From: a virus
Direction: 5' to 3' (one strand)
Length of the DNA stretch: 64,000 bases
IMG/VR virus record: IMGVR_UViG_3300021959_006010
Coordinates: 62,001-126,000 of that record
Shown here: piece by piece, positions 1 through 64,000 of the stretch
Layout of the letters: each line of letters begins with the position of its first letter
Position numbering within the stretch: the first letter of the stretch is position 1
Notes under the pieces: generated by a model
Database searches by the model: none
What the model was told of the DNA's origin: nothing
The model's input: the letters and a program-made list of their open reading frames with translations, nothing else
Position numbers and translations under genes: made by a program

Positions 1-223
1 AAGCTAAAGATGCAAGCACTGGTTCTTCGTCAACTGTTGTCACGGTATAACAAAGTGTATTATTTTTTAAGTTTTCGTCTATAACATAGTTAGGAGATCT
101 TAACTGATCAGACTTTGCTACTTCTTTAAAAATGTAAATAATTTCTTCAGAAGGAACTTCTGTTGTAAAGGTATTAGAATTACCATCTAGCTTTTCGTAT
201 AGTTTTAAAGGTTTGAATCTCAT
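1..223 (-). CDS. Unknown protein, N-terminal 74 residues (runs off window)
   Basis: The reading frame is open from an ATG (complement of 221-223) to the left edge, so only the N-terminus is visible. It begins MRFKPLKLYEKLDG and has no motif I recognise. The start overlaps the TGA of the upstream gene as ATGA, the coupling used throughout this window, which supports it as a real gene. The function is unknown. Confidence 0.6.
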   Translation of the reverse strand, partial: MRFKPLKLYEKLDGNSNTFTTEVPSEEIIYIFKEVAKSDQLRSPNYVIDENLKNNTLCYTVTTVDEEPVLASLA

Positions 224-936
224 AATGTAAACTTGTTTGATTTTTGGAATAGTCTTTTTCTTGCTTTCAGTAAAATATTTTCGTCTGCTACTTTTAGTTC
301 TAACGGAATTTTTTCTTTACGCACTGGTACTAATTGACACAGAGGAGTTCCTGCAGGAATAGTTACACGACCTTTTGTTGTGTGCCAAAACATATGTATA
401 TTAAAGTCACTTTGAAATCCTTCGCATTTGCCAGGACATGCTGTAAATTTTGGATCGTCATCATAGTAGACAGGAAGGATTTGTAATTCATATCCTTTAG
501 GAATATCAAAACTATAAGGTATAAACACTTTAAAAATATGATTATGATAATTTCCTGTAGGTATCTTCATTGGACCTTTATTTGTATCAAATGTAGTAAT
601 TAACGGGTGTTTAAAATCTATAGTATCGAGAAACTCTTTTAGATTAGTTGGATAAAATATTTCAAATTTATCTCCGTCTGTTTCTATTGTAAAGTCATGC
701 CAAGTAGTAGCTATGTAACCAGATTCCATTACATTACGCACACCTGGACACTTTGCTACACTAATAGTACTTGCTCTGCCGTCTGTGACCTTCTTGTATT
801 TTTGAAACGCTGTAGCACACTGTTTGACCCATTTACGCTTATAATCGCGAGCCGGGTAAATAGGGTACTCGTCTGTAATAGCAGTTGCTTCGCTATAAAA
901 TTTAACGCTAGGCTTTTTCAGAAAGGGTATATTCAT
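220..936 (-). CDS. Conserved phage protein of unknown function (238 aa)
   Basis: A soluble protein of 238 residues with no signal peptide or membrane segment. Its C-terminal part (IPAGTPLCQLVPVRKEK) vaguely resembles DUF6065-type proteins, but this is a weak memory-based match. Two cysteines near residue 168 (CPGKCEG) might bind metal. Its start overlaps the end of the upstream radical SAM gene by 29 bases and its stop overlaps the next gene, so the three are probably co-transcribed. It may work with the radical SAM protein, but nothing in the sequence shows how. Confidence 0.75.
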   Translation of the reverse strand: MNIPFLKKPSVKFYSEATAITDEYPIYPARDYKRKWVKQCATAFQKYKKVTDGRASTISVAKCPGVRNVMESGYIATTWHDFTIETDGDKFEIFYPTNLKEFLDTIDFKHPLITTFDTNKGPMKIPTGNYHNHIFKVFIPYSFDIPKGYELQILPVYYDDDPKFTACPGKCEGFQSDFNIHMFWHTTKGRVTIPAGTPLCQLVPVRKEKIPLELKVADENILLKARKRLFQKSNKFTL

Positions 937-2569
937 AATCGTATGCTCTTAGTGATTTTCTAAACGGTGTTAATTTACGTCCTAGTTCGTCTTGTGCTTG
1001 CTCAAAATTTTCTGCAACATACATTAGTTCGTCTGCCCTAAACATTGTATGGAACCAGTAACGTATTGCTCCTGTGCTACGTATTTTACCCTCGACCATT
1101 GCTTCTCGCCAGTGTGTTCGATGTTCTTCCACACGAGCCTTCCAAAATGGCATTTTGTCTAAGTTGTCAAAAAACTCAAGTATTTCGGCACTTGGTTTTA
1201 AAATATCAGTTAACAATTTTGTGTTATTAAATGTATTCATCCACCAAGTATAATCGTACATTGTTAACAGATCTTCTGTGCTAAAACTAAAACAACTGTT
1301 TATAAGATCTTTTCTTACAATATTTGTTTTATCTTGTTTAGTATCAAAATCTTCAAATATTAAATCTCTGTTTCGGTGATAGAATTTATTTGATGTTTGA
1401 TAGATATTATCTCTGTATGCATATGCATGATGTACTTGTAGTTCGTAATCTTCTCTATGGTTTAACAAAAGCGGCATATTAGGAACTGCTTCTAATGCAT
1501 GGAACGCCTGTGTCTCAACACCATGTCCGAAATCTTTGTCTAGTGTGTATAACCAACTTTCAGGTGTTTCTCCCGGAAGACCGAGAATAAGTTCACTGTG
1601 ATAAGGAATGTTATTTTCTTTATAATAGTTGAGAAGATATTCTAGTTGTTCTGTTTTAATATTACTACGGTCATTATATGCAAGAGTTTTCTTACTCCAA
1701 CTTTGAATACCTAATTTTAATGGTGTCCAATGTCCGCTTTCTGCTGCAAAATTATCTTTAAAAAATATTTTACTAATTTCAGGTACATACTTAACACTAT
1801 TTTTAGCAGTGCCGCATAGACTAATAAACACATCATCACGCTTGTGATCACGCATATACTTTGTCATGTCTAGATCACGCTCATACATTCCCCAATTTGC
1901 ATCTATAATTTTAACACCAGTAATTGACTCGCTTTTTAAAAGTTTATCTATAGTCTGATAGTTTACATCGTTGTCATATTTGCTAACAACACTACCTGTA
2001 GCATCGCCCCAGTCGCAATAAGCACACTTAAAAGGACAGCCTCTGTTTGTTTCTAGTACACCTACAAATTTTTCGTCTGTGCTATTTAGAAACTTATCTA
2101 GTGTTCCGTCAAGATACGGAATAGGTGTTCCGTAACGATACTTACCATCCTTTTGTAGCTTATACCATTTTTGTGTAAAGTTGGGATACTCTTTAAGTAA
2201 TTGCAGGAAAATTTCTTCACCACTGCCCGCAACGAATACATCTACCCAAGGACGCTCACCTTCGTATTCTAACCATTCAGTTGGAGTTACTGGAATATTT
2301 GGTCCACCATAGATAATAACACAATCGGGATTGTTTCGTTTGTGCTCTTCTGCAATTTTGTCTACGTGATCCTGACTCCATACATATACAGTAAGACCTA
2401 AAATGTCTACTGTTGAATCTGGAATGTCCTCGTACTTGTAAATTGGATCAATAAACTCGCATTCAGGAGCATTATCGCTATTTTTAATATATGATTCTAA
2501 TAGAGCAGAGCTATACGGAATATAAGGAAGACTTCTCGGAATACTAAAAGACCCCATTTGAATCTTCAT
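908..2569 (-). CDS. Radical SAM protein with B12-binding-type N-terminal domain
   Basis: 553 residues. Residues 1-130 resemble the cobalamin-binding half of B12-dependent radical SAM enzymes (ILGLTVYVW and YGGPNIPVTP segments), although the DxHxxG cobalamin ligand motif is not evident. The radical SAM domain follows, with the 4Fe-4S motif C178-x3-C182-x2-C185 (RGCPFKCAYCDWG) and the LGLPGETPES loop near residue 330. Such proteins use S-adenosylmethionine to generate a 5'-deoxyadenosyl radical; the substrate cannot be told here. An AGAGG lies about 9 bases before the ATG. It starts 2 bases after the desaturase gene, so a shared transcript and a link to lipid or sugar modification are possible. 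Confidence 0.85.
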   Translation of the reverse strand: MKIQMGSFSIPRSLPYIPYSSALLESYIKNSDNAPECEFIDPIYKYEDIPDSTVDILGLTVYVWSQDHVDKIAEEHKRNNPDCVIIYGGPNIPVTPTEWLEYEGERPWVDVFVAGSGEEIFLQLLKEYPNFTQKWYKLQKDGKYRYGTPIPYLDGTLDKFLNSTDEKFVGVLETNRGCPFKCAYCDWGDATGSVVSKYDNDVNYQTIDKLLKSESITGVKIIDANWGMYERDLDMTKYMRDHKRDDVFISLCGTAKNSVKYVPEISKIFFKDNFAAESGHWTPLKLGIQSWSKKTLAYNDRSNIKTEQLEYLLNYYKENNIPYHSELILGLPGETPESWLYTLDKDFGHGVETQAFHALEAVPNMPLLLNHREDYELQVHHAYAYRDNIYQTSNKFYHRNRDLIFEDFDTKQDKTNIVRKDLINSCFSFSTEDLLTMYDYTWWMNTFNNTKLLTDILKPSAEILEFFDNLDKMPFWKARVEEHRTHWREAMVEGKIRSTGAIRYWFHTMFRADELMYVAENFEQAQDELGRKLTPFRKSLRAYDYEYTLSEKA

Positions 2570-2571
2570 TT

Positions 2572-3216
2572 TTAATTACCTCTTACAAATAATTTTTCAG
2601 CAAGCCATCCGCCAGTATCCCATTTGTGCAAACGAACACGCTTTGAATCTTTATGATGCTCTCTATGATATCCTTCGCCTGCTATAAAAAAGTTAAGCCA
2701 AGGTACATTTGCTCCGCCGTCTGTACGATGCCCGATTGTGTTTAACAAACCAAATCCTATTTTAGCAAATACAAATGGTATAGCAGCATATGCTAACCAG
2801 AAATAAGGACTAATCAAAAAACTGATAATATTATGAGCAAATAAGATTTTTACATGGTGTCTATGGAAAAACACTAATCTAGGGTTTGCAAACAAGTCTT
2901 TAGCATACTTAGGCGGAATACTAGGAATATCCCATGTAGTAAGCAATACCTTCCAAAAACCTACGTGTTTGGCACTATGTGGATCTTTTTCACTATCACT
3001 GTGATGATGATGCATTCGATGACTTGCTATCCATCCAATTGGAGTTCTAATATACGCAACACTTAGCATAAACAATCCTACCCATTCAAACCAAACAGGA
3101 ACCTTAAATTGTTTATGACAATAATATCTGTGTAACAGAATACTTGCACCGAAGTGAGAAATAATCTCACTCCATACAATGCCTAAAAATATTGCTATTA
3201 GTAACTCGTAGGTCAT
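2572..3216 (-). CDS. Fatty-acid (acyl-CoA/acyl-lipid delta-9 type) desaturase
   Basis: A membrane di-iron desaturase of 214 residues. All three histidine boxes are present: HRYYCH at 29-34, HRMHH at 66-70 and HREHH at 184-188. Hydrophobic stretches lie at about 1-28, 44-62 and 124-160. These enzymes insert a cis double bond into an acyl chain using O2 and electrons from ferredoxin or cytochrome b5. The protein is shorter than the usual 250-300 residues but is not truncated at a catalytic motif. A 7Fe ferredoxin gene at 50.8 kb could in principle supply electrons, but that is inference. It has both an early-type and a late-type promoter just upstream. Confidence 0.92.
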   Translation of the reverse strand: MTYELLIAIFLGIVWSEIISHFGASILLHRYYCHKQFKVPVWFEWVGLFMLSVAYIRTPIGWIASHRMHHHHSDSEKDPHSAKHVGFWKVLLTTWDIPSIPPKYAKDLFANPRLVFFHRHHVKILFAHNIISFLISPYFWLAYAAIPFVFAKIGFGLLNTIGHRTDGGANVPWLNFFIAGEGYHREHHKDSKRVRLHKWDTGGWLAEKLFVRGN

Positions 3217-3240
3217 TATTACTCCATCATAGTTTAACTA

Positions 3241-3276
3241 TATTTATATTATACTATTACTCGAGAGTAATGTCAA
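3241..3276 (-). promoter_or_regulatory. Overlapping sigma70-like and T4-late-like promoters of the desaturase gene
   Basis: On the minus strand TTGACA (3276-3271) and TATAAT (3253-3248) are separated by exactly 17 bases, a consensus sigma70 promoter. Directly downstream, TATAAATA (3248-3241) is a perfect T4 late -10 element placed 25 bases before the ATG. The sigma70 spacer carries the inverted repeat TTACTC-TC-GAGTAA, a possible operator. This suggests expression in both early and late infection. Confidence 0.75.
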
Positions 3277-3288
3277 GAATTTATTTTA

Positions 3289-4587
3289 TTAAGTATTTAA
3301 ATTAACCCAAGATGCTCCGTCATAACCTTGGAATCTAGCAGCACCTGTGCCGTCATCGGTTAAGAACACCATCATTCCTGCTACTGGAGAAGCAATGGCT
3401 GCATCTCTAGCGGCTACATCAGCGTAAACACCAGGTTTAATAGCACCACCAACGTCTAATGTTGCTTGTGGCGTAAGTCCTGCACCAACAGATAGACTAC
3501 CATTGGTCCACGCTAGGAATTTGGTTATATCTGCTGTGTTAGCATCTGGATCGTTAAATAGAGCTATAAAATCTCTATTACCTTGTATAAGGCTAGTAGT
3601 TACAATACCGTTGATATCTTTTCTTGAAAATTGCAATCTACCATAAGTTAGATTACTACCACTTATATCAGCAGTTGAAGCTCTTATACTTTGGAATACA
3701 GATAGATTATCTGTACTTTCTACAGTTCCGTATACACTTCCTGGAGTCGGAGAAGTAATAGTAACATTTTGATTTAATGTTTGTAGACTGTCTGTAGTTA
3801 CAGAATTTGCTGTGATTGCTTTAGTAGTAGAATCAATTATAGTAGCTGCATCTGCTGCTATAACATTACCAGTTACATTACCAGTAACTCCACCGATAAC
3901 ATCACCTCTATATACAGGAGCAAGAATGCCATCTTTAACTTCAACTACAATAGTAGTACCGTCTGATGCATATATATCACCTGTTACACTACCTGTAACA
4001 TCACCTGTCATTGTTGTACTTACTACATTTGCAAAACTAGCAGTTGAAGTACCACCGACTATATTAAATCCGTTTAATTGTAGATCTGCACTTAAGGTAG
4101 GATTGTCATCATTTGCAAGATCGGCGTCGATAAATTCTAGGGTTCCGCCAACGCCTTGTGCTAATACTTGTCCTGCTAAACCTTGTACAACGTCAAGTTC
4201 TGCAACACCAACACTATCAGCTGGTATTGTTAACGCTGCTTGATCAGTCCATTGAAGGTTAGTACCGTCATAAAATAAGATTTGGTTTGTTGTTGGGTCA
4301 GGTCCAACATAGCCTATGTTTGCTAGTTGTACTTTAGTGTAAAGTAAATTTCCTGCTCCATCAGATCCTAATAATTGACCTGCATCACCTGCTGGGACAT
4401 TTAACTCACTCTCACCAACAGAATTTACTGGTATACTACCAATTGTTGATGTAAAATTTACACCACCCTGTGTCGAACCGTCACCGACGAATACTTGCTT
4501 TGTATCGGTTGTATAGACTAGTTCGCCTTCTTCGAACGTAAGCTGGATTCGCTCTGCATCAGTTCCTCGTCTTAGACGTAAAGCCAT
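3289..4587 (-). CDS. Fibre-like virion structural protein
   Basis: 432 residues. It begins MALRLRRGTDAERIQLTF and continues with a GELVYTTDTK...VFVGDG segment, the N-terminal module common on marine T4-like fibre and tail-associated proteins. The middle is low-complexity beta-rich sequence with V-TGDVTGSVTGDIY-type repeats. The C-terminal region (near 390-432: MMVFLTDDGTGAARFQGYDG) resembles a short chaperone- or receptor-type tip. Late promoter GATAAATA lies 35 bases upstream. The role is probably tail fibre or host attachment, but the exact position in the virion cannot be told. Confidence 0.8.
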   Translation of the reverse strand: MALRLRRGTDAERIQLTFEEGELVYTTDTKQVFVGDGSTQGGVNFTSTIGSIPVNSVGESELNVPAGDAGQLLGSDGAGNLLYTKVQLANIGYVGPDPTTNQILFYDGTNLQWTDQAALTIPADSVGVAELDVVQGLAGQVLAQGVGGTLEFIDADLANDDNPTLSADLQLNGFNIVGGTSTASFANVVSTTMTGDVTGSVTGDIYASDGTTIVVEVKDGILAPVYRGDVIGGVTGNVTGNVIAADAATIIDSTTKAITANSVTTDSLQTLNQNVTITSPTPGSVYGTVESTDNLSVFQSIRASTADISGSNLTYGRLQFSRKDINGIVTTSLIQGNRDFIALFNDPDANTADITKFLAWTNGSLSVGAGLTPQATLDVGGAIKPGVYADVAARDAAIASPVAGMMVFLTDDGTGAARFQGYDGASWVNLNT

Positions 4588-4621
4588 TCTTATAACTCCT
4601 AGAATTGTTATTTATTATTAG

Positions 4622-4629
4622 TATTTATC
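4622..4629 (-). promoter_or_regulatory. T4-late-like promoter element GATAAATA
   Basis: GATAAATA on the minus strand, 35 bases before the ATG of the fibre-like gene. It is one of a recurring family before structural genes in this window. It differs from the T4 consensus TATAAATA by the first base. Confidence 0.6.
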
Positions 4630-4637
4630 CTTTGATG

Positions 4638-4958
4638 CTACTTCTTCTTTTTAAGAAAAATACGAGTTTGTTCAGTAATATCTCTTTTTACCTTCTCAAC
4701 ATCTAGCACAAAACTAACTCCAGAAATTACATCTTCGTACTCACTAAACAAGTCGTCAAGAGATTCTTCTAAGTCATCAAGAATCTCTTCTGTATTTTCT
4801 GTATCAGCTAAATTAACATCAATCACCCAAGTTTTGTCATCCTCAAAAGTAACTTCGATTTGTCGAAGATATTCTATCGGAACAACATTTACGTCAACAT
4901 CATTTAGTACTTCAGGCCATTTGTCTATAATGTCTTTAGGAAGTCTATTCTTTGACAC
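4638..4958 (-). CDS. Conserved phage protein of unknown function, acidic (106 aa)
   Basis: 106 residues, rich in Asp and Glu in the middle (EEILDDLEESLDDLFSEYED) with a basic tail ending KKKK. There is no membrane segment. It overlaps the upstream gene by 14 bases and precedes the fibre-like gene. It looks like one of the small proteins conserved beside structural genes in marine T4-like phages, but I cannot name it. Confidence 0.75.
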   Translation of the reverse strand: MSKNRLPKDIIDKWPEVLNDVDVNVVPIEYLRQIEVTFEDDKTWVIDVNLADTENTEEILDDLEESLDDLFSEYEDVISGVSFVLDVEKVKRDITEQTRIFLKKKK

Positions 4959-5580
4959 TCTCTTGGGTCTTTGATTTGGCTGTTCTCTTTTTAGTCGGAA
5001 CTAGCTCTTCTGCTTGTTCTCTAAGTCTTTTTGCTTCTTTGAACAAAGCATCTGCTTGAGAACGATACTGTGCTGCCAAGTCTTCGTCAGTTAAAACACC
5101 GTCTGTCGCCGTTTGTACGGGCTCTACAGCAGGTGTTGTACTTTCTGTAGTCTTCGGTGCATTTTCTGTTGTTTGAGCTGTTGCTGTTAAATTCGCACTT
5201 AAAGCTAAATCTGCAACGGTAACACCTTTTTGTTCTGCAACCAAATCATTTAATTGTTTTAGGTTAATAGCACTCTGAGAGTTAGGAATCATGTCAACAT
5301 CAGAACTTTTATATTTTACAATCTTTCCGGTACGATGGAATTGTGTCAACATATTACGGCCATCTGGCAATGTTGTTCTTGCCATTGCTTCGCCTAGTTC
5401 GTATGCAGTTTGACCTGTATTTGATTCTACAAGTTTCATAAGTGTGTCGTGTTGATCGGCATCTAATGTTTCGGGATGTACAACTAGGCAACTTTCAGGA
5501 TCGCCTGGGACGACCCTGTAAGCTACAATTAGTTTACGGTTATTAGATGCTAAACGACCAACATGCTTTAGATCGGGCAT
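4945..5580 (-). CDS. Conserved phage protein of unknown function (211 aa)
   Basis: The first 110 residues form a folded-looking domain (MPDLKHVGRLASNNRKLIVAY). About 120-165 is a Thr/Ala/Pro-rich linker, and the C-terminus is a helical Lys/Glu-rich segment that probably forms a coiled coil. The next gene upstream ends one base before this ATG, so the two are co-translated. I recognise it only as a type found in marine myoviruses; its function is unknown. Confidence 0.75.
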   Translation of the reverse strand: MPDLKHVGRLASNNRKLIVAYRVVPGDPESCLVVHPETLDADQHDTLMKLVESNTGQTAYELGEAMARTTLPDGRNMLTQFHRTGKIVKYKSSDVDMIPNSQSAINLKQLNDLVAEQKGVTVADLALSANLTATAQTTENAPKTTESTTPAVEPVQTATDGVLTDEDLAAQYRSQADALFKEAKRLREQAEELVPTKKRTAKSKTQESVKE

Positions 5581-5581
5581 A

Positions 5582-5878
5582 TTAATCTCCTAGTACTGTT
5601 TGCTCCGCAACTGATTGCGAAGTAGCTTCGGCTGCTGTAGCTTCTGGTGCATCAGCAGTTGCTTCTTCTGATGCTTTCTGTTGTGCCGCTACAGCGTTTA
5701 GAAATGTTTCTAATTTTGTGTACGTTGTACCAACAGTAGTCATTTCGTTAGGCTTAAATGCGCCACGCTGACTTGCTACATCAATAATTACTTTTAGTGC
5801 ATTTAGATCCTGTACAGTTAGTTCTGCTGGTGCAGCCTGTGTTGCTTCAGTTTCTGGTGCAGTTGTTTGCTCGCTCAT
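5582..5878 (-). CDS. Conserved small phage protein with disordered ends (98 aa)
   Basis: A central helical segment of about 45 residues (VQDLNALKVIIDVASQRGAF) is flanked by Ala/Glu/Thr-rich, probably unstructured ends. The same central phrase occurs in small proteins of marine T4-like phages, where no function is known to me. A good AAAGGAG Shine-Dalgarno precedes the ATG. It is adjacent to the 211-residue gene, which also has a low-complexity tail. Confidence 0.75.
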   Translation of the reverse strand: MSEQTTAPETEATQAAPAELTVQDLNALKVIIDVASQRGAFKPNEMTTVGTTYTKLETFLNAVAAQQKASEEATADAPEATAAEATSQSVAEQTVLGD

Positions 5879-5916
5879 ATTTTACTCCTTTTGTATAATT
5901 ATATATGCGATGTTAT

Positions 5917-6198
5917 TTACTTATATTTTAAATGTGGACAAGCTAGCATAAAGTAGCTAGCTTCTTTTGGATCTTCAAATCCAATTTTTATAACACTTAC
6001 AATTTTGTTATCACTATCTATGTCAATGCTTTTACCGACGTAGTATCTTCCTTTTAAGTGTTCGTCAATCCAATTAGACATACTGTCTTGTATATTATAT
6101 ATCATAGGTTGACTTAAAACTTCAAAATGTGGAGGTAAGTACTCTGACTTCCGCAGATTAAAAAATTCCAAAGGATTTGGTTTTTTATTTTTTATCAC
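5917..6198 (-). CDS. Small phage protein of unknown function (93 aa)
   Basis: 93 residues, soluble. The N-terminus is basic (MIKNKKPNPLEFF), and the C-terminal half has alternating hydrophobic beta-type sequence (IVSVIKIGFEDP). It overlaps the end of the VWA gene by 4 bases (ATGA), so it is probably translated with it. I do not recognise the family. Confidence 0.7.
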   Translation of the reverse strand: MIKNKKPNPLEFFNLRKSEYLPPHFEVLSQPMIYNIQDSMSNWIDEHLKGRYYVGKSIDIDSDNKIVSVIKIGFEDPKEASYFMLACPHLKYK

Positions 6199-7523
6199 GC
6201 AGCTTCCTCATAATGTGCAGTCTGACCAAATGGTGCTTGTAGCTCTTTATTGTGATTAGAGTGTATCACAAACACTGTGTCACAGTAATCTGGATCTCCC
6301 CATGAGTCCCAAGCATACCCGTCTGTAAACATTAGAAACTTCTTAGGCTGAATGTCTTGTTCTTTCATATAAGTCCAGTTTGCCATAAAGTCAGTACCGC
6401 CACCACCGTGGATTTCGTAGTCAAGTAGATCTTCGCCACCATCGGCAGTATAGTCTTGTTCGTTGTAAACGATAGTATCAAAACACCAGATCTTAATTCG
6501 ATAGTCTTTGTATTCTTCCATAATACCTTTAACTTCGCCTAAGAAATCTTGTGCTTGATCGTTGCCAATCGAACCGCTCATGTCTAGTGCAATACAAATG
6601 TCAATTGTTTCGTCAAAGTTCATGCCTGGCAAAATAGCACCTGTGTGCCAGCCTTTGCGTGACGGACGACTAAATGTGTAATCGTTCTTAATAGTTGACT
6701 GAATTTGTTGACGAAGAATCTCACGCCAATTCATCTTAGGCTCTGTAAGCTCTTTAATCATGCGTTGGATTTCGCCTGGTACATTACCTGCGCCTGCACT
6801 TTGAGAAGCTGAAATCATAGCTTCTTTAAGTTCGTCTCGAATCTCACGTAGTTCTTCTTTAGAGTATTTAGGACGACCTTTGCCTTTACCTTCACCTTCT
6901 TTATCAGCGTCATCAGCACTGTTTTCGCCGCCGTCACCGGACTCCCAGTCGTAATGCTCGTCAAGCATTTCGCCTAGTTGCTCCATAAATTCTTCGCCGT
7001 TCTTTTTAGCTTGTTCGAATAAGTCATCATATACTTGTTCTGATGTCCAGTCGTTATATTTAAAGTCTTGGAAACAATCAACAATTTTGGGTTTTTCGCC
7101 AATACGATCACGGACAAGCAAATTGTTTACAATATAATCTGCGGCAATGTTATAAAGCATAGGATTGCGATCTTCGCGGCGTGTTAAGTGATCAAATACG
7201 CAGTGCAAGATTTCGTGCGCAATAACAAACTCAATTTCTTTATTTGTCATTGCATTAAAGAACTGAGTGTTATAATAAAGATTACGTCCGTCTGTTGCCG
7301 CAGTCATGCACCAGTCGTCGCAGTTTTGAATTTTAAGTCGAGTAGCAAGATTGCCAAAGAACGGATGACGCAATAGCAAACCTACTCGTGCAGTAATTAC
7401 ACGATCGTGTACGTCTGCTCTCATTTTTTCAAGAGCTTCGCCTACAATAGTGGGATCAGGTTCCCAATTTTTAAGTTTAGTTTGAGTTTCTTTTGCAGAC
7501 ATGTGCATTGCTACATCTAACAT
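6195..7523 (-). CDS. Metallopeptidase-like plus VWA domain protein (DUF2201-type), MoxR partner
   Basis: 442 residues from the preferred ATG, which has AAAGGG about 8 bases upstream. A longer start at 7541 would leave a leader of only about 7 bases from the promoter. The N-terminal half has a zincin motif H-E-x-x-H (HEILH, residues 103-107). The linker at 195-225 is Asp/Glu/Gly/Lys-rich. The C-terminal half is a von Willebrand A domain with a MIDAS DMSGS at 314-318 and GGGGTD later. This is the architecture of putative metallopeptidase/VWA proteins that pair with MoxR AAA+ ATPases, and such an ATPase lies directly upstream. A metal-dependent chaperone-like or maturation role is likely; the target is unknown. 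Confidence 0.85.
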   Translation of the reverse strand: MLDVAMHMSAKETQTKLKNWEPDPTIVGEALEKMRADVHDRVITARVGLLLRHPFFGNLATRLKIQNCDDWCMTAATDGRNLYYNTQFFNAMTNKEIEFVIAHEILHCVFDHLTRREDRNPMLYNIAADYIVNNLLVRDRIGEKPKIVDCFQDFKYNDWTSEQVYDDLFEQAKKNGEEFMEQLGEMLDEHYDWESGDGGENSADDADKEGEGKGKGRPKYSKEELREIRDELKEAMISASQSAGAGNVPGEIQRMIKELTEPKMNWREILRQQIQSTIKNDYTFSRPSRKGWHTGAILPGMNFDETIDICIALDMSGSIGNDQAQDFLGEVKGIMEEYKDYRIKIWCFDTIVYNEQDYTADGGEDLLDYEIHGGGGTDFMANWTYMKEQDIQPKKFLMFTDGYAWDSWGDPDYCDTVFVIHSNHNKELQAPFGQTAHYEEAA

Positions 7524-7554
7524 TATTACGCCCTTTGTCATTTTCTATACAAGT

Positions 7555-7583
7555 ATAATAGCATTATTTAACAGTTTTGTCAA
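7555..7583 (-). promoter_or_regulatory. Sigma70-like promoter of the VWA gene
   Basis: TTGACA (7583-7578), 17 bases, TATTAT (7560-7555) on the minus strand. It lies between the terminator of the MoxR gene and the VWA start, so the two partner genes have separate promoters. Confidence 0.72.
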
Positions 7584-7587
7584 CCAG

Positions 7588-7622
7588 AAAAAAAGAAAGT
7601 GAGCAGTTTCCTGCTCACTTTC
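7588..7622 (-). terminator. Rho-independent terminator after the MoxR-type ATPase gene
   Basis: A perfect 12-bp stem (GAAAGTGAGCAG paired with CTGCTCACTTTC) with a 4-base loop, followed on the minus strand by seven T residues. It sits 9 bases past the stop of the ATPase gene and is the clearest intrinsic terminator in the window. Confidence 0.93.
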
Positions 7623-7630
7623 GTATCACC

Positions 7631-8710
7631 TTAAGCTTGCTGGGCAGCCTTAATGTAATGTCCATACTTGTCGTGGAACTCGTCAAAGCATTCGACTTCG
7701 TCAGGATCAATTGGCAATGAGTATTGAGTAAGGGCAAGTTTAATACCCATTACAACTAGTTCAGTTTCAAAGTTATCCATTGCAAAGCGCAAGAAGTTGT
7801 TAACTTTGTCATCGAACTTTTTATCACCTTTATCGCATGCTTCTTTGAGCTCGTAGCAAAGAGAAACAGTTAAGGAATACATAGCACTGATTTCTTTTGT
7901 TTTAAGCTCTTTGACCTTACCAACAAGAATGTCACTAGGATTAGGCATTTGACCAGCTACTTTACGGTGAGCCATAAACTTAACAGCAAGTCCTTCGCCT
8001 ACAGATCCTGCAACAAGATCAGTAGTTGTCTCGTCGTCTAATTGATCTTCAATTAGTTCTGAAACAAACGACCATGAGCGAGGTGTTGCAAATGAGCGGC
8101 TTGGAGATTTAGGATCGAACGTATACAAATCACCTTTGCTAAACTGTAAGAAACCAACAACATCTTTGTGGATTTTGTTGTCAACAGCCCACTGGAACCA
8201 GTCGTCAAAGTTTACAGCAAGTTCTAAGTGTACAAAGCGGTTTGCAAGCGGAGCAGGCATACGGTAAGTAACGCCTTTGTCTGCTTCGCGGTTACCTGCC
8301 GCAACAATAATTACATTGTCAGGCAGTACGTAAGTTCCAACCTTGCGGTTAAGAATAAGTTGATAGGCAGCTGCCTGTACAGCAGGCGCCGCTGAGTTCA
8401 TTTCGTCTAGGAAAAGAACGATGTATTCGTGTTTTGATGCTAGTTCTGCATCAGGCAATTCTGCCGGAGCACCCCATACCATTTTGCCCTGGTTGGCATC
8501 AAAGTATGGAATACCTTTAATATCTGTAGGTTCCCAAAGAGACAAACGAACGTCAATGACAGGTGCATTAATCGTGTCTGCAATTTGGTGTACAATATCT
8601 GATTTACCAATACCTGGAGGCCCCCAAAGGAAAATCGGACGCTTTTTAAGCATAGAATGACGAAGTGCTTTCTTTGCTTTATTCGGGCTTACTGTACGTG
8701 CTTCTGACAT
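7631..8710 (-). CDS. MoxR-type AAA+ ATPase
   Basis: 359 residues. Walker A GPPGIGKS is at 30-37 and Walker B LFLDE ends at 102-103, with an Arg-containing sensor region (MPAPLANRFVHLEL) after it. MoxR ATPases act as chaperones that remodel or insert cofactors into partner complexes, usually with a VWA-domain protein; that partner is the next gene downstream. It has its own sigma70-like promoter, an AAGGA ribosome site and a strong terminator, so its expression is insulated from the VWA gene. The substrate cannot be inferred. Confidence 0.9.
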   Translation of the reverse strand: MSEARTVSPNKAKKALRHSMLKKRPIFLWGPPGIGKSDIVHQIADTINAPVIDVRLSLWEPTDIKGIPYFDANQGKMVWGAPAELPDAELASKHEYIVLFLDEMNSAAPAVQAAAYQLILNRKVGTYVLPDNVIIVAAGNREADKGVTYRMPAPLANRFVHLELAVNFDDWFQWAVDNKIHKDVVGFLQFSKGDLYTFDPKSPSRSFATPRSWSFVSELIEDQLDDETTTDLVAGSVGEGLAVKFMAHRKVAGQMPNPSDILVGKVKELKTKEISAMYSLTVSLCYELKEACDKGDKKFDDKVNNFLRFAMDNFETELVVMGIKLALTQYSLPIDPDEVECFDEFHDKYGHYIKAAQQA

Positions 8711-8759
8711 AGTATATTCCTTGTGTTTGGATCAGTGCTTAATTTCTTACTATACATAT

Positions 8760-8787
8760 ATAATAACATCATTAGAGCAAATGTCAA
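8760..8787 (-). promoter_or_regulatory. Sigma70-like promoter of the MoxR-type ATPase gene
   Basis: TTGACA (8787-8782), 16 bases, TATTAT (8765-8760) on the minus strand, about 50 bases before the ATG. Confidence 0.68.
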
Positions 8788-8793
8788 CCGTTT

Positions 8794-9177
8794 TTAAGAT
8801 TTTTTTTGTCTAGACATTGCTTTAGTTAACCCGTATTTTCGTAAGTCTCCAGAAAACAAAGTTAGTTCGACTGCTTTACGTTCGTTAGTTACTGTAATGC
8901 TTCTGTTTGTAAGATAGTAAGGACAGTCGATAAACTTGTCTAAAAATATAATAACCTGTGTTGTTAACGGCATGTCTTTTGGATATGGTATGTCGTATGT
9001 TGCTATTTCTATTTGTTGCAAAACTTTAAAACCTTCGTCAGTGAGTCTAAGTCCGCCTTGTGCCTTTACTCTGGTGTTTTGCCACCACAAAGGCATATAC
9101 TGAGCTAGTGTTGCTTGGTCAGTACTTTTGTCTAACTGTTTTAGAAAGATCTTGGTATAAGTTTCTTTCCAGTTCAT
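8794..9177 (-). CDS. Conserved phage protein of unknown function (127 aa)
   Basis: A soluble mixed alpha/beta protein of 127 residues with a basic C-terminus (MSRQKKS). It overlaps the upstream gene by 4 bases (ATGA). It may belong to a group of small early proteins of marine T4-like phages, but I cannot assign a function. Confidence 0.75.
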   Translation of the reverse strand: MNWKETYTKIFLKQLDKSTDQATLAQYMPLWWQNTRVKAQGGLRLTDEGFKVLQQIEIATYDIPYPKDMPLTTQVIIFLDKFIDCPYYLTNRSITVTNERKAVELTLFSGDLRKYGLTKAMSRQKKS

Positions 9178-9461
9178 TCTTTTACAATTTCACCTGCTGT
9201 AAGTTTATAAACTTTAAAATCGTCTACATTAAACAATTCGTTTAATTTTTTAGCTAGGTTTAGTGCATGACCTGGATTAGAGAAACTTGTTTTTTTATAT
9301 TTTGGCCCCGGATAGTTGGTAAGAATATTAGAACTCTTTAAGTTAAATGGCTTATCTTTATAAAATACTGCCCAGATTGCTTCAGCATCTAAAATCTGTT
9401 CACTCTTATAATTCTTTTTATTAACATATTCTAATAAAACGTTTGGCTTAGGCCTACTCAT
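9174..9461 (-). CDS. Phage protein of unknown function (95 aa)
   Basis: 95 residues, basic, with no membrane segment. Contains NILTNYPGPKYKKTSFSN and a helical stretch near 64-75. It has a late-type GATAAATA 31 bases upstream and is coupled by ATGA to the next gene. Not recognised. Confidence 0.7.
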   Translation of the reverse strand: MSRPKPNVLLEYVNKKNYKSEQILDAEAIWAVFYKDKPFNLKSSNILTNYPGPKYKKTSFSNPGHALNLAKKLNELFNVDDFKVYKLTAGEIVKE

Positions 9462-9491
9462 ATGCGTAATTCCTTTAATTATATACGCATA

Positions 9492-9499
9492 TATTTATC
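9492..9499 (-). promoter_or_regulatory. T4-late-like promoter element GATAAATA
   Basis: GATAAATA on the minus strand, 31 bases before the ATG of the 95-residue gene. The spacing matches the other late-type elements in this window. Confidence 0.55.
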
Positions 9500-9522
9500 T
9501 CAAAAAATAGTTAAGTGCGCAG

Positions 9523-9768
9523 TTATCTCCAATTATTTCCGCCATCTAGTTGAACTTCGATCACTTGTTCGTCTGTGCTCTTTTGTTCTTTTACTAGTTT
9601 TTCGAGATCGCCTTCTAGGCGAGACATAACCTCGCCTAGTGTAAATGCAAGTCGTTTTGCTTGTTCGATGCTAAGTTTAACTTCTTTTGCTCTACTAGCA
9701 TCTGCACCCTTTACCTGTTGTATAAATTGCTGTAAAGGAATAGTGTTAAGAGGTTCAACGGTTTGCAC
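9523..9768 (-). CDS. Small phage protein of unknown function (81 aa)
   Basis: 81 residues with a helical central part (RAKEVKLSIEQAKRLAF) and an acidic C-terminus; a short coiled coil is likely. It overlaps the upstream gene by 14 bases. No family recognised. Confidence 0.7.
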   Translation of the reverse strand: MQTVEPLNTIPLQQFIQQVKGADASRAKEVKLSIEQAKRLAFTLGEVMSRLEGDLEKLVKEQKSTDEQVIEVQLDGGNNWR

Positions 9769-10225
9769 GACTAAGAGCCTCCTTCATTTCGAAATCTGTT
9801 TTAAACGGACCTTGGAAATCGTAACGTTCTAGTGTAATAAGTTTAGGACAAAATGACTTAACCCAGCCTTTATCAAAACGAATAATATAATATCCTGCAC
9901 AATAAACGCTTTTAGATTTTTCGCTTTTAGTAAACAACGGAAGTCTACGCTTTACATCGTACATTGGATTGCTAGGTTTTGTAGCTGTTTTGTATCCTTG
10001 TACTTCGTTTTCGTCTACAGATTCTTTCTTTTCTTTAATGTATTTTTCAAATAAATCTTTGCCAAACGTTTTTTCAAGATGTCGTTTACTATTAAAGAAT
10101 TGTACATCTGATTGGCTACTCAAAACAAATTTGTCGTCGCTAATTCCAAGAGTTCCTACTCTTACACCGTTTTCTTCTACAATCCAAAAACGGTCTTTTA
10201 GAACCGGTTTTGCTTTAAAACTCAT
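9755..10225 (-). CDS. Conserved phage protein of unknown function (156 aa)
   Basis: 156 residues, basic and soluble. The N-terminal region is beta-rich (FWIVEENGVRVGTLGISDDK), and a later part reads YYIIRFDKGWVKSFCPKL. It overlaps the exonuclease gene by 4 bases upstream and the next gene downstream, so it lies within an early operon. Its function is unknown. Confidence 0.75.
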   Translation of the reverse strand: MSFKAKPVLKDRFWIVEENGVRVGTLGISDDKFVLSSQSDVQFFNSKRHLEKTFGKDLFEKYIKEKKESVDENEVQGYKTATKPSNPMYDVKRRLPLFTKSEKSKSVYCAGYYIIRFDKGWVKSFCPKLITLERYDFQGPFKTDFEMKEALSRANR

Positions 10226-11205
10226 TTAGGGTACCTCGCTTGTAATGGTTCTGCAAAAGATGCTGCCTGGTCTGCAATACGTTGCATATCCCATTTAGCA
10301 CAAAATTTCATAAGACGCATACCAACTTGTGATATTTCTTTAGGTTCTACTTCTGCAATAGTAGTATTAATTATTTCTCTAATTTCTGTAGGTTGTGCAG
10401 TTAAATCACATAATGTAACATTGCGTGTATAATCATCTAGCACACGATGTTCTTCACCGTTGTGATCTACCCAACGCTGTAGCATCATGTTATTCCAGTT
10501 AAAGCCTTTTGTTTGTTTATCAGCAAATGCTTCTAACAACCCTACTTTATTTTTTGTGCCTTTTTTGCGCACACCAGGATAGGCACTAAACACATTGTCG
10601 CTAGTGTCGCCACGCATGCATTTCTCAAAAAGAAGCCATTCAGGGTCGGGAGCAGACTTTTCTTGTCCTGTTTTCTTATCAAGCACGGGCTTGCCTTTGT
10701 CATCAAAATATCCTTCGTGAGTAATAGTAGTATTACTTACCCCATTGTATTGTTTTACATTAGGTGCAATCAGCTGTGCAAAGTCACCATCAGTTGAAAT
10801 AATAACATGATTGTCATTAGGGTGTGCTTGCACCCAACCTGCAATCAAATCATCTGCTTCTAGTTGCGGATGACGCATCATAGTGCAGTTAGTTTTTGTA
10901 CCAATAAAGTCTTTAAACTCGTCAAAGATTTCCCAAAACACAGTATCTTCTTCTGCTTGTGTAGGAGTAAGTGCATCACGTGCTTCTTGTCTATTACGTT
11001 TGTAAGGCTCGTAATAGTCTTTGCGCCAACTACGTCCTTCTAAACAGAACACAACGTGATCTGCATTAAAGTCTTGCCAAGCCTTTTTAACACTGTTAAG
11101 TGTAATATGTAGCGCCATACCTACTTTAGTATCAATGTCGCCGCGTACAACATGACGAGCTCTAAAGAAAGTGTTTGCTGTATCAACTAGTACATAAGTT
11201 GCCAT
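10222..11205 (-). CDS. 5'-3' exonuclease (T4 RNase H / FEN-PIN type)
   Basis: 327 residues. The N-terminus MATYVLVDTANTFFRARHVV carries the first metal-binding Asp of PIN/FEN nucleases. Further acidic clusters follow (LEADDLIAGW near 119-128 and STDGDFAQL near 138-146), and then the GDTSDN helix-hairpin segment near 200. Enzymes of this type remove RNA primers and flaps during lagging-strand synthesis. The ATG has AGAGG upstream and the gene has its own sigma70-like promoter. Its company of clamp, polymerase and clamp loader elsewhere in the window fits a replication role. Confidence 0.88.
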   Translation of the reverse strand: MATYVLVDTANTFFRARHVVRGDIDTKVGMALHITLNSVKKAWQDFNADHVVFCLEGRSWRKDYYEPYKRNRQEARDALTPTQAEEDTVFWEIFDEFKDFIGTKTNCTMMRHPQLEADDLIAGWVQAHPNDNHVIISTDGDFAQLIAPNVKQYNGVSNTTITHEGYFDDKGKPVLDKKTGQEKSAPDPEWLLFEKCMRGDTSDNVFSAYPGVRKKGTKNKVGLLEAFADKQTKGFNWNNMMLQRWVDHNGEEHRVLDDYTRNVTLCDLTAQPTEIREIINTTIAEVEPKEISQVGMRLMKFCAKWDMQRIADQAASFAEPLQARYPK

Positions 11206-11234
11206 TGTTTGCCTCTGTTTGTTGTTTCTTTATT

Positions 11235-11263
11235 AGTATAATACATAATGGATGATTTGTCAA
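11235..11263 (-). promoter_or_regulatory. Sigma70-like promoter of the exonuclease gene
   Basis: TTGACA (11263-11258), 17 bases, TATACT (11240-11235) on the minus strand, about 30 bases before the ATG. Its -35 overlaps the last codons of the upstream gene. Confidence 0.72.
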
Positions 11264-11649
11264 GAAACTTCTGAACGTCCCTTATCGATAGGTACAACAT
11301 TAATATATCCTGCACCTCTATCGGTATCCATGCCTTCTGCTTCGAGCATGTTGTAAACAATGTCTCGAAACCAACGATCTACAATTTCTTCTTCTGGATC
11401 GTTATCGACACCATAACCATTTTCAATTAGTTGTGCAATAAAGTAACTGTTCCAATCAAGTTCAAAGAAACCGTTACGAACATTTTCTTCGTTTACTTTA
11501 ACATCAAGCACACTTACCCAAGGTTCTTTGCGTCTAGTAGCGTATTCCTTAGGATCTTTCTTTTTAAGAAACTCTAGTTTCTCTTGTTCGAACTGTGCCT
11601 TTTCTTCTTCGGCTTTTTTGTCTCTTACGAGTTTATTCCACCAACCCAT
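11260..11649 (-). CDS. Phage protein of unknown function (129 aa)
   Basis: The start is placed at the ATG in TAATG overlapping the upstream stop, with GGTGG before it. The protein begins MGWWNKLVRDKKAEEEKA and has a charged helix followed by an acidic domain (NGYGVDNDPEEEIVDRWF). It may be a peripheral membrane-type or DNA-associated protein, but no motif proves either. Not recognised. Confidence 0.7.
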   Translation of the reverse strand: MGWWNKLVRDKKAEEEKAQFEQEKLEFLKKKDPKEYATRRKEPWVSVLDVKVNEENVRNGFFELDWNSYFIAQLIENGYGVDNDPEEEIVDRWFRDIVYNMLEAEGMDTDRGAGYINVVPIDKGRSEVS

Positions 11650-11831
11650 TAGTATTCCACCGTTTGCTTTAGCCATTGTATTTCGAATTCCTTCGATTCT
11701 AACGTTTCGTTATAACCGTCATTTAGTCTATACGAAACACCTTCTTTGTATAACTTAACATTTAGCTTGTTTAGTTGTTTAATTAATGTGTTAAGCTCTT
11801 TAACCATTTCTGCAACTTTTGGATCTTTCAT
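11649..11831 (-). CDS. Small helical phage protein (60 aa)
   Basis: 60 residues, predicted helical and basic (VKELNTLIKQLNKLNVKLYK), with heptad-like leucines suggesting a short coiled coil. It overlaps the upstream gene as ATGA and the downstream gene as TAATG, which fixes its ends. Function unknown. Confidence 0.68.
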   Translation of the reverse strand: MKDPKVAEMVKELNTLIKQLNKLNVKLYKEGVSYRLNDGYNETLESKEFEIQWLKQTVEY

Positions 11832-11989
11832 AGTCCTGCCTCCCTAGCACGTTTTTCTATGTCTGTATCGTAATCTGGTTCTTTACGATTAACCGCCTCG
11901 TATGACGGATATCCTTTTTCAAATACTGGAGCAACCATTGCTTCTTCGTGTTTAATTGTCTTTTCCAATGTCTTAGGTCCCCCATGCAT
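11828..11989 (-). CDS. Small phage protein downstream of queE (53 aa)
   Basis: The frame is open for 187 codons, but most of that lies antisense-like inside queE. The credible gene starts at ATG 11989, overlapping the queE stop by 17 bases, and encodes a 53-residue charged protein beginning MHGGPKTLEKTIKHEEAM. Its stop overlaps the next ATG (ATGA). Function unknown. Confidence 0.6.
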   Translation of the reverse strand: MHGGPKTLEKTIKHEEAMVAPVFEKGYPSYEAVNRKEPDYDTDIEKRAREAGL

Positions 11990-12866
11990 TTCCGAATAGT
12001 GATATGTGGAGTCGAGGGCTGAATCGCCATCCTCGTTCCATACACGCTTCTGCCACATCTTTAACGTTGAGACTGTATTCTTCTGAACGTCCGCCAAGCG
12101 GCATAAGATATACTGGACACTCAACGCCTGCATCGCGGTATTCTTGAACAGCTCTACTAACTTCCTCAAAGTCGTCCATAGTAGCAACAACAAATTTAAA
12201 GTAAATATCGCTGCCATCCACAAGGGAATACTCACGAGCAACGTCAGGCTTAATAGCATCAGCCCAAGGTTCGCCTGAAACGGAGAGCTTTGGTGAGCAG
12301 CTAAATGTGACTTGAATTCTATCATTATCGTTGAGATAATTGAAGAAGTCATCGTGTAAAGGTTGTGTAGTATTAGTTTCAATTGTGACATTTTTCAAAT
12401 CGGCCATTTTAGGATGTTCGAACAACTCTACATAAAGTCGTTGCCAAGCTAGTAACGGCTCTCCTCCTGTTAAAATAAGATGGATATCTTGACCATTATC
12501 CATAGTCCACTTACCTTCCGGCAATAAACTAATCAAATGATCTACAACTTCGTCAACTTCTGCAAGTTTGTTAAAGTCTTTAAACTCTGGATAGATACTT
12601 GCGTATGTATCACAGCCTGTATGGATAATAGGCAAGTCTTCAAACTTTTCTGTAGTTTTGTGTACACCTGCATCGATCAATGCTTTTACTTCTGCATTGT
12701 AACGCTGACCTTCTTTGTGTTGCTCCCAACGATCTTTTTTAGTATCAACACCAAAGTTCATACAACGAAAGTTACAACCAAAGGTACGTAGGAACACACT
12801 AGGTACTCCTACGTATTTGCCTTCGCCTTGTACGCTATAGAACGCTTCACTATACCTCAGTTTCAT
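11973..12866 (-). CDS. queE: 7-carboxy-7-deazaguanine synthase (QueE), phage-type radical SAM
   Basis: 297 residues from ATG 12866. QueE is a radical SAM enzyme that contracts 6-carboxy-tetrahydropterin to 7-carboxy-7-deazaguanine, the core of queuosine and of 7-deazaguanine DNA modifications. Visible: the N-terminal YSEAFYSVQGEGKYVG substrate segment, the cluster site C31-N-F-R-C35 and LILTGGEPLL near residue 135. The usual third Cys of CxxxCxxC is Phe38; a distal C85 in HTGCDTYAS probably replaces it, as in other phage QueE proteins that I recall. It sits with folE (one gene upstream), and queD and dpdA lie 5-7 kb away. Confidence 0.88.
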   Translation of the reverse strand: MKLRYSEAFYSVQGEGKYVGVPSVFLRTFGCNFRCMNFGVDTKKDRWEQHKEGQRYNAEVKALIDAGVHKTTEKFEDLPIIHTGCDTYASIYPEFKDFNKLAEVDEVVDHLISLLPEGKWTMDNGQDIHLILTGGEPLLAWQRLYVELFEHPKMADLKNVTIETNTTQPLHDDFFNYLNDNDRIQVTFSCSPKLSVSGEPWADAIKPDVAREYSLVDGSDIYFKFVVATMDDFEEVSRAVQEYRDAGVECPVYLMPLGGRSEEYSLNVKDVAEACMERGWRFSPRLHISLFGNAWGT

Positions 12867-13134
12867 CAACGTCCTCCATAATATTTTCTAAATCATCAAA
12901 CGATGCTACATATTTTTTATTTGATTTGTCATCTAATACTTCTACTAAACGACTAGCAGTATCACGGGCAACCAATGCACCTGTGCTTGTGTAATTACCG
13001 TATTTTGCAATAGGTAAGTCAGCCATGCTATACATACCACCTGGACGACCAAATTGATCTAAAGGAATATCTTTAACTGTAAATGTGCAGTTATAAGATT
13101 TACCTGGTGTAATTTTTTCAATTGAAATACTCAT
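12850..13134 (-). CDS. Small phage protein between folE and queE (94 aa)
   Basis: 94 residues starting MSISIEKITPGKSYNCTF at the ATG that overlaps the folE stop (TAATG). Beta-rich and soluble, it contains YVASFDDLENIMEDVDETEV at the end. It overlaps queE by 17 bases. The position in the deazaguanine block is suggestive, but no function can be inferred; such small proteins also occur outside this context. Confidence 0.7.
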   Translation of the reverse strand: MSISIEKITPGKSYNCTFTVKDIPLDQFGRPGGMYSMADLPIAKYGNYTSTGALVARDTASRLVEVLDDKSNKKYVASFDDLENIMEDVDETEV

Positions 13135-13817
13135 TAGCAAGCAAACTCCTGTTGCAGTTTAATGTTGTCAAAGAACTCTTTCTTTGTTGCAGGATCGCTT
13201 TTAAAACTACCTTCAAGTACAGTTGTTTGTGTAAGACTGCTATGTGCCATAATGCCGCGGTTCTCACAGCAACCGTGTGTTGCTTGGATATAAACACCTA
13301 CGTTATGTGCGCCAGTTGCAGACTTAATCTCGCGTGTAATATCATTTGCAAGTTCTTCTTGTAGTGTACCACGTCGAGCACACCACTGGGCAATACGTGT
13401 GTATTTAGAAAGACCAATTAGTTTAGGACCTGCAATAATACCAATGTACGCTACACCGCTCACTGGCTGGTGATGATGCGAACACATACTTTTTAGTTCG
13501 CTTCGTACAACTAGCATACCATCATAGCGTTCGTCTGAATCGTTTGGAAATGCTGTTGCATCTGGACGACCATCATAACGGCCTGCCATAATTTCGTTAA
13601 AGTACATTTTAGCAAGTCGCCGTGCTGTACCTTTACTGTTAGGATCGTTGTGTCGATCGATGATCAATGTATCAAGAACAGTTTCAAATGCTTCTGTTGC
13701 TTCTTCGATTAATTGCTCTTTTTCGCCTGGATGTATCAGACGATGCACATTGTCTCCTGCCCAAAAGCGTTTATCAGCAGCCTTGCAACGTGCAATAATT
13801 TCTTCGTATTTCTTCAT
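13134..13817 (-). CDS. folE: GTP cyclohydrolase I (FolE)
   Basis: 227 residues, near the family length. FolE converts GTP to 7,8-dihydroneopterin triphosphate, the first step towards folate and 7-deazaguanines. The zinc and catalytic residues are visible: C112 and H115 in MCSHHHQPVSG, and C183/C184 in HGCCENRG. The signature PKLIGLSKYTRI is at 131-142. It has its own sigma70-like promoter overlaid by an inverted repeat. With queE, the QueD-like gene and dpdA it forms most of the preQ0 pathway. Confidence 0.95.
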   Translation of the reverse strand: MKKYEEIIARCKAADKRFWAGDNVHRLIHPGEKEQLIEEATEAFETVLDTLIIDRHNDPNSKGTARRLAKMYFNEIMAGRYDGRPDATAFPNDSDERYDGMLVVRSELKSMCSHHHQPVSGVAYIGIIAGPKLIGLSKYTRIAQWCARRGTLQEELANDITREIKSATGAHNVGVYIQATHGCCENRGIMAHSSLTQTTVLEGSFKSDPATKKEFFDNIKLQQEFAC

Positions 13818-13856
13818 CTATTTCTCCGAGTTAGTGACGAGGATGTCATAAAAAAT

Positions 13857-13904
13857 GGTATACTCTCATAATAAAAGTATACCATATATTTAGGTTTTTG
13901 TCAA
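13857..13904 (-). promoter_or_regulatory. Sigma70-like promoter of folE with overlapping inverted repeat
   Basis: TTGACA (13904-13899), 17 bases, TATACT (13881-13876). The -10 lies inside one arm of a perfect 8-bp inverted repeat, GGTATACT and AGTATACC (13857-13864 and 13876-13883) with an 11-base gap. This is a plausible operator or leader hairpin. The spacer carries ACCTAAATATA, shared with the promoter at 28314-28342. Confidence 0.72.
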
Positions 13905-14101
13905 CCAAAATGTTTGTTTAACATTTCGATACGGTCTTCAGCACTTGCCATTTTATCTAATTCTTCTTGAATGGCTTCAACAATGTCGCTATGCTCACCG
14001 ATTCCTACACTATGATTCATATAAACCATAATATTTGTTTTTGCTCTTTCAAGCTCTCCTTCGGCATGCATCCGTGCTGCCTTAATTAATTGATCACGCA
14101 T
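13901..14101 (-). CDS. Small phage protein of unknown function (66 aa)
   Basis: 66 residues, mostly helical (MRDQLIKAARMHAEGELERAK), with histidines but no clear motif. Its stop lies within the -35 box of the folE promoter. It follows the HIT gene by one base. Confidence 0.68.
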   Translation of the reverse strand: MRDQLIKAARMHAEGELERAKTNIMVYMNHSVGIGEHSDIVEAIQEELDKMASAEDRIEMLNKHFG

Positions 14102-14102
14102 T

Positions 14103-14528
14103 TTAAATTCCTTCCATTGATTCTACTGCATACTCAACAAATCCAGAAGAAAGTCTAGTATAATCTCCCTTACCAGGAACACAATGACGTATGCCTCCCT
14201 TTGGATTTTCGCAATCTCCGTGTCTACGGAATATTAAATGTATATGAGGATACATGCAAGTTTGTCCTGCACTTTCTCCGACATTAATTCCTATATTGTA
14301 ACCTGTAATATTGTTTGTCGAACTACTGACATTTTGTTTACCCATTTCGAGTGCAAATTTAAAACATTTAAGAATTTCTTCCTGGGTATTTATTTTAGGA
14401 ACAACAAGAGTATGACCCTCTGTGACAGGAAAGCCGTCATTGAATACTACAAAATCTCTAGTATTCAATTGTATATCAGTCCAAGGAGCACGACCTTCTT
14501 GTTGTGCTAATTCTAAAGTATCATTCAT
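14103..14528 (-). CDS. HIT-family nucleotide-binding protein
   Basis: 141 residues from ATG 14528, which overlaps the upstream stop. HIT proteins are nucleotide hydrolases or transferases acting on dinucleoside polyphosphates or AMP-lysine-type adducts. FPVTEGHTLVVPK (33-45) is the family strand-loop, and PHIHLIFRR is the histidine-triad region. H95 and the presumed catalytic H97 are kept; the third His is I99, so activity may be altered. Next to pterin and nucleotide genes it could act in nucleotide salvage, but this is inference. Confidence 0.82.
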   Translation of the reverse strand: MNDTLELAQQEGRAPWTDIQLNTRDFVVFNDGFPVTEGHTLVVPKINTQEEILKCFKFALEMGKQNVSSSTNNITGYNIGINVGESAGQTCMYPHIHLIFRRHGDCENPKGGIRHCVPGKGDYTRLSSGFVEYAVESMEGI

Positions 14529-14796
14529 CTTCGTCAAACCCTTCCCAATTCTCAATATCGTCTTCATAAAAATCAGCATCGTCTAATTGGTTAAGTAAAT
14601 TACTAAAACCGATTTGCATTACACTATATTGATTTAGATCATTATTACGAAAATTTTCAATTTCGTTTATCTGCTCTTCAGTAAGATCCCAGATTTCTTC
14701 TACGCTATAATGATCAAGAACTTGTCCGATGACATCGTCGGTAATGTCACGTTCGTAGTTTTCTTCCCATTTGTGTATTCTATTCCACTCAAACAT
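14521..14796 (-). CDS. Acidic small phage protein (91 aa)
   Basis: 91 residues, strongly acidic, ending DDIENWEGFDEDE; two helices are likely. It overlaps the HIT gene and the phosphoribosyltransferase gene by 8 bases each. An acidic DNA-mimic type role is conceivable but unsupported. Not recognised. Confidence 0.68.
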   Translation of the reverse strand: MFEWNRIHKWEENYERDITDDVIGQVLDHYSVEEIWDLTEEQINEIENFRNNDLNQYSVMQIGFSNLLNQLDDADFYEDDIENWEGFDEDE

Positions 14797-15358
14797 TTCC
14801 TACATTCTCCCAAGGATATACAAGCCAAACATCTTCTTCAGCTTTGTTAAGTTCGTATGCGTGATAGTTTACTTCTCCAAATTCGCTGCTTAAATTCTCT
14901 GTCATTACTGCAAAGCGAACATTTTCTCCCCATACTGTCTTCCATGCCGGACTGTCTGGCAAACAGGTTGATTTCCAATCTTGTTTAATCCAGTTAAATG
15001 TAGCACCAGTATCGTTAATATCATCTAAAATAAGAATGTTTTTACGGTTTTCTTTACTGGCTTTAAAATGTCCTAACATAGGGTCATACATTTCTTCAGT
15101 GTCGTTATAACCGTATGCATCTTCACTCATCCAACAGTTACTTTCACTAGACTCACCTTCGTGGTTGTCACGTAGACTAACCTTTAGTGCTTCACAACGG
15201 ATACCTAACATATTGCTTAGGATAGTAGCAGGAACATTGCCGCCTCGTGTAATACCTACAATGTAGTCAGGCTTCCAATTATCGTTATACATCTGTAGTG
15301 CAATGTTTAGACATGCACGTTCTACATCTTTCCAACTATAATAGTGTTTCTTAATCAT
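14789..15358 (-). CDS. Phosphoribosyltransferase-like protein (PRTase type I)
   Basis: 189 residues. The PRPP-binding signature ILILDDINDTGAT is at 108-120, and the N-terminal PPi loop region GITRGGNVPA is at 35-44. This fold transfers phosphoribosyl groups in purine or pyrimidine salvage. The purine (hypoxanthine/xanthine) type is the closest impression. A role in salvage or in handling deazaguanine bases in the same operon is possible. Coupled by ATGA to the upstream gene. Confidence 0.85.
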   Translation of the reverse strand: MIKKHYYSWKDVERACLNIALQMYNDNWKPDYIVGITRGGNVPATILSNMLGIRCEALKVSLRDNHEGESSESNCWMSEDAYGYNDTEEMYDPMLGHFKASKENRKNILILDDINDTGATFNWIKQDWKSTCLPDSPAWKTVWGENVRFAVMTENLSSEFGEVNYHAYELNKAEEDVWLVYPWENVGNV

Positions 15359-15579
15359 TTTTTCCAGTCATCCATTTTAGTTCTAATTTCTGTGCCATCT
15401 TTGTCTTCTGCAATAAGTCTTGCCATGCTTTGAATATCATCTAGTAATGCTTGAGCGTATGCTTTGTCGTATGTTTTACCACTCAGTTCGCTGTATTGGT
15501 TGCGCACACGATGCAATTCAATTGCTTTATCCTTCATTACATTAAGACGTTCAATAAGATCTTCAACAGTATGTAACAT
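15355..15579 (-). CDS. Small helical phage protein (74 aa)
   Basis: 74 residues, predicted helical throughout, with a basic/acidic alternation and the segment LSGKTYDKAYAQALLDD. ATGA overlap with the phosphoribosyltransferase gene. Function unknown. Confidence 0.66.
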   Translation of the reverse strand: MLHTVEDLIERLNVMKDKAIELHRVRNQYSELSGKTYDKAYAQALLDDIQSMARLIAEDKDGTEIRTKMDDWKK

Positions 15580-15591
15580 TATTTTATTCCT

Positions 15592-15954
15592 TTAGAACGG
15601 TATCTCATCATCATCATCTTGCCGACCCTTCCAGTCTTGATGTACTAAAGCATATATGCTTTTAAAATTTTCATATGCTTTAGCTAATGCTGGATAGTCA
15701 TTACACATGTCTTCTATTTTAGCTACACTTGGCATTTTATCTTCAAATTCAACTTCTTCTACACCCCAAGTGATAGTATAATCGCTATCGTCTACTATAC
15801 CACTAAGATCAACAGTATCTACAGTAATACTGCTAATATCAAATGTAGATGTAGATGACATACTATTATACAAGCTCTCACAATTAGCACTAATAGTAAT
15901 AGTACTATCATCTATTGTTGTAGTATCTAAATTTATTGAAGTATAATCTGACAT
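15592..15954 (-). CDS. Small Ser/Thr/Asp-rich phage protein (120 aa)
   Basis: Start placed at ATG 15954, just after the glycosyltransferase stop (TGATATG). In-frame starts further upstream (15987 ATG, 16002 GTG) would overlap that gene. The N-terminal half is rich in Ser, Thr, Asp and Ile with strand-like repeats (TTIDDSTITISA), and the C-terminal half is helical (ALAKAYENFKSIYALV). No family recognised. Confidence 0.65.
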   Translation of the reverse strand: MSDYTSINLDTTTIDDSTITISANCESLYNSMSSTSTFDISSITVDTVDLSGIVDDSDYTITWGVEEVEFEDKMPSVAKIEDMCNDYPALAKAYENFKSIYALVHQDWKGRQDDDDEIPF

Positions 15955-15955
15955 A

Positions 15956-17023
15956 TCAATCCAAATGTCGTTCTTTGATTTGCTCATATAGTGTTGCTCC
16001 ACTAAAAAACTCTTTGTTTAGTTTAGTACGTTGCTTGTCTAAACTTACCATATAGTCATCATAGTTTTCCATATAGTCTCGGACTTTTGCAACAAGATCA
16101 CCTCGATGCGTTCTATAACTACCGTAGTCTTCAGTCCATCGACTTGGATATTTAAATTCAGGAAGTGCCATTTCTGAATAACTTAATCTATCTGGCACCA
16201 TAGGAATAGCATTTACAAGAGCACCTTCGTACCAACTAATACCAAGTGTTTCTTGCAGGTTAGCAGAAAATATCATCTTTGCTTCGCCTAGCAAGTTATG
16301 ATACTCGTTCTTAGTAAGTGTTTGATCTTGACATACTACAAACTCATATTCTGGCAGTTGTTCTGCTAGATCGCGGAAAATGTCTACCTGTTTCTCTGGA
16401 GCAATGCGATGTGGGAATAGTATAAGATTACGCTTATCCATACCGCTGTATGTAACAAGGCTTTCTTTTAGATACTCCATAGGCCAACCTACACGATGTA
16501 TTTTATCATAATCAATATTATAGTCTTCCATCATTACATCTGTAAACATATCAATATGGAAGTCAGTTGCAAAGAAGTTATCGTCATAGCATTGGAACAT
16601 TGACATTTCTGCATGACGCACCCAAGGCTTATCACCAATTAATCTTCCGAGGAAGTCTTGCGGATCGTATGATCCGGCATGCCATAATCCCCCAATGCGT
16701 ACATCCACGCCGAGTAGTTCCGCCATGTAACGTAGTTGTATAACAGTAGGGTTCCAAGCATCTGTGTATAAAAAGTAGTCACCGGTTTTAACTTTTCCAT
16801 TACAAAACATTTCTCCTATTGTTTCAAGTTGCTTAGACTTGTAAACATTAGTGCCACCGAAATTGAGAAACGCCCCAGGCGTAGTAGCCTGAGGTGTATC
16901 TCCTCCACTAATAACTTCTACATTTGTATTTGTAGCCCGTTGCAGTTGCTTTGGAAGATATTCTTTCCATTGTTTAGTATAGCGTGTGTCAACTGCTTCG
17001 ATGTCTACAATATAAATTGTCAT
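15956..17023 (-). CDS. Glycosyltransferase, GT-B fold
   Basis: 355 residues. The C-terminal half has the nucleotide-sugar domain pattern of retaining GT-B enzymes: FPHRIAPEKQVDIF near 220-235, then NLQETLGISWYEGALVNAIP near 270-290, with the E-x7-E-type acidic pair. The N-terminal half has FGGTNVYKSKQLE and GLWHAGSYDP. Substrates are unknown. Lying inside the deazaguanine gene block, it might glycosylate modified DNA bases, as T4 glucosyltransferases do, or decorate host or virion surfaces; neither is shown. Confidence 0.8.
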   Translation of the reverse strand: MTIYIVDIEAVDTRYTKQWKEYLPKQLQRATNTNVEVISGGDTPQATTPGAFLNFGGTNVYKSKQLETIGEMFCNGKVKTGDYFLYTDAWNPTVIQLRYMAELLGVDVRIGGLWHAGSYDPQDFLGRLIGDKPWVRHAEMSMFQCYDDNFFATDFHIDMFTDVMMEDYNIDYDKIHRVGWPMEYLKESLVTYSGMDKRNLILFPHRIAPEKQVDIFRDLAEQLPEYEFVVCQDQTLTKNEYHNLLGEAKMIFSANLQETLGISWYEGALVNAIPMVPDRLSYSEMALPEFKYPSRWTEDYGSYRTHRGDLVAKVRDYMENYDDYMVSLDKQRTKLNKEFFSGATLYEQIKERHLD

Positions 17024-17235
17024 TAGTTTCTCCGCTGATTAATATTACGTCCTGCATTACGAGCTTTCGCACGTAGCCAACCTTGATACTTTTGATAAGC
17101 CTGCCAATTTGGGTCGTCTTTTTTATAAAGAGCAGCCTCATCAAAAACTTTGCCTTCAAAGCGGCAATAATCACGATACGCATCCAAGTCGTTAAATACT
17201 TTCTGGTATGCACTGCGATTAAATTCAATAGTCAT
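17023..17235 (-). CDS. Small basic phage protein (70 aa)
   Basis: 70 residues with aromatic and basic character (YQKYQGWLRAKARNAGRN), ending NQRRN. TAATG-type coupling to the glycosyltransferase gene (the stop overlaps its ATG). Possibly nucleic-acid binding by composition only; not recognised. Confidence 0.68.
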   Translation of the reverse strand: MTIEFNRSAYQKVFNDLDAYRDYCRFEGKVFDEAALYKKDDPNWQAYQKYQGWLRAKARNAGRNINQRRN

Positions 17236-17252
17236 TTTTAATATTCCTCTTA

Positions 17253-17702
17253 TTATGACTTAGGGTAAAAAATCGAACAACCATTTTCGTTGTCCTCTGC
17301 GACACTAATTTCTACAAAACGGTTAGGATATTTTGCAGAAATTTCTTTATACAAGTCATCTGCGATCATTTCGCAAGACTTGTGATTTAACTCTAGTACG
17401 CCTTCGACGTCATAGAGTCGTTGCATCCACCGTTTAAATTGAATAAATTCAATATCACGATCGTTGTGGAATACTTCGATGCGAACACGGAAATGGAAAA
17501 TGTGACGATGTGGAATACCAAGGAATGACACATCATCCCAGTCACCGGTTGCTAGTGCAGGATCCTTGTCAGCACCTGGATACATATGTACGCCTTCTTT
17601 TGCAAAGGTTACCCAAATACTGCGCTCTGCGTTTTTCATAAGATCATTCATATCTTCTTCTTTCATTCTACGTAACATATAATCATGATATCGTTCTTGC
17701 AT
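17253..17702 (-). CDS. queD: 6-carboxy-5,6,7,8-tetrahydropterin synthase-like protein (QueD/PTPS)
   Basis: 149 residues. QueD turns dihydroneopterin triphosphate into the substrate of QueE. The PTPS-type zinc histidines are seen in IPHRHIFHFRV (H65, H67, H70), followed by an ELNHKSCEMIADDL helix and a C-terminal VAEDNENGC strand. The protein diverges from bacterial QueD at the N-terminus but matches the phage PTPS-like type I recall. It is transcribed from its own sigma70-like promoter, close to dpdA and in the same block as folE and queE. Confidence 0.82.
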   Translation of the reverse strand: MQERYHDYMLRRMKEEDMNDLMKNAERSIWVTFAKEGVHMYPGADKDPALATGDWDDVSFLGIPHRHIFHFRVRIEVFHNDRDIEFIQFKRWMQRLYDVEGVLELNHKSCEMIADDLYKEISAKYPNRFVEISVAEDNENGCSIFYPKS

Positions 17703-17711
17703 TGTTTATAC

Positions 17712-17740
17712 AGTATACTTTCATTCAATAACTTTGTCAA
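17712..17740 (-). promoter_or_regulatory. Sigma70-like promoter of the QueD-like gene
   Basis: TTGACA (17740-17735), 17 bases, TATACT (17717-17712) on the minus strand, about 10 bases before the ATG and inside the end of the upstream gene. Transcripts would have a very short leader. Confidence 0.65.
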
Positions 17741-18257
17741 GGCCATATTTGCTCCAATCTGTAAACTTTTCTCTATCCATCAGATCGTGCAAACTATGAC
17801 ACCAGACACCTGGGTTAGTTGCCTTAAAGTCTACATCATCAATTTTAATCATTGTGTTGTAGTTCCAAAGTTTCGTGTAAGGCAATGGAACACGAATTTG
17901 TGGAATAAAGTTATCTTTTTCGCAAAGGCCACCGTCGTGGAAGTTTGCTACGTGATCAAGTGGAATATCAAGTGTGCAAAGAATGTCTTTGTCTAGGAAG
18001 TATTCAATCATATCTTCCCATTCTTGCCAACTGTCAAACAAGCTCTTTGGACCTGTTTCATTTGGTTTGAAACTGTGATTAGCACCAAAAAAGATATGCT
18101 CACACTGTTCTTTTTCGTACCAGAATTCAATTTCATCTGTAGGTTGTACACCTGTTACAAACAATGTACGCATACCGTAAGCAGGAGTCTTTTCAACTTC
18201 AACGCCTACAAAGTACTTTACATCAGTTTGTACACCGTCTTCGTAATCTCTTTTCAC
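17721..18257 (-). CDS. Conserved phage protein next to queD (178 aa)
   Basis: 178 residues from a GTG that overlaps the upstream stop (GTGA). Segments such as LFVTGVQPTDEIEFWY, HIFFGANHSFKP and IPQIRVPLPYTKLWNYN look folded, and I associate similar proteins with queD neighbours in marine phages. It has no radical SAM, PP-loop (QueC) or QueF motif. A role in deazaguanine handling is guilt by association only. Confidence 0.75.
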   Translation of the reverse strand: MKRDYEDGVQTDVKYFVGVEVEKTPAYGMRTLFVTGVQPTDEIEFWYEKEQCEHIFFGANHSFKPNETGPKSLFDSWQEWEDMIEYFLDKDILCTLDIPLDHVANFHDGGLCEKDNFIPQIRVPLPYTKLWNYNTMIKIDDVDFKATNPGVWCHSLHDLMDREKFTDWSKYGLDKVIE

Positions 18258-18415
18258 AATGTTACCTCAAGTGATTGGATTTCTTTTTTAACTGCTTCTA
18301 GTTGTTGCGCAAAAAATTGTGCTTGACCTTCTCTTGCTCGTTCGATTATGCCTTCTAGTTCCTGTTTAGACTCATATAACATTTCGAGCTTTTTAATTTT
18401 TTCTTGGTAATCCAT
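18254..18415 (-). CDS. Small coiled-coil protein (53 aa)
   Basis: 53 residues, almost wholly helical (MDYQEKIKKLEMLYESKQEL), with heptad-like spacing. It starts one base before the neighbouring stop and ends in GTGA overlap with the next gene, which supports translation. Function unknown. Confidence 0.65.
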   Translation of the reverse strand: MDYQEKIKKLEMLYESKQELEGIIERAREGQAQFFAQQLEAVKKEIQSLEVTL

Positions 18416-18625
18416 TTAAGTTAAACCTAGTTGTATTAATTTAGAATTTATTCTATGCATTTCGTCTTTGAGATATAATTTCATAGTCTTCATTCGTCGA
18501 ACTTCTTCAGTGACAGTAACATTACTATAACGCACTTCTATTTCTTTGTCAAGTGCTCTATGTCGTCTTTCAAGTTCTTCGTAACGTGCTCTAAGTTTAT
18601 CTTCATCAGATTCAAAGTTGCTCAT
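18416..18625 (-). CDS. DUF465/YdcH-like small helical protein (69 aa)
   Basis: Start placed at ATG 18625, overlapping dpdA by 14 bases. 69 residues begin MSNFESDEDKLRARYEELER and continue as two helices with MKTMKLYLKDEMHRI, the pattern of DUF465 proteins (a helix, a turn and a basic helix). These are small proteins without a known reaction. It sits between dpdA and queD. Confidence 0.7.
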   Translation of the reverse strand: MSNFESDEDKLRARYEELERRHRALDKEIEVRYSNVTVTEEVRRMKTMKLYLKDEMHRINSKLIQLGLT

Positions 18626-20138
18626 CTTCCAGTTCCTCGAGTTTAGTTTCATCGAGTTCTTCGTTCTCGTCAATAGTTTCTTCTACTTCAAAAAGATTAT
18701 CGAAGAACGTACTAGCATTTACAGTCTTTTTACCAACTGCACCTCTAGTACCAGGAATAGCCATCCAAAAACGGCTATGCTCATCTACAAGTGCTAGGGC
18801 CTTGTCTTTGTCGTCAGTTGCGAATATTTCTTCCACAATGTCTCTAAAAAATAACCTGTCAAAGCGTTCTTGAACAAGCATGCGCGGAACGCATCCATTG
18901 TCGTATTGTCTGTTTGCTTCTTGTACTGCATTTATGTGACTCCATACGTTGTGCCCCATTTGGATAGCGTAACTAAAACTATCCCAAGACGTTTTGCCTT
19001 CTTTGCCTATTTTATTTAGGTCTCCGGGAGCATAAGTGCAAACGTCTGATACTTTGAGTTCAGCGGTAATTGGCGAGTCTTCAAAGTTTTTAAATATCCC
19101 ATCTGATATAACAGCATCTCTAAAGATGCGGTTGTCCGTAGCATATTTCTTATCGTCAACTGACGGCACCATACGATACGTCCATTTGCTTCTATCTTGA
19201 GTTTCGTTTTGAATGTAGATTTGTCCGTTCGCGGTGGCAAGAAAAGGACTAGCACAATCAAAAGTAATAGTATAGTTTTCATTATGATGTTTCCGTACTG
19301 CTCGTTGAATGTCTGTTAATAGAGTAGCCCATTCTAGTTTGCTTGTACCTAGGAAGTGCATAAAGTCTTGCACACCTTTTTCTAACAAACCATCATAGCG
19401 CAATGCAATCAATCTTTTAAGTACAAGATGCACATCGCACATATTCTGACCACCCATTGACCAACCATTAAAGTGTTCGTTTGGATAGTGTTTAGGATCA
19501 CTATACTTCTTCATACGCTGATACCAATCTTCTGCGTCAGCGTGATTTTCACCTTGTAGAACGTTTAAGAACTTACAGTTACCGTTGCGGTTACGGATAA
19601 ACCAATCGTTATTAATGTAAGTGCCTTGTACAGCTTCCATATAAGTTGTAATACCAGTTGCTTTCTGTCCAGCTGGCGAACGTGCTACCCACGCAGGAAT
19701 ATCAAGTATCATACCATAATCCATGTAAGCATCCATCCACGTAAGAACCTGCTCACGCTTCTTTTGAGCACGAGGACAGTTAGGATCTTTCCAGTCACCT
19801 TCCCAAACACCCTTACCAATCTGGAAGCCGCCTGAGTCACCTAGCACCCAACTGTTTTTACGATCTCTGTTGCGGATCATATCTTCTTTAGGTGCGTGTT
19901 TGTTTACATCTAATTCAGCATGTCCTGCTGAATACAGTGTCCAGTGATAGTTAAACAGACCTTGTTGCTTGTTTAGATAGTTTAAACTTTCAACACCATT
20001 GGTAAAATTACTAGGAATACGAGCCGGATCAACATAGTTGTCAAAACGTTGTTTGCCTACGTAAGTGGCATAAAAGCCACTTAACGCAGGAAGAAAAACA
20101 GCATAATCTTTTTGTGTTGCAGTTAAGTCTTTATTCAT
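18612..20138 (-). CDS. dpdA: DpdA-like tRNA-guanine-transglycosylase-family protein (deazaguanine insertion into DNA)
   Basis: 508 residues. The TGT fold is marked by LGDSGGFQ (D101, the first catalytic Asp), NVLQGE near 192-197, GWSMGG near 225-230, HFLGTSK near 261-267 and FDCASP with D294 at the nucleophile position. The CxCxxC zinc site of tRNA TGTs is not visible, as in DpdA proteins that exchange guanine in DNA for preQ0-type bases. The C-terminus is acidic. Together with folE, queE and the QueD-like gene it predicts 7-deazaguanine-modified phage DNA, a known protection against host restriction enzymes. Confidence 0.85.
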   Translation of the reverse strand: MNKDLTATQKDYAVFLPALSGFYATYVGKQRFDNYVDPARIPSNFTNGVESLNYLNKQQGLFNYHWTLYSAGHAELDVNKHAPKEDMIRNRDRKNSWVLGDSGGFQIGKGVWEGDWKDPNCPRAQKKREQVLTWMDAYMDYGMILDIPAWVARSPAGQKATGITTYMEAVQGTYINNDWFIRNRNGNCKFLNVLQGENHADAEDWYQRMKKYSDPKHYPNEHFNGWSMGGQNMCDVHLVLKRLIALRYDGLLEKGVQDFMHFLGTSKLEWATLLTDIQRAVRKHHNENYTITFDCASPFLATANGQIYIQNETQDRSKWTYRMVPSVDDKKYATDNRIFRDAVISDGIFKNFEDSPITAELKVSDVCTYAPGDLNKIGKEGKTSWDSFSYAIQMGHNVWSHINAVQEANRQYDNGCVPRMLVQERFDRLFFRDIVEEIFATDDKDKALALVDEHSRFWMAIPGTRGAVGKKTVNASTFFDNLFEVEETIDENEELDETKLEELEDEQL

Positions 20139-20227
20139 CTTCTTTTGTTAATCTCGGTTACTGCAATTACATAAAAGCCTATAATTATAAGAGCAAGTAT
20201 ACTAATTGCTGTTGCTAGTTCGCCCAT
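20135..20227 (-). CDS. 30-residue single-pass membrane micropeptide
   Basis: A 30-codon frame begins directly after the clamp stop (TAAATG) and ends in ATGA overlap with dpdA. It reads MGELATAISILALIIIGFYV then a polar tail ending EINKRR, i.e. one hydrophobic helix with a basic end. The exact fit between two genes supports it; expression is unproven. Confidence 0.55.
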   Translation of the reverse strand: MGELATAISILALIIIGFYVIAVTEINKRR

Positions 20228-20956
20228 TTACTTGCTTTGCGCTGGCAGGATATAGTCATACTTGGCCATACCACTGTCTACTGAAATCATCATAGCACCT
20301 TGATCTGAAATGCTCATAGTAATGTCGCCGTCCAAATTTAAGATTGCTTGTACTTGTGCTACTGGCCAACTCCAAGTGTGCTGTAGCGCACCTTCAACAC
20401 CGTGTTGGAATACAAACTCACCTGCATGTGTGCTTGCATCGCCAAAGCTAAACACTAAGTTACCATCAGTAGTACGAACATTAAAGTTAGGTTCTTCCGA
20501 GTGTGCTGCACTCATAAGTTTCATACGACTAATAGCAGCTACGCTCGGTGCAACTTCTACATTCCAATTAGCGCCTTTGAATTTTACAGTCTTTAGTTTT
20601 TCTTCAATAATCGCTTTATTCATAAAGCGGTAATCGTTCTGGAAGTCGCCTGCTGCGTTTTCAAAGTGTATATGTGTCGGAACAGTTTCGCCGTTGCGTT
20701 CTGCCTGTACAACTTCAATTTTTGCATTGTCTTTGTACTCCGGATTTTTTAAGTGTAGCGATAATTTATCTAGATTAGGCATACCAAATGTGCCTAAAAA
20801 CTCTGCTACAGGATTGTGTGTTACTGCTGATAAAATCACAGAGCGGTCCTCTGCCATTGAATCAATTGCTGTGCCATCTTCGTTAGTGACTTTTACTAAT
20901 GATAAGAAGCCTAGTGCGTGAGTATGAGCTACTACGTCTTGCAAAATATCTTTCAT
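20228..20956 (-). CDS. 45: DNA polymerase sliding clamp (gp45 type)
   Basis: 242 residues, close to T4 gp45 (228). The sequence has the N-terminal FLSLVKVTNE strand, the central FKGANWNVEVAPS region and a C-terminal YDYILPAQ. The clamp tethers gp43 and, in T4-like phages, activates late transcription. It has a sigma70-like promoter inside the end of the epimerase gene. The polymerase ends in NSLFDFGD, a probable clamp-binding tail. Confidence 0.88.
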   Translation of the reverse strand: MKDILQDVVAHTHALGFLSLVKVTNEDGTAIDSMAEDRSVILSAVTHNPVAEFLGTFGMPNLDKLSLHLKNPEYKDNAKIEVVQAERNGETVPTHIHFENAAGDFQNDYRFMNKAIIEEKLKTVKFKGANWNVEVAPSVAAISRMKLMSAAHSEEPNFNVRTTDGNLVFSFGDASTHAGEFVFQHGVEGALQHTWSWPVAQVQAILNLDGDITMSISDQGAMMISVDSGMAKYDYILPAQSK

Positions 20957-21723
20957 TCTACTGTTTCTCCATTGAATAAGTTAATTATATTGCCTAAGTT
21001 GTTGTTTGTCAAGAACTTTTCTACTGTGTATTTAGGTTTAAAGCCTAGTGCTTTCATTTTTTCTGTGTTAGCACAAGTCCATTCTCGTTCTCCTGGGGTA
21101 TTTAGACGCACTGGCAAGTCCGGTGCTAAGTCTTGGATCCTAACAGGATTCCCTGTACCAATGTCAATTACACCATTGACATGATCTTTTTCTATTAAAA
21201 TTTCTATAGCGTCTAGTACATCATCTAAATGTATAAAGTCTCTATAATGTCTAGTTACGTATTCTAATGTTCCGTTCCTTAGTTTATTAAAGAACATGTT
21301 TTCTCTAGGACAGTTGTCGCTGTATACTGTATGGAATCTCATACCTAACATATTGCCGGAGTTATATCTCTCAGCTAATTCTTCCATTATGTATTTCGAA
21401 GCGGCATAAGGGTTCAAATCGGGCTCGTAAGCACTTGAACTGCTCGCATACAGTATACGTGTATCTGAGTAACGTTCAAACAATCTACGACTTGCTTCTA
21501 CGTTATTCATCCAATAACTTGCAGGGTCTTGTAAACTCTCACGTACTCCGCTTTTACCTGCTAAGTGTATAATTAAATCATAATCTTCAGTAAAGTCGAC
21601 AGTTAATAAATCTCTATTTGCCCATTTAATATCCAGTCCATATATATCGTGCTTTTTTGAGTCTAATCGATTCATTAATGCACTGCCGATAAATCCCATA
21701 TGGCCTGTAATTAATATTTTCAT
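20953..21723 (-). CDS. NAD-dependent sugar epimerase/dehydratase (extended SDR)
   Basis: 256 residues. The N-terminal TGHMGFIGS is the Rossmann TGxxGxxG loop, and ASSSSAY (near 93-99) followed by YAASK (107-111) gives the Ser-Tyr-Lys catalytic set. FRDFIHLDDVLDA-type sequence is the typical sugar-nucleotide domain. It resembles UDP-glucose 4-epimerase and related enzymes but is shorter than the usual 310-340. It starts the cassette with the UDP-sugar dehydrogenase and phosphomannomutase genes upstream. Confidence 0.87.
   Translation of the reverse strand: MKILITGHMGFIGSALMNRLDSKKHDIYGLDIKWANRDLLTVDFTEDYDLIIHLAGKSGVRESLQDPASYWMNNVEASRRLFERYSDTRILYASSSSAYEPDLNPYAASKYIMEELAERYNSGNMLGMRFHTVYSDNCPRENMFFNKLRNGTLEYVTRHYRDFIHLDDVLDAIEILIEKDHVNGVIDIGTGNPVRIQDLAPDLPVRLNTPGEREWTCANTEKMKALGFKPKYTVEKFLTNNNLGNIINLFNGETVE
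20984..21012 (-). promoter_or_regulatory. Sigma70-like promoter of the sliding clamp gene
   Basis: TTGACA (21012-21007), 17 bases, TATAAT (20989-20984) on the minus strand, inside the last codons of the epimerase gene and about 28 bases before the clamp ATG. Confidence 0.78.
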
Positions 21724-21726
21724 TTG

Positions 21727-22476
21727 CTATTCCTTCCTTATCCTTTTATTATAAGAACAAGCTTCTTTAATTAAACTTAAATCTACCTTGTACTGATTTG
21801 CAGTATTAATAATGGCACTAGTGTCTTTAGGAAAACAAGCACCGCCCCATCCACGTTCGGGCGTAATGTTTATGTGACTGAATCCTATTCTTTCGTCCTG
21901 TGCGATGCCTTGTGCTACTGCATCGTAATTAATACCTGTTGCTTTGCACATGTCGTAAATTTGATTAAAGAAACTTACTTTAGTTGCAAGAAATGCATTC
22001 TTAAAATACTTTATAAGTATAAGTTCTTCTGGATCAGCAACTATAAATCCAGCATTTAAAACTTTTTCAAATACACTAATCCAGAAACTACTGTGTTCTT
22101 CACTTAGATATATAATGCTTACAGTTTGCATATCTTCTAAGTAAGATTCTGCTCGTAAAAATTCTGGACTAAAACATAGCTTATGATCCGGAAATATTTC
22201 TTTAAGAAACTTCCATCCTTCTAAACTAATAGTGCTTTTAATTAGTATAGGAGTATTCTTAGAAATAGATTCTATACAATCATACACATTACTCATGTCA
22301 CACGCACCTGTGCTTAGTTCAGGTGTTGGAACACAAATAATAGCACACTCTTCTTCAAATTCTGGAACAGCTAAATTAGGATATTTAGGATCTATAATAT
22401 TAATATAGTTGCCGTGTCGAAGTACTTCGTAATGCGCCTTTCCAACAAAACCATATCCATATAGATTAATATTCAA
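21727..22476 (-). CDS. UDP-glucose/GDP-mannose dehydrogenase-family protein, short form
   Basis: 249 residues. GYGFVG at 7-12 is the NAD-binding loop, SPEFLRAESYLED (103-115) is the family signature, and GWGGACFPKD (209-218) carries the catalytic C214. These enzymes oxidise UDP-glucose or GDP-mannose to the uronic acid. The UDP-binding C-terminal domain is absent; the family is usually 390-450 residues. The central helix (KYFKNAFLATKVSF) is present, so it may be a reduced but functional enzyme or have another sugar nucleotide as substrate. Confidence 0.88.
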   Translation of the reverse strand: MNINLYGYGFVGKAHYEVLRHGNYINIIDPKYPNLAVPEFEEECAIICVPTPELSTGACDMSNVYDCIESISKNTPILIKSTISLEGWKFLKEIFPDHKLCFSPEFLRAESYLEDMQTVSIIYLSEEHSSFWISVFEKVLNAGFIVADPEELILIKYFKNAFLATKVSFFNQIYDMCKATGINYDAVAQGIAQDERIGFSHINITPERGWGGACFPKDTSAIINTANQYKVDLSLIKEACSYNKRIRKE

Positions 22477-23195
22477 TTTGCTATACCTTTTGACTGTAAA
22501 TCAATTAATAGATTGTATGTATCTGTCCAGTCTTTAACATGATACACGTTTCCGTCATGTTCTTTTAAAACTTTTGCTAGAGGAAAATCATTACCGTCGG
22601 GATCTACTCTATCGCCAAAGAAATGTATTTCACTGTATGGAGCGTCAAAGTCGGATAGTATTTGACTTTTGTCTCGACCCTTAGCAGAAATATCTATTCC
22701 AGTCTCCCCTCCAACAGTTGCTTGTAAATCAGGAAACATTGTATTAAAAGCATCGCTTATTATATTTCGTTCGTTTATTGATTTATCAAACTCTACATAC
22801 ATTTTACGTTGTTCTGTATTAGCACCTCTACCTATTACGCTAAAATTACACATTCCTTTTCTGTGTTCGAAGTGTTGTCCTGTACGTAAACTAAACGCAC
22901 TTTCAGTTAAGCACTGAGCTAGAAACGTGTGTGCAGTTTCTGACAAGACCCAGTCTGAACTGTTAACACGTTTTCCTTTAAACCATGTATCATTTCCGTT
23001 ACAGTTATAAACAGTAACAACAGAATCGCAGATTTCTTTACCTAATTGTTCTTTAGTTTTAGGATAATCACTACCAGTCACTAACCAAACTTTATTGTTT
23101 TTGGTAAATTCTAAGAAAAACTTCTCAAAATCAGAATCTACAATTTGTCTACTTGGAGTTAGTGTTCCATCTACATCAAATATAAACTTATTCAT
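22473..23195 (-). CDS. Eukaryotic-type phosphomannomutase (HAD superfamily, PMM2-like)
   Basis: 240 residues from ATG 23195 with AAGGG before it. DVDGTLTP (7-14) is the HAD nucleophile motif, with D7 and D9. HRKGMCNFSVIGRG (111-124) and GGETGIDISAKGRDK (162-176) match the cap and sugar-binding segments of alpha-PMM/PMM2, and HFFGDRVDPDGND ends the core at 203. Such enzymes interconvert mannose-6-phosphate and mannose-1-phosphate, feeding GDP-mannose. This eukaryotic-type family is uncommon in phages. It overlaps the dehydrogenase gene by 4 bases. Confidence 0.85.
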   Translation of the reverse strand: MNKFIFDVDGTLTPSRQIVDSDFEKFFLEFTKNNKVWLVTGSDYPKTKEQLGKEICDSVVTVYNCNGNDTWFKGKRVNSSDWVLSETAHTFLAQCLTESAFSLRTGQHFEHRKGMCNFSVIGRGANTEQRKMYVEFDKSINERNIISDAFNTMFPDLQATVGGETGIDISAKGRDKSQILSDFDAPYSEIHFFGDRVDPDGNDFPLAKVLKEHDGNVYHVKDWTDTYNLLIDLQSKGIAN

Positions 23196-23352
23196 CTGGC
23201 CCTTCACAGTATGCAATCTCGTTTTCCTTAAAGTCCATAGTTACAAGATGCCATTCTATTTGACAACTCATTTTACTATCGTACTCGGCATACCGAGTAT
23301 ATTTAGGTTCGTCTAAACCTATTACACTAGTTATGATCCAAAGTGTCCACAT
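23188..23352 (-). CDS. Small protein with hydrophobic N-terminus (54 aa)
   Basis: 54 residues from ATG 23352 with AAGGAG 8 bases upstream. MWTLWIITSVIG is a short signal-like start, and a mature part holds two cysteines (MSCQIEW and AYCEGPDE). Possibly exported or periplasmic. Overlaps both neighbours by a few bases. Not recognised. Confidence 0.6.
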   Translation of the reverse strand: MWTLWIITSVIGLDEPKYTRYAEYDSKMSCQIEWHLVTMDFKENEIAYCEGPDE

Positions 23353-23525
23353 TACGGATTCTCCTTAATCCAAACACATTCACTAATATCTTCTGGTGTT
23401 TCGTACATACTACGACATTCGTCATAAGGATGAGTATATATACCTCCTGCGCCAGTTGCATAATCAATTGCTACTGCCCAGCCACCAAGTGCTAGACCCC
23501 ATGCTATAATTTCACTAAGTTTCAT
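23352..23525 (-). CDS. Small protein with hydrophobic N-terminus and two Cys (57 aa)
   Basis: 57 residues from ATG 23525, overlapping the upstream stop (ATGA) and the downstream ATG (TAATG). MKLSEIIAWGLALGGWAVAI is a signal or membrane helix, and the rest has DECRSM and SECVWIKENP. The layout is like that of the 54-residue neighbour, which suggests a pair of small envelope-targeted peptides. Unknown function. Confidence 0.6.
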   Translation of the reverse strand: MKLSEIIAWGLALGGWAVAIDYATGAGGIYTHPYDECRSMYETPEDISECVWIKENP

Positions 23526-23710
23526 CCTTGTTGTGCCTTATGCTGTGCTACACTTGCTGCCTTTGCAAGTTCGCTAAAACGATCTGCTGTTTGGCGCATT
23601 TCAGCACCGTAGTTAGGATCACGCTGTTCTAAATCTCTTGCCATATTGTGTAACAGCACAACCATATCGCTGTCTGTTAATGCTTTACGACCTTCAGGCA
23701 GTTGTCCCAT
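23522..23710 (-). CDS. Small helical phage protein (62 aa)
   Basis: 62 residues, helical, with DMVVLLHNMARDLEQRDPNY and an Ala/Gln-rich end. Coupled by ATGA to the next gene. Not recognised. Confidence 0.66.
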   Translation of the reverse strand: MGQLPEGRKALTDSDMVVLLHNMARDLEQRDPNYGAEMRQTADRFSELAKAASVAQHKAQQG

Positions 23711-23711
23711 T

Positions 23712-23891
23712 TTATCTCTCCACTAGCGGCATTGCGTTTTGACTATCGTGATAATCACCGTCTTTGTAATAGTCACGCACTGCTGTTTCTTTTACTAGCA
23801 TACCGTTTTTATAACGATATGTAGTGATCTCACGACGAACTACGCCGTGAGTGTCTGCGTCAAATGCGTTCTTAAAAGGTCCTTCAACCAT
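23712..23891 (-). CDS. Small phage protein (59 aa)
   Basis: 59 residues beginning MVEGPFKNAFDADTHGVVRR, with several Tyr and Lys and no hydrophobic helix. It overlaps the upstream nucleotidyltransferase gene by 8 bases. Not recognised. Confidence 0.6.
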   Translation of the reverse strand: MVEGPFKNAFDADTHGVVRREITTYRYKNGMLVKETAVRDYYKDGDYHDSQNAMPLVER

Positions 23892-24303
23892 TATTTTCCC
23901 TTTCTGCTACTCGCTTGCGCAAGTCTGATGATGAGAAGCGGTGATCTCGTTTATTAAAGTAGAGCTGGATACCCCGCTTCTTGCAAATATCCTTGCCCGT
24001 AAAATCCTTTTCTTTATACTCTTCTCCTAATATTCTAACATCAATTTGATACATTGTCAAGATATCTTCTAGATCTTTTTCAGTAGAGTATGGAACTATT
24101 TCGTCTACATAACTTACTGCTTTTAGTTGAGTGTAGCGTTCTACAACAGTTTGTATAGGAGCGTTTTTTTCTGCTCTATCTTGACTAGGATCAAATTGTA
24201 ATCCGCATATTAGATAGTCGCATTGTTCTTTTGCTTCACGCAACATCTGTATATGACCTGCGTGTAACAAATCAAATGTACTACATGTAAATCCTACCTT
24301 CAT
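23884..24303 (-). CDS. Cytidylyltransferase-like nucleotidyltransferase (TagD/GCT type)
   Basis: 139 residues, the size of glycerol-3-phosphate cytidylyltransferases. TFDLLHAGHIQ (9-19) contains the HxGH nucleotide-binding motif, and RFSSSDLRKR near 122-131 fits the second (RTxGISTT-type) motif. The likely product is a CDP- or ADP-activated sugar or alditol. It forms a cassette with the epimerase, dehydrogenase and phosphomannomutase genes. Confidence 0.87.
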   Translation of the reverse strand: MKVGFTCSTFDLLHAGHIQMLREAKEQCDYLICGLQFDPSQDRAEKNAPIQTVVERYTQLKAVSYVDEIVPYSTEKDLEDILTMYQIDVRILGEEYKEKDFTGKDICKKRGIQLYFNKRDHRFSSSDLRKRVAERENNG

Positions 24304-24407
24304 TTTATATTCTCTGCTAGTTGTTTTAACATTTCAATCAATTCTTCAATGGTATTTAGGTCGTGTTCGCTTTCTGTATCAATTTCTATTTCTACTTTCA
24401 CTTTCAT
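24300..24407 (-). CDS. Very small acidic protein (35 aa)
   Basis: 35 residues, MKVKVEIEIDTESEHDLNTI followed by a helix ending ENIK. ATGA overlaps at both ends fix it between the oxygenase and nucleotidyltransferase genes. Expression is plausible but unproven. Confidence 0.55.
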   Translation of the reverse strand: MKVKVEIEIDTESEHDLNTIEELIEMLKQLAENIK

Positions 24408-25006
24408 AATTTTAACTCAGTTAAATTTCTATGACTGCCAATTGTTCCTTTAAAAAAGGTATTGAATGACAAACTAATTCTTGTATGATCTTGTTCTAAA
24501 GGTCTAACACTATGTACTAGTTTAGATGGAAAAATCAACAATGATCCTGTTTCTGCTGGCAACCACCAAGAACTAGAATTATAAATGTTATAATTGTCTG
24601 ACGGTAGTTCAAATGGCTCCCATTGGTTGTCAAAGAAAAATATTTTATCTTCTTCTGTTGTGTTAATATAAAACACTCCGCTTAAAAAACTATTATTATG
24701 AGAATGAGTATGATGGAATCCACCTTGATCAGTAAAGTTTAACCAACTTTGTGTAATAGTTAGTTCTGCATCAGTTTTAGTAGCAAACACTGTATCAAAA
24801 TATTCATTTATCTTTTTCTCGCAAAAACTTTTAAGACTTTGTAGTTCTTTAGATTCGAGAATATATCGATCAGTTGATGTTAAATTGCCGTCATTTAGAT
24901 CTGATTTTTCTTTTTGTTCTAAACAAAAATTATACTCTTCTTCAGTTAAGTCTCTATCTATTTTTGTGTTACCTACTGGTTTAGGAAACAAAGGTGTTAG
25001 TTCCAT
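24404..25006 (-). CDS. 2-oxoglutarate/Fe(II) oxygenase-like protein (TIGR02466 type)
   Basis: 200 residues from ATG 25006, preceded by GGAG. The cupin-type motif GGFHHTHSHNNSF (95-107) holds the first iron histidines, and FPSKLVHSV (159-167) holds the distal His, with an Arg (R176) for 2-oxoglutarate. Such phage enzymes are usually of unknown substrate. It lies directly after the DNA polymerase, and a second family member lies at 49.7 kb. Possible roles are nucleobase hydroxylation, prolyl or peptidyl hydroxylation, or sugar modification. Confidence 0.82.
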   Translation of the reverse strand: MELTPLFPKPVGNTKIDRDLTEEEYNFCLEQKEKSDLNDGNLTSTDRYILESKELQSLKSFCEKKINEYFDTVFATKTDAELTITQSWLNFTDQGGFHHTHSHNNSFLSGVFYINTTEEDKIFFFDNQWEPFELPSDNYNIYNSSSWWLPAETGSLLIFPSKLVHSVRPLEQDHTRISLSFNTFFKGTIGSHRNLTELKL

Positions 25007-25007
25007 A

Positions 25008-27680
25008 TCAATCTCCAAAGTCAAACAAACTATTAAAAGTAGTATGCTGTTTTGTATCTTCTAGTGGATAGTCGAGCACACCGATCAAGTTGTCTAGTTT
25101 GTTGTCAATAATAGTTTCAGCCATAGCTGCATCATCAAATGGCAATTCTTTGAACCATTCTGGCAAACGTAGCTCATCTGTAGGATATGCTACACTAGTA
25201 TATCCTAGCGGATTTGGTTTAAGTTTACAAACAATAACTTTCATACCGTCTACAATCTCTTGCGAGTATTTGTCACCGTTCATACGTTTTAGTGTATTCC
25301 AGTTGATACTTGCTCGAACGTGTCCAGGCATGTTTGCTTTGCCTTGCTTTTGCTCAAGACGCTGATAGTGTCCAATCTTGTTTGCACGTTTAGGCGAACC
25401 TTTCTCCCAACCTGGCATTTCTTGGAACTCTTTGCGGAACTGTGTAATACGCTCTAGAACATCTTCTTGTGGAGTATCTGTAAGAACCATTAGTAGTAGT
25501 TCTTTTAAGAAGTCCTGCATAAACACCGGAGTGTCTGATCTACGTAAGTCTAGACCCATTGCTTTTACTTTACCAGGCTTACCGTCTGTGTCAGCTCGAA
25601 AACCTTCTAAATCAGTTACTAGTGCCGCATAACGCTTCTTAGTAATGTACAAGCCTGAACTAGCAACAATCTCACGACCGGCTGCAATAACATCACTTCT
25701 TGTCTTAGGACAATGGAATGCTCTTACCATAAAGTCAGGAAATGTAGTATTTGCTTGCTCACACACTTGATCGTACAATGCAATACATTTGTCAATGTTA
25801 AAATCAAGTTTGCCTGCTTCGACATCATCTTTAAGCACAGGCCATGCACTAAAGTATACAGAGTCAGTATCACCATAGATAACTGCTTTACCTACATGAT
25901 CATACTCGCCTGTAATACAACTATTAACTTCGGCACTCATATGCTTAACAATCTGTCTACCAGTTAAGGTTGTTGATTGTCCAATACGTTTATCAAAGAA
26001 TCTACAGCCTGGGTTAAGAATAGCACCGTACAAGCTATTAAGATTAATTTTCTTAACAAGTTGACGTTTATCCCAGTACTCAATCTCTGCATCAATGCCT
26101 GCATCTTTAGCTTTCTTAAGTTTCTTTTGTAGTTCTTTTCGTTCTGCATACCACCTCTTTAGGATACCTGGAATAACACCTTCAAACTCTGTGGTAAAGA
26201 TAGTACCATTTGCACTAAGCATCCACGGCATTTGACTATCAAATATAAGTTGATAAATTTCTGCGCCGCTTAGTACATCTGAACGTCCATCTTCCCAGTC
26301 AACAGTAAGTGCAATATCTTTGCGTTGTTCCATAACTGCTTCGTATTCTTCTGTTGAAAAACGTCCTTCCCAACTACCTGCAAATGACTTTTTCTTTAGT
26401 GTCATGTCTTCGTGTACACGAGCGTCTGAAATCTCTGGACGAATTTGTCCTATAATTGTTTCTGGCGCCATGTTCAGCGCACGAATCACTGACGGATACA
26501 GTGAGTTCAAGTCCATTGAGCCAATGTACTTGTGCAATCCTTTTTTAGGAAACGCAACATAAGCACCTGCTGCCTGTGTGCTTTCTGACTCATCACGTTT
26601 AGGACGATTAGGAACTTGCAGTCCACGGTTGTGTGCTTCGTTAATAATACCTTGTTCTGTAACAGCAACAGCACCCATTGTAGTTTGTAGTAGTACAGTA
26701 TTCTCGTGTGCAATGCTGTTTGACAAGTCGATAAAACGTAGTTTCTTATCTAGTTTGTCTAGTAGTGCAGTATCCTGAATGTTATATTCAATAAACTTGC
26801 GAAAGTCATTGTTGTATAGTTGATCTAGTGTGCCTTCATACGGTACCTTGTTTTCGCCTACTTCAATCTCGCCAATTGCGTCCAGTCGATATGAGTGACG
26901 TTCTTCATAAGTGTATTTGCGATACAGTTCTAAACTGTCCAAGTGTACACGACCTACCAAGTCAAATGTAACTGCTTGCTTCCCGTATTTTTCATACTCA
27001 CGCTTCTTAGGCAACTGACCCCACAAGCAGAAACGTCTTGTATCGTCTTTACTCAATACACGACTTACACGGTTTACAGTATACGGAATATCGTAACCTT
27101 CACTGTTCCAACCACTTAGGATGTCTGCATCTTGTATCAAGTCTAAGAACGTGTTTAGCATGTCTGCTTCTTTTTCAAACAGTACAACACCTTCTAAACC
27201 TTCTACTTCTTTTTCTGCTTGCTCCATAGTAAGTGTCTTAGGCGGAACAGCAAGACACACCATTGTCTCTAACCATTGCAAGTACACAGACACAGACGTA
27301 ATGCCCATAAATGGATCTGCTGGATCAGCAAAGCCACGTTCTGGGTCAAAGTCTGTCTCAATATCGAAAAACGCAATGTTTAGTTTAGGTGCATCTTGGT
27401 TGAGATAGTTCTCACTCAAACATTGGAAGATTGGATTAATGTCGCTTTCGAACAAGTTCTTGCCTTTGTTAATAGCAACTTCTTTTCGAAAGTCTTTTGT
27501 GTTCTTACAAACAATACGACTTAGAGGATCTCCGTACACACTCTTGTACTTGCCTCGAGGATCTTCATAATAGAACGTATATTTTGCAGGGTATTCGTGG
27601 AAATGTCGCTTTCCATCGCGGCGTTCGACTACTCGAATAATATCTTGATCACGATCAAACATCGCATCTACATATGGCAT
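25008..27680 (-). CDS. 43: DNA polymerase, family B (gp43 type)
   Basis: 890 residues, close to T4 gp43 (898). The 3'-5' exonuclease motifs are FFDIETDFD (D106, E108), GWNSEGYDIPY (190-200) and YNIQDTALL (299-307). Polymerase motifs are MDLNSLYPSVI (D390), NLNSLYGA (546-553) and YGDTDSVYF (602-610). The C-terminal TTFNSLFDFGD is a likely clamp-binding tail. The replicative polymerase is complete. Its leader carries two hairpins before the ribosome site, where T4 gp43 is known to autoregulate. Confidence 0.97.
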   Translation of the reverse strand: MPYVDAMFDRDQDIIRVVERRDGKRHFHEYPAKYTFYYEDPRGKYKSVYGDPLSRIVCKNTKDFRKEVAINKGKNLFESDINPIFQCLSENYLNQDAPKLNIAFFDIETDFDPERGFADPADPFMGITSVSVYLQWLETMVCLAVPPKTLTMEQAEKEVEGLEGVVLFEKEADMLNTFLDLIQDADILSGWNSEGYDIPYTVNRVSRVLSKDDTRRFCLWGQLPKKREYEKYGKQAVTFDLVGRVHLDSLELYRKYTYEERHSYRLDAIGEIEVGENKVPYEGTLDQLYNNDFRKFIEYNIQDTALLDKLDKKLRFIDLSNSIAHENTVLLQTTMGAVAVTEQGIINEAHNRGLQVPNRPKRDESESTQAAGAYVAFPKKGLHKYIGSMDLNSLYPSVIRALNMAPETIIGQIRPEISDARVHEDMTLKKKSFAGSWEGRFSTEEYEAVMEQRKDIALTVDWEDGRSDVLSGAEIYQLIFDSQMPWMLSANGTIFTTEFEGVIPGILKRWYAERKELQKKLKKAKDAGIDAEIEYWDKRQLVKKINLNSLYGAILNPGCRFFDKRIGQSTTLTGRQIVKHMSAEVNSCITGEYDHVGKAVIYGDTDSVYFSAWPVLKDDVEAGKLDFNIDKCIALYDQVCEQANTTFPDFMVRAFHCPKTRSDVIAAGREIVASSGLYITKKRYAALVTDLEGFRADTDGKPGKVKAMGLDLRRSDTPVFMQDFLKELLLMVLTDTPQEDVLERITQFRKEFQEMPGWEKGSPKRANKIGHYQRLEQKQGKANMPGHVRASINWNTLKRMNGDKYSQEIVDGMKVIVCKLKPNPLGYTSVAYPTDELRLPEWFKELPFDDAAMAETIIDNKLDNLIGVLDYPLEDTKQHTTFNSLFDFGD

Positions 27681-27691
27681 CTAGTTCTCCT

Positions 27692-27734
27692 GTTGCTTAT
27701 GGCCAACTTACCATCTACCTGTCCGTAAGTGGAC
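27692..27734 (-). promoter_or_regulatory. Two small hairpins in the polymerase leader, candidate translational operator
   Basis: In the mRNA sense, GTCC-6 bases-GGAC (27734-27721) is followed by GTTG-8 base loop-CAAC (27707-27692), directly before the AGGAG at 27691-27687. An 8-base-loop hairpin immediately before the ribosome site resembles the T4/RB69 gp43 autoregulatory operator in shape, not in sequence. The stems are only 4 bp. Confidence 0.35.
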
Positions 27735-27749
27735 GACTCTATGTATATA

Positions 27750-28028
27750 TTACAATACAAACAACTGTACCAGTGCAATTGAATTCATAATTACAAACCA
27801 ACTACATAGCACAATAACAAACGCTGCTTTTCTAATAACTGCACTTATCACACCTAAAATACTTCCTACCAAATACATGGGAATAAAAATTTTAGTTGCA
27901 GGATCTAACACTGTAAATGTTAGAACAGCTGAGGCACATATTAATAATGTAGCCTCAGCCATTTCTGCATAAAAAGCAATTGGCGAAAAGTTATAACTAT
28001 CTTTTATAAATTGCCTTACTTTGTTCAC
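27750..28028 (-). CDS. Small membrane protein (92 aa)
   Basis: 92 residues with two or three hydrophobic helices: ATLLICASAVLTF near 26-38, FIPMYLVGSILGVISAVI and FVIVLCSWFVIMNSIALVQ. It is ATGA-coupled to the DsbA-like gene and lies before the polymerase. Holin- or antiholin-like by topology, but no lysis context here. Unknown. Confidence 0.7.
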   Translation of the reverse strand: MNKVRQFIKDSYNFSPIAFYAEMAEATLLICASAVLTFTVLDPATKIFIPMYLVGSILGVISAVIRKAAFVIVLCSWFVIMNSIALVQLFVL

Positions 28029-28285
28029 TTATCATAACCTAGTGTTGCAATAAGTGTTTCAAGATCCTCATGAGCATCAGCATGTGATTCCCAATCACGA
28101 TTTTTAGCAATTTTAATTGCTTTGTTAATTAGACTAGGCTTAACATCAAGTTCTTCTGCAACTGCCTTAACAGTATCTTTTAGTCCTGTCTGCAAATCTT
28201 CTACTTCTTGTAGTACAGTCACACCTTCACGTACTAGTCGTTCGAGTTTTGCTTTTTCTTCTGGTCCGTAGACTCGGTCACTCAT
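28025..28285 (-). CDS. DsbA-like small DNA-binding/late transcription protein
   Basis: 86 residues, highly helical, with VREGVTVLQEVEDLQTGLKD then VKAVAEELDVKPSLINKAIKI, which looks like a small DNA-binding helix-turn-helix. The size and pattern fit the double-stranded DNA-binding DsbA proteins of T4-like phages that act near late promoters. It is preceded by a consensus early promoter. The family call rests on memory, so it is moderate. Confidence 0.55.
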   Translation of the reverse strand: MSDRVYGPEEKAKLERLVREGVTVLQEVEDLQTGLKDTVKAVAEELDVKPSLINKAIKIAKNRDWESHADAHEDLETLIATLGYDK

Positions 28286-28313
28286 ATAGATCTCCTATTG
28301 TTAGTTTAGTATA

Positions 28314-28342
28314 ATTATATGGTATATTTAGGTAATTGTCAA
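28314..28342 (-). promoter_or_regulatory. Sigma70-like promoter of the DsbA-like gene
   Basis: TTGACA (28342-28337), 17 bases, TATAAT (28319-28314) on the minus strand. The spacer contains ACCTAAATATA at the same position as in the folE promoter. Confidence 0.78.
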
Positions 28343-28977
28343 GTAGAAAATACTTTTTTATTGTCAAAAGCACGTTCCCATCCAAAGAACTGTGCTTTAT
28401 AATCCGAATGATCGTCTGAACTTAGATTTTCCCATTCGTCCTTACGTTGGTATAAACGCATTGCACCGTCATACCAATCAGTGTCGTCTATAATTTTTTC
28501 TAGACGTTCTTTTGCAGCATAGGCAGATTCTACATTGTCAAAATCTTGTTCTATGTGTATCACTTCCATTACAATGTCGTGTGTAACAAAATCCAAACTA
28601 AAATCAATACCCCATTTGGGTTTAATGTTTAGCAATTTTTGAAGTATTGGGCGATTTTTGCATACTTCTTCTATTTGCTCTCTTGCTTCTCCGGCAAACG
28701 CATAACGAGTTAATAGCATACAGTGATCTAGTACAAGCCCGTGTTCGCTTTGTTCTACGTCCGTGTACCATTCTTGCACCGGAGCAATATGATATTGTAT
28801 TTCTCTGTTGAGTTTAACACCGTTTGCTTCGTAGTGCAAATGTTCTAAAGGAGTTGGAACCTCGTAACCGTCCTTGTCAAAATCTTTAAATGGAAGTGTT
28901 TCGACTTGTAGTCGTGCTATTGGTTTGCGAAGAAATGGATCTGGATCGAACTTAGGGTATAAGTTCTGAAGTATCAT
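28339..28977 (-). CDS. Phage protein of unknown function (212 aa)
   Basis: 212 residues, acidic, soluble. It begins MILQNLYPKFDPDPFLRKPI, and later segments such as WGIDFSLDFVTHDIVMEVIHIEQDF suggest a beta-rich core. It overlaps the 418-residue gene by 4 bases (ATGA). I do not recognise it. Confidence 0.72.
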   Translation of the reverse strand: MILQNLYPKFDPDPFLRKPIARLQVETLPFKDFDKDGYEVPTPLEHLHYEANGVKLNREIQYHIAPVQEWYTDVEQSEHGLVLDHCMLLTRYAFAGEAREQIEEVCKNRPILQKLLNIKPKWGIDFSLDFVTHDIVMEVIHIEQDFDNVESAYAAKERLEKIIDDTDWYDGAMRLYQRKDEWENLSSDDHSDYKAQFFGWERAFDNKKVFST

Positions 28978-30230
28978 CCGATCTCTTTTGCTCCCATACG
29001 ATCTAATGCCATATCAATTTGAACAGCTAATTTAAAATCATCCGTTGTAAGGCCTTTTGTATCGTGTGTGTATACAACAAGCTCTACTTCGTTATAAAAG
29101 AACTTGATATCTGCAAAATGATCTAATTCAATCTGTGGTTTTTCGATAACCATTAAGAAACGTAGTACAGTGTTGTAATCGTCAAACGCTACTTTCTTAT
29201 ATAGATATTTTCCTTTACGTATTTCCCAATCTTTAGCATATTCTTTACGTAACGCTTCGGCGTCCATGCCATCAACTTTGGTATATGACTCGCCCATTAT
29301 TTTACCTTTGTGTTTTTCTTTTCGTGGTAAAACTTTTTTCTTATCTTTGTGTGCGCCCATTGCACCACTTTTGCGTAAATCTTGCATAGTTTGTGCATTT
29401 GGATCACGTGGTTTAATTTTTGGCTTATCTTTGTATGCTTCTAGTGCTTTTAATAAACTATCTTTAATAGTTCCGGTTCCCTTGGCAGCATCTTTTAGTG
29501 TAAATGGTTTTCCATTTACATCTGTTATTTGTTGTCTGCTGATAGCAAAATTTGCTCCTTTTAGAGTGAGCTTTATCTGCGGTCTTCCTTTACCATCTTT
29601 TTGATTTACTAACAAACCTATTACAGGTGCAGTTCTTTTCTGTCCTGTTGAATTAGTATAGGTAACGTTATCTCCTTTTTTAAGAACATAACCGTTGTCA
29701 CTAACAGGCCAATCTTCTTTTGGTTGAGCGTCTGGAGTTACTTTATCTGCTTGAGGTTTTTCCTTAGGTTCTTTTTTAGGAGTTTTTTCTTTTTTATCAA
29801 AGCTCATAGGAGCCAATGCATCAATTTTATTATATTTGTCAAAGCCTTGTCTAAACGCATCACCTGCTGTTGGATTTTCTTCAAGATCGTTGTCTATACT
29901 ATCTCCAACAAGTTTATCTTTTAGAGGATGTTCTGTACGCCCAGGTTCCGCAGTTGGCCAAGGATCTGATCCTTTTGCTTGACCACTAGAACCTGTTTTT
30001 TGTCGTTCGTCTAATCTTACACCAGCAAGTGCTGCAAAATCTGTTATGGAATAATCTTTATCCAAGCCTAAACTACCTTCGGTCACTTCTGCACTTTCTT
30101 GTAGATAATTTGTTGTAGGTGCTACATTATCTATAGGCTGTCCAGCTTGCGCTTTTAATTTTGCAAGGTCTTCTCTAGGATCACTTGGATCCAATGCAAA
30201 TAGTTTTTGTTGTAGTGCGTGATAATCCAT
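28974..30230 (-). CDS. Large protein with C-terminal pterin-4a-carbinolamine-dehydratase-like domain
   Basis: 418 residues. The first 300 residues are polar, Lys/Pro-rich and probably disordered, with a beta segment near 185-250. The last ~100 residues (KKVAFDDYNTVLRFLMV, then YNEVELVVYTHDTKGLTTDDF) match the DCoH/PCD fold, including the THD.KGLT..D motif. The usual HHP catalytic pair is reduced to a single DHF, so it may not be enzymatic. DCoH domains can also act in protein binding. It lies in a block of probable virion-associated proteins. Confidence 0.65.
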   Translation of the reverse strand: MDYHALQQKLFALDPSDPREDLAKLKAQAGQPIDNVAPTTNYLQESAEVTEGSLGLDKDYSITDFAALAGVRLDERQKTGSSGQAKGSDPWPTAEPGRTEHPLKDKLVGDSIDNDLEENPTAGDAFRQGFDKYNKIDALAPMSFDKKEKTPKKEPKEKPQADKVTPDAQPKEDWPVSDNGYVLKKGDNVTYTNSTGQKRTAPVIGLLVNQKDGKGRPQIKLTLKGANFAISRQQITDVNGKPFTLKDAAKGTGTIKDSLLKALEAYKDKPKIKPRDPNAQTMQDLRKSGAMGAHKDKKKVLPRKEKHKGKIMGESYTKVDGMDAEALRKEYAKDWEIRKGKYLYKKVAFDDYNTVLRFLMVIEKPQIELDHFADIKFFYNEVELVVYTHDTKGLTTDDFKLAVQIDMALDRMGAKEIG

Positions 30231-30322
30231 TATTCTTTAGCCATTTTAGTTGCTGTTGCGTACATTACTGCTTCTGCATCTTTGCCATAGCGTTTTTTAA
30301 AATCGCCTTTGGCTTTCTTCAT
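30230..30322 (-). CDS. Continuation frame of the upstream gene (30 codons from ATG)
   Basis: The frame reads MKKAKGDFKKRYGKDAEAVM and ends ATATKMAKE, a C-terminal type I recall on many marine-phage proteins. It is either a coupled micro-gene, the ATG overlapping the upstream TGA (ATGA), or the natural C-terminus of the 180-residue protein reached by a -1 shift at the A9G tract 20-30 bases before. See findings. Confidence 0.6.
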   Translation of the reverse strand: MKKAKGDFKKRYGKDAEAVMYATATKMAKE

Positions 30323-30861
30323 ACCTTTAACGTATTTCTCTTTTTTTTTGATTCGTCCTTAGTAAGTGTACGTTCTGCAAGTTTTGCAGCTAAAGAGCTT
30401 TTGTAATCGCTGTCTCTTAACTTCTTCTTACTTCTTTTACCTGATGCTTTTGCTGCGTGTATAGCTTTGCGTTGTGCAGCAGACTTGAACTTACCTTCGT
30501 TAACAGCATTGCAGTTACAGTGCTTACAAGTCGGCGGACATGTACAATCTTCTGCTTTAACATCAGATCCACAGCATTTGTCTGAACAATGTGTATCCTT
30601 TGCTTCTCCTAGTTCGCCTGTTGCTTGTTCGTAATCTAAACTATGATAGACACTTCCCATGTAATCTGCTGCTTTGGTAATTTTAGCTTGTTGCCAGCCT
30701 TCAATACCTTCTTCTTCAGAAACACCTTTTAGCATATCGTGTAGTTTGATAGCATACTTTGCAATCTTATATAGATCAGCACGAGCCATTTGCACTTCGT
30801 GGTCACGTTCTGCACGATCTGCAAGGTCACCTAAACCCTCTTTGATCTCATTTTCTTTCAT
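30319..30861 (-). CDS. Cys-rich phage protein with IKE-G N-terminus (180 aa)
   Basis: 180 residues. It starts MKENEIKEGLGDLADRA, matching a prohead-protease-like I-x-E-G site. The middle (about 109-137) holds nine cysteines in CSDKCC, CTCPPTCKHCNC patterns, likely a metal-binding knuckle. The C-terminus is Lys-rich. It ends in ESKKKRNTLKV unless a shift at the nine-A tract extends it by 36 residues. A late-type promoter lies 30 bases upstream. Confidence 0.72.
   Translation of the reverse strand: MKENEIKEGLGDLADRAERDHEVQMARADLYKIAKYAIKLHDMLKGVSEEEGIEGWQQAKITKAADYMGSVYHSLDYEQATGELGEAKDTHCSDKCCGSDVKAEDCTCPPTCKHCNCNAVNEGKFKSAAQRKAIHAAKASGKRSKKKLRDSDYKSSLAAKLAERTLTKDESKKKRNTLKV
30341..30350 (-). 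promoter_or_regulatory. Candidate -1 frameshift site (nine-A run followed by G)
   Basis: In the coding sense C-A9-G sits in frame as TCA AAA AAA AAG, which gives a dnaX-type A-AAA-AAG heptamer. A -1 slip joins the frame to one ending in ATATKMAKE. Equally, a homopolymer sequencing error could create the break. Confidence 0.45.
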
Positions 30862-30882
30862 TGAAAAACTCCGTAATTCGCA

Positions 30883-31815
30883 TTATAGTGTATTTATCTT
30901 TTCCTTTGTACAAGTAATATCAAAATTACAATGACACCAATCCTTGTTACACAATATAGGCTCGTTTGGTAACTCTAATTTATCATCAAATATATTTCCG
31001 ATATTACCACCAACGCCGCACCAGCCTCTACTAATTTTACCGTCAAGGAATACAATAAGTTGTTCTATGCCAATATGACAATTCCATCCATTCCAGTTAT
31101 TCATTTTAGAATTAACTAGCTCGTTGGCTCCGTAATCAACATCTTTGTACGTCATTTTTCCTCTCAAATAAGGAAAACGTTTTGTTTTTATGACTTTATC
31201 TTTGATATTTTTTTGTTGATCTTTTATTAATTGATGCTGTTCGTCAGTATATGGATATAAGTCTCCACTTAAATCATATAACAACGGTTGCAACGATATT
31301 GTTAAATTACCTAAGTCTTTTATAGTATCTGCAACATCATAACAATAATCAAAATTCTTAGGATCCATCATAATATTTACATGGGTTCGAAGATCATTGT
31401 GCAGTATTTTAACTACATCTATAAAATGATCTTTGTTTGCATACTCATGATGGAAACTTAAATTAATTGAACTAAAATATTTTTTGTTAGCTTCCCACCA
31501 CCTTAATGATCTACTACCATTACTAATCAGTCCTACTTTAATATTGTTATCTGAACAAAGTTTACACAACTGATCAAAGTGTTTATAAAGCGTAATTTCT
31601 CCACCAGTAAATTCAAAGTAGAGCTTTTTATTAGGAAAAGATGTTTTTATTTTATTAACAAACCTTTCTACATAAGAAATGTCAGGCCACTTAGTTGATC
31701 CATCGTGTAAGATGTCAGGACAATAACTGCAATTAAAATTACAAGTGTTGCCTAAGCACCAATTTACGATAAACCAGTCTTTATGAGAAGGATCTGAATG
31801 TGTTAATGTTTGCAT
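30883..31815 (-). CDS. Radical SAM protein (310 aa)
   Basis: 310 residues from ATG 31815. CNFNCSYC (residues 24-31) is the CxxxCxxC cluster site, and FEFTGGEITLY (68-78) is the GGE motif. The C-terminal part has several cysteines (WNCHIG, GWCGVGG, CNKDWCHCNFDITC), a SPASM-like auxiliary cluster region. These enzymes often modify peptides or cofactors. It lies near another, split radical SAM gene at 32.2-33.2 kb. Confidence 0.86.
   Translation of the reverse strand: MQTLTHSDPSHKDWFIVNWCLGNTCNFNCSYCPDILHDGSTKWPDISYVERFVNKIKTSFPNKKLYFEFTGGEITLYKHFDQLCKLCSDNNIKVGLISNGSRSLRWWEANKKYFSSINLSFHHEYANKDHFIDVVKILHNDLRTHVNIMMDPKNFDYCYDVADTIKDLGNLTISLQPLLYDLSGDLYPYTDEQHQLIKDQQKNIKDKVIKTKRFPYLRGKMTYKDVDYGANELVNSKMNNWNGWNCHIGIEQLIVFLDGKISRGWCGVGGNIGNIFDDKLELPNEPILCNKDWCHCNFDITCTKEKINTL
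30891..30898 (-). promoter_or_regulatory. T4-late-like promoter element GATAAATA
   Basis: GATAAATA on the minus strand, 30 bases before the ATG of the Cys-rich gene. It lies within the end of the radical SAM gene. Confidence 0.55.
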
Positions 31816-31835
31816 TAACAATACTTATTTGTAGT

Positions 31836-32216
31836 TTATTTTTGACGTTTACTTTTGGATTTCTTTTTCTTAGTGCGTGTAACCATACCAGGTCCACCAT
31901 TGACAAAGCCGTTCCCACCACCCATACTAGAACCAATATCTCCAGCAACGGTTTCGTTTAGTCCTGCTTTATACCCGTCTTCATACTCGCTAGTGCGTGG
32001 ACCGTATGCATCACTAGCCTTAGGATCCATTTTACCTGTTTTACCATCAGCAAAACCTTTTTTCCAAATTGTGCTCTTATCAGCATGTGGATCATTTATA
32101 TCGTATGCTTTTCCTTTTGACTTTTGTACAGGCTTCGTTTTAGCAAACTTTGCTCTTAAATCAGCAGCAACGGATTTTTCCCAATCCCTACCTTCTAGTA
32201 AATCTCTAATTTTCAT
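31836..32216 (-). CDS. Basic protein with LLE-G N-terminus, probable virion-internal protein (126 aa)
   Basis: 126 residues starting MKIRDLLEGRDWEKSVAADL. The LLE-G fits the (L/I)-x-E-(A/G) pattern of T4 prohead protease sites, and the rest is basic, ending TKKKKSKSKRQK, like a packaged or internal DNA-binding protein. It contains a Gly-rich stretch (MGGGNGFVNGGPG). It overlaps the downstream end of the SPASM frame. Function inferred, not shown. Confidence 0.7.
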   Translation of the reverse strand: MKIRDLLEGRDWEKSVAADLRAKFAKTKPVQKSKGKAYDINDPHADKSTIWKKGFADGKTGKMDPKASDAYGPRTSEYEDGYKAGLNETVAGDIGSSMGGGNGFVNGGPGMVTRTKKKKSKSKRQK

Positions 32217-32544
32217 CTGTTAATTTCCTTTGTTTATGGTGCGTACCAGACTTAACTCTACAAGTATTATTACATTCTCTAAAAGGTACATCAGACCAGG
32301 AGTTTTCGTATTCTTTAAAAATGCCTTTTTCTACTATTGTATTAACAGAAAACTTTGTTACATCATTAAAGTCGTTGTCAAACTTCTTTTCTTTAAAAAA
32401 TCTTTCTGTAAAACTACTATCTGTATTTAGTATTTGAGTTTCTTGATAGTCAAACGCTGACCAGCAACAATAAAACAATTTTTTATCTGCAGAAAGATAT
32501 ACACTATTTTCTTTTTTAGCAAAGCAATCTATTTTATCCGTCAT
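32206..32544 (-). CDS. SPASM-type C-terminal half of a split radical SAM protein
   Basis: 112 residues. It begins MTDKIDCFAKKENSVYL and contains LFYCCW and RECNNTCRV, the cysteine pattern expected in a radical SAM auxiliary (SPASM) domain. It starts 11 bases before the preceding 217-codon radical SAM frame ends, in the +1 frame. Together the two give about 330 residues, the usual length of a radical SAM/SPASM protein. It may be translated alone or joined by a frameshift. Confidence 0.6.
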   Translation of the reverse strand: MTDKIDCFAKKENSVYLSADKKLFYCCWSAFDYQETQILNTDSSFTERFFKEKKFDNDFNDVTKFSVNTIVEKGIFKEYENSWSDVPFRECNNTCRVKSGTHHKQRKLTDEN

Positions 32545-33187
32545 AATCTATAACCTTTGTAGCAGGATATATTGTATATAGTTTTTTATAATCTTTATCT
32601 AAAACATCTAAATGATCTTTCCAAAATCTGTTTGAAGATCTTGCTTTAAATTTTTTAAATCCTAATTCTTTTGCTAACATTTTACAGTCATCTACTTGGT
32701 GTTCATTATGGCGGAAAACATTCATAGTCCATATAGCAGTTCCGCCTTCGTTAATAAAACATTTAGCATTATTAATTATAACATCGAATCTAGTATTTCG
32801 TCTATATAAATGATGAGTGTCTTCTAGACCATCTATACCAAATTCAATTAAAACGTTATTAATTCCTAACCATTTCCAAAAATTAATATGTTGTGCTCCA
32901 CCGTTAGTATTAATGTGTACTTCTATATTTCTTTTTAAAAATTCGTTAATAAATTCTTTAGGATGAGTATGCTTAACTATGTCTCCATAATTTCCATTAA
33001 TTAAAACTTTTTTTAAGTTTTTGAAATACGGATCGTCAAGCGTCTTAGCTATGTCCTTTGCTGACCATTCAGTTATAGACAAACCTTCTTTTAAATTAGG
33101 ACTTGCTCCGCTGTGTCTCATACATTGGGGGCACCGAGCATTGCAATCAGTAGTCGGCTCAATGTGCAAACTTGTTGGTAAGGTCAT
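32534..33187 (-). CDS. Radical SAM protein, N-terminal part (split gene)
   Basis: 217 residues from ATG 33187, which overlaps the upstream stop as ATGA. CNARCPQC (14-21) is the CxxxCxxC site, and the TIM-barrel strand LINGNYGDI follows. The frame ends at KVIDYDG without a C-terminal auxiliary domain; that domain lies in the next frame (32206-32544). No homopolymer lies at the junction, so a programmed or true mutational frameshift or a split gene are open options. Confidence 0.78.
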   Translation of the reverse strand: MTLPTSLHIEPTTDCNARCPQCMRHSGASPNLKEGLSITEWSAKDIAKTLDDPYFKNLKKVLINGNYGDIVKHTHPKEFINEFLKRNIEVHINTNGGAQHINFWKWLGINNVLIEFGIDGLEDTHHLYRRNTRFDVIINNAKCFINEGGTAIWTMNVFRHNEHQVDDCKMLAKELGFKKFKARSSNRFWKDHLDVLDKDYKKLYTIYPATKVIDYDG

Positions 33188-33354
33188 TTTAAGTATTTTT
33201 GGTATGTTTTCCAATAATTCTGACGTTCATTTGTGCTTGCTCGTCGAGCTTCGTGTTCTTTTATTTTAGCAACATAATGACTTGTTTCTATGCCACTATT
33301 GTTCGGATATAGTTCTACTACTTTTTCTTCCGTCCCGACTTCATGTTTGCGCAC
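33184..33354 (-). CDS. Small charged protein, GTG start (56 aa)
   Basis: An open frame of about 56 codons lies between the end of the 245-residue gene and the radical SAM gene. It has no ATG; the best start is GTG 33354, overlapping the upstream gene by 37 bases. It reads RKHEVGTEEKVVELY and ends YWKTYQKYLK. Its stop forms ATGA with the next start, which supports translation. Unknown function. Confidence 0.5.
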   Translation of the reverse strand: MRKHEVGTEEKVVELYPNNSGIETSHYVAKIKEHEARRASTNERQNYWKTYQKYLK

Positions 33355-34055
33355 CAATGATACATCCTCGCTTTCTCACCTGAGCTATTCTTGGCTCGTT
33401 TTCTTAAACTTGTAACACTACCATTGCAACTAGCACCTGCACGTTTTACACGCCCTGGTCTGCTTTTGCCTTTTTTCTTACCATCTGCAAAGTTTTCTAA
33501 CTGTGCAAATAAATCACTGCGTTTTTTAGTTGTTTCTTCTATACTATGTCCGCCCTCCATAAGAGCAAGTTCCATAGGAGTAAAACGTTCACTATAAGCT
33601 TTATCTGTTGCTGCTTTTGCCTTTTCAGCATCAGGATGCTTTGGATTAATAGTTACAACTTCGCCGTTGATTAATTCTGCTATATTTGCACTCTTACCTA
33701 TAGTATCTAACAATTGATGTAAGTCGTCATTAGGATCATAGTTACCGCTTTCGTAGCCTAGTTTGCCACGTACTTCTGTGCGATGCCCTGTTTCAGTATT
33801 TTTAATATGCAACACAAGCATTTTTTTATCTCTTTCTAGTTGTAACTTATAACCTTCAGTTAATCCTAGATTGAATAGTACGTTAGTTGACTTGCCTTTT
33901 ACCTTAGAACTTAGTGTAGGAGGCTTTCCGTCTTTGTCAACAGTGTTACCAAATTTTGCTGCTTGCTTTTTAATTTCGTTTGGTCCTACATCAGCTGTTG
34001 TATTAACACCTTTAACAATTCTTCCTACAGCTTCGTCTAGATCATAGATTTTCAT
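33318..34055 (-). CDS. Probable virion-internal protein with LDE-A N-terminus and Cys-containing basic tail (245 aa)
   Basis: 245 residues. It begins MKIYDLDEAVGRI with an L-x-E-A site. A folded part follows (TEGYKLQLERDKKMLVLHI near 66-84). The C-terminus is strongly basic with the module ASCNGSVTSLRKRAKN...HWC, resembling the tail of the 36894-37460 gene. The mix of a protease-like site and basic ends fits a packaged protein. Confidence 0.68.
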   Translation of the reverse strand: MKIYDLDEAVGRIVKGVNTTADVGPNEIKKQAAKFGNTVDKDGKPPTLSSKVKGKSTNVLFNLGLTEGYKLQLERDKKMLVLHIKNTETGHRTEVRGKLGYESGNYDPNDDLHQLLDTIGKSANIAELINGEVVTINPKHPDAEKAKAATDKAYSERFTPMELALMEGGHSIEETTKKRSDLFAQLENFADGKKKGKSRPGRVKRAGASCNGSVTSLRKRAKNSSGEKARMYHWCANMKSGRKKK

Positions 34056-34270
34056 TTTAGATCGTCCCTAAACTCTTCTACGTAGTAATCCATAGGTGTG
34101 TCTGATTTAAGTTCGAACCACTCTCCGTCTGCGTTTGTTCCGCTCAGTAACTTGGGTGTTTTCTTTTTAAAATCTTTTACAATAATACGACGATCCTTGC
34201 CACGATGTGTTACTTCTAACACGTACCAAGGGTTCCAACTTCTCCATATTCTTTTAAAAAACATTCTCAT
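34052..34270 (-). CDS. Small phage protein (72 aa)
   Basis: 72 residues beginning MRMFFKRIWRSWNPWYVLEV, with a basic, aromatic N-terminus and an acidic end (YYVEEFRDDLK). Overlaps both neighbours by 4 bases. Not recognised. Confidence 0.65.
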   Translation of the reverse strand: MRMFFKRIWRSWNPWYVLEVTHRGKDRRIIVKDFKKKTPKLLSGTNADGEWFELKSDTPMDYYVEEFRDDLK

Positions 34271-34389
34271 TTTTTATCTTCTTTACAGTTACATTTAGTA
34301 CATACGTCATTTACACATTTAGGACAATCTGGAGAATAACAATGACAATCGTGTCCACATGTTTTGCATTCTCTTTTTGATCCTATCAT
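34267..34389 (-). CDS. Cys-rich micropeptide (40 aa)
   Basis: 40 residues with nine cysteines in C-x2-C, C-x-C, C-x2-C and C-x2-C-x-C spacing (CKTCGHDCHCY then CPKC, CTKCNCKED). The spacing is metallothionein- or zinc-ribbon-like. ATGA overlaps at both ends. Related in pattern to the cysteine block in the 180-residue gene (CTCPPTCKHCNC). Confidence 0.65.
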   Translation of the reverse strand: MIGSKRECKTCGHDCHCYSPDCPKCVNDVCTKCNCKEDKK

Positions 34390-34604
34390 TTTTTACGCCC
34401 TCGAAATCCATTGTTACCTGTTAGTCCTGGTAAACTGAACCATAGTTTAAACCACTCATCTGTACCAGGTTGTATATTTTTCTCACGTTCGATTTTCTTT
34501 TTTTCAGTACCTGATATTGATAAATTTTCTTCTACTTGGTATAACTTGTAACCTGTGTACTTGTTACGTATACCTGCTAAGTGTTGGAGATCTTCGATTT
34601 CCAT
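34386..34604 (-). CDS. Small phage protein with PGTDEWFKLWFSLP motif (72 aa)
   Basis: 72 residues. The C-terminal PGTDEWFKLWFSLPGLTG followed by GFRGRKK is a phrase I associate with small marine-myovirus proteins, function unknown. It overlaps the nucleotidyltransferase gene by 28 bases. Confidence 0.68.
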   Translation of the reverse strand: MEIEDLQHLAGIRNKYTGYKLYQVEENLSISGTEKKKIEREKNIQPGTDEWFKLWFSLPGLTGNNGFRGRKK

Positions 34605-35473
34605 GCGTCTTTATCTCCTTTAGCTGCTGCTTTGCGTCTTGCTGCAATCTTGTCTTGTATGCTAGGTTCAAACTTTTCTTTTTTCTTTTTAACTGTAGCT
34701 TTCTTAGAAGATTTACCAGCAGCATATCCCCAAATTTCATCTACTTCTTTTTTCTTCTTTTTCTTTTCGTCTGAACTATGACCAAATGTTTTATGTACAA
34801 GTTTGTCTAGTTTTCTGTGGAATTCATCTTCTTCGTCTGGTGACGCATCTTCGCCGACTGGTGCTTCAGGATCACCTAGTGCTTGATTTAACAATTTTAC
34901 AGCAACAGGAGCACCATTACCGTACATAAGTTTAGCAGCCTTTAGTTTATCTTCGTCTGACATTTCAGGCCAAGTAGCTCTTAGCTCACTTGCACTTTTA
35001 ATCTGCATACCTGAAAAGTCAAAGTTAATAGTAGGACCATATGCCATATAGCCCATTTCATCTGCTGTGTTTAGATCTTTACCTGTGTAACTACGCAAGT
35101 ATCCTGGCTCGCCATTCTTTTTAGTTTGATCTGGAAGCGGCTGTTCAGCTTTATCCTTCTGGCTTCGAACAAATACTAGTGCTGTGTCTCCGTCTAATAG
35201 ATCTGCGTACTCTCTGTTGTTAAAAGGTGACTTAACCTGCATAAAGTTACTTTCAGGAACACCTGCCATTGCTGCTAGTTTCTTTTTAACTTCAAACGGA
35301 AACGGTCTTGCTTTAGTATCGTTAGTTGCTGCAACATAAACATTCTTTTGACCGAATGTTTTTACTGCCCAGTCATATAAACTTTTATGTCCAGGATGGA
35401 ATGGATGGAAACCGCCTGGCATTACAGCTACAATACGTCTTGCTTTCCCTTCAAATAACTCTCTTAATAACAT
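34577..35473 (-). CDS. Nucleotidyltransferase (cytidylyl/adenylyl-transferase fold) with LFE-G N-terminus
   Basis: 298 residues. It begins MLLRELFEGKARRIVAVMPG, where LFE-G fits the prohead-protease-type site just before the catalytic domain. PGGFHPFHPGHKSLYDWA (near 19-36) is the HxGH motif, and the domain ends near SASELRA (~163), matching the ISATxxR helix. The C-terminal third is Lys-rich (KKKKEVDEI) and basic. NMN adenylyltransferase or a related transferase are the nearest known functions. Likely virion-packaged by inference. Confidence 0.8.
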   Translation of the reverse strand: MLLRELFEGKARRIVAVMPGGFHPFHPGHKSLYDWAVKTFGQKNVYVAATNDTKARPFPFEVKKKLAAMAGVPESNFMQVKSPFNNREYADLLDGDTALVFVRSQKDKAEQPLPDQTKKNGEPGYLRSYTGKDLNTADEMGYMAYGPTINFDFSGMQIKSASELRATWPEMSDEDKLKAAKLMYGNGAPVAVKLLNQALGDPEAPVGEDASPDEEDEFHRKLDKLVHKTFGHSSDEKKKKKKEVDEIWGYAAGKSSKKATVKKKKEKFEPSIQDKIAARRKAAAKGDKDAWKSKISNT

Positions 35474-35476
35474 AAC

Positions 35477-36565
35477 TTAGTTCGGTTGCCAACGTGATCT
35501 TGGTACTAGTTTAGTTTTAGTATCAAGAGCAACGTAGCCTTCGCCTCCCTTTTCACCTTGTGTTGATTGTTTAACATCAGTATCAGCATCGTCAAGTTGA
35601 TTGATAATATGATCTTTAACAGTCATTACTTTTTTAACAAGACCAAAAATAGCAGGAAGTGCATTAGGCATTGTTTCGTTCATAGCTGCTAATTTTGCTT
35701 GTTGATTTTTGCTAACTTTTGATGTTTCTAGCCAATCAAAGAACCCGTTTTCAATGTCTCCTAGCTTTTGTACTTTACTCATTTGATTCATATATGTGTA
35801 AATAATCCCAGGAACATTACTTAATCCAGCTTGTCCTTCTAAGAACTTATCCATTATTCCAGCATGTCTTTTTGCCATACTTCTAATTTCTTCAACTTCG
35901 CTTGTATCTACACTAGGTTGATGTGTTACATAAGTTTGTCCTAGAACAACAGCACCTTCTGAATTAAGTTCATTTACATCTGAAATAGGTTTTCCAGCTT
36001 TACCCCCAAATTCGTTAATTTTTGTGTGGACAACAACACCAACTTTACTACCTGCTATGCGTTTACCAAGTTCGCTATTTTTGCTCACTGTGTATGTAAC
36101 TTTATTAGGGGTAAATTCTATACTTCCGTCTTTTATTTCGTATGGCTTTCCAGGATGATATAATATATCACCGTAAATATAACCACGGAAACCTTCCGGA
36201 GTAGCTTCTTTCATAACATCAAATATGCCAGCCATTTCGTTTGCAAAACGCTCACGCCAGTCTTCGCCTTTTCCTGTGCTTAAAATAAACTTTTTAAGAT
36301 CTTCTGCACTAGTTGACTTATTTCTTCCCCAGCCGTTTTTACCTACAAGTACAAAATCGCCATTCTCGTCACGACCATAATACATAGTAGGATAACCGTC
36401 CCATTTAATAGCAATGTCTGAACTGTCAGAACCCATTTTTTCTAAGGTATCAGCTGCCTTCATTGCACCTTTAGAACCTTCAATAAAGACAAGGTCTTCT
36501 AAATGTTGATATTCTCTACCTACTTTTGCTTCTGTTAAAATTGGACGGAATTCTGAAAATCTCAT
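35477..36565 (-). CDS. DUF6267-like protein with ligase-type KxDG motif and LTE-A N-terminus
   Basis: 362 residues. N-terminal FRPILTEAKVG is another L-x-E-A site. Residues 54-57 are KWDG (AIKWDGYPTMYYGRDENG), the adenylation motif of nucleotidyltransferase-fold ligases, with YIYGDILYHPG later as a possible motif III-like segment. A complete DNA or RNA ligase motif set is not visible, so the activity is unclear. I associate it with the phage DUF6267 family from memory. The C-terminus is hydrophilic. Confidence 0.65.
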   Translation of the reverse strand: MRFSEFRPILTEAKVGREYQHLEDLVFIEGSKGAMKAADTLEKMGSDSSDIAIKWDGYPTMYYGRDENGDFVLVGKNGWGRNKSTSAEDLKKFILSTGKGEDWRERFANEMAGIFDVMKEATPEGFRGYIYGDILYHPGKPYEIKDGSIEFTPNKVTYTVSKNSELGKRIAGSKVGVVVHTKINEFGGKAGKPISDVNELNSEGAVVLGQTYVTHQPSVDTSEVEEIRSMAKRHAGIMDKFLEGQAGLSNVPGIIYTYMNQMSKVQKLGDIENGFFDWLETSKVSKNQQAKLAAMNETMPNALPAIFGLVKKVMTVKDHIINQLDDADTDVKQSTQGEKGGEGYVALDTKTKLVPRSRWQPN

Positions 36566-36900
36566 TAATAAGTTCCCTTACAAACTTCTTCCAGTTCTTC
36601 TTCTTTTAAACGTTCGATAATATTATCAATATCGCTAGGAGGAAACATAACGCCTGCTGGCTTGGGCATATTGTATTTTTTACAATATTGTTTTGCTGCA
36701 TCAACAACTACTGGACGCATTGTTTCTGCAAAGCTAAATTCTTCTTTATTTCTATAACAATCGCTCATTTTACTTAACGCTGGAAACAAACTTTTGCGAT
36801 AAATCACCGGATCGTTCTTCATAAAAACCATTAAATCCTCTGCAGGATTAAATGGTAAAGAATCATCGATTGGTTGTGTAAACTCTACAATTTTTACCAT
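36565..36900 (-). CDS. Phage protein of unknown function (111 aa)
   Basis: 111 residues from ATG 36900, overlapping the upstream gene by 7 bases. Helical; ends ERLKEEELEEVCKGTY. Contains VDAAKQYCKKYNMPKPAG near 77-94. No motif recognised. Confidence 0.7.
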   Translation of the reverse strand: MVKIVEFTQPIDDSLPFNPAEDLMVFMKNDPVIYRKSLFPALSKMSDCYRNKEEFSFAETMRPVVVDAAKQYCKKYNMPKPAGVMFPPSDIDNIIERLKEEELEEVCKGTY

Positions 36901-37460
36901 TTTCTGCAACTCCAGTAACGTGCTTTAGTGCGTGGACCAGGATTGTCACAGTTGTGTCTAGCACGGAAACTTCTTCTACGTGCTGGATTACTCTTTTTAA
37001 TCTTCATATTAGGATCACCAAAGTTAACTTTCTTAACGTTTTTAGTCTTAGGATCCTTAACATACACTTTAAACTTTTTAACATCGCCACGCATTGGCTT
37101 GCCTAGTTTAACTTTACGACCTTGATATTCCGCTTCGTCCATTTCGTCATCTTCGTTGAACCACATAACACCGTATTCTAAGAAGAAATCATCGCCGTCG
37201 TATGTTTCTTCTGTAATATCTTCACCTAGTTCAGACGAAATTTCAATGTCAAAGTCATCGTAACCTTGTTCAAACATATAGTCTGCTAAACGGTTAGCAT
37301 ATTCATCTGATTCTTCTTCGCTTAGTTGACGAGGAAGTGCAATTTCGTATACTGTAGCACCTTGTTCGGTTTCGTAAACTTCTTGTTCTGCAAAAATACT
37401 CTCGTCTAGTAGTTGAGCATTTTCTTGTTTTTCCATTACTATTCTTACAAAGTGTTCCAT
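36894..37460 (-). CDS. Acidic protein with basic Cys-containing tail (188 aa)
   Basis: 188 residues. The body is acidic (ESDEYANRLADYMFEQGYDD) and the C-terminus turns basic: RSFRARHNCDNPGPRTKARY followed by WSCRKW. That C-x(n)-KAR-x-W-x-C tail resembles the end of the 33318-34055 gene. It occurs, as I recall, on several proteins of marine myoviruses. Function unknown, possibly capsid- or DNA-associated. Confidence 0.7.
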   Translation of the reverse strand: MEHFVRIVMEKQENAQLLDESIFAEQEVYETEQGATVYEIALPRQLSEEESDEYANRLADYMFEQGYDDFDIEISSELGEDITEETYDGDDFFLEYGVMWFNEDDEMDEAEYQGRKVKLGKPMRGDVKKFKVYVKDPKTKNVKKVNFGDPNMKIKKSNPARRRSFRARHNCDNPGPRTKARYWSCRKW

Positions 37461-37471
37461 AGCGTTACCCT

Positions 37472-37816
37472 TTAATGATTTAAAATTACTGAATTAATTG
37501 TGCCTTCTGTAAACTCTATTACAGTTCTTACCCATACATAGTTTCCAGTAAAATTTGCAATTTTACTTGACGTTTCAGTTGTGGCTGTATAGTCATGCAC
37601 TGTAAACCAATCTGCTTCAGCAGGATCGATTGCAAGTGTTCCTTGAATTTTTATAGTTCCTGAAAAACTATCATAAGAATACTGTACGGTGTGCAGACCA
37701 TCGCTACGTCCATAGTATCCGTCACCTCTGTACTTGTCTCCTGTTACAGTTTGTGTCGGATCTCCAAGTACATCGTATGTTTGTGTTGTTAATATTGTTT
37801 CACTATTTACTGGCAT
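37472..37816 (-). CDS. Beta-rich protein, possible minor virion protein (114 aa)
   Basis: 114 residues of beta-type sequence (VQYSYDSFSGTIKIQGTLAI) typical of small phage structural proteins. It has late-type GATAAATA only 6 bases before the ATG (37822-37829), probably too close to serve it. The exact role is unknown. Confidence 0.65.
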   Translation of the reverse strand: MPVNSETILTTQTYDVLGDPTQTVTGDKYRGDGYYGRSDGLHTVQYSYDSFSGTIKIQGTLAIDPAEADWFTVHDYTATTETSSKIANFTGNYVWVRTVIEFTEGTINSVILNH

Positions 37817-37820
37817 ACAG

Positions 37821-38519
37821 TTATTTATCTGTATTACCTTTATAGACTAATCGTTCGACTTTACCGATACTATTTTTAGATAACATTTCTATTAATAGCA
37901 TAAGTTTTGAATCTCGAAGATAAAAATAACAATTACACCATTGATAATTTCTTAAATTTTCGAGTGCCTTTTCTGTTATTCTTGATTTATCTTTATTGTT
38001 TTCCAACCAATCAGCAAGTTCAGGATTTTTTCCTGATTTAATATGCACTCTATATTCGTAAGGTAACGGCTCATTTAAAATGTAAACAGATGCATCATCT
38101 AAGAACGAAGAAATATCTTGTTCTCTCGGCTTATGTACTTCTCTAACATAGGGTTTAATACTTGGATCATTTAGTATGCTGTCTAAATCTTCTTCGTTTT
38201 CTAAATAAATGCTTAGTGCATAATAATCAATTCGTAATCTGTAAGAATCTAACTCTTCAAATTTTTCTACTAATTTTTTAGCATAGAAATAGTCATCAGT
38301 AGAGTATTCTTCTACTCTATTTCTATAACCATTTAGTTGCAAAGGATTATTTGACTTGTATAAAAAGTCTAATTCTTCTAAACACTCATACGCAAACTCC
38401 AACTGCGAGTATCTACCGTAACGTGTTGAGAAAATTTTATTAATAGGATTCCTCAAATTAATTTTATACATAAATTTGTTATACCAAAGCTTTCGAGTAG
38501 TATATTTTTTAACCATCAT
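37821..38519 (-). CDS. Phage protein of unknown function (232 aa)
   Basis: 232 residues, basic at the start, with two possible ATGs (38519 and 38516). Helical regions such as LEFAYECLEELDFLYK and YALSIYLENEEDLDSIL; no motif recognised. Overlaps clpA by 11 bases. Confidence 0.7.
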   Translation of the reverse strand: MMVKKYTTRKLWYNKFMYKINLRNPINKIFSTRYGRYSQLEFAYECLEELDFLYKSNNPLQLNGYRNRVEEYSTDDYFYAKKLVEKFEELDSYRLRIDYYALSIYLENEEDLDSILNDPSIKPYVREVHKPREQDISSFLDDASVYILNEPLPYEYRVHIKSGKNPELADWLENNKDKSRITEKALENLRNYQWCNCYFYLRDSKLMLLIEMLSKNSIGKVERLVYKGNTDK

Positions 38520-40767
38520 ATGGTACCTCTAAAGCAGTTTTAGACTTGTAAGACTCTAATACAAATTTATCTTCTTCTGCATTATAATTAATAGTTACAG
38601 TTCCACCATTTTTAAGATCTCCAAAAAGTAATGATCTTGAAAGAGGACGTTTAATTTCGTTATCGATTACACGTTGTAATGGTCTTGCACCCATTTTAGG
38701 ATCGAATCCTTTTTCTACTAGTGCATCTAATGTTTCGTCAGTAACTTCGATATCGACACCTTTTTCTTTAACCATATTTTTAAGTTCAAGCAAGAATTTT
38801 CCAACAATTTTCATCATTACTTCTTTGCTTAAACGTGCAAAAGTAATAATGCCATCTAGACGATTACGGAATTCTGGACTAAAGAAACGTTTAAGTTCTG
38901 TATCTTCGTAGTCGTAATCATTGTCTGTGCTAAATCCAATGGTGTTTTTCTCTGCGGCTTTTGCACCTAGGTTTGTTGTAAGAATAAGTGTGCAGTTACG
39001 AGCATCTGCTTCCCTCCCGTCAGAGCCTGTTACCTTACCATTGTCCATAAGTTGCAATAAGATTTGAGAAACATCTGGGTGTGCCTTTTCAATCTCGTCA
39101 AGCAACAATACACAGTTAGGATGTTCTTGTAACTTAGTAATAAGGATGCCAGCACTATCTTCAAAACCAACATATCCTGGTGGAGAACCAATCAACTTAG
39201 CAACACTATGCTTTTCTTGATACTCACTCATATCAAGACGAACAAGTTTAACACCTAGTTGTTCAGACAATTGTTTAGCAGTTTCTGTTTTACCTGTACC
39301 AGTTGGACCCATAAAGATAAAACTACCAATAGGCTTATCATCTGGTTTAAGACCTGCTTGGCTTACAAGTATTTTATCAACAATTGATTCAATTGCTTCG
39401 TCTTGTCCGAATACTGTTCCTTTAAGGTTCTTTTCAAGATTTATAAGATTGTCGGTTTCTTTTTGACTGATAGTTTCTACTGGAATATTAACCATCTTCG
39501 CGAGTTCAAATTCAATTTCTTCTCTACTAATACGTTTTTCTTCTACGTTTTCTTTTAGATTAAAGCGAGAACACGCTACGTCAATCAAGTCAATTGCTTT
39601 ATCTGGTAGTTTCTTGTCAGTCTGATACTTAACACTTAGTTTAACGGCTGCTTCGATAGCACTTTCTGTAATTTCAGTTGCGTGGAATTCTTCGTAATAT
39701 TTTTTAATTCCACGTAAAATGTCTTTTGTTACTTCAACACTTGGTTCGTCTACACCTACACGTTGGAATCGACGCATTAGAGCACGATCTTTTTCAAAAT
39801 ACTTGCGATATTCTTCCCAGGTAGTAGAAGCAACTACCTTTATATCTCCTTTACTAAGAGCAGGTTTTAGCATATTAGCAAGATCGTTTGAACTGTCTTT
39901 TGATCCAGCACCCGCACCATTCATCATATGTGCTTCGTCAACAAACATAATTGTTTTGCCTTTTTTAGTTAGTGCTTGAATAACTAATTTTAGACGTTCT
40001 TCAAAATCACCACGATATTTTGAACCAGCAAGCATGCCGCCAATGTCAAGATTATACACTTCATAATCTTTTAGGAACTCAGGCACGTTTCCGTTTACAA
40101 TTTTCCAAGCAAGACCTTCTGCAATAGCAGTTTTACCTACACCAGGATCACCAACAAGAATAACATTGTTTTTACTGCGTCGACCTAGTGCAAGAGAAAT
40201 GCTTTCAATTTCCTCTTCACGGCCGATTACAGGATCAATTTTTCCTTTGCTAGCACGATTATTAAGGTTGTCAGTAAATGCTCTTAATGCTTTTTGGGCT
40301 GCACCGCTAATTTCTTCCTCTTCGTAGTCGTCTTCCATTTCTGCATTTATGTAATTAGAGAATTTTTGTTTTTCAATTCCTGCTTTCTCTAACCAATAAC
40401 AACCGATACTTTTCTTTTCACCAAGTATTGCAATAAGAACGTCGGCTAACTCAATTTGCTGACGTCCATGGAACAATACTTGTGTAAATGCTCGATTTAA
40501 GCAACGTTCAACTGTTTGAGTTTTCTTGGGTTTAAAATCTTCAGATTCAATTTTGATATCATCGCAATTATTACGAAGATGATTTTCTAAGTTCTTTTTA
40601 ATAAAAAGAGGATCAGATCCATAACCTTCAATAATTTTTTCGAGATTCTCGTCACATAGCATTGCAAATAGCAAGTGCTCTAGTGTCAAGTATTCGTGCT
40701 TTAATTTTTGTGCATCCTTGATTGCTTTTTCGAACACTAATTGTAGTTCTTTACTAGGTTCAACCAT
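38509..40767 (-). CDS. clpA: ATP-dependent Clp protease ATP-binding subunit (ClpA)
   Basis: 752 residues, like bacterial ClpA (about 758). An N-domain spans 1-150, then two AAA+ modules: Walker A GDPGVGKT at 206-213 and GPTGTGKT at 487-494, with Walker B FVDEAH and LLLDEIEKAH. NTIGFS with I-G-F at 610-612 matches the ClpP-docking loop, so the protein can probably use host ClpP; no clpP gene is in the window. It may redirect proteolysis to host or phage targets. A sigma70-like promoter sits inside the upstream def gene. Confidence 0.95.
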   Translation of the reverse strand: MVEPSKELQLVFEKAIKDAQKLKHEYLTLEHLLFAMLCDENLEKIIEGYGSDPLFIKKNLENHLRNNCDDIKIESEDFKPKKTQTVERCLNRAFTQVLFHGRQQIELADVLIAILGEKKSIGCYWLEKAGIEKQKFSNYINAEMEDDYEEEEISGAAQKALRAFTDNLNNRASKGKIDPVIGREEEIESISLALGRRSKNNVILVGDPGVGKTAIAEGLAWKIVNGNVPEFLKDYEVYNLDIGGMLAGSKYRGDFEERLKLVIQALTKKGKTIMFVDEAHMMNGAGAGSKDSSNDLANMLKPALSKGDIKVVASTTWEEYRKYFEKDRALMRRFQRVGVDEPSVEVTKDILRGIKKYYEEFHATEITESAIEAAVKLSVKYQTDKKLPDKAIDLIDVACSRFNLKENVEEKRISREEIEFELAKMVNIPVETISQKETDNLINLEKNLKGTVFGQDEAIESIVDKILVSQAGLKPDDKPIGSFIFMGPTGTGKTETAKQLSEQLGVKLVRLDMSEYQEKHSVAKLIGSPPGYVGFEDSAGILITKLQEHPNCVLLLDEIEKAHPDVSQILLQLMDNGKVTGSDGREADARNCTLILTTNLGAKAAEKNTIGFSTDNDYDYEDTELKRFFSPEFRNRLDGIITFARLSKEVMMKIVGKFLLELKNMVKEKGVDIEVTDETLDALVEKGFDPKMGARPLQRVIDNEIKRPLSRSLLFGDLKNGGTVTINYNAEEDKFVLESYKSKTALEVPYDG

Positions 40768-41266
40768 TCACTTTCCTCTTTTTTAATTTATTTTGTTTTT
40801 TCAACGCTCGGTCCAGTTTAAGTTTACTTACACGATCGGTGTATTCAATACCATTAAGGTGATCAAACTCGTGTAAGAAACAACGTGCATCAATATCATA
40901 TAATTCTATTATACATTCTTTAGCATTTATGTCAAGATATTTGGCAGTAATATATTTAGGTCTTCTTACGTGCAGAAATAATTCGGGATGGCTCAAACAT
41001 CCTTCTATCATTAGCTCAGTTTCTTTGCTAGCAGAAGTTACTTCAGGATTGATAATAACTAAAGGAGTTTTATCTTCTAACAATATAGGTCTCATTACAA
41101 AAATTTGAGCATCAAGTGCAACTTGATTTGCACTCATTCCTAGTCCACTTAGAGTTTGCATAAGTGCTACCATCTTCTCACCTATATCTTTAGCATCTAA
41201 AGCATCAAAGTCAAATGGCTTTACTACCTTCTGTAACCATTCATTCGGTGATTTAACTAATTCCAT
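40760..41266 (-). CDS. def: Peptide deformylase (PDF)
   Basis: 168 residues. The three PDF motifs are GLGMSANQV (41-49), EGCLSH with C90, and HEFDH (132-136), which hold the Cys and two His metal ligands and the catalytic Glu. The enzyme removes formyl groups from new polypeptides. Phage PDFs are common in marine myoviruses, and the family is well supported. It overlaps dnaJ and clpA by 14 and 8 bases, so they form one operon. Confidence 0.96.
   Translation of the reverse strand: MELVKSPNEWLQKVVKPFDFDALDAKDIGEKMVALMQTLSGLGMSANQVALDAQIFVMRPILLEDKTPLVIINPEVTSASKETELMIEGCLSHPELFLHVRRPKYITAKYLDINAKECIIELYDIDARCFLHEFDHLNGIEYTDRVSKLKLDRALKKQNKLKKRKVNG
40908..40935 (-). promoter_or_regulatory. Sigma70-like promoter inside def, upstream of clpA
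   Basis: TTGACA (40935-40930), 16 bases, TATAAT (40913-40908) on the minus strand. It lies within def, about 140 bases before the clpA ATG, and could give clpA extra expression. Confidence 0.55.
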
Positions 41267-42062
41267 CTCTTATATTCCTAATCTTATCTAACAGGGCATC
41301 GTCTTTTATTTTTGGAACAATAACCCTTACTTTAACAAAAATATTTCCTCTTCGACTATCATTAAGATACGGTAAACCATATCCAGCAATGCTTAAAACA
41401 GTATCTGGATTTGTTCCTGCAGGTATTTTAATATTTAATCTTCTTGAATCAAGTGTTTCAATTTCAGTCTCTATACCTAGTATAGCATCAAATGCAGAAA
41501 TGTCTATCGTTGTATGCAAATTTTGTCCATCTCTGCGCCATTTTTTTAATGGAGTAGTAATAAACTTTACAATTAGATCTCCTCTAGACACTCTTGGATT
41601 TCCGTCATCGCCTAAACCTCTATACCTAATCATTTGGTTATCGCCAACACCTCGAGGAACTTCGATTTCTACTCTTTCATTTTTTCCACTTTGCAACCTA
41701 TACTCAAATATTAATAATCGTCCATATAAAACATCCCTCAATTCGATACTAGCTGATACGTGTATGTCTCTATTTTTTGGCTGAGGTCTTCCTCGTGCAT
41801 TTCTAAACATTGAGTTAAAAATGTCATCAAAGTTTCCGTAGGCATTTGTAAAATCCGAAGAGTTCATATTAACTTGCGGATTGTCGTATGCTTGTCTTTT
41901 TTGTGGATCTTTTAGTGTATCGTATGCTTCGTTAATTTCTTTAAACTTCTTCTCATCACCGCCTCTATCAGGATGGTTTTGCATAGCAAGTTTACGATAT
42001 GCGCTCTTTAGTTCTTTATCGGAAGCATTTTTTCCTACACCTAAAATAGAATAATAGTCCAT
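41253..42062 (-). CDS. dnaJ: DnaJ-type cochaperone without zinc finger (CbpA/type II)
   Basis: 269 residues. The N-terminal J domain has the HPD motif at 30-32 (NHPDRGGD) and NEAYDTLKDPQKR. The C-terminal two beta domains (VSASIELRDVLYG... and VPRGVGDNQMIRYRGLG) follow without the CxxCxGxG zinc-finger repeats, so it is a type II J protein. It would partner host DnaK. Its start codon lies in an 11-bp inverted repeat. Confidence 0.94.
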   Translation of the reverse strand: MDYYSILGVGKNASDKELKSAYRKLAMQNHPDRGGDEKKFKEINEAYDTLKDPQKRQAYDNPQVNMNSSDFTNAYGNFDDIFNSMFRNARGRPQPKNRDIHVSASIELRDVLYGRLLIFEYRLQSGKNERVEIEVPRGVGDNQMIRYRGLGDDGNPRVSRGDLIVKFITTPLKKWRRDGQNLHTTIDISAFDAILGIETEIETLDSRRLNIKIPAGTNPDTVLSIAGYGLPYLNDSRRGNIFVKVRVIVPKIKDDALLDKIRNIRDGIS

Positions 42063-42088
42063 ACAATTACTTATCGCATGGACTATTA
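42052..42088. repeat. 11-bp perfect inverted repeat over the dnaJ start codon
   Basis: Arms TAATAGTCCAT and ATGGACTATTA (42052-42062 and 42078-42088) with a 15-base loop. One arm contains the dnaJ ATG, so the mRNA could fold to hide the start. No good Shine-Dalgarno is visible before dnaJ. Confidence 0.6.
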
Positions 42089-42107
42089 AGGTTTTATGGT
42101 AATGGTT

Positions 42108-42584
42108 TTACTTTTTACCTTTACCGGTATATGCTTGAGCACCAAAGAATGCCATAACAATTGCTGCAACTGAAACGAAATATGTTGCTGCCATTGATCC
42201 TAGTACACTTGCTGCTTGCTCTAAACTTAACCATGTTGCTAGTACTACTGCAAATGGATAAAGTAGCATACCAAATAGTGCAAACCAAGACATTTTACGC
42301 TGTGCATCACGCATTGCATCTTGGTCTTCAAGTTCTTTACGCTTGAATTCAAGATACATTGCTTCTTCTTCTGCACTTACATGACCGTCTCCGTTTGTAT
42401 CAGCAGGATGCCATCCGCCCATTGATGCTGCTGGTGCCGCGTCTTCTTTCATTGAGTACGACACTTCAGGTGCTGCTGCTGGTTTCGGAGCCGCTGCTGC
42501 TGGTTTCGGTGCTGGCTTATCTACTGGTGCAGCTTTTCCCGGTCCGCCATTACTTTTTAATTCTTCTGCTTTTTTACGTGGCAT
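42108..42584 (-). CDS. Membrane protein with EF-hand and two C-terminal helices (158 aa)
   Basis: 158 residues. The first 50 are Ala/Pro/Lys-rich and likely disordered. D-T-N-G-D-G-H-V-S-A-E-E near 63-74 is a canonical EF-hand loop (positions 1, 3, 5, 6, 8 and 12 match). After an amphipathic helix, two hydrophobic helices (SWFALFGMLLYPFAVVLATW and ATYFVSVAAIVMAFFGAQA) follow. It lies beside lipase and lysis genes, so a holin-like role triggered by calcium is a thought, not a demonstration. Confidence 0.78.
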   Translation of the reverse strand: MPRKKAEELKSNGGPGKAAPVDKPAPKPAAAAPKPAAAPEVSYSMKEDAAPAASMGGWHPADTNGDGHVSAEEEAMYLEFKRKELEDQDAMRDAQRKMSWFALFGMLLYPFAVVLATWLSLEQAASVLGSMAATYFVSVAAIVMAFFGAQAYTGKGKK

Positions 42585-42585
42585 A

Positions 42586-43344
42586 TTAACCCTCCATTTT
42601 TTCTAAGTTAGCAATATAATTACCAATACTGTGATCACTAAAGTTATCGATGCCGCCTTGTTTCAAGCCCATCGCAAAACCACGCCAGCGATCTTTCATT
42701 CTTTGCCATCCTGACATTTTACGTACTTCGCCATAAGCATTCATATAATGCTCTGTACCGTGATGTGTATAACCCATAATTTTCAAAGGCACTCTTGTAA
42801 CAACATCGTTGTTGTTTACCCATCTGTGATGCTCTACTCCTAGGTGTACGCAATATTTTTTCCATCCTACTCTTGGAGAACCGTATGTATATAATTCTAC
42901 AGGATCAGGAACTTTTGTGTTGTACAGACAACGGCTTGCCATAATAGTTGCCATTGCTGCACCTAAGCTATGTCCGCAAAACCATAAGTCTTGTTTTGGT
43001 TGTTTTGACATAAGATCTGCCATTACCATAGGCCATAACTCGTCTACCTCTGCTTTAAAGCCTTGATGCACACGGCTTATGGTCTCTGCTATTACTGGTA
43101 ATGCTTTTAAATCTGCTGCAATATCATTAAATTGTGTTGGTTGTGTTCCACGGCAAGCAATAACCATATCATCCTTACTTGCAAATCTGTATGCTTGAGC
43201 ACCGTGTTTGTCATAAAATTCAACCTCTGTAAATCCCAAAGGTTTAACAAGTTTTTTTACTTCTTTTTGATCATCTTTATATGCGATAGAAGCTAACTTA
43301 GCAAATAGTAAACTTCTGTCTTTGAAACTTAGATCTTTAATCAT
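42586..43344 (-). CDS. Class 3 lipase (alpha/beta hydrolase)
   Basis: 252 residues. GHSLG at 124-128 is the nucleophile elbow (S126), with YTYGSPRVG after it and candidate Asp and His residues near NNDVVTRVPLKIMGYTHH. Lipase_3 enzymes cleave acylglycerols or phospholipids. No signal peptide is visible. Its position in the lysis-like block suggests an attack on the cell membrane or release of lipids from the host; this is inference. Confidence 0.88.
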   Translation of the reverse strand: MIKDLSFKDRSLLFAKLASIAYKDDQKEVKKLVKPLGFTEVEFYDKHGAQAYRFASKDDMVIACRGTQPTQFNDIAADLKALPVIAETISRVHQGFKAEVDELWPMVMADLMSKQPKQDLWFCGHSLGAAMATIMASRCLYNTKVPDPVELYTYGSPRVGWKKYCVHLGVEHHRWVNNNDVVTRVPLKIMGYTHHGTEHYMNAYGEVRKMSGWQRMKDRWRGFAMGLKQGGIDNFSDHSIGNYIANLEKMEG

Positions 43345-43619
43345 TTTTTGCCCTCCAAGGTTTTGATTCTTTCTTCTAGTTCATCTATTTTCTTAGTAAC
43401 ATAAGGATACTTTTTACGCCACGCATCAGTCGGTTGCTCAAACCACGTTAACCCCCAACGCTCAACTAGATAATCAAGTGTTTGATCTAGTTTAGCGTAA
43501 CACCAAAGACCTGCTCTAGTATCCTTAAAATATGCTAAAAAGGCTGCACCGACTAGTGAGCCCAAAATTGCTGTATAAATCCACAGCGTATCGTCAAATA
43601 ATTTTTCTACAATGCCCAT
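43341..43619 (-). CDS. Small membrane protein (92 aa), lysis block
   Basis: Start placed at ATG 43619, which has AAGGGG 6 bases upstream and a late promoter 26 bases before it. One hydrophobic helix near 15-32 (YTAILGSLVGAAFLAYF) precedes a soluble, charged coiled-coil-like C-terminus (KKIDELEERIKTLEGKK). Holin-like by position and topology, but single-pass. Confidence 0.72.
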   Translation of the reverse strand: MGIVEKLFDDTLWIYTAILGSLVGAAFLAYFKDTRAGLWCYAKLDQTLDYLVERWGLTWFEQPTDAWRKKYPYVTKKIDELEERIKTLEGKK

Positions 43620-43644
43620 AAATTGCCCCTTCATACGCTAAACG

Positions 43645-43652
43645 TATTTATA
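43645..43652 (-). promoter_or_regulatory. T4-late promoter element TATAAATA
   Basis: Perfect TATAAATA on the minus strand, 26 bases before ATG 43619, supporting late expression of the membrane protein and lipase genes. Confidence 0.68.
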
Positions 43653-44187
43653 CGGAATTACGTCTTATTCCTAAGGCCTTACTAGCTCTGTATGATTCCA
43701 CGCTTACTTTATTTGACTGATTCCCACCTAAGATGTAATAGTACTCAACATCACCAACTTTTACACTTCTTAGGAAAAATCCTACATGCCCTTGCCATCC
43801 TTGATTTCCTCTCGGAAACACTACAATATCTCCTGCTTGGATATCATTTTTATCTACTTCGATACCCCATTCCAAAAAGCTTCTAGCCATTAGAGGAACA
43901 TCGCTAACACTTTCGCTACCTACTATTCCGCTTTCGTTTAATACCGCATTTACAAATGCAGCACACCATTCTGTGCGAACAGGATCAACACCGATAAAGT
44001 CTTTTAATTCTGATCTGTTAGATGCTTCGTGTAATCCGTAATAATTGTATGCTGTTGATGCTGGATTACCAGAGCTTACTTTTAATATATTAGGTCTAAG
44101 CTCTGGTATAGGTATGCCGTTAGAGTCTGTTACTCCACATGCAGATATAAAAGTCGCTAGAAGTAGCGAGATACTTATTACCCTCAT
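43648..44187 (-). CDS. CHAP-like lipoprotein, putative cell-wall hydrolase
   Basis: 179 residues. MRVISISLLLATFISACG is a lipoprotein signal with the lipobox before C17. The domain has TEWCAAFVN (Cys nucleophile region near 73), GHVGFF and GGNQSNKVSV, the TIGR02594/NlpC-CHAP pattern of amidase or endopeptidase activity. As an outer-membrane-directed lipoprotein it may help break peptidoglycan late in infection. Confidence 0.78.
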   Translation of the reverse strand: MRVISISLLLATFISACGVTDSNGIPIPELRPNILKVSSGNPASTAYNYYGLHEASNRSELKDFIGVDPVRTEWCAAFVNAVLNESGIVGSESVSDVPLMARSFLEWGIEVDKNDIQAGDIVVFPRGNQGWQGHVGFFLRSVKVGDVEYYYILGGNQSNKVSVESYRASKALGIRRNSV

Positions 44188-44207
44188 AATATTTGCCCTT
44201 TTATTGA

Positions 44208-44669
44208 TTAATTAAATAGATTGAATCCGCTATTTTCTTCTGATGGTTGTGATGTATTTTCTTGACGTTGCGCCTCAGCTTCATCAAGTGCTTGTTCTGC
44301 TTCTTTGTAATAGTTTTCGTATGCTAGTATAATCTGCTGTTGCTGTTGTACTAAAGCACGAATGTCTGAAAAGTTTAAACCTAGTTTACCATATCCATCA
44401 CCTGTTAGTGCGTAAAATGCAAATGCTTTGCCTTCGCTTTCAAGGCGTGCTCTTACTTCTTCGATGTTAGATTCATTGATAACAATCCACTCAACACGGC
44501 GCATATTAACTTCGTCAACAGGCGGTAGAACTAGTTCCGGTTTATCAATCGGTTTGCTGGTTACTTGTATCGTTTGTGGGGTCGTTGAGCATGCCGCGAG
44601 ACTTATAATCATCATAAAGCCAAGGGCACTCTTTGTTAAAAGACCTTGCATTTTCTGCATTTTTCTCAT
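44208..44669 (-). CDS. Outer-membrane-spanin-like lipoprotein
   Basis: 153 residues. The signal (LTKSALGFMMIISLAACS) ends in a lipobox, and the mature part has a helical coiled coil (QQQQQIILAYENYYKEAEQAL). It starts inside the i-spanin-like gene in another frame (124-base overlap), the classic Rz/Rz1 arrangement. Longer than typical Rz1, so the call rests on context. Confidence 0.7.
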   Translation of the reverse strand: MRKMQKMQGLLTKSALGFMMIISLAACSTTPQTIQVTSKPIDKPELVLPPVDEVNMRRVEWIVINESNIEEVRARLESEGKAFAFYALTGDGYGKLGLNFSDIRALVQQQQQIILAYENYYKEAEQALDEAEAQRQENTSQPSEENSGFNLFN

Positions 44670-45048
44670 CCTCTGTTAATTCGGCTCCGCTTAGTAATTC
44701 AAAACATCTGCCTGCATTGTATGTACCTCTATTTACAGCACGTTCGATGCCTTCTGGATTTGCAATAGCTGCTGCTGTCATATCAATTTCTTGTAATTTA
44801 TTAGCAAGTTGCTGGTTTTGTCGACGAATGTTAGCAAATTCCTCATTTACTTTTCTTAACTCTTCATTGGCGGCAGCAAAATCCGCCGCCATTGTTTTGA
44901 TTGTTTCTTCGTTGGTTGCTACTGCCAGTTCTAATTTAGCATTATTTTCAGTCAGCACAGAAATGGTTTTCTGAGTTTCAGTGTAATACCAGTATCCGAT
45001 ACCGCCCATAGTTATTATAACAATTAAAAGTATCCCTGACAGTTTCAT
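44545..45048 (-). CDS. Inner-membrane-spanin-like protein
   Basis: 167 residues. The N-terminal helix ILLIVIITMGGIGYWYY is a signal anchor, followed by a long coiled coil (ENNAKLELAVATNEETIKTM and further) and a Cys-containing C-terminus. With the overlapping lipoprotein it fits an Rz-like partner that fuses the two membranes after endolysin action. Confidence 0.72.
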   Translation of the reverse strand: MKLSGILLIVIITMGGIGYWYYTETQKTISVLTENNAKLELAVATNEETIKTMAADFAAANEELRKVNEEFANIRRQNQQLANKLQEIDMTAAAIANPEGIERAVNRGTYNAGRCFELLSGAELTEDEKNAENARSFNKECPWLYDDYKSRGMLNDPTNDTSNQQTD

Positions 45049-45050
45049 TT

Positions 45051-45899
45051 TTATTCCCCAAACATCATAGCAAGTGATTTAGGACCCATAACACCATCCG
45101 GTGTAAGTCCATTTTCTTCTTGCCACGCTTTTACATGTGCTTCAGTGCCACGTCCAAAAATTCCGTCTGCACCAATTTCTAATTCTTCTTGTACTGCTTT
45201 AACAGTTGGTCCTTTTGAACCTAAGCGAATTGTTTCATAAACAATAGCACTTGGATCCCAGTCGCCACCTAATACTTCCATTGCATGATGATAGTGTTTT
45301 TCTCTATCTTCAAGTCCGATGTATCCACCGTTAATGCGTTTTGTAGCACCTTTAATATCAAGGGCATCGGCATATTTGTTAAGGTCGTTAGTGTCCCAGA
45401 ACCAGCAAGCACTATCTAAAGCACCCTTTTTAGTACGCACATATTCTACCGCTTCTTCTGGGGACATTTCCATTTCTTCCCCAAATTTTGTATAATTGTA
45501 TCGTCCAGTGAGTTGTAGAATGCCGCCTCCCCTAAAGGTCCAGCCGTCCCCGCTATCTGTATCGCCGTTGTCCATTCTATTTGCGTAAATAACGTTTGCA
45601 ATTTTACGAGGTTGTCTGTGATATTCTTGAGCATCTCTTCCTGCCCTTTCAAAATATTTTCCGAATATTGCATTAAGTGCTTTTGCACTGTAATTTAAAT
45701 TTTCTGTTAGTACTTTAAAGTTGTTTGATTCGTGTCCGCATTGTGCGATAAACATTGCTACACGTTCTGGTGTGTCTACTTCCCAAAGCGGAAGTATTTC
45801 ACACATAGCGTCATACCAATCTTCTGCTTCTTCGTTACCTCTTAACAGTTCAATGACCATTTCTTCGGTAAATTCAAATTCAAAGTCTTCAGCTGCCAT
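45051..45899 (-). CDS. Endolysin: GH19-type lysozyme with C-terminal peptidoglycan-binding domain
   Basis: 282 residues. The GH19 chitinase/lysozyme domain holds E57 in CGHESNNF and the FRGGGILQLTGRYNY segment near 122-136. A PG_binding_1 repeat lies at about 213-282 (GSKGPTVKAVQEELEIGADG and KAWQEENGLTPDG). It cleaves the glycan backbone of peptidoglycan. It leads the lysis cassette, followed directly by the spanin-like pair. Confidence 0.9.
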   Translation of the reverse strand: MAAEDFEFEFTEEMVIELLRGNEEAEDWYDAMCEILPLWEVDTPERVAMFIAQCGHESNNFKVLTENLNYSAKALNAIFGKYFERAGRDAQEYHRQPRKIANVIYANRMDNGDTDSGDGWTFRGGGILQLTGRYNYTKFGEEMEMSPEEAVEYVRTKKGALDSACWFWDTNDLNKYADALDIKGATKRINGGYIGLEDREKHYHHAMEVLGGDWDPSAIVYETIRLGSKGPTVKAVQEELEIGADGIFGRGTEAHVKAWQEENGLTPDGVMGPKSLAMMFGE

Positions 45900-46062
45900 T
45901 TTGATTTTCCTTTTGTTGACAATTGTTACATCTACAATGATTGCAAACTACTACTTCGTAGATACCAACATCATGTGCATTTACGCTCATTTTAGCATCA
46001 GATCCACAATGTGATTCTCGACCACAGTTTTCGCAATAACTTCTTTTATAGACGTGTTCCAT
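45889..46062 (-). CDS. Small zinc-ribbon-like protein (57 aa)
   Basis: 57 residues with paired cysteines at CENCG (10, 13) and CNHCRCNNC (40, 43, 45, 48) plus H18/C19. Zinc binding is likely. TAATG overlap with the upstream gene and an 11-base overlap with the endolysin gene. Function unknown. Confidence 0.65.
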   Translation of the reverse strand: MEHVYKRSYCENCGRESHCGSDAKMSVNAHDVGIYEVVVCNHCRCNNCQQKENQNGS

Positions 46063-46781
46063 TATGTTTGTATACGTTCTAAAACTAGAGTGTTTCCTTC
46101 GTTTTCAAAAGTAAGTTTACTACCATATTTAGTAATATTATAATCGCCGATATATTTAGATAGGAAGATAATTTCGCTAAAATCTTGTACGTTTAGCGAT
46201 TCAGTGAGGTTATCAATAATATTTGAAGTTTCGCCAAAATCTATAAAATTAAAAAACACAGGATCAGCATAAGACTTTTTAATTCTAATAATGTCATCCC
46301 ACATATCTATAGTTTCTACAAAACTTCTATTAAAGAAATTTTTGTAATTATTTAAATTACTTTCAGTAACAGTTTGATCGTAATCGTTTGGGTCTAGAGG
46401 TAATTGTTCTGCTAAATTATCACTAGTTAACTGCGCACTTTTAAAGTTTTTATAATAACGGAATCTAAGATTGTTTATGTCGCTTACTTTTTGCACTCCG
46501 TCTGCAAGTTCTAAGATATTATCAGCAGCATGTTTGTCTCTTTCAATTTCAACAAATACTTTATACGTGCCATCTGATTGTTCACCTTTAGTAACATCAG
46601 CATCGAGTACAAAATCATATCCTTTTTCTAAAAAGTTCATTAAGTCTTCTGCTGCAACTTGTTCTTTTACGCTAAAACTTAGTGTAACAATATCTTTGTC
46701 ATCGCCCATTTTACTTTTAAACGAATCTATTTCAAAAATATTATAAACTAAATCTCTTAAATCTTTTGCTTTTAGTCCCAT
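46062..46781 (-). CDS. Conserved phage protein of unknown function (239 aa)
   Basis: 239 residues beginning at ATG 46781 (MGLKAKDLRDLVYNIF). Upstream in-frame codons up to 46850 overlap the next gene and have no better ribosome site. A mixed alpha/beta soluble protein; no motif known to me. With its neighbour it lies between the lysis block and phoH. Confidence 0.7.
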   Translation of the reverse strand: MGLKAKDLRDLVYNIFEIDSFKSKMGDDKDIVTLSFSVKEQVAAEDLMNFLEKGYDFVLDADVTKGEQSDGTYKVFVEIERDKHAADNILELADGVQKVSDINNLRFRYYKNFKSAQLTSDNLAEQLPLDPNDYDQTVTESNLNNYKNFFNRSFVETIDMWDDIIRIKKSYADPVFFNFIDFGETSNIIDNLTESLNVQDFSEIIFLSKYIGDYNITKYGSKLTFENEGNTLVLERIQT

Positions 46782-46782
46782 A

Positions 46783-47313
46783 TTAGATACCCGCCTCCTG
46801 CGCTGCGTCTGCGCCTGCTTCTGCTGCATCTTCTGCTGGTTGTACATCACTTGTTAAATTTGGATCAGTAGCGGCTTCTCTATCAAATATATTATTTTCC
46901 TTCCAGCCTGTAAAAATTTCCGATATTAATTTTTTCGGCATTTGAATTTCTACGACCCATATAGGCATACGATCAAGTTTACCTTTTTTAGTTCCTGGAC
47001 GCATATCATCTGGTGATTTGATTTTACGTGGTACTACTAGTTCGTCTTTTTTATAAGAAACTTTGCAGTCATAATCAACAAGACGCTTACCTCCCATTGG
47101 GTCAGGCATCTTATCTCTTGGCCACATAAAGGAACATGTGACCCAATGTCTTTCAATATTAGGTCCAGATGCTAATTCGCCATCTTCCCAATTTTCGTAT
47201 ACATATAAATCTAAGTCATCTAACACTCTTTCAAAGTCTTTCAATACTTGAAAGCTAGTATTAGAATTATAAATCATTTCTACGTTTTTAATAATGTCTA
47301 GTGTATCGTGCAT
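46783..47313 (-). CDS. Conserved phage protein of unknown function (176 aa)
   Basis: 176 residues. Beta-rich central part (RHWVTCSFMWPRDKMPDPMG), then the disordered Ala/Glu-rich end (AAEAGADAAQEAGI). A late-type promoter lies 23 bases upstream, so it is probably a late or virion gene. No firm family. Confidence 0.72.
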   Translation of the reverse strand: MHDTLDIIKNVEMIYNSNTSFQVLKDFERVLDDLDLYVYENWEDGELASGPNIERHWVTCSFMWPRDKMPDPMGGKRLVDYDCKVSYKKDELVVPRKIKSPDDMRPGTKKGKLDRMPIWVVEIQMPKKLISEIFTGWKENNIFDREAATDPNLTSDVQPAEDAAEAGADAAQEAGI

Positions 47314-47335
47314 GCTTTACTTCCATCTCTATACT

Positions 47336-47343
47336 TATTTATC
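47336..47343 (-). promoter_or_regulatory. T4-late-like promoter element GATAAATA
   Basis: GATAAATA on the minus strand, 23 bases before the ATG of the 176-residue gene. Confidence 0.6.
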
Positions 47344-47347
47344 GAGA

Positions 47348-47443
47348 TCAGAAACTTATAATATAGTTTTTGTCTGCACCTTCTATGGTAAATACAAATG
47401 TAGGGCAAGCATGTTCTACTGAACTTGAACTACCCTGCGTCAT
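47348..47443 (-). CDS. Possible micropeptide opposite the phoH leader (31 aa)
   Basis: 31 codons from ATG 47443 with GGTGGA just upstream: MTQGSSSSVEHACPTFVFTI and ending NYIISF. It lies antisense to the phoH leader and stops just before a late promoter. The composition looks protein-like. Expression is unproven. Confidence 0.4.
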   Translation of the reverse strand: MTQGSSSSVEHACPTFVFTIEGADKNYIISF

Positions 47444-47466
47444 ATTCCACCAAAGGAGGACCTTTA

Positions 47467-48186
47467 ATGGGTGCAAAAAGGAAAGCACAATCACGTGCAA
47501 ACAAAAACTACAACAACGTAGTTGACATTAACTTTCATCAAAAAAAGCAACAAGTACAAATCCTTCCAAGAAATAGAAACCAAGAAACTTACGTGTTAAA
47601 ACTGCTAGACGAAACAAAAGATATAGTCTTTGGCATAGGTCCAGCAGGAACAGGCAAAACTCTATTGGCTGTGCAAGTAGCGGTTAAACTATTTAAAGAA
47701 GGAAAAGTTGATAAAATTATTGTTACAAGACCGGCAGTAAGTGTAGATGAGGACCTGGGATTCCTACCAGGTACACTAGAGCAAAAAATGGCTCCGTGGA
47801 CAAGGCCTATTTTTGATGTATTAAGAGAATATTTTGATGCTCGTCAAATTGAAGGGATGATAGAAGAAGGGATTATCGAAATCGCACCGCTTGCATATAT
47901 GCGAGGACGTACATTTAAAAATTCCTTTATTCTAGCAGACGAGATGCAAAACGCAACTCCTAATCAAACAAAAATGTTACTAACACGTCTCGGAGAAGGT
48001 TCTATGATGGCTGTGACTGGTGACCTAGCACAGGCAGATAGATTAAAAGACAACGGTCTAATAGATTTTACAAACCGCTTATTAGAATCAAATTTAACAC
48101 ATATCGACATAGTCAATTTTGGTCAAGGAGATATTGAAAGACATGAGGCAGTTAAAGAAGTTTTACAAGTTTACGGAGACGACTAA
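47467..48186 (+). CDS. phoH: PhoH-like ATPase
   Basis: 239 residues from ATG 47467, which has AAAGGAGGACC upstream. GPAGTGKT (58-65) is the Walker A, and RPAVSVDEDLGFLPG and ILADEMQNATPNQTKMLLT follow (Walker B and sensor). PhoH proteins are ATPases found across marine phages; their role in infection is not settled, though links to phosphate stress and RNA are proposed. It is the only accepted plus-strand gene in the window and converges with dCMP deaminase by a 4-base overlap of their stop ends. Confidence 0.95.
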   Translation: MGAKRKAQSRANKNYNNVVDINFHQKKQQVQILPRNRNQETYVLKLLDETKDIVFGIGPAGTGKTLLAVQVAVKLFKEGKVDKIIVTRPAVSVDEDLGFLPGTLEQKMAPWTRPIFDVLREYFDARQIEGMIEEGIIEIAPLAYMRGRTFKNSFILADEMQNATPNQTKMLLTRLGEGSMMAVTGDLAQADRLKDNGLIDFTNRLLESNLTHIDIVNFGQGDIERHEAVKEVLQVYGDD

Positions 48187-48608
48187 GTCTTTATAACTTC
48201 AATATTAGATTGATTTAAAAAATCAATGCCCTGTGTACTACGATAATCATTTTTGTAGTACACAGTGGCTATTCCTGATTGATAGATTAGTTTTGCACAA
48301 TCAATACAAGGTGAGTGTGTAATAAAGATACTTGCGCCTTCACCACTTTCAGGCGAACGTGCTAGTTTAGCGATTGCGTTGCTTTCTGCATGGAGGACCT
48401 CTGGCTTAGTTGTTAATTTAAAATTTGCACCATTACCTGAATGTGTTTCGCAACAGTTATCCCAGCCACTAGGCATACCATTGTAACCAATACTGATGAT
48501 ACGATCGTCCTTTACAACAATTGCACCTACTTGTAAACGAGCTGCTGAACTTAGTTGTGCAAATCGTTCTGCAACATCCATGTATGCATTAATAAACTTT
48601 TCTTTCAT
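48183..48608 (-). CDS. dCMP deaminase
   Basis: 141 residues. The zinc site is HAESNA (H73-x-E75) and PCIDC (C101, C104). The enzyme turns dCMP into dUMP, the substrate of ThyA, which is encoded two genes upstream in the same operon. Its stop end overlaps phoH. Confidence 0.93.
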   Translation of the reverse strand: MKEKFINAYMDVAERFAQLSSAARLQVGAIVVKDDRIISIGYNGMPSGWDNCCETHSGNGANFKLTTKPEVLHAESNAIAKLARSPESGEGASIFITHSPCIDCAKLIYQSGIATVYYKNDYRSTQGIDFLNQSNIEVIKT

Positions 48609-48858
48609 TGTGGGGATCTCTTGATTTACTACCTGATTCTCTTTTTATTTGATATAACAAATACTCATTGCGAGTATATATTAAATCCCAACTACGTCCT
48701 TTAATAGGAGGTCGACCCATGTCGTCGAATGTAATTTCTAGTAATATGTATTTTTTTAACCAAATACGCTTTTTACTAAAGCTACTTCTTACAGGCCACC
48801 AGGCAAACTTTTCATGTGCTGTCTCTACTTGATCAAAGTATGCACTTATATGTTTCAT
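48589..48858 (-). CDS. Small phage protein (89 aa)
   Basis: 89 residues, basic, with aromatic-rich start (MKHISAYFDQVETAHEKFAW) and a Lys/Arg-rich end. It lies between dCMP deaminase and thyA, overlapping both by 4 to 20 bases. Not recognised. Confidence 0.7.
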   Translation of the reverse strand: MKHISAYFDQVETAHEKFAWWPVRSSFSKKRIWLKKYILLEITFDDMGRPPIKGRSWDLIYTRNEYLLYQIKRESGSKSRDPHNERKVY

Positions 48859-49721
48859 ACAGCCATTGGTGCTTTAATTGAATCCATTGGATTGTAATTG
48901 TGTAATTTATATTGACTAGGAACAGTTTCTATTAGATCTTCTAAATTTTTAAATACAGGCATTTCAAGTATAGGACCTTTTTGAGGCTCGCGAGTAATTT
49001 GTTCTTTTACTTGATCCATATGATTTTGATAGATATGACAATCTCCACCTGTCCATACAAAGTCTCCTGGTTTTAAATTAAGCAATTGTGCAAACATGTG
49101 TGTAAGCAAACTATAACTGGCAATATTAAATGGAACACCTAAAAACATATCAGCACTGCGTTGGTATAATTGACAACTTAGTTCGCCATCCTGTACATGG
49201 AACTGAAAAAGTGTATGACACGGTGGTAAAGCCATTACACTTACCATATCAGCATTCCATGCACTTACAATATGTCTACGGCTTTCGGGATTATAATGCA
49301 AACTTTCTAATACATTTGCTATTTGATCGACATGGCCGAACTTGGCATCCCAACTGCGCCATTGGTGCCCGTATACCGGTCCCAAATCTTTACGAAAATC
49401 ATTATTAATATAACCTAAATCTTTTGCTTGTGCATCTGCATTTGCAGTCCAAATAGTGTTTTTATCTACTAGTTCTGTTTTGTCTTTTTCAAAAGTAATT
49501 TCTGCAAGTCGACGCTCGTCTGCACTTCCTTCGAGCATCCAAAGTAGTTCTCCAACTACTGCTCTCCATGCCAGTTTCTTTGTTGTAACAGCTGGAAATT
49601 CGTTGCGTAAATCAAAACGCATTTGATAACCAAAAACGCCCCGTGTGCCTACACCTGTTCTGTCATCGCGATCCTTACCGTGTTCTAATATATGTTCTAG
49701 TGCATCAAGATATTGCTTCAA
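48855..49721 (-). CDS. thyA: Thymidylate synthase (ThyA)
   Basis: 288 residues. The catalytic Cys is C168 in MALPPCHTLFQFH, and RSADMFLGVPFNIASYS is the folate/dUMP region. It makes dTMP using methylene-tetrahydrofolate. DHFR (50.3 kb) regenerates the folate, and dCMP deaminase supplies dUMP, so thymidylate supply is phage-encoded. Confidence 0.97.
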   Translation of the reverse strand: MKQYLDALEHILEHGKDRDDRTGVGTRGVFGYQMRFDLRNEFPAVTTKKLAWRAVVGELLWMLEGSADERRLAEITFEKDKTELVDKNTIWTANADAQAKDLGYINNDFRKDLGPVYGHQWRSWDAKFGHVDQIANVLESLHYNPESRRHIVSAWNADMVSVMALPPCHTLFQFHVQDGELSCQLYQRSADMFLGVPFNIASYSLLTHMFAQLLNLKPGDFVWTGGDCHIYQNHMDQVKEQITREPQKGPILEMPVFKNLEDLIETVPSQYKLHNYNPMDSIKAPMAV

Positions 49722-49731
49722 TTATTTTCTC

Positions 49732-50334
49732 CTATATTAACGAAAAGTTTCCAGATACTGATGTTCTAGTGCAGTCGCTTTTAAATGATGCAACTGAATG
49801 ATACAAAGACGCAGGAAATATAAAAATGTCTCCTACTTCCGGAAAAAAACTACGAGTGTTTATTGAGTAGCGTTGGTGACTACTGTGTAAAAATTGTATA
49901 GATCCTGGACCTGACTCTATTAATTCTTTTTTAGCCGCACTTACATGTTTTTGATATTCTTCTTTTAATTCTTCTGGAACTTCTAAGTATATTACAAAAG
50001 ACATATCGTGCGAATGTGTGTGCCAAGGATTAAATTCTTTTGCTTGCATAAAATTAATCCACAGTGTACCGAGATTAAAATTAGAATGATTTGCTCTCCA
50101 ACCATAATAATGTTCAAATACATTAAAGTAATCGTCTAACACGGGGTGCATCTGATCAACAAACCATTTCTGATCTTCTTGATTATACAAATATTCTTTA
50201 TCTAAAATTCCAGCTAAGTCAGGTCTAGCATCAATAGTTGAGTTTTTACCTCTTTCTAGTAATCCGTCAACTACGTGTTGAGGAACTTTATTTCTATATA
50301 ACAAAGGTCCCCAATAATAAAAAAATCCTGACAT
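49732..50334 (-). CDS. Second 2-oxoglutarate/Fe(II) oxygenase-like protein
   Basis: 200 residues from ATG 50334 (TAATG overlap with DHFR). FNPWHTHSHDMSFVIYLEV carries the H-x-H motif, and DIFIFPASLYHSV the distal His, as in TIGR02466. R at SDCTRTSVS may bind 2-oxoglutarate. Substrate unknown. It shares the operon with thyA and DHFR, which invites a link to nucleotide or nucleobase modification. Confidence 0.8.
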   Translation of the reverse strand: MSGFFYYWGPLLYRNKVPQHVVDGLLERGKNSTIDARPDLAGILDKEYLYNQEDQKWFVDQMHPVLDDYFNVFEHYYGWRANHSNFNLGTLWINFMQAKEFNPWHTHSHDMSFVIYLEVPEELKEEYQKHVSAAKKELIESGPGSIQFLHSSHQRYSINTRSFFPEVGDIFIFPASLYHSVASFKSDCTRTSVSGNFSLI

Positions 50335-50828
50335 TATACTTTTTTCTTCCAAATTTGAAATATTACGTTTTCGGGATCACCTTCTAAATGATCTAATTCA
50401 AATAGTGTTTGTATTTTCATTAGTGGTAAAAATGTATCGCAATCGTATTCGCCTGGTATACGGCTTATATAAAATTCATCAATAACACCAAGACATTGTT
50501 CAACAATGTTAGGTCCGCCAATAACCCAAATAATTAAACCCGGACATGTTGCTTCAAGTTCTTTTAGTTCTGCATTTAAATCACCACTAATATATCCATC
50601 TGCGCCAGGATAATCTTCTTTACGTGTAGTTACTAATACGTTTGTACGTTTAGGCAAAGGCCGTGGCATATGAGGATCTTCCCAAGTAGTAGACCCCATA
50701 ACAACAATATGACCTGCTGTATTTTCTTTGAACCATTTTAAATCTGTTGAATTGTTAGGCCATGGTAGTGTTCCGTCCTTGCTTACGCCACCTTCGTCGT
50801 CACATGCTAAAATTGCTTTAATCGCCAT
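50334..50828 (-). CDS. folA: Dihydrofolate reductase (DHFR)
   Basis: 164 residues from ATG 50828. [51 protein letters not shown] and [11 protein letters not shown] are the DHFR strands and the catalytic Asp region (TDLKWF). Recycles dihydrofolate produced by ThyA. Overlaps the ferredoxin gene by 11 bases. Confidence 0.93.
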
Positions 50829-51165
50829 CACCAGCCTCTTCTGAAAAGTGTTCTTCGTACTTATTGGGTACACCGTCCCACTGTTCGTGATCTGGTAACG
50901 GATCTTTTTTACCTGTAATTACAGGCCAAATTAAACTATATTTGTGATTAATTTGTGTCCATTTATCTCGTTCTGCTTCGTCTAGATTCATATCCGGAAC
51001 AATAGCGTCCACAGGACATTCCGGCTCGCAGACTCCACAATCAATGCATTCGTCTGGATTAATTGCTAAAAAGTTTTCTCCTTCGTAAAAACAATCTACA
51101 GGACAAACTTCTACACAGTCTGTGTGTTTACATTTTACACAATTATCTGTTACCAGATAAGTCAT
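50818..51165 (-). CDS. fdxA: 7Fe ferredoxin ([3Fe-4S][4Fe-4S], FdxA type)
   Basis: 115 residues. Cysteines at 9, 12, 17, 21, 25, 40, 43, 46 and 50 reproduce the Azotobacter FdI ligand spacing: C9/C17/C50 for the 3Fe cluster and C21/C40/C43/C46 for the 4Fe cluster. It carries one-electron reductant. Possible clients in this genome are the desaturase, radical SAM enzymes or a host reductase. The gene overlaps the nucleosidase-like gene by 23 bases. Confidence 0.92.
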
Positions 51166-51730
51166 TTATTACCTCCATAAAAGCTTCGGCGCCTTTGTTA
51201 ACGTTTTCTTGCCAGTTATCCATTGCATTCTCATCTGCAAAATCACTAACATATTTGTAACAACTAAATTTAAACTTTAAGACATTTGCAGCCTTTGCAA
51301 TAGCATAGCCTTCCATGTCGACTAAATCTACATTTGCATATTCAAACCACGGATCGTGTTCCATAACAAAACTATCACCGGTACCTAATGTAATATTTGT
51401 ATTAGTGTTTAACAAAATAGGACCGGCTGTATCATCATGTTCAAAAGGAGTGGTTCCTCTAGGTGCTTGAGGTTCAGCAATCATGTCTCTCTGTATTATA
51501 ACATCAGGCTGAACTAATTGACCTATTAAATTTTTCTGGCTAACAATTCCAGCGGTACCATAATTAATTATTTGTTGAGTGCCAGGTAACTTTACTAAAC
51601 CACAAGCAGCAATTGCAGCATTTACTTTTCCTACACCAGTGTATGCAATCTGCCAACTAGTATCTGGACGATTGTTAAAAAAGTAATTCCTGTCAAGTTC
51701 GCTTTCTAATGCAACTAGAACCCAATTCAT
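51143..51730 (-). CDS. MTA/SAH nucleosidase-like protein (nucleoside phosphorylase superfamily)
   Basis: 195 residues. INYGTAGIV near 65 is a phosphate/ribose-binding loop, [11 protein letters not shown] near 135 is the purine-nucleoside signature (M-E-G), and YVSDFAD is the base-binding Asp. 5'-methylthioadenosine/SAH nucleosidase is the closest match and would clear by-products of radical SAM or methylase reactions. AMP nucleosidase-like activity is an alternative. It is shorter than the usual 230. Confidence 0.8.
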
Positions 51731-52644
51731 TACAACCTCGCTAGACGTATCAGTGTTGCAGCTAAATTTATCTCTGGATCTGCTACTAGTGTATGATCAA
51801 CTAGTCCTTGTTTAATTACAAGTACTGCTTGATCTTGTTGTTCTTCACTTCCGAACAGTTCAATGTTATCATACAACCAGCGATAAACTTCTTCCATTTC
51901 TTCTGGACGAATAGCACCGCACAACAGTTTACGTGCTTCTTGGATCTTGCCTGCTTTAAACAGTTCAACCATATCCAACTTCCAGTCGCTCTCGCCTGTG
52001 TCGCCTTGTTGTGGAGCAACTAATACTCCGTCGACTGAATTCATTTGCACCATATTGATGCATTTTCTTAAATCTGGATATGTTGCTTTGACATACGTGT
52101 CCAAAGTATCAAGGTCCGGGCTAACTCCCTCCGTAATAAGTATTTCCGCGACCCTCGCAGTAAACTCTGTCTGGTCGATTTTGGCAATATGGAAACCTTG
52201 GCACCTGCTGTGGATAGCCGGTATAATACGGTTTGGATAGTTACACGTGAGTATAAAACGAGCAGTGCTATGATATTCTTCCATAACACCACGTAACGCT
52301 GCTTGAGCGTTTGGAGATAAGTAATCAGCCTCATCTAATAGTACCACCTTAAAGTCCCCAAATGGGATCATTTGTACAAAGTTTACAATTTTATCACGAA
52401 CATCATCTACAGAGTTTGTTCGCGATGCGTTAATTTCTAGTACGTCTAAATCGTTGACGTCTAGTTCGTTGAACAACAATTTTGCCAACGTTGTTTTTCC
52501 TATTCCAGCATTGCCTGAAAACAGCAAGTGCGGGATTGTTTTGTCTTTTATCCAAGTTTTTACCTGCGCTTTTTGTGCTTCGTCTCTAAACACATAACCG
52601 TCTACTGTCTTCGGACGATACTTTTCTACCCATAATTCTTTCAT
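51730..52644 (-). CDS. 44: Clamp-loader ATPase subunit (gp44 type)
   Basis: 304 residues. Walker A GNAGIGKTT (44-52), Walker B LLDEAD, and the SRC motif HSRCQ at about 145-149 are clear. KELWVEKYRPKTVDGY starts the protein, as in RFC small subunits. It opens and loads the gp45 clamp; the partner gp62-like subunit was not identified in the window. Overlaps the exonuclease and nucleosidase-like genes by a few bases. Confidence 0.93.
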   Translation of the reverse strand: MKELWVEKYRPKTVDGYVFRDEAQKAQVKTWIKDKTIPHLLFSGNAGIGKTTLAKLLFNELDVNDLDVLEINASRTNSVDDVRDKIVNFVQMIPFGDFKVVLLDEADYLSPNAQAALRGVMEEYHSTARFILTCNYPNRIIPAIHSRCQGFHIAKIDQTEFTARVAEILITEGVSPDLDTLDTYVKATYPDLRKCINMVQMNSVDGVLVAPQQGDTGESDWKLDMVELFKAGKIQEARKLLCGAIRPEEMEEVYRWLYDNIELFGSEEQQDQAVLVIKQGLVDHTLVADPEINLAATLIRLARL

Positions 52645-53171
52645 TGTGTGATCCCTAATTCTTTATATGCCATTTGTACACCTTTTGCTTGGAAGTATGC
52701 ATCTGCTAGTGCATTGTGTAAATCACTTTGTCCTATTACTTTACGTGGATCAACTTTACAGCAAGCAAAAAGTGTGCGACTATCTCGCACTTGCCAAAAC
52801 TGCCACGGTATAGGTTTGCTACACTGTCGCAACATATCTTCTAAAATTGTAATGTCAAAGCCATAACCGTGACCCCAAAGAACATCAACACCATTCATCC
52901 ATTTAGGCAATGTGTCAATAAAAGTGTCCATAGCAATTCGTCCTTCTTCTGAGAACGCTTCTTCTTGTGCTTTAGGATCCTGTTGCGACCACCAATTAAT
53001 AGTAGCATCACTTACTTGACGATATTGACTGTCGATGTCTAATTTATAATAAAACTCACTATGCGGTTCAGTGTCTGAAAGTGGATCAAATTTTACACCA
53101 CCTACACTAAGCACTGTTGCACCGGGTGTTGTATGCAGTGTCTCTAAATCGATCATTGCATGTATTGTCAT
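52641..53171 (-). CDS. DnaQ-like 3'-5' exonuclease
   Basis: 176 residues. MIDLETLHTTPGA holds the D-x-E metal motif (D7, E9), GHGYGFDITILEDML is Exo II-like, and SDLHNALADAYFQAKG is the Exo III H-x4-D. Similar to the Rv2179c-type and T4 DexA-type exonucleases. A role in RNA or DNA turnover is plausible. It lies between the membrane protein and clamp loader genes. Confidence 0.87.
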   Translation of the reverse strand: MTIHAMIDLETLHTTPGATVLSVGGVKFDPLSDTEPHSEFYYKLDIDSQYRQVSDATINWWSQQDPKAQEEAFSEEGRIAMDTFIDTLPKWMNGVDVLWGHGYGFDITILEDMLRQCSKPIPWQFWQVRDSRTLFACCKVDPRKVIGQSDLHNALADAYFQAKGVQMAYKELGITQ

Positions 53172-53386
53172 TTTGTTACCTTGTTTTTACGATTTTCTTG
53201 ACCGATGCCTGCAATAATTAAGAAGACATATAGTATGGGCCATGCCCACCCCGTCAAGTAACCTGTTATATGTAAAATTAATAGTGCGATGCCAGTCGCA
53301 CCTGTTGTACCGATGCCACTTGCTTGTGGTCCTACAGTAATAGCATATTCTGGTAGTTTCATGAGATCTCCTAATAATTTATACAT
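53168..53386 (-). CDS. Small membrane protein (72 aa)
   Basis: 72 residues with two hydrophobic helices (TGIALLILHITGYLTG and AWPILYVFLIIAGIG) and a basic C-terminus. It opens the operon with the exonuclease and clamp loader and has a promoter embedded in a long inverted repeat. Function unknown. Confidence 0.7.
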   Translation of the reverse strand: MYKLLGDLMKLPEYAITVGPQASGIGTTGATGIALLILHITGYLTGWAWPILYVFLIIAGIGQENRKNKVTK

Positions 53387-53415
53387 ATTATAACGTATAA
53401 ACTATTAGGAGTCAA
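53368..53415 (-). promoter_or_regulatory. Sigma70-like promoter inside a 17-bp inverted repeat (clamp-loader operon)
   Basis: TTGACT (53415-53410), 17 bases, TATAAT (53392-53387). The inverted repeat at 53368-53384 and 53395-53411 (17-bp arms, one mismatch, 10-base loop) covers the -10 region and the Shine-Dalgarno AGGAG. It could be an operator or a hairpin that hides the ribosome site. Confidence 0.72.
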
Positions 53416-53422
53416 GTGTTTT

Positions 53423-54094
53423 TTATTCGCGATTTCCGAGTAGTGATAATAGCATCTGGAATAGGTTTATAAAATTCAAATATAAACTAATTGCAAATTG
53501 TATTCCGTATCTTGGATCGCCGCCATGACTTATATAAATGTTTTTAGCGTTTTGTGTGTCCCAAGCAGTTAATCCTGTAAACACAACAACACCAATAATA
53601 CTAATTACAAACTGTAACGCACTACTTGCTAAAAAGATATTAACAACCATTGCAATAATGATACCAATTAAGCCCATAAGCAAAAAGTGTCCAAATCCTG
53701 TAAGGTCACGTTTAGTAGTATAACCCCATAGACTTGCACTTGCAAAAGTTGCTGCTGTAATAAAGAAAACTTGTGCAATGCTTGCGCCTGTATATATAGC
53801 AAAAATTGGTGCAAGTCCGACACCCATCACTGCTGTAAAAGTGTAGTAGAATGTGCGAAGTGTATCATAACTCCAATTTTGTCCTGCAAAGCTATACCAC
53901 AAGATCATTCCTAATGGCGCTAGTGCAAAAATCCATATTGCTCCTGCCATTGCAGCAAGCATTCCGGTTGAATAAACTAGCCATGCTACAATTCCACTAA
54001 CAGCAAGTCCTGCCGCAGTATGGTTGTACATGTTAAGCATAAACTCACGTAAACCTTCGTCGTACTGTCTACGTGCTTCTGTAATTGTACTCAT
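53423..54094 (-). CDS. BAX inhibitor-1 / YccA-family membrane protein
   Basis: 223 residues from ATG 54094, which has GAGGAG 7 bases upstream. Seven hydrophobic segments run from about residue 20 to 220, with FFITAATFASASLWGYTTKR near 113 and GLTAWDTQNAKNIY near 178, the UPF0005 signature. These proteins modulate membrane-protein proteolysis (with FtsH) or calcium leak. A phage copy may counter host death or quality control; this is inference. Confidence 0.9.
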   Translation of the reverse strand: MSTITEARRQYDEGLREFMLNMYNHTAAGLAVSGIVAWLVYSTGMLAAMAGAIWIFALAPLGMILWYSFAGQNWSYDTLRTFYYTFTAVMGVGLAPIFAIYTGASIAQVFFITAATFASASLWGYTTKRDLTGFGHFLLMGLIGIIIAMVVNIFLASSALQFVISIIGVVVFTGLTAWDTQNAKNIYISHGGDPRYGIQFAISLYLNFINLFQMLLSLLGNRE

Positions 54095-54145
54095 TGTATT
54101 TCTCCTCAAATAAAGGTACCGTCCATAAATTAATAGGAGGTAGAT

Positions 54146-54508
54146 TTAATTCTGGCCAAGAAATGGTGCTAGTTCCGGAGCCTTCCAACCTTCTGGTTTT
54201 AATACCTTGCCGTCTTCTCGCTTGATTACTTTGCCTGTTTCTGGATTGATTTTTGCAAAGTTTGTATTCATTACTTCTTTCCATGCACCTTCTCCGTCAA
54301 AGCCGCCTGCTCGAATAGCACCCATAGTAACAACTAGAATGTCAATTAGTGCATCAAGTTGTTCTACTTTATCTTCTTCTTCAACCGCAGTTAAAAGTTC
54401 GTCAAATTCTTCTGCAATTAAACCAAGATACATTTTATAGTTTGCTTCACTCGGTTCTTGATCACATGCAGAACCAAACGTGTCAATATCTTTAAATGGA
54501 TTTGTCAT
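54146..54508 (-). CDS. mazG: MazG-like nucleotide pyrophosphohydrolase
   Basis: 120 residues. GLIAEEFDELLTAV (29-42) is the E-E-x-x-E metal helix, and LDALIDILVVTMGAI (50-64) the E-x-x-D-type second helix. Hydrolyses NTPs or ppGpp-like signals. The C-terminal NFAKINPETGKVIKREDGKV phrase is typical of phage MazG-like proteins. Common in marine myoviruses. Confidence 0.88.
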   Translation of the reverse strand: MTNPFKDIDTFGSACDQEPSEANYKMYLGLIAEEFDELLTAVEEEDKVEQLDALIDILVVTMGAIRAGGFDGEGAWKEVMNTNFAKINPETGKVIKREDGKVLKPEGWKAPELAPFLGQN

Positions 54509-54517
54509 TAATACCTC

Positions 54518-54928
54518 TTAATATTGTTGACCCATAAATGAGCTAGGATCAATTGTTGCATGTTCGCCGTCGCTATATTCTGCACCGATTGTAACACCGT
54601 CTGGTTTTTCATCTGAATATGCTAAAACGCTTTCTGTTTCAACCATACGAATTGTAACTTCGTTGCCGTTGATATCCATGTCTACGCCTCGTGTCCAACG
54701 ACCGTGTTCTACAAGGATCCAATCGCCTACTTCGTAAGGTTCGTTATTTTCTGGACCTTTTGCATGTACTCGAGCCCAACGTGGATATATACCTCGGGTT
54801 GTTCCGTCATCGTCTCTAAGGATTAATCCACTCTTTGTTTTTTGTTCTCCAAAATACATATCTTTTACAAGAACTCTATCACCGATAGGTCTTAGATCAC
54901 CTTTAATGCGATTTAAGTTTATAGCCAT
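54518..54928 (-). CDS. groES: GroES-like cochaperonin (T4 gp31 type)
   Basis: 136 residues. LRPIGDRVLVKDMYFG starts the Cpn10 fold, TKSGLIL is the mobile loop region, and YEVGDWILVEHGRW and VRMVETESVLAY are conserved strands. Larger than GroES (97), like phage gp31. It may replace host GroES for capsid folding. Confidence 0.88.
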   Translation of the reverse strand: MAINLNRIKGDLRPIGDRVLVKDMYFGEQKTKSGLILRDDDGTTRGIYPRWARVHAKGPENNEPYEVGDWILVEHGRWTRGVDMDINGNEVTIRMVETESVLAYSDEKPDGVTIGAEYSDGEHATIDPSSFMGQQY

Positions 54929-55344
54929 TATTCACCTTTTTTTACAAAATTGCCATCTTCGTCTTCTACCCATTCTGCATCCATTTCGTCAAATTCTTTT
55001 AATTCAGATGTTGAAGGGGTAGCTTCTTTTTGTACTTTTTGTTGTGCTCTAGTTGCTTTCTTAGGAGTAGTTTCTACAGTTGTAGTAACTTCTTCTGTAC
55101 TTGCTTGAGCAGCAACAGGCTTAGGAGTTTCTGAAGCAACAGGCTTAGTTTTATAATATTCCTTTGCAACATCTTCTCTCTTTTTAACAATCTTGCCACC
55201 GGGTCCAAGAATATCGCCTCTAGCGTTCATTCTTGCATTACCAACAGCAGGCGTCAATTCGTTCTTTTTACGTAGCAAGTCCATGTCAATTGACTTTCCT
55301 TGCATTGTTTTATAGACTGTACGTCCGTTTCTTCCAGCAGCCAT
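54928..55344 (-). CDS. Phage protein of unknown function (138 aa)
   Basis: 138 residues. N-terminal MAAGRNGRTVYKTMQGKSID, a Thr/Lys/Ala-rich middle that is probably disordered, and an acidic end (DEMDAEWVEDEDGNF). A late-type element lies 31 bases upstream. Virion-associated by promoter type only. Confidence 0.7.
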   Translation of the reverse strand: MAAGRNGRTVYKTMQGKSIDMDLLRKKNELTPAVGNARMNARGDILGPGGKIVKKREDVAKEYYKTKPVASETPKPVAAQASTEEVTTTVETTPKKATRAQQKVQKEATPSTSELKEFDEMDAEWVEDEDGNFVKKGE

Positions 55345-55374
55345 TATAGCTCTCCTTTAAGTTATATACGTATA

Positions 55375-55382
55375 TATTTATT
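55375..55382 (-). promoter_or_regulatory. Late-like element AATAAATA
   Basis: AATAAATA on the minus strand, 31 bases before the ATG of the 138-residue gene. Weaker match than the GATAAATA sites. Confidence 0.4.
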
Positions 55383-55935
55383 ATCTCAAAAACTCTCGCC
55401 AATCAAGACTGTACTTGATTGAATTAATACGATGTACACCGATCAAATACAGCACATAACTGGCAACACTTGATCCACGTCCTACACCCCATACAATATC
55501 GTTCTCACGCATAAAGTCTACAAGATAAACCATATAGCGTAATAAGTCATTCATATCACGCTTTTTAAATTCTTGTAATTCTTCGTATGCTCTATCCCAT
55601 TCGGGTGTAGTTTCAATATGGAAATCCTCACACTGTAATTCTTCCATAAGTTTTGCCGCTACCCATTCTTCTATAGCAAGCGACTTATATTCTTCAGGCA
55701 TAAACCATTCGCCTTGACATACGCCGTCAAAAGTCTTTTGATCTACATCTAGTGGGATATACTTCTGTAGCTTGTCAAAGCCTTGCTCTTCCATAGCTGA
55801 GTTGAATTTGTCTACATCGTCTGATTCGTCACATAGTACAACGTGTACCTTATCCGCATGACCACTATAAATCATGTCGATAAGATCGCGATTAGAGAAT
55901 CGTGGAATACCTAGTTCGTCTGTTTTCATAAGCAT
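55381..55935 (-). CDS. Fragment-like DNA polymerase III alpha-type (C family) protein
   Basis: 184 residues. The C-terminus (IVWGVGRGSSVASYVLYLIG and HRINSIKYSLDWREFLR) matches the start of the bacterial Pol III alpha palm (GPGRGSGAGSLVAY...LLFERFL). The rest of the catalytic core, the PHP domain and the beta-binding tail are absent. It may be a decayed or repurposed fragment, e.g. a replisome or tau-binding decoy. Two adjacent ATGs (55935, 55929) lie at or just after the promoter's likely start site. Confidence 0.72.
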   Translation of the reverse strand: MLMKTDELGIPRFSNRDLIDMIYSGHADKVHVVLCDESDDVDKFNSAMEEQGFDKLQKYIPLDVDQKTFDGVCQGEWFMPEEYKSLAIEEWVAAKLMEELQCEDFHIETTPEWDRAYEELQEFKKRDMNDLLRYMVYLVDFMRENDIVWGVGRGSSVASYVLYLIGVHRINSIKYSLDWREFLR

Positions 55936-55941
55936 ATATGT

Positions 55942-55970
55942 ATTTTACGACACATTTATAAGATTGTCAA
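55942..55970 (-). promoter_or_regulatory. Sigma70-like promoter of the Pol III alpha-like gene
   Basis: TTGACA (55970-55965), 17 bases, TAAAAT (55947-55942) on the minus strand. The expected start is within a few bases of the ATG, so the message may be nearly leaderless. Confidence 0.6.
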
Positions 55971-56187
55971 GAGAATCTTCACCGGAATCTTGACCATCTC
56001 GTTGTCTTTGCATAGCAACGGCACTTCTTGTACGTAACTCTTCTTTATACATATTAAGGACTGTTGCAATTTGACTTTGCAAATCAGGATTGTTTGTAAG
56101 AAAATACTTCCTACTTAATTCATTAATTTTATCATCTATTTGATTGTCTGATAACTCAGAAAAACTATCAACCAAAGGATTAAACAT
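55945..56187 (-). CDS. Small phage protein (80 aa)
   Basis: 80 residues, helical, acidic (MFNPLVDSFSELSDNQIDDK), ending SLDNLINVS. It looks like small virion-assembly proteins next to structural genes. TAATG-type overlap with the upstream gene. Unknown. Confidence 0.7.
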   Translation of the reverse strand: MFNPLVDSFSELSDNQIDDKINELSRKYFLTNNPDLQSQIATVLNMYKEELRTRSAVAMQRQRDGQDSGEDSLDNLINVS

Positions 56188-56771
56188 TATGAGAATTGTC
56201 CCAAATATCTAGCAAAAATAGTTACACCACCGTCGTTTGTAAAAAACTCTATAATTGTTGATACATCAGTGTCAGCTGGAGTAGTTAGTGCTGACCCTGT
56301 CCATGCTGCATCTCCGTCAGTTTTAATAGCACCAACAGCACCATTAAAAGTAATGTCACGTGCAGTACCATCATCAATTAATTCAATTCTCATTGTGCCA
56401 AAACGCTCGCTAGTTGGCCAATCTGCTAGTGTAATACTTAATGTTCCAGCAACAGTTACTTTTTGGTAGTGTCCGTTGATAAAACTTATTGTTGTGTCGG
56501 CATCAATAGTTCCGCCAATATAACCTTTAAAAGTTGATTGTTGGAAGTCAGCATCAATAATAAGACTGCCTGCCATATTATTTTCTAATGTGCTGTCTGT
56601 TAATGCGTCCTTTAAAACTGCTTTACTTTGAATATCTTCAATTTCAGCTTTTGCTGCGGCAAGACTGTTTTTGATAGTGCTGAAATTATCTCTAAATCCT
56701 TGGCTATCATTATCTCTGCCAGCAACAGGGTATTCTGCATCAATTGAACTACTATCTATGTTACTTGCCAT
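56187..56771 (-). CDS. Virion structural protein with NDSQGFRDNF motif
   Basis: 194 residues. VAGRDNDSQGFRDNFSTIKN (16-35) is the recurrent N-terminal motif on marine T4-like fibre and baseplate-type proteins; a beta-rich part follows. A late promoter lies 23 bases before the ATG. The same type of motif (GTGDDLREAFVKINQNF) occurs in the 60146-60877 gene. Role in the virion not specific. Confidence 0.72.
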   Translation of the reverse strand: MASNIDSSSIDAEYPVAGRDNDSQGFRDNFSTIKNSLAAAKAEIEDIQSKAVLKDALTDSTLENNMAGSLIIDADFQQSTFKGYIGGTIDADTTISFINGHYQKVTVAGTLSITLADWPTSERFGTMRIELIDDGTARDITFNGAVGAIKTDGDAAWTGSALTTPADTDVSTIIEFFTNDGGVTIFARYLGQFS

Positions 56772-56793
56772 TTAAATTTCCTCTTTCTAAAAC

Positions 56794-56801
56794 TATTTAT
56801 C
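56794..56801 (-). promoter_or_regulatory. T4-late-like promoter element GATAAATA
   Basis: GATAAATA on the minus strand, 23 bases before the ATG of the 194-residue structural gene. Confidence 0.62.
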
Positions 56802-56805
56802 GACA

Positions 56806-59800
56806 TTATACGTTAAAACTATAATTTGCGAATACAATATATTGCTCTTCTGATTTTCCTAGAGTAGAATCAATAATATACCTATCAGCAGTAAAATCAA
56901 TTTTCTTTAAATCAAAATCTTTATTCTGTATGTTAAGCAAAACTTCTCCACTTTTTCCAGGTTTACAATATGCCAAAGGAACTGCTGGAACATATGCAAG
57001 AGCTCCTATACTTCCTTCTTGTGGTGTTCGCATCCATAACGGTAAAAAGTCTGTTTGAACTGCTCCGATATCTCTAATTCTATCTTGCATATTTTGTAAG
57101 TTAGAAATATACTTTACATTATCTCTAGTTTGGTTAACTTTTATTGCGTTTGAGTCTGCTTTAGTTGTATTTGTTTCTGGTCTAAATCTCCAAGGTTCAC
57201 TATCTGTTGGAGTAGTAGAAACATTTACTTCTGTACTGTCTCTTAGTATAACATCTAAATCATCGTTGTCAACAGATTGTGTAATATCTCCGTCTCGTGT
57301 ACTAACAGTCAAACGCTCATTATCTAAGTCAACTGAATCAGTTGACGATCTTCCTTGTATTTCAATTTGTGGCGTACCAGTTCTATACTTTGTAACATCA
57401 TCTTTTACTGCATAAGAAACACTATCTGCTGTAATATGCTTGCCACCTTTTATTTTAAATTGTTTTGCTGCTTCGCCTTGTTTAGGCTGTGCTGGATCGA
57501 TTATTTCTACATATACTACTTCGTAAACTATCTCATTAGTTCCGGGTTTTTTAGCAAATGCTGTTTTTATTTCTCCGAAACGAAAACGTTTTTTCTTATG
57601 ATTTTTAGAAATAGCACTAACATATTCACTTATATCCTTTGTTTCAACTCCAGCAAAGGCTAGCATTTTAATACTTGTCTGCAATCCAAATTCAGGATCG
57701 TTTGGTCTATAAATTGTTTCTGGAGGAAATATGTCAGGATCGCTAACAAAAACTCTGTATTCATCTCTCATCGATGGTTCAATAAGTGGACTGATGTACA
57801 AGTTACTATACAGTGTTTCCTCTAAGTCGAGAACAGTTAAACTAAATTCTTGTTCAACTGCACTGTATTGAAATCTGTCCTGTGCCTTAATAGTAAACCT
57901 AAATGTCCTGTCAATGCTAGTTGTTGATGTATCAAATAATGTATTCCCCCCATCAAATCTTGTAAGACCGAGTGTAGTTTCTGTTTCAAATTGGGACGGC
58001 TTACCTATTAATTCTCCATCATAACTCAAATACATGCCTGGAGGCATTGTTCCACTTGTTACCTCATATACAAGAGGTGCGTTTGGAATTGTAGTTGTTG
58101 CATCAACTCTAATAGTACTTACAGAATTAGCTTGAATAGTTCCTAGGTTTGAATTTGTAGTAAATTGAATAGTACTGTCAACTTCGCCTAATATGTTAAG
58201 AGTAAATGTTTTAGATGTATAAGGGTTGTTAATATCTTCGTTAGCGTCAGTGGAGATTGATTTAACAAACGAATCTTTTTCTTTCAATGCCCAACTAATA
58301 GTTTGACCTTGTTGGAAACTTCTTGTTAAAACATTATCTAATTTAACTCTTTCAATAGCATCTTCAGTAACTGTATATATTGCTGCATCACCTGGACTAA
58401 CAAAAATAGTTTCTATTCTTGAACGACGAGTTTCTGCTGTTTTTGCAGTTATAAACCTAATTCTATTAGTTGTTGCTTCGTAAACTTCTGCTGAAAATCC
58501 TGTTAATTGTTCTAAAACTCTTTTTATCTTTTCTGCAAATGTTTCAACGATTGGATCACCATCATCATCTGTGATGTTTTCAATTTCTGTTACTACATCC
58601 CAGTTTATTTCTAAATCTGCAAAATCACTCTCAATATCCCATTCTACGTAAGGGAATATACTTTCGATTGTGTAGACTTCGGTATCGGAGTAATTAAATT
58701 TTGTATTTTGTAATAGTTCTCTAGATTGATAATCAACACTATTAATATAAAAGAAGTCAACTCCACTTGGAACAATATCGTATGTTTGTATAAAGAAATT
58801 CGGACGTAATGTATCAGTTAAGTAAACTATATCATACTCTTCTTGAGTGTTATCAACACTGTTTATAATATAAAAGTTTCCTTTAAGTTCGAGTATTTGT
58901 CCTCGAAGAGCAGCAACATCATCTATTCCGTCTGCTGTTCCAATAGGAAGTTTTCCTATTTTAAAATTGTTAACGCCAGCAAACGTATCTTCAAGTACTG
59001 TACCAGTAATTTCTGCATAATCTGTATCACCAGTAAATCGTGTTGCTCTAATAGTAAATTTATATTCTTGTGTTACCGCAGGTTGATAAGGAATTCTTCC
59101 TACAATTTCTCCATTAAGACTGTCTAATGATAATCCTTCTGGTAATCTACTAGGTGTACCATCGTCATTAGTTTCGTCTTCTGTGTAAATTACGTTTCCG
59201 CTTAATGTATAGTCATCAACTATATCAAGGTACAATGTTACATAATTGTTTGCACGTTTATAACCTAAATTAGCAGGGGTTATCCAAACTGGTGTTCTAA
59301 TGTGTGTTATGTCAGCAGTAAATACACCAGTACCAACTTTCATAACAGAGTTGTCTGCACGTAAGAAATCATCACCAACTACGTACATTTCAAATTCTCT
59401 GCGCGATATACTGTCACCGTCTGATACTGATACTGCGAATCTGTAGCGTCTGTTTAATTTTTTAAGACTTTGTGTCTTAAAACTAAAATCATATGTTTCT
59501 GTATCATAGAAAAATGTTCCAAAGCCGTTATCGCTATAGAACGCAAAATCCATAGGAAACTCACCATAAGGATTTGTATCATAACCTCCTGAACCTGCAC
59601 GTTTGTCTAATGCTAATAAAGGTTCCACAACTCCGACTATTCTACCGTCACTAGTAAGTTGTAATCCTGGAGGCAAAATACCATCACCCGAAGCAATAAA
59701 ATATTCTAGCTCGTCTCCGGCTGACGTATCAGAATCGATAGCAACTAATTGATAGTCGATAATTTCTGAATCTAAAACAAATAGTCGAGAATTTATTGCA

Positions 59801-60111
59801 GCTAACAGTCCTTCGTTTGTAATCCATTGCGGATCATCTGGACCTACTACTAAGATATTAAATGTTATATCTTCAAATGTATAATCATTTGTTGCTCTAA
59901 TTACAAATTTGTAATTTGTATCTCTTGGAACTTCAAATGGAGTACCTACAAGCTTTAATCCTTCGATTCTCATTCCAGGAGGCATGTTTCCTGCTATTTT
60001 TTGTAATTGAAGAGATTCATCGTAATCAATAGGTAATTGTATCTCGGTTGTTACTTTTTCTTGTAATGTTGCTATAACACTATTATTGTTTGCTTTCCAG
60101 AGAGATGCCAT
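56806..60111 (-). CDS. Large virion protein with repeated Ig-like (He_PIG type) domains
   Basis: 1101 residues. Repeats of the form (P)PG-x-x-L-x-x-x-G-x-(I/L)-x-G-x-P occur at about 53-65 (MPPGMRIEGLKLVGTP), 145-160 (LPPGLQLTSDGRIVG), 325-340 (LPEGLSLDSLNGEIVG) and 680-695 (MPPGMYLSYDGELIG), each followed by a YKF-IRAT-like strand. That is the He_PIG cadherin-like fold used in fibres and baseplate proteins. The C-terminal half looks like a baseplate or fibre protein. Late promoter 24 bases upstream. Confidence 0.78.
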   Translation of the reverse strand: MASLWKANNNSVIATLQEKVTTEIQLPIDYDESLQLQKIAGNMPPGMRIEGLKLVGTPFEVPRDTNYKFVIRATNDYTFEDITFNILVVGPDDPQWITNEGLLAAINSRLFVLDSEIIDYQLVAIDSDTSAGDELEYFIASGDGILPPGLQLTSDGRIVGVVEPLLALDKRAGSGGYDTNPYGEFPMDFAFYSDNGFGTFFYDTETYDFSFKTQSLKKLNRRYRFAVSVSDGDSISRREFEMYVVGDDFLRADNSVMKVGTGVFTADITHIRTPVWITPANLGYKRANNYVTLYLDIVDDYTLSGNVIYTEDETNDDGTPSRLPEGLSLDSLNGEIVGRIPYQPAVTQEYKFTIRATRFTGDTDYAEITGTVLEDTFAGVNNFKIGKLPIGTADGIDDVAALRGQILELKGNFYIINSVDNTQEEYDIVYLTDTLRPNFFIQTYDIVPSGVDFFYINSVDYQSRELLQNTKFNYSDTEVYTIESIFPYVEWDIESDFADLEINWDVVTEIENITDDDGDPIVETFAEKIKRVLEQLTGFSAEVYEATTNRIRFITAKTAETRRSRIETIFVSPGDAAIYTVTEDAIERVKLDNVLTRSFQQGQTISWALKEKDSFVKSISTDANEDINNPYTSKTFTLNILGEVDSTIQFTTNSNLGTIQANSVSTIRVDATTTIPNAPLVYEVTSGTMPPGMYLSYDGELIGKPSQFETETTLGLTRFDGGNTLFDTSTTSIDRTFRFTIKAQDRFQYSAVEQEFSLTVLDLEETLYSNLYISPLIEPSMRDEYRVFVSDPDIFPPETIYRPNDPEFGLQTSIKMLAFAGVETKDISEYVSAISKNHKKKRFRFGEIKTAFAKKPGTNEIVYEVVYVEIIDPAQPKQGEAAKQFKIKGGKHITADSVSYAVKDDVTKYRTGTPQIEIQGRSSTDSVDLDNERLTVSTRDGDITQSVDNDDLDVILRDSTEVNVSTTPTDSEPWRFRPETNTTKADSNAIKVNQTRDNVKYISNLQNMQDRIRDIGAVQTDFLPLWMRTPQEGSIGALAYVPAVPLAYCKPGKSGEVLLNIQNKDFDLKKIDFTADRYIIDSTLGKSEEQYIVFANYSFNV

Positions 60112-60134
60112 GCGTTAGTTTCCTTTTACAATAA

Positions 60135-60142
60135 TATTTATC
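60135..60142 (-). promoter_or_regulatory. T4-late-like promoter element GATAAATA
   Basis: GATAAATA on the minus strand, 24 bases before the ATG of the 1101-residue gene. Confidence 0.62.
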
Positions 60143-60145
60143 GTA

Positions 60146-60877
60146 TTAAATAAAGGATCCTAAATCAAGTACAGTAGACGAAGGGTCGGCTAGTGTTCCA
60201 AAATCAACAGGTAAACTTACTTTAACAAGATCATACATTGTGTTAAGCTCTAAACTCAATGATCCAAAATCAACTGTTGTAAAGAACGGATCGTGTGTAC
60301 GAATGTCAATATCGTGTACATTTCCAGTTACATTTCCTACTACTGGTCCTGTTAAGTTACCTTGAAATGCTGCTGCTACTAATGATGCAGTAATTTGCCC
60401 TGCATTAGTTATATTTTGTCCATTTGCATCTAGTTCTCCAGCAAGCTGAGGAGATGTGTCTTCTGCTAGTACTGAAAGTTTAGTATTATCAATTTTAATA
60501 CCCAAGCCATCATAACTAGTTGAAATTCCGGTGTTGCCTTGTATTCTTACAACTTCGCCGTCTGCTACATGTACACTTCCGTTGTCAGTTACAAATATCA
60601 AGTTTTGCAATCCGCCTGTTGCGCTAAGACTTATCTTGTTCTCAAATTCTGTTACTGTTACGTTAGTACCTGCTTCGATACTTTTAAATTCTAAATTATA
60701 TCCTTGGCGTTGTTTAAAGATTCCGGCACCTCCGCCAACATTAGCACCTTCTGTTTTATCGTCAATACGTAAATCAAGGTCTTCAAAATTTTGATTAATT
60801 TTTACAAAAGCCTCGCGGAGATCGTCACCAGTACCATCATTAGCTGCTGCTCCTACGTTAATCATCTCAATTGCCAT
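60146..60877 (-). CDS. Virion structural protein (243 aa)
   Basis: 243 residues. It begins MAIEMINVGAAANDGTGDDL and continues REAFVKINQNFEDLD, a motif shared by marine-phage fibre/baseplate-associated proteins. Middle and end are beta-rich with GNVTGNV-type repeats. A late-like CATAAATA lies 24 bases before the ATG. Exact location in the virion unknown. Confidence 0.74.
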   Translation of the reverse strand: MAIEMINVGAAANDGTGDDLREAFVKINQNFEDLDLRIDDKTEGANVGGGAGIFKQRQGYNLEFKSIEAGTNVTVTEFENKISLSATGGLQNLIFVTDNGSVHVADGEVVRIQGNTGISTSYDGLGIKIDNTKLSVLAEDTSPQLAGELDANGQNITNAGQITASLVAAAFQGNLTGPVVGNVTGNVHDIDIRTHDPFFTTVDFGSLSLELNTMYDLVKVSLPVDFGTLADPSSTVLDLGSFI

Positions 60878-60900
60878 TTAATATCTCCGTTTATTGTATA

Positions 60901-60908
60901 TATTTATG
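60901..60908 (-). promoter_or_regulatory. T4-late-like element CATAAATA
   Basis: CATAAATA on the minus strand, 24 bases before the ATG of the 243-residue structural gene. One base off the T4 consensus. Confidence 0.5.
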
Positions 60909-62568
60909 TGCCGTATTTTCTTACTCTAGGTCTTGGATATGCTTTTGAATATCCAGCTGTATCTCTTATCCAATAGTTTGACTCTGGCCATAAAGTTCCG
61001 TTTTCCGGTCTTTCGTTATAGTGATACAAATATCTATCTGCTGCACCTTGTAAAGCAGTATAGTCTGTGTAGCCACCGCCGGTGTCTCCTATTTGTCCAG
61101 CTTTTGCATGATGGAACAAATAATCCCTTGCATCTTGTTGGGTCATCCATGGATACATTTCCATTGCACACGCAAGTACTCCGCACACTTGAGGACTTGC
61201 CATTGATGTTCCTGTTATTTTTGCAAGTGCATAGGTTGCACCTGTTCTTGGATCTAAATTTCCGCCATAAGATGTAAGAGTATTAACACTACTTTGTATT
61301 TGAGTGCCAGGTGCCCATATGTCTACACGAGGTCCACAGTTACTACTATCTGCTTGATATTCTTGGAATAGTGTTCCAACATTTCCTACACAAATAACAT
61401 CGTCTGCTGCTTGAGGTGCACCACCTTCGTGGAAGTAGTAAGTACTACCTGCTACAAATCTGTTGTCGAAATCATTGCCACCTTGTACATCCATTAAAGA
61501 ATAATTGTTTCCAGCGGCTGCAACAACTAGGATCCCTTCATTAATTGCGTCTCTAATATCTAATTCTAGTGCATTATATCTAGCTGGCACAACAGCAGTT
61601 AAAGTTCCTTGTATATTAAAAACTGTGATTCCATAACTTGCAAGTGTACCAGAACTAAACGGTGCATTTGAATCAGTTACTCCCTGAGATACAACAGAAG
61701 TAATATTTGCAATAGGAATCTGGAAACTATATCCCCAACTGTTATTTGTAATTGTAGGATTTTTTCTTCCAGTATCTGGATTTACTGCTTTGTTTTGATG
61801 CCATACTCTAACATAATCAAAAAGCGATAAAGCACTTAAAGCATTTACATTTGTGCCATACGGGTTAATATTATAAATGTTTGAACGTCGAGCCCACCCT
61901 TGTGTGTTTCCGCAGGCTGTTCCTGCAACGTGCGATCCGTGACTGTTGTCATCAGTTAAGTCGGTGCTTCCGTTATCATATGGAGTATACACATAATTTC
62001 CGTTTGCGCCGCCTGTGACTTGGTTAGTAATACTAAACCAATTGAACTGATTTACTCTACTACCTCCAGTACCATCCGAGTTAACAGCATACTCAGGATG
62101 CGCAGGATCAAAGTGTCCATCAATAATTACAACATCAACATCTTTGCCTGTTGTTTGAACGTTAATTGTCCCGCTTTGGTTTGAAACAAAAACTCCTCCG
62201 TTCGATCCCCAGTTTCCACGTTGTGTGCCTTCGTATACTCTAAGTAATCCCCAGTTGACATCGTTTACATCTTCAATTGAACTTTTATCAAAATTAGAAC
62301 TAGTCTGCTCGTAAAAACGTGTGACTACCATTCCTAATTCTTCCGGAGTAAGAGATACGCCGATTACTCGCGGATCGTTTTTAACTTGTTCTGCTTCTTC
62401 TTCAGTAAGCATATAATGCGTATTTCTACTTGGAATTCTTCTGTTGGCTACGTCAACTGCACGATCAGGAATATATAAATTTCCTCCCGGAGTTTCCATA
62501 TCGTTGTAGAAATCGTCCAGTTCTTCTTTACTTCTTAGTGATACTACATATTCTCTTAATTCAGACAT
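60904..62568 (-). CDS. Subtilisin-like serine protease in the structural cluster
   Basis: 554 residues. The S8 triad is D150 (VVIIDGHFD), H210 (SHGSHVAGTACG) and S455 (ITGTSMASPQ), with N354 (AAAGNN) for the oxyanion hole. Residues 1-100 look like an inhibitor-type propeptide. No signal peptide is visible. As it sits between structural genes it may be a virion-associated or maturation protease, perhaps degrading host surface proteins; neither is shown. Confidence 0.9.
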   Translation of the reverse strand: MSELREYVVSLRSKEELDDFYNDMETPGGNLYIPDRAVDVANRRIPSRNTHYMLTEEEAEQVKNDPRVIGVSLTPEELGMVVTRFYEQTSSNFDKSSIEDVNDVNWGLLRVYEGTQRGNWGSNGGVFVSNQSGTINVQTTGKDVDVVIIDGHFDPAHPEYAVNSDGTGGSRVNQFNWFSITNQVTGGANGNYVYTPYDNGSTDLTDDNSHGSHVAGTACGNTQGWARRSNIYNINPYGTNVNALSALSLFDYVRVWHQNKAVNPDTGRKNPTITNNSWGYSFQIPIANITSVVSQGVTDSNAPFSSGTLASYGITVFNIQGTLTAVVPARYNALELDIRDAINEGILVVAAAGNNYSLMDVQGGNDFDNRFVAGSTYYFHEGGAPQAADDVICVGNVGTLFQEYQADSSNCGPRVDIWAPGTQIQSSVNTLTSYGGNLDPRTGATYALAKITGTSMASPQVCGVLACAMEMYPWMTQQDARDYLFHHAKAGQIGDTGGGYTDYTALQGAADRYLYHYNERPENGTLWPESNYWIRDTAGYSKAYPRPRVRKYGT

Positions 62569-62569
62569 A

Positions 62570-64000
62570 TTACGCCTCTATTTGTACTACTGTTACAGTT
62601 ACAGTAATTGTTCTTGTTGTTCCACTTAAATTTCTTACAATTATTGGAACATCATTTGTAACAGGTGATTCGTCATTAAAACCAATTACCCCTGGTGTTA
62701 ATTTTACAGTTTGTGCGCCAACTGTTACAACTTCAGAGATTAAACCACTAACATTGATAGGATCTACATCAATGGATCTACCACTATCAGTTGATCTCGA
62801 ATTAGCATCGGTATAAATTCTTACCCACGCTGCTGCGTCTGTTTCTATTTTGTATAAAATATATCCTGGGAATGTAAGTGATAAAGTTGCAAGTGCTTGA
62901 CTTTGATCAGTTAAACTAGAAGTAGTAACTTGGAAAGTTGTTCTGCTTCCTAAACTGGTTCCGCCGCCGCCACCACTCGGTGTAACGTTTTGCCAGTCCG
63001 AAGTAGCTGCTTGATATGTTAAAACTTGTCCATCAGTCGGACTTGTAATTTTAACATTAGTAATATCATTGATATCAGCAACAGTTCCGCCACTTGCAGG
63101 AGCATTTGGCTCCCAGTTACCAGTGCTACTATTATACGAAATTATATCTCCGTTGTTAGCTCCAGCACCTAGGTCTACATCTGTTAACGTATCTAATGTT
63201 GTTGCGCCGCCACCGCCGCTCGGTGTTTGGAACGTAAAATTACCTGCGCCATCTGTTGTTAATACTTGCCCGGCAATTAAACCGTCTACTATTCCAAGAT
63301 CGGTTAGTACAGTCGGTACATCTGCATCATTTGCTAGTTTATTCCACGCACCTCCATGTGCAAAGTACATTGCAGCATCTGCGTGGCTATGTGCTATTGC
63401 TCCGTGCCATGTTGTTGCATTTGGAAATGCTAATTGATCTACATAGTATTGACGAACAGGTTGTGCAGCAATAGCTGAATCAGATGCAATATATCCTGTG
63501 TCGTTATCAAAATTAATTGTAAGTGTTTGTCCAGTGATAGTAGTACTTAAATCAATTCCGCCTGTTACTGTTAAAATAGTATTGGTACTATTTGCTGTTA
63601 CACTTCCGTTATCGGAACTTACTGTACTGAAAATGTTTTGTGTTCCGCCGCCTGCGGATATAGTTGTAAATATAAAATTACCACTACCGTCTGTAGAAAG
63701 CACTTGACCGTTTGAACCATCGGCAATACCAAGATCAGTAAGTGTTGTTGGAACAGTAGACGATAGCGCATAGTTAGAAAGAGTTGACGATAAGAAACTG
63801 CTAGTTACATAGTTAGCCAGTTGTCCTGATAAAAATGATCCATCTACAAAATCTTGGTCATTTGTAAATGCACTTAACACTGTTGGTCTATTTATTACAT
63901 CAGTCCATTGTCCTGTAAATGCAAGCGTACTTAAACTTCCTGGCTGTACTGCTGACGTAGCAAGAGCTCCTTGTGCTGCTGTTGCAGCATCAGTAATACC
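62570..64000 (-). CDS. Repeat-rich fibre protein, N-terminus beyond window
   Basis: The frame is open past the right edge, so the start is not in view; residues visible number about 476. The motif TDLGI-x-DG-x-x-GQVL-(S/T)-TDG-(A/S)-GNF-x-F occurs at least twice, and a variant with DGQVLTYQAATSDWQ occurs further on. These are glycine-rich beta repeats of phage fibres. The C-terminus (TVTVTVVQIEA) is a strand end typical of trimer tips. Likely tail fibre or adhesin. Confidence 0.78.
   Translation of the reverse strand, partial: GITDAATAAQGALATSAVQPGSLSTLAFTGQWTDVINRPTVLSAFTNDQDFVDGSFLSGQLANYVTSSFLSSTLSNYALSSTVPTTLTDLGIADGSNGQVLSTDGSGNFIFTTISAGGGTQNIFSTVSSDNGSVTANSTNTILTVTGGIDLSTTITGQTLTINFDNDTGYIASDSAIAAQPVRQYYVDQLAFPNATTWHGAIAHSHADAAMYFAHGGAWNKLANDADVPTVLTDLGIVDGLIAGQVLTTDGAGNFTFQTPSGGGGATTLDTLTDVDLGAGANNGDIISYNSSTGNWEPNAPASGGTVADINDITNVKITSPTDGQVLTYQAATSDWQNVTPSGGGGGTSLGSRTTFQVTTSSLTDQSQALATLSLTFPGYILYKIETDAAAWVRIYTDANSRSTDSGRSIDVDPINVSGLISEVVTVGAQTVKLTPGVIGFNDESPVTNDVPIIVRNLSGTTRTITVTVTVVQIEA

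Follow-up and report, generated by a model that had tools for sequence, protein, structure and literature searches.

A sugar-nucleotide cassette with a eukaryotic-type phosphomannomutase beside a DpdA-type transglycosylase and a GT4-like glycosyltransferase in a large marine phage

The presence of 7-deazaguanines in phage DNA is already known, and the systems described combine DpdA with FolE, QueD, QueE and QueC (PMC6884629). Phage-encoded sugar activation has likewise been described for sugars carried on cytosine, namely arabinose in RB69 and a pentose in Thanatos (PMC12838424). Within the incomplete coverage of our literature search, we came across no earlier description of sugar-bearing deazaguanine in DNA, or of PMM2-type mutases in phages or in their DNA modification. 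Here we describe a locus in which genes of both kinds lie side by side. The window, that is, the whole stretch of 64,000 nucleotides analysed, covers positions 62001-126000 of a virus record of 275,366 bp from a large marine phage, and its DNA polymerase has its nearest relatives in Phosso, Atu_ph07, 121Q and similar jumbo phages.

Layout and conservation of the cassette

The sequence-only reading had placed an epimerase, a short dehydrogenase, a PMM2-like HAD enzyme and a TagD-like nucleotidyltransferase (NT), together with several small peptides, between the sliding clamp and the DNA polymerase, and both the coordinates and the profile matches confirmed this arrangement. The genes, those of the cassette and the clamp all being on the minus strand, are the following (positions in the window):

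20228-20956, minus: sliding clamp, cassette boundary; homologous to the annotated Phosso clamp and to the Paride protein that follows its polymerase
20953-21723, minus: SDR nucleotide-sugar epimerase/dehydratase (PF01370, 6.8e-27; phrog_540, 2.2e-47)
21727-22476, minus: two-domain dehydrogenase of the UDP-glucose/GDP-mannose type (PF00984, 3.9e-27; PF03721, 4.3e-7)
22473-23195, minus: PMM2-type phosphomannomutase (PMM; HAD-IIB, phrog_29277; PF03332, 2.5e-28); the ORF runs to 23216 with an upstream TTG
23188-23352, minus: p54, small conserved ORF overlapping the PMM start
23352-23525, minus: p57, small ORF
23522-23710, minus: p62, small conserved ORF
23712-23891, minus: p59, small conserved ORF, with homologues in several viral contigs
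23884-24303, minus: NT of the TagD/HldE-C type (PF01467, 8.8e-16)
25008-27680: DNA polymerase, cassette boundary

The cassette genes overlap or abut, by 4 nt both between PMM and dehydrogenase and between epimerase and clamp, suggesting a single operon. Homologues of all four small ORFs were detectable at the corresponding position of many viral contigs; a search for repeats within the cassette gave nothing notable. Local G+C was 0.338 over the dehydrogenase stretch and 0.308 over an oxygenase stretch, as compared with about 0.40 in the flanking polymerase and DpdA genes, which is compatible with later acquisition of these stretches but does not prove it.

To describe how far the arrangement is kept elsewhere, we compared viral contigs carrying PMM relatives. 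In almost all of the 45 first-round contigs that had enough flank, the NT lay next to the PMM or close by, usually accompanied by an epimerase and/or a dehydrogenase. When we considered the 67 non-redundant loci whose PMM had 2.5 kb or more of flank on each side, an NT was nearby in 47, and 39 of these 47 also carried a dehydrogenase and/or an epimerase, indicating that the arrangement is not due to chance; because the contig scans comprised the best 80 matches and lean to close relatives, these counts, and those for the DpdA loci below, are descriptive. Cassette composition differed between loci. The PMM and NT set was present in unrelated contexts, including the window lineage, T4-like loci, a locus with a thymidylate-synthase-family gene (L028) and a locus where PMM, NT, epimerase and dehydrogenase stand beside a TET-associated DNA glycosyltransferase (L041; TAGT, 1.9e-45). 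In Acinetobacter phage Ab1-TPeters, a distant NT (62 % identity) and a distant HAD protein (25 % identity) are also neighbours. That the two genes stay together in several otherwise unrelated settings suggests that they serve one pathway.

The phosphomannomutase and the source of its sugar

The assignment of the PMM is well supported, with a PF03332 profile score of 99.8 bits (curated cut-off, 22.4) and best PDB matches that are all of the PMM1/PMM2 type; its PHROGs match, phrog_29277 (1.2e-76), is a family of unknown function. Since its relatives begin with MNKFIFDVDGT, translation likely starts at the ATG at 23195 and not at the upstream TTG. All 46 phage PMMs aligned retained the HAD nucleophile and the acid/base Asp (DxDGT), as well as the residues corresponding to D12, D14, R21, S47, R123, N128, R134, R141 and D181 of human PMM2, among which R21, R123, N128, R134, R141 and D181 contact the substrate phosphate. 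Residues R21, S47, N128, R134 and R141 were common to every phage and eukaryotic row and differed in the five bacterial homologues, which carried K, G/T, T, Q and K, respectively, at these positions. The only change seen at a tested residue was S179, replaced by Gly in 45 of the 46 phage proteins. These shared residues suggest that the phage protein more likely acts as a mutase than as a plain phosphatase.

The phylogenetic analysis agreed with the description of this enzyme as eukaryotic in type. The 46 phage PMMs formed one clade (support 98/94), which was sister to the five eukaryotic PMMs (97/75), with HAD-IIB proteins of sphingomonad and Lactococcus origin and HADs of Acinetobacter phages falling outside; tight clustering with bacterial HAD phosphatases, the outcome named beforehand as counter-evidence, was not seen. 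The tree had 59 rows, with only five eukaryotic and five bacterial rows plus a distant outgroup on a very long branch, and the second support value of the phage and eukaryote node is under 80 with thin sampling of eukaryotes and bacteria. The premise that PMM2-type mutases are mainly eukaryotic also stood, given that PF03332 matched only 3 of the 299 genomes examined in one bacterial phylum and 2 of the 198 in a second (the seed genome being one match in each), and 1 of 14 controls, a Lactococcus.

At least 590 relatives of the PMM were found in viral contigs, and cyanophages S-SSM7 and P-TIM68 carry relatives annotated as hypothetical proteins. The same query against 84,980 bacterial and archaeal species returned five loci, all in MAG contigs, among them one that is clearly this phage locus (L151) and one with a T4-like arrangement (L152). 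The clade is a widespread viral family and not a one-off eukaryotic transfer into the window phage.

Regarding the source of the sugar, the same genome encodes elsewhere a fusion of a second NT with a mannose-6-phosphate isomerase domain (PF01050, 1.9e-25; GMP_PMI, 2e-24), and phage S-B43 carries an NT 52 % identical to that of the window with a mannose-6-phosphate isomerase nearby. Taken together, the data make a route from mannose to an NDP-sugar the favoured reading. The dehydrogenase has the NAD and central domains and the catalytic Cys, and its profile matches end after the central domain, the C-terminal UDP-/nucleotide-binding third domain being absent. This short form is conserved, as 37 homologous ORFs measure 233-277 aa.

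The adjoining transglycosylase, glycosyltransferase and deazaguanine genes

Beyond the clamp, and absent from the sequence-only reading, lie a DpdA-type transglycosylase and a GT4-like glycosyltransferase. The genes of this region and the associated base-synthesis genes are as follows (positions in the window unless given with G000):

11973-12869, minus: QueE-like radical SAM enzyme (phrog_2076, 4.5e-52; QueE NCBIfam models, E to 1.6e-13)
13134-13817, minus: FolE, GTP cyclohydrolase I (PF01227, 2.2e-38)
15956-17023, minus: GT355, predicted GT-B, GT4-like retaining glycosyltransferase (model pLDDT 72, moderate confidence)
17253-17702, minus: p149, conserved partner, with homologues next to or near the glycosyltransferase in Paride, Phosso and ACP17
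17721-18257, minus: p178, conserved partner, with a homologue in the ACP17 deazaguanine cluster
18612-20138, minus: DpdA-type transglycosylase of predicted TGT fold (508 aa; AlphaFold model, pLDDT 79)
G000:139959-140339: QueD, elsewhere in the genome

The DpdA-type protein had no Pfam match, and PF01702 in particular gave none at E values up to 10, so we turned to fold prediction. The 17 best PDB fold matches of the model were all tRNA-guanine transglycosylases (best E, 8e-7), and in the family DSGGFQ and D294 (within FDCASP) are invariant; by analogy with TGT, D294 would be the nucleophile. The DpdA2 of phage nt-1 is likewise recognizable by remote homology only (PMC6884629). A search for QueC gave at best a weak, partial match below the cut-off, and a PP-loop gene (G000:164369-164968) considered for this role was rejected, as by eye it reads like TilS. 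We also considered p149 as a QueD and dropped this as unproven, its hhalign comparison with phage QueD being negative and the true QueD lying elsewhere in the genome.

The model of GT355 matched GT-B/GT4 folds in the PDB, and the protein carries an EX7E motif at E258/E266. GT355 followed DpdA in all 52 loci for which 4 kb or more of downstream sequence was available. Upstream of DpdA, in the 63 loci where sequence was available, an NT was present in 23 and a PMM in 17, indicating that the glycosyltransferase does not need the cassette, although some contigs carry PMM and NT elsewhere. Pseudomonas phage Paride, Sinorhizobium phage Phosso and Acidovorax phage ACP17 each encode a homologue of the glycosyltransferase together with p149 and QueE; in ACP17 the order is QueD, FolE, p178 homologue, TGT homologue, GT, p149 homologue and QueE. 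This recurrence links the glycosyltransferase with deazaguanine modification on grounds separate from the window. DNA modification is not taken up in the publication on Paride. Those other occupants of the slot between polymerase and clamp that we read, considered as sugar-donor genes, resemble by eye a methyltransferase, an exonuclease and a cupin, with a sulfotransferase-like gene after the clamp; none resembles a sugar nucleotidyltransferase.

A proposed pathway, its alternatives and known systems

We propose that the cassette is a sugar-nucleotide pathway and that the GT4-like enzyme puts its product on a 7-deazaguanine inserted by DpdA in the phage DNA, a reading that we hold tentatively, at close to an even chance. 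The PMM2-type mutase would convert a hexose-6-phosphate, most likely mannose-6-phosphate and possibly supplied by the NT-isomerase fusion, to the 1-phosphate, which the NT would activate to an NDP-sugar, with CDP or ADP as the carrier to judge by family. Acting on this NDP-sugar, the two-domain dehydrogenase and the epimerase would then give a uronic or differently modified product. In parallel, FolE, QueD and QueE would make the deazaguanine base, the DpdA-type enzyme would exchange it into the phage DNA, and GT355 would move the cassette-made sugar onto it. The proposal rests on the gene identities, the residues and phylogeny of the PMM, the predicted TGT and GT-B folds and the conserved linkage of the genes; mutase activity, the sugar, the sequence of reactions and DNA as acceptor are inferred from these. 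Counting against it are the alcohol-phosphate cytidylyltransferases that are the nearest solved relatives of the NT, the Gly in place of S179, the missing third domain of the dehydrogenase, the weak QueC match and the moderate confidence of the GT355 model. Given the 23 and 17 occurrences in 63 DpdA loci and the presence of PMM and NT in phages without a detectable DpdA of this family, the cassette seems to be a replaceable source of the donor and not an indispensable component. A further-reaching form of the proposal, in which these phages carry sugar-bearing 7-deazaguanine, the glycosyltransferase acts with p149 and p178 on the inserted base and the exchangeable slot between polymerase and clamp selects the sugar or decoration, is possible, though we lean slightly against it.

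The alternative that survives best is that the NDP-sugar is made for another acceptor, such as the host envelope, phage structural proteins or hydroxymethylated pyrimidines, and that DpdA and the glycosyltransferase merely share the operon region. PMM and NT do occur in T4-like and cyanophage records where no DpdA of the window family was detectable, accompanied by TAGT in one such context and by a thymidylate-synthase-family enzyme in another, and DpdA and GT are often found without the cassette. However, in the window lineage the cassette stands directly before clamp, DpdA and GT355 in many loci, no lipid or envelope transferase was recognized among the proteins examined, and the sole thymidylate-synthase-family gene found in the genome scores as a canonical ThyA (E, 5e-102), so we consider this alternative unlikely. 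The sequence-only reading had suggested a rare sugar nucleotide for DNA or virion modification, or an altered host envelope: the first use is plausible and is backed by the adjoining DpdA-type enzyme and GT4-like transferase, while we found no specific evidence for either of the others.

An ADP-heptose-like route, in which the PMM-like HAD would serve as heptose phosphomutase or sugar phosphatase alongside an HldE-C-like NT and an HldD-like epimerase, appears improbable. The best NCBIfam matches do go in this direction, the NT to the HldE adenylyltransferase domain (TIGR02199, 75.5 bits) and the epimerase to HldD (64 bits), but both fall far short of the scores set for equivalogs (181.5 and 274.6 bits, respectively), and the match of the NT to TIGR01518 is also below its cut-off (67.5 against 165.4 bits); moreover, the HAD protein carries the substrate arginines of PMM2, and a mannose-6-phosphate isomerase domain is encoded elsewhere in the genome. 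The NT shares 80 % identity with a protein from a Vibrio phage. Just as doubtful is a role for it as a CDP-ethanolamine/glycerol-like alcohol-phosphate cytidylyltransferase, with the four genes forming a loose auxiliary metabolic set and not one pathway. Its nearest solved structures (ethanolamine-phosphate, 1.5e-26, and glycerol-3-phosphate cytidylyltransferases) and the varying make-up of the cassette would allow this, but PMM and NT are adjacent in several unrelated contexts, the Acinetobacter phage pair included.

If the proposed glycosylation of deazaguanine is correct, phages may themselves make the sugar with which they coat their genomes, glycosylated deazaguanine DNA would be predicted in phages that can be cultured, Paride and ACP17 among them, and there would be a bearing on restriction and CRISPR evasion. 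A family with at least 590 viral relatives and formerly no assigned function, phrog_29277, gains a testable function and a link to phage DNA armour, and the fact that its nearest relatives are viral in the present sampling raises the origin of the eukaryote-type PMM.

As compared with eukaryotic PMM1/PMM2, the phage protein shares the fold family (PF03332), the HAD motif and almost every catalytic and substrate residue tested and belongs to a sister clade, while it differs in being viral, in having Gly for S179 and TGSD in place of GGSD, and in that its mutase activity is predicted. Like the phage 7-deazaguanine systems (PMC6884629), the window phage combines in one genome a predicted TGT-fold enzyme bearing DSGGFQ with FolE, QueD and QueE; unlike them, it has no clear QueC, and its DpdA escapes PF01702 and is regularly accompanied by a GT4-like transferase, p149 and p178. 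With the cytosine sugar systems of RB69 and Thanatos (PMC12838424) it shares phage-encoded nucleotide-sugar synthesis and, as proposed here, DNA decoration, but it uses a PMM2-type mutase and a TagD-type NT, and both base and sugar are probably different. Finally, TAGT DNA hypermodification resembles the window in that one TAGT locus (L041) has the same PMM-NT-epimerase-dehydrogenase set, whereas the glycosyltransferase of the window is GT-B/GT4-like and not a TAGT.

Genes in the window and elsewhere in the genome

Besides the cassette that carries the phosphomannomutase (PMM), the window holds other genes, and a second nucleotidyltransferase is encoded elsewhere in the same virus genome (G000), as listed below.

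Window 24404-25024: 2OG-Fe(II) oxygenase (PF13759), between the polymerase and the cassette nucleotidyltransferase
Window 14103-15358: genes for a phosphoribosyltransferase and a protein with a HIT domain, flanked by those for FolE and the glycosyltransferase (GT)
G000:C1:244680-245438 (L061:680-1438): nucleotidyltransferase and mannose-6-phosphate isomerase domain in one fused protein (PF01467 plus PF01050)

The local G+C at the oxygenase gene was low (0.308). Elsewhere in this genome (G000:C1:50745-56286, L053), an island combines a PP-loop protein resembling QueC with radical SAM-like proteins and what may be a 2OG oxygenase.

Polymerase and clamp region in relatives

When read by eye, the slot between polymerase and clamp of other phages appeared to hold a methyltransferase-like protein of 306-326 aa, and a sulfotransferase-like protein appeared to follow the clamp in the viral contigs L216 and L222; L216:3326-4246 and L216:5039-5614 exemplify the observations on this slot. 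The DNA polymerase gene of the relative L038 seems to be in three separated pieces (L038:33-4580), and that of phage Paride is interrupted by an annotated homing endonuclease.

PMM contexts and partners of DpdA and GT

PMM was found in a different gene context in viral contig L079 (6693-10711), where the genes immediately upstream of it encode QueD, a member of the DAHP/KDO-8-P synthase family, a glycosyltransferase and a 2OG oxygenase, and a UvsE-like gene lies downstream. Acinetobacter phage AB1I1M-1 (L066:4818-9747) encodes a distant PMM-like HAD protein, with two annotated glucosyltransferases a few genes away.

The pair formed by the DpdA-type transglycosylase and the GT is accompanied by two conserved families (window 17253-17702 and 17721-18257), the first with homologues in Paride, Phosso and ACP17, and the second with a homologue in ACP17.

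Follow-up and report, generated by a model that had tools for sequence, protein, structure and literature searches.

The window analysed here is a stretch of 64,000 nt, corresponding to bases 62001-126000 of a 275,366-base IMG/VR virus record. Among its products are a phrog_262 DNA polymerase and a baseplate wedge-type protein, its GC content is about 37%, and we read its source as a large T4-like phage known solely through sequenced environmental DNA. The minus strand carries an open reading frame (ORF) of 180 aa at 30861..30319, ending in TKDESKKKRNTLKV before its stop codon, with a helical N-terminal domain, a Cys-rich middle (CSDKCCGSDVKAEDCTCPPTCKHCNCN) and a basic C-terminal part. The helical domain is conserved and forms, together with the Cys-rich stretch, the body of the protein. 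An AlphaFold2 model of a relative, L048, in which the gene is read in one frame, contained nothing but helices (mean pLDDT 69, pTM 0.37). A DNA-level search against cultured phages returned no match, and a protein-level search of a cultured-phage collection gave the window gene partial matches only, none of them full-length. Just upstream of this Cys-rich protein lie a radical SAM gene (PF04055; 30883-31821, minus strand) and another ORF in which a similar Cys motif occurs (32534-33214, minus strand), and a maturation link is possible. The downstream gene (28974-30230, minus strand, 418 aa) has a C-terminal pterin-4a-carbinolamine dehydratase domain (Pfam PF01329, E 3e-15), preceded by a long N-terminal part with no confident family match.

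Close to the end of the 180-aa ORF is a run of nine A's (30349..30341, minus strand), with TC (30351-30350) on its 5' side and G (30340) on its 3' side, which we consider a candidate slip site. The zero frame reads TCA AAA AAA AAG across it and thus contains the heptamer A_AAA_AAG (30346..30340, minus strand), a slippery site of the X_XXY_YYZ type. In the -1 frame, a tail of 36 codons, EKYVKGMKKAKGDFKKRYGKDAEAVMYATATKMAKE (30233..30340, minus strand), opens with GAG AAA TAC GTT and runs to a TAA at 30232..30230, which overlaps the ATG of the downstream gene (30230..30228) as TAATG. Since the zero-frame stop falls 88 bases short of that gene, the -1 reading suits the gene layout better. The tail matched the profile phrog_12788 (E 5.5e-8; annotated as of unknown function), and the module is also found as phrog_727. 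An earlier, sequence-only reading of this DNA had reported a 180-residue Cys-rich gene ending soon after an in-frame A-AAA-AAG, a coherent 36-residue end that a -1 shift would add, and a zero frame that adds only RNTLKV; all of this was borne out, the ORF ending in SKKKRNTLKV. It had placed C-A9-G at 30341-30350, which is right for the run and one base off at the G (30340). It had also held that eight or ten A's would mean a simple fused gene. This is true of ten; eight A's leave the frames apart, as fusion takes one extra A or the loss of two (A7), and the loss of one A does not fuse them.

Other elements lie around the run, all on the minus strand. An ATGA at 30322..30319, in which the zero-frame TGA overlaps a -1-frame ATG, is a possible restart site. 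A Shine-Dalgarno-like AAGGA (30356..30360) stands 9 nt 5' of the heptamer; it was sought upstream of the run in four relatives (L014, L015, L031 and L087) and was absent, and a Shine-Dalgarno stimulator was therefore dropped as a general feature. A hairpin, GCCA..TGGC (30284..30313), begins 27 nt past the run, beyond the usual distance of a stimulator, and the same hairpin at +27 also occurs in some in-frame relatives. An Rfam scan of 29500-31500 found nothing. An explanation by a promoter or terminator was dropped, with a terminator-like site absent and promoter-like sites at chance level.

We then asked how often such a configuration is met by chance. Among the 139 runs of A5-A8 in long ORFs of the window, four were followed by an ORF end within 7 codons and by a -1 frame of at least 30 codons, and these were mostly ordinary gene overlaps. 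As the configuration alone arises by chance at about 3%, the evidential weight rests on conservation among homologues. The full 275-kb record contains two A9 runs, against about five expected, and no run of A10 or longer; with the count near expectation, the scarcity of A9 was rejected as an argument.

A homologue search with the window gene yielded 80 IMG/VR loci. The same C-terminal module is joined in frame in 17 of them (e.g. L004, L006, L028 and L048). Four other distinct sequences (L014, L015/016, L031-034 and L087), which come from separate metagenomes in several different IMG datasets, are shifted like the window, and all have nine A's. Their zero-frame tails differ from the window's RNTLKV, reading KSTLKV, KR or KST. 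The comparison of homologues that had been proposed with the sequence-only reading thus found the A9 and the -1 tail kept in relatives and the zero-frame tails variable. A pattern scan of the homologues that catches any run of at least eight A's before the window tail module detected no A10 allele, and the nearest in-frame relatives (L012 and L088) read TCT-A9-GAG, being in frame without an extra A. Between the window and L031, the tail shows 11 differences, distributed 1, 0 and 10 over the three -1-frame codon positions, with nine synonymous codon changes and one nonsynonymous. From the A run to the candidate restart ATG, all five differences fall on third positions, and to one of these L031 owes its zero-frame stop. 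This predominance of third-position differences points to a translated -1 frame and argues against a restart at the ATG, although part of the synonymous pattern may go back to in-frame ancestors. Shifted sequences are scattered over the N-terminal tree of the window gene, and the in-frame L012 and the shifted L031 share an identical 125-residue N-terminus, which indicates that the frame state changes easily. In several relatives of the window gene (L002, L004, L008, L011, L048, L153, L154 and L158) the A9 run is in frame and a -1 stop follows within 1-2 codons, so slippage there would make a short form from a long gene. This is suggestive of the same two products with their roles exchanged; these relatives are interrelated, and they give no count of independent cases.

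The second A9 run of the record is, like the first, TC-A9-G on the same strand. It lies outside the window, at G000:C1:202266-202276 (L094; L255), and closes an ORF of 241 aa with TCA AAA AAA AAG TAA, past which the -1 frame goes on for about 100 codons. The ORF matched the profile of phrog_14154, a virion structural protein (E 4e-13); this was its sole profile match, and we do not claim the gene as a prohead scaffold. A tail spike-like protein, an exonuclease and a ribonucleotide reductase are encoded nearby, and a search with this gene against cultured phages gave no match. With the joined-frame sequence as query, 80 loci were retrieved, of which only L248 was cut by a contig end. The run stands at the ORF end and is followed by a -1 continuation in 79 of the 79 uncut loci, as well as in the phage's own genome, and no in-frame fused allele was present among the uncut loci. 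In most of them the continuation can be recognised as one and the same domain, a few being too diverged for the BLAST step. Distinct contexts carrying the tail motif number 58, of which 53 have A9, three A8 and two A10, and in the A8 and A10 members neighbouring substitutions (TCT-A8-G, A10-TAA) preserve the same out-of-frame phase. As an undercall would have to be of exactly one base at every run length, a miscount is not credible. The second-gene tail stands as a gene by itself, apparently with an ATG start of its own and opening MKLFE or MKLNE, in L278, L282 and probably L273, and is thus a real domain. L279 has a different coding sequence before the run and yet retains A9-GTAA; this replacement suggests module exchange at the run. 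The sequence before A9 in L279 ends GTKHKGLPKKK, close to the end of L013.

Further uses of the site were found among the fetched loci. In L097-L103 and L106, an ORF of 194-195 codons ends TTC-A9-GACTAG and is followed by a -1 continuation of 52 codons that carries the tail module of the window gene, and in L104 a different ORF of 229 codons leads by a like arrangement into a window-type tail module. Distinct A9 contexts among the fetched loci comprised 62 with a -1 continuation and one with a +1 continuation. The idea that every A9 run in these phages is a recoding site was rejected, as other large records hold plain in-frame A9. A small basic tail module ends several unrelated proteins of these phages, and the A9 site is common to several gene families of one phage group and apparently lineage-wide. 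Tentatively, we consider a wider reading, in which a portable cassette (approximately TC-A9-G, often then a stop) would supply several unrelated proteins, probably including virion proteins, with interchangeable C-terminal modules on a share of their molecules, with the cassette fixed, the flanking modules swapped, and either frame able to be the long one.

Taken together, the sequence arrangement and its conservation make it probable, in our judgement with good confidence, that slippage at A9 gives the window gene two products, with the 36-residue tail on a share of the molecules. Standard decoding would stop after SKKKRNTLKV and yield the short product of 180 aa. At A9, a share of decoding events would gain the equivalent of one A (net -1) and continue into EKYVKGMKKAKGDF...KMAKE, giving a product of about 210 aa that ends at the TAATG of the next gene. 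We infer both the occurrence of slippage and the usefulness of the two products from these patterns. The -1 extension proposed by the sequence-only reading is thereby supported, with a tail conserved under coding-type constraint and the same A9/-1 arrangement in a second gene family. The device looks selected rather than a sequencing error, being conserved in the second gene across dozens of phages.

Several other explanations were weighed against slippage at a maintained site. The one with the most in its favour, which we nevertheless regard as unlikely, is that an in-frame A10 recently and genuinely lost one base and that the loss was tolerated, with slippage or restart rescuing some product and the site not selected as a signal. 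It would fit the scattered shifted state and the pair L012/L031, which differ in frame over identical N-termini, and selection maintains frameshifts in homopolymers according to Wernegreen (2010), as cited in PMC6260861. However, five distinct shifted sequences on several branches show coding-type change in the tail, and the second family holds the shifted state throughout. Slippage is the mechanism under this alternative too, the one point of difference being how the window allele arose. A translational restart at the ATGA (30322..30319), which the sequence-only reading had raised, would yield a peptide of its own, MKKAKGDF...KMAKE, about 30 residues long, and is distinctly improbable. An ATG does lie 18 nt past the run in 5/5 shifted sequences, overlapping the zero-frame TGA in the window, but the same Met occurs in in-frame relatives, so that the protein motif accounts for it; the zero-frame stops of L031 and L015 come before the ATG and do not overlap it, and the window and L031 differ five times from the run to the ATG, each time synonymously in the -1 frame. 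Moreover, only 6 of the 59 second-family tails have an ATG in the first 25 codons after the site and the other 53 lack one there, so restart is no general answer.

Two further alternatives place the change in the DNA or in the data. Phase variation, in which the A run would expand and contract in the phage population and switch the tail on and off, draws on poly-A as a known phase-variation substrate (PMC3711429) and on close relatives that include both in-frame and shifted alleles. We hold it to be very improbable, as the second family has no in-frame fused allele in any locus uncut by a contig end and the close in-frame L012 differs by TCT-A9, not by A10. Least probable of all is that sequencing or assembly lost one A of a true A10 and that the gene is a simple fusion. 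An A10 would indeed fuse the frames, the record has no A10 or longer, and both of its A9 runs need one more A. Against this, out-of-frame A9 recurs in several IMG datasets with no A10 allele found in the pattern scan, the second family keeps the out-of-frame phase at run lengths of 8, 9 and 10, and in-frame A9 runs of other contigs read straight through as coding. The conserved out-of-frame phase in both gene families makes a sequencing error in the A run, which had been offered as an alternative to the frameshift, very unlikely.

With slippage at A9 as the preferred explanation, we considered whether the polymerase or the ribosome would be responsible. We lean slightly towards insertion of an extra A by RNA polymerase as the somewhat likelier mechanism, and both may contribute. 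The homopolymer at the junction has at least eight A's, being A9 in the window gene and A8-A10 in all 58 second-gene contexts; it does not fall below eight, whereas six A's would suffice for the heptamer, the run-length scan having taken runs of at least eight, which all second-gene relatives possess. The last base of the heptamer varies among relatives (AAG, AAC, AAA), which also speaks for the polymerase. Eight A's are the minimum for E. coli RNA polymerase, which did not restore the frame by deletion at poly(A) (PMC6260861), in agreement with the -1-only direction here. Ribosomal -1 slippage on A_AAA_AAG has nearly an even prospect of being the mechanism. It is favoured by the presence of the heptamer in the correct phase in most sequences and by stable structure next to the site in part of the second family, where 23 of 56 sequences fold more stably directly past the site than codon-shuffled versions. 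Against this, the codon-shuffle test was also positive about 45 nt past the A run, in 26/56 sequences (second family, L175-L254). In the window gene no downstream stimulator was found at the usual spacing, the hairpin at +27 being the only one, and a dnaX-like hairpin was rejected as a general feature, since neither the window gene nor L097-L106 has one at the usual distance.

The E. coli dnaX site has a Shine-Dalgarno-like element and a stem-loop, neither of which has a conserved counterpart in the window gene. Frameshifting in dnaX resembles the window site in the identical heptamer, in runs of about nine A's and in two C-terminal variants made in a ratio, as proposed here; unlike in the window gene, the -1 product of E. 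coli dnaX is the truncated one. E. coli dnaX uses ribosomal frameshifting on A_AAA_AAG, and the Thermus type is transcriptional at poly-A (PMC5009743, PMC3711429). Transcriptional slippage at poly(A) is also known for tssM1 of Citrobacter rodentium (A11) and tssM3 of Yersinia pseudotuberculosis, where, as proposed here, it gives short and long products of one gene (PMC4256274). In one of this pair the short form is in the zero frame and the long form in the shifted frame, and in the other this is reversed, as among the relatives of the window gene; in contrast, tssM is a bacterial secretion gene, with a longer run and with mRNA heterogeneity and a rate of about 20% measured, where our case is built on sequence (PMC4256274). 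Coat-protein extension by -1 frameshifting is known in phage T3 and Lactobacillus phage A2 (PMC5009743). These extensions, and likewise tail assembly chaperones, place a C-terminal module on a share of the protein through a -1 shift; They differ in that other proteins and other tail modules are concerned, whereas here a single A9 signal serves two unrelated genes within one genome. The methyltransferase of Campylobacter phage CPt10 has a poly-A frameshift for which rescue by transcriptional slippage was suggested, and so offers another frame change at a poly-adenosine tract, in a gene of a virulent phage; it is, however, a single case in an enzyme gene, with no conservation shown in that paper (PMC2853527). 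A poly-A frame change yielding two C-terminal forms is thus already known, and the less expected element is a site shared by several gene families. Our literature search of open-licence papers found no description of this A9 site in these phages.

In summary, our results predict two-isoform proteins, probably including a virion component, in an arrangement that recurs in dozens of uncultured phage contigs. By analogy with the phage coat-protein extensions, the longer form may decorate or anchor a share of the molecules. With standard gene callers, such genes would be truncated at A9 and their tails lost or misplaced, a matter of about 100 residues in the second gene. The site also offers a conserved and simple test case for distinguishing RNA polymerase from ribosomal slippage at poly-A in phages. 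If the tentative reading as a portable cassette is true, these phages would possess a lineage-wide recoding system, more than a curiosity of one gene.

Follow-up and report, generated by a model that had tools for sequence, protein, structure and literature searches.

The internal proteins IPI-III and Alt of phage T4 carry unrelated bodies behind one tag, a short N-terminal leader with hydrophobic residues three apart and a Glu at the cut, and the rules for this capsid-targeting leader were taken from PMC9026906. The large phages phiKZ and SPN3US (S80 proteases) also have ejection proteins and head proteins that are cut after Glu at several sites per protein, but their motif is A/S-x-E and their propeptides are long, whereas the proteins described below have a hydrophobic-x-E motif and reassorting modules. 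Polyvalent proteins (Iyer et al. 2017, PMC5512222) are likewise multidomain, domain-shuffled and predicted to be packaged, and the analogy to polyproteins was already made for them in that paper; they are processed by their own peptidase domains, whereas here putative head-protease sites lie at module borders, in addition to a T4-type N-terminal tag.

A further comparison is offered by the NMNAT/cytidylyltransferase of the cultured T4-like cyanophages S-CREM2 and S-SCSM1, a HIGH-family enzyme related to the one in our locus but of another nucleotidyltransferase subfamily, with a T4-like leader (MKNFSSFLTE↓ADEKQQQAPK and MKSFLQFLKE↓AAESGASVQAK, respectively; hydrophobic residues at positions 4 and 7). 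A virion-associated nucleotidyltransferase has reportedly been found in S-CBWM1 and S-SZBM1 too. According to the available parts of the two virion studies, the enzymes of S-CREM2 (PMC10665884) and S-SCSM1 (PMC9602691) were detected in virions by mass spectrometry, carry-over of abundant proteins was left possible by the authors, and a targeting leader is not named.

A block of genes with a common N-terminal leader

The window, i.e., the whole stretch of 64,000 nucleotides analysed, comes from a truncated 275-kb record with 324 called genes. The tagged block lies entirely on its minus strand, at positions 30319-36565, and there the first-pass annotation had noticed five open reading frames with similar N-termini. 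All five are real, with the coordinates and N-termini that had been given for them (Table 1), although as a set five is too low a number, and further tagged members exist. A PHROGs search returned no match for four of the five tagged proteins.

Table 1. Genes in and around the tagged block, with leaders and predicted cut sites (↓).
Product	Coordinates	Strand	Leader	Modules and predicted internal sites
Mosaic module protein	28974..30230	-		C-terminal pterin-4a-carbinolamine dehydratase domain after MGE314↓S
Tagged mosaic protein, 180 aa	30319..30861	-	MKENEIKE↓G, nt 30861-30838	GLGDLADRAERDHEVQMARADLYK; Cys-rich CSDKCCGSDVKAEDC after GELGE86↓A; basic GKFKSAAQ after NAVNE122↓G
Tagged basic protein, 126 aa	31836..32216	-	MKIRDLLE↓G, nt 32216-32193	Probable site LNE88↓T ahead of SSMGGGNGF module
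Tagged mosaic protein, 245 aa	33318..34055	-	MKIYDLDE↓A, nt 34055-34032	LTE67↓G before GYKLQLERD; LME167↓G; E187↓N before NFADGKKKGKSRPGRVKRAG
Module protein, 72 aa, NLSISGTEKKKIE...EWFKLWFSLP	34386..34604	-	Not canonical	Candidate site QVEE26↓N
Tagged HIGH-family nucleotidyltransferase, 298 aa	34577..35473	-	MLLRELFE↓G, nt 35473-35450	
Tagged DUF6267 protein, 362 aa	35477..36565	-	MRFSEFRPILTE↓A, nt 36565-36530	KWDG at 54-57
Possible sixth member	36894..37460	-	Another type: MEHFVRIVMEKQENAQLLDE20↓S	phrog_7595

In relatives the leader spans 5-17 residues and reads M-[KR]-Φ-x-[DE]-Φ...Φ-x-E↓ (Φ, hydrophobic), with Glu as its last residue and a variable residue behind it (G 42, A 37, D 23, W 6, N 2). 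Sinorhizobium phage Phosso, for one, carries MRYAEILKLLE↓DGKVVKGVNTT. Of the rule proposed earlier, (L/I)-x-E before A or G, the Glu was kept across families, whereas the limit to A or G was too narrow. P3 is Leu, Ile, Val or Phe in 108 of 113 distinct leaders, and two hydrophobic residues three apart occupy positions 3 and 6 in most of them. This spacing is weaker in the 30319 family, which has weaker leaders and in which MKENEIKE is the least typical tag. The leader of T4 has 10 residues, with the hydrophobic ones at 4 and 7, whereas that of the window type usually has 8; also unlike T4, P1′ may be D, W or N, the bodies include a HIGH nucleotidyltransferase and DUF6267, and many of the cargos are mosaic, with internal Φ-x-E junctions.

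The motif is in excess above chance at N-termini. With Glu at residues 5-15, [LI]xE[AG] occurs 3.93 times per 1000 positions in the 324 called genes; elsewhere along the proteins the frequency is mostly 1.3-1.5, and it is 0.93 at residues 26-35. A tag regex, written after examples had been seen, matched 11/341 N-termini vs 4/1463 internal Met (p = 6e-6). The alignment of homologues called for by the first-pass annotation bore out the Glu of its motif: counting N-terminal occurrences with an alignment slack of ±2 residues, the Glu was kept in 40/40 cases in the 30319 family, 49/50 in the 33318 family, 36/36 in the 34577 family and 13/13 in the 35477 family, and a separate scan found it at the junction in 51/51 distinct DUF6267 genes. 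For the 31836 family, body alignment gave sparse sampling, and a single close homologue aligned through the junction. In all families the distance from Met to Glu varies while the Glu stays.

Head genes and virion evidence in relatives

A gp21-like protease was looked for elsewhere in the genome. In the window's own record Pfam Peptidase_S77, Gp23 and Portal_T4 found no match, and the head proteins of PA5oct, used as queries, found no homologue. The head genes are missing because the record is truncated: the lost stretch corresponds to 62-120 kb of G001, a relative whose genome is colinear with that of the window along 161 genes. G001 has the tagged block as well as Peptidase_S77 (9.6e-26), Gp23 (4e-103) and Portal_T4 (2e-108), and its Gp23 capsid protein carries the cut-site-like ..GALLE↓G; a gp21-type protease is also found in G003 and G007. 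The colinear relatives thus share with T4 the type of protease, capsid and portal. Together with the conserved Glu and the cyanophage virion reports, this protease strongly supports the earlier proposal of a T4 gp21-type targeting leader on unrelated cargo. The leader fits a T4 capsid-targeting sequence, of the kind cut by the gp21 prohead protease, and is very likely both a head-targeting tag and a protease site.

For PA5oct, a leader profile built from the window's families only was compared with detection by mass spectrometry. Five of the eight top-scoring leaders belonged to detected proteins vs 81/341 of the others, a modest difference (p = 0.024), and the scores of detected proteins showed no overall rank shift (Mann-Whitney p = 0.62). 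This profile test, although weaker, replaced an earlier one (6/7 detected), in which the regex had been written after the list was seen. The DUF6267 homologues of cyanophages S-WAM1, P-TIM40, Syn1 and S-RIM32 miss the whole leader; the tag is therefore detachable and not part of the enzyme family.

Proposed fate of the cargo

In the model that we propose, the block encodes cargo proteins for a T4-type phage head. The leader would dock the cargo in the prohead scaffold core, and a gp21-type prohead protease would cut after the Glu of Φ-x-E, so that the leader is removed and mosaic cargo is split at its Φ-x-E module borders into separate mature proteins within the head. The basic and Cys-rich modules would probably stay with the packaged DNA, and the enzyme modules (nucleotidyltransferase and DUF6267; in relatives also Cu/Zn superoxide dismutase, 5′-nucleotidase-like and ParB-like domains) would be carried into the host along with it. 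We consider this explanation as a whole, tagged cargo with cutting of leaders and module borders by the prohead protease, to be quite likely, and for the window's phage we infer cleavage, packaging and injection.

Tag and cleavage could also be as proposed while the cargo acts within the head only, in DNA condensation or core assembly, and no effectors are injected. Many modules are indeed small, basic or Cys-rich, and lysines of T4 internal proteins touch packaged DNA (PMC3012670). We nevertheless hold such a restricted role to be rather unlikely, as the nucleotidyltransferase, superoxide dismutase, 5′-nucleotidase-like and DUF6267 modules serve no evident purpose once the head is filled, and in T4 both the internal proteins and Alt are injected (PMC3012670, PMC5512222). 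The leader offers a sequence rule by which head cargo may be recognised in T4-type and jumbo phages, whose head-associated proteins are mostly unnamed, and a possible reason for the recurrent nucleotidyltransferases in cyanophage virions, a matter left unsettled by the authors in the available text of those studies.

Hydrophobic-x-Glu sites at module borders

Modules found behind tags recur inside longer mosaic proteins of relatives, and the new element of this analysis is the presence of internal Φ-x-E sites at the module borders of such proteins. Among 127 upstream contexts without homology to one another, 123 had Glu as the junction residue. P3 was Leu, Ile, Val, Met or Phe in 81%, against 24.5% at the other Glu residues of these proteins and 27% at their Asp residues (p = 1.3e-37); P2, P4 and P5 showed no enrichment (15-17% hydrophobic). 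The junction Glu itself could be part of the module, and the P3 pattern alone is independent of module homology. In L094, the Cu/Zn superoxide dismutase domain is flanked by VYE↓A and LNE↓T. No cultured phage was recovered with the basic NFADGK module as query. Putative cut sites inside proteins had been overlooked in the first-pass annotation.

These sites bear on whether the leader alone is cut, with internal Φ-x-E motifs being uncut remnants of fusion linkers and the mosaics working as multidomain, polyvalent-like proteins. T4 internal proteins are known chiefly for leader removal, and a module relocated from the N-terminus into the interior of a protein would take its Glu with it; a pure remnant, however, would not regain a hydrophobic P3 every time in unrelated upstream sequence, and multiple cuts are made in T4 Alt, gp22 and SPN3US proteins (PMC5694885), which makes this reading improbable. 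Polyprotein processing of mosaic cargo by the prohead protease is probable. We extend this, with a little more reserve, to jumbo T4-like phages in general, which would probably deliver leader-addressed, protease-cut modular cargo polyproteins with the genome, several enzymes and DNA-binding peptides being set free by the cuts; modules would reassort among phages, with the cut site as the exchange border. Provided that the internal sites are indeed processed, the head protease would double as the processing protease of these polyproteins, and a phage could exchange its delivered enzymes by module swapping.

It is very doubtful that the leaders stay on as docking peptides, or reflect a common translation-start context, with the Glu belonging to each domain. 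The bodies are conserved as far as the Glu, but this residue is constant while leader lengths and following modules differ, it closes the leaders of five unrelated families, and the P3 rule resembles protease specificity. Least credible is that the junctions are DNA-level recombination sites for module shuffling and the protein motif a by-product, for although GAA encodes the junction Glu in 119/123 cases (a stronger bias than at the remaining Glu codons of these proteins, p = 9e-5), P3 comes from many codons for Val, Leu, Ile, Met and Phe and P2 is variable, whereas a DNA site would fix bases and not residue classes. As to codon usage, the GAA bias may come from one module with 52 contexts.

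Individual proteins of the block

The KxDG motif that had been read in the DUF6267 protein is present as KWDG and is invariant in 16 homologues. The Pfam match of this protein is clear (5.6e-25, 88.9 bits; cut-off 27), and among the motifs sought for an ATP-dependent ligase or covalent nucleotidyltransferase (motif I KxDG, motif IV EGxV and motif V KxK) the homologues have KWDG, EGxV and K-L-V as invariant elements. In its model residues 1-18 are disordered and the remainder is confident; Foldseek gave no fold match to this model at E < 0.001, and its weak matches include T4 RNA ligase 2 and LigD. The nucleotidyltransferase scored 23 bits with Pfam CTP_transf_like (cut-off 21) and under the cut-off of TIGR00125; its HxGH motif lies in FHPFHPGH. 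It has a module junction at PVGE208↓DASPDEE, and the same module stands behind DISE↓ in L120.

In the 33318..34055 product, P3 of the E187↓N site is not aliphatic, and an AlphaFold model of low confidence (pLDDT 56), used solely for order/disorder edges, places such edges at 67/68 and 166/167. A late-promoter-like (G/T)ATAAATA lies 37 bp upstream of the 30319..30861 gene (motif start, 30898). The 28974..30230 product starts with MDYHALQQKLFALDPSDP, another conserved type of N-terminus, without a canonical leader. In the 36894..37460 family the Glu is present in most of 57 homologues at a variable distance from Met; it is ranked as a possible member only, because its Glu is largely conserved though the leader differs, and for the same conservation it was dropped as a negative control. 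The NLSISGTEKKKIE module is found in relatives either behind a tag or within mosaic proteins.

Leaders in the record and among relatives

The first-pass annotation had proposed that five genes in one block of the window encode proteins with a short N-terminal tag (leader) like the capsid-targeting sequence that the T4 prohead protease gp21 cuts, and all five open reading frames were found with the N-termini that it gave. Gene calling spanned the whole 275,366-base virus record, of which the window covers positions 62001-126000. In these calls, the density of short [LI]xE[AG] sites at residues 5-15 was about three times that of most other protein regions, and the leader-like pattern was in 12-fold excess (odds ratio) at true starts when compared with internal Met. 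Leader-bearing genes were also present outside the five (examples in the table).

When homologues were aligned, as the annotation had advised, the motif proved to be conserved. Among the relatives (155 loci gathered by IMG/VR scans) the leaders were 5-17 residues long, mostly 8, and varied in wording, and despite this variable length they kept the terminal Glu (P1) and, at P3 counting back from the presumed cut, one of Leu, Ile, Val and Phe. The A or G that the original consensus had required after the Glu was dropped, as the residue following it was not fixed. A typical leader was M-[KR]-Phi-x-[DE]-Phi-x-E, Phi being a hydrophobic residue. The T4 leader sequence is MKTYQEFIAE. In it, residues 4 and 7 account for targeting and residues 8 and 10 for processing, and an Asp at residue 10 blocks cutting (PMC9026906). 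Judged from sequence, the leaders of the block are very probably T4-type capsid-targeting sequences, as first proposed.

In a separate scan of genes for DUF6267, Phi-x-E preceded the body in 51 of 51 distinct genes. The leader was absent from typical cyanophage DUF6267 proteins, so that this enzyme also exists in an unpackaged form.

Positions of the genes, junctions and neighbouring features (↓, presumed cut)
Feature	Coordinates	Positions of	Strand	Sequence	Remark
Leader-bearing gene	30319-30861	window	minus	GELGE↓AKDTHCSDKCC; NAVNE↓GKFKSAAQ	internal junctions
Leader-bearing gene	31836-32216	window	minus		
Leader-bearing gene	33318-34055	window	minus	LGLTE↓GYKLQLERD	internal junction
Leader-bearing gene	34577-35473	window	minus	PVGE↓DASPDEE	internal junction; same module behind DISE↓ in L120, a relative's locus
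Leader-bearing gene	35477-36565	window	minus		
Leader-bearing gene outside the five	177208-178452	record		MRFREFKLYHQPTVLTE↓G	
Leader-bearing gene outside the five	206066-206455	record		MKINEVIVE↓A	
Leader-bearing gene outside the five	252391-252948	record		MKSLKEYITE↓S	homologue of PA5oct gp282
Untagged radical SAM gene	30883-31821	window			within the tagged block
Untagged radical SAM gene	32534-33214	window			within the tagged block
Untagged Cys-rich ORF	34267-34389	window		MIGSKRECKTCGHDCHCYSPDCPKCVNDVCTKCNCKEDKK	40 aa, within the block
Mosaic protein	28974-30230	window		MDFNALQHKLFALDPSDP	ends in a pterin-4a-carbinolamine dehydratase domain; its family has this different conserved start in common

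A Phi-x-E mark at module borders

Segments (modules) that stand behind a leader in one protein recurred inside longer proteins of other phages, and the mark found at their borders is a newer and stronger result than the reading of the leaders. The junction set comprised 12 modules, from which only internal occurrences were taken, with upstream 12-residue stretches less than 45% identical to one another. The junction residue was Glu in 123 of 127 contexts. P3 was hydrophobic in 81% of the junctions; before the remaining Glu residues of these proteins the share was 24.5%, and before their Asp residues 27%. No enrichment was observed at P2, P4 or P5 in the 127 contexts. The junction Glu could be part of the module; module homology cannot account for the P3 pattern, because the upstream sequences are unrelated between contexts. 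In sequence terms, the independent signal at the junctions is P3 and not the Glu. The codon of the junction Glu was GAA in 119 of the 123 junctions of the relatives, a larger share than among the remaining Glu codons of these proteins (p = 9e-5). For the product of 33318-34055, a low-confidence AlphaFold model placed the ordered part at residues 68-166, with edges at LTE67↓ and LME167↓. The presence of Phi-x-E at module borders points to modular cargo polyproteins, with the prohead protease as their likely processor.

Probable cargo and virion data from relatives

Among the enzymes of the window are a HIGH-family nucleotidyltransferase and DUF6267, whose conserved motifs KWDG, EGxV and K-L-V resemble those of covalent nucleotidyltransferases; a fold search with DUF6267 gave no significant match. 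The mosaic proteins of relatives carried Cu/Zn superoxide dismutase, 5'-nucleotidase-like and ParB-like domains. The Cu/Zn superoxide dismutase domains lay between Phi-x-E sites in the mosaic phage proteins L094:3829-6708 and L097:4678-6708 (relatives' loci).

A related nucleotidyltransferase of cultured T4-like cyanophages carried leaders, among them MKNFSSFLTE↓A (S-CREM2), MKSFLQFLKE↓A (S-SCSM1) and MKKFSAFLSE↓A (Syn9). Two virion studies place the S-CREM2 and S-SCSM1 enzymes in CsCl-purified virions, where the authors could not exclude carry-over (PMC10665884, PMC9602691). The leader on these enzymes supports packaging. With a profile derived solely from the families of the window, 5 of the 8 proteins picked in PA5oct had been detected by mass spectrometry, versus 81 of the 341 others (p = 0.024), an enrichment that lends modest support to the packaging of leader proteins. 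PA5oct gp282 is flagged as detected by mass spectrometry.

Head genes of the phage and its relatives

The closest terminases to that of this phage belonged to jumbo T4-like phages, e.g., PA5oct and Phosso. The search for a gp21-like protease elsewhere in the genome, also advised in the first-pass annotation, succeeded in a relative: no head genes were found across the 275,366-base record, and a protease of this family was present in G001, a colinear relative of 256,558 bases that has 161 genes in common with the genome of the window, in largely the same order. Its 62-120 kb region, which corresponds to the place where the record of the window stops, contains the portal, scaffold, protease and capsid genes. 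The protease matched Peptidase_S77 (T4 gp21), the capsid protein Gp23 and the portal Portal_T4, all Pfam families and all well above the cut-off. The N-terminus of this capsid protein, MSELLESRWQETKGALLE↓G, has the same type of site as the leaders.

PA5oct gp212 (NC_071039.1 180349-181020), an entry paired with 160481-161098 of the record, is a "head maturation protease" in RefSeq, yet its N-terminus, GERSWDIYSRLLKERIVF, is ClpP-like; the gp21-like protease of PA5oct is gp331, not gp212. Of the 344 genes of the record, 33, many of them structural, had the T4 late promoter-like sequence (G/T)ATAAATA at most 60 bases upstream. Positions 16000-58000 of the record, which lie outside the window, are occupied by a long run of plus-strand genes; judged by their N-termini, the products may be radical-SAM/SPASM-like proteins rich in cysteine, enzymes of sugar-nucleotide metabolism and the like, and the run resembles an island for surface or peptide modification.
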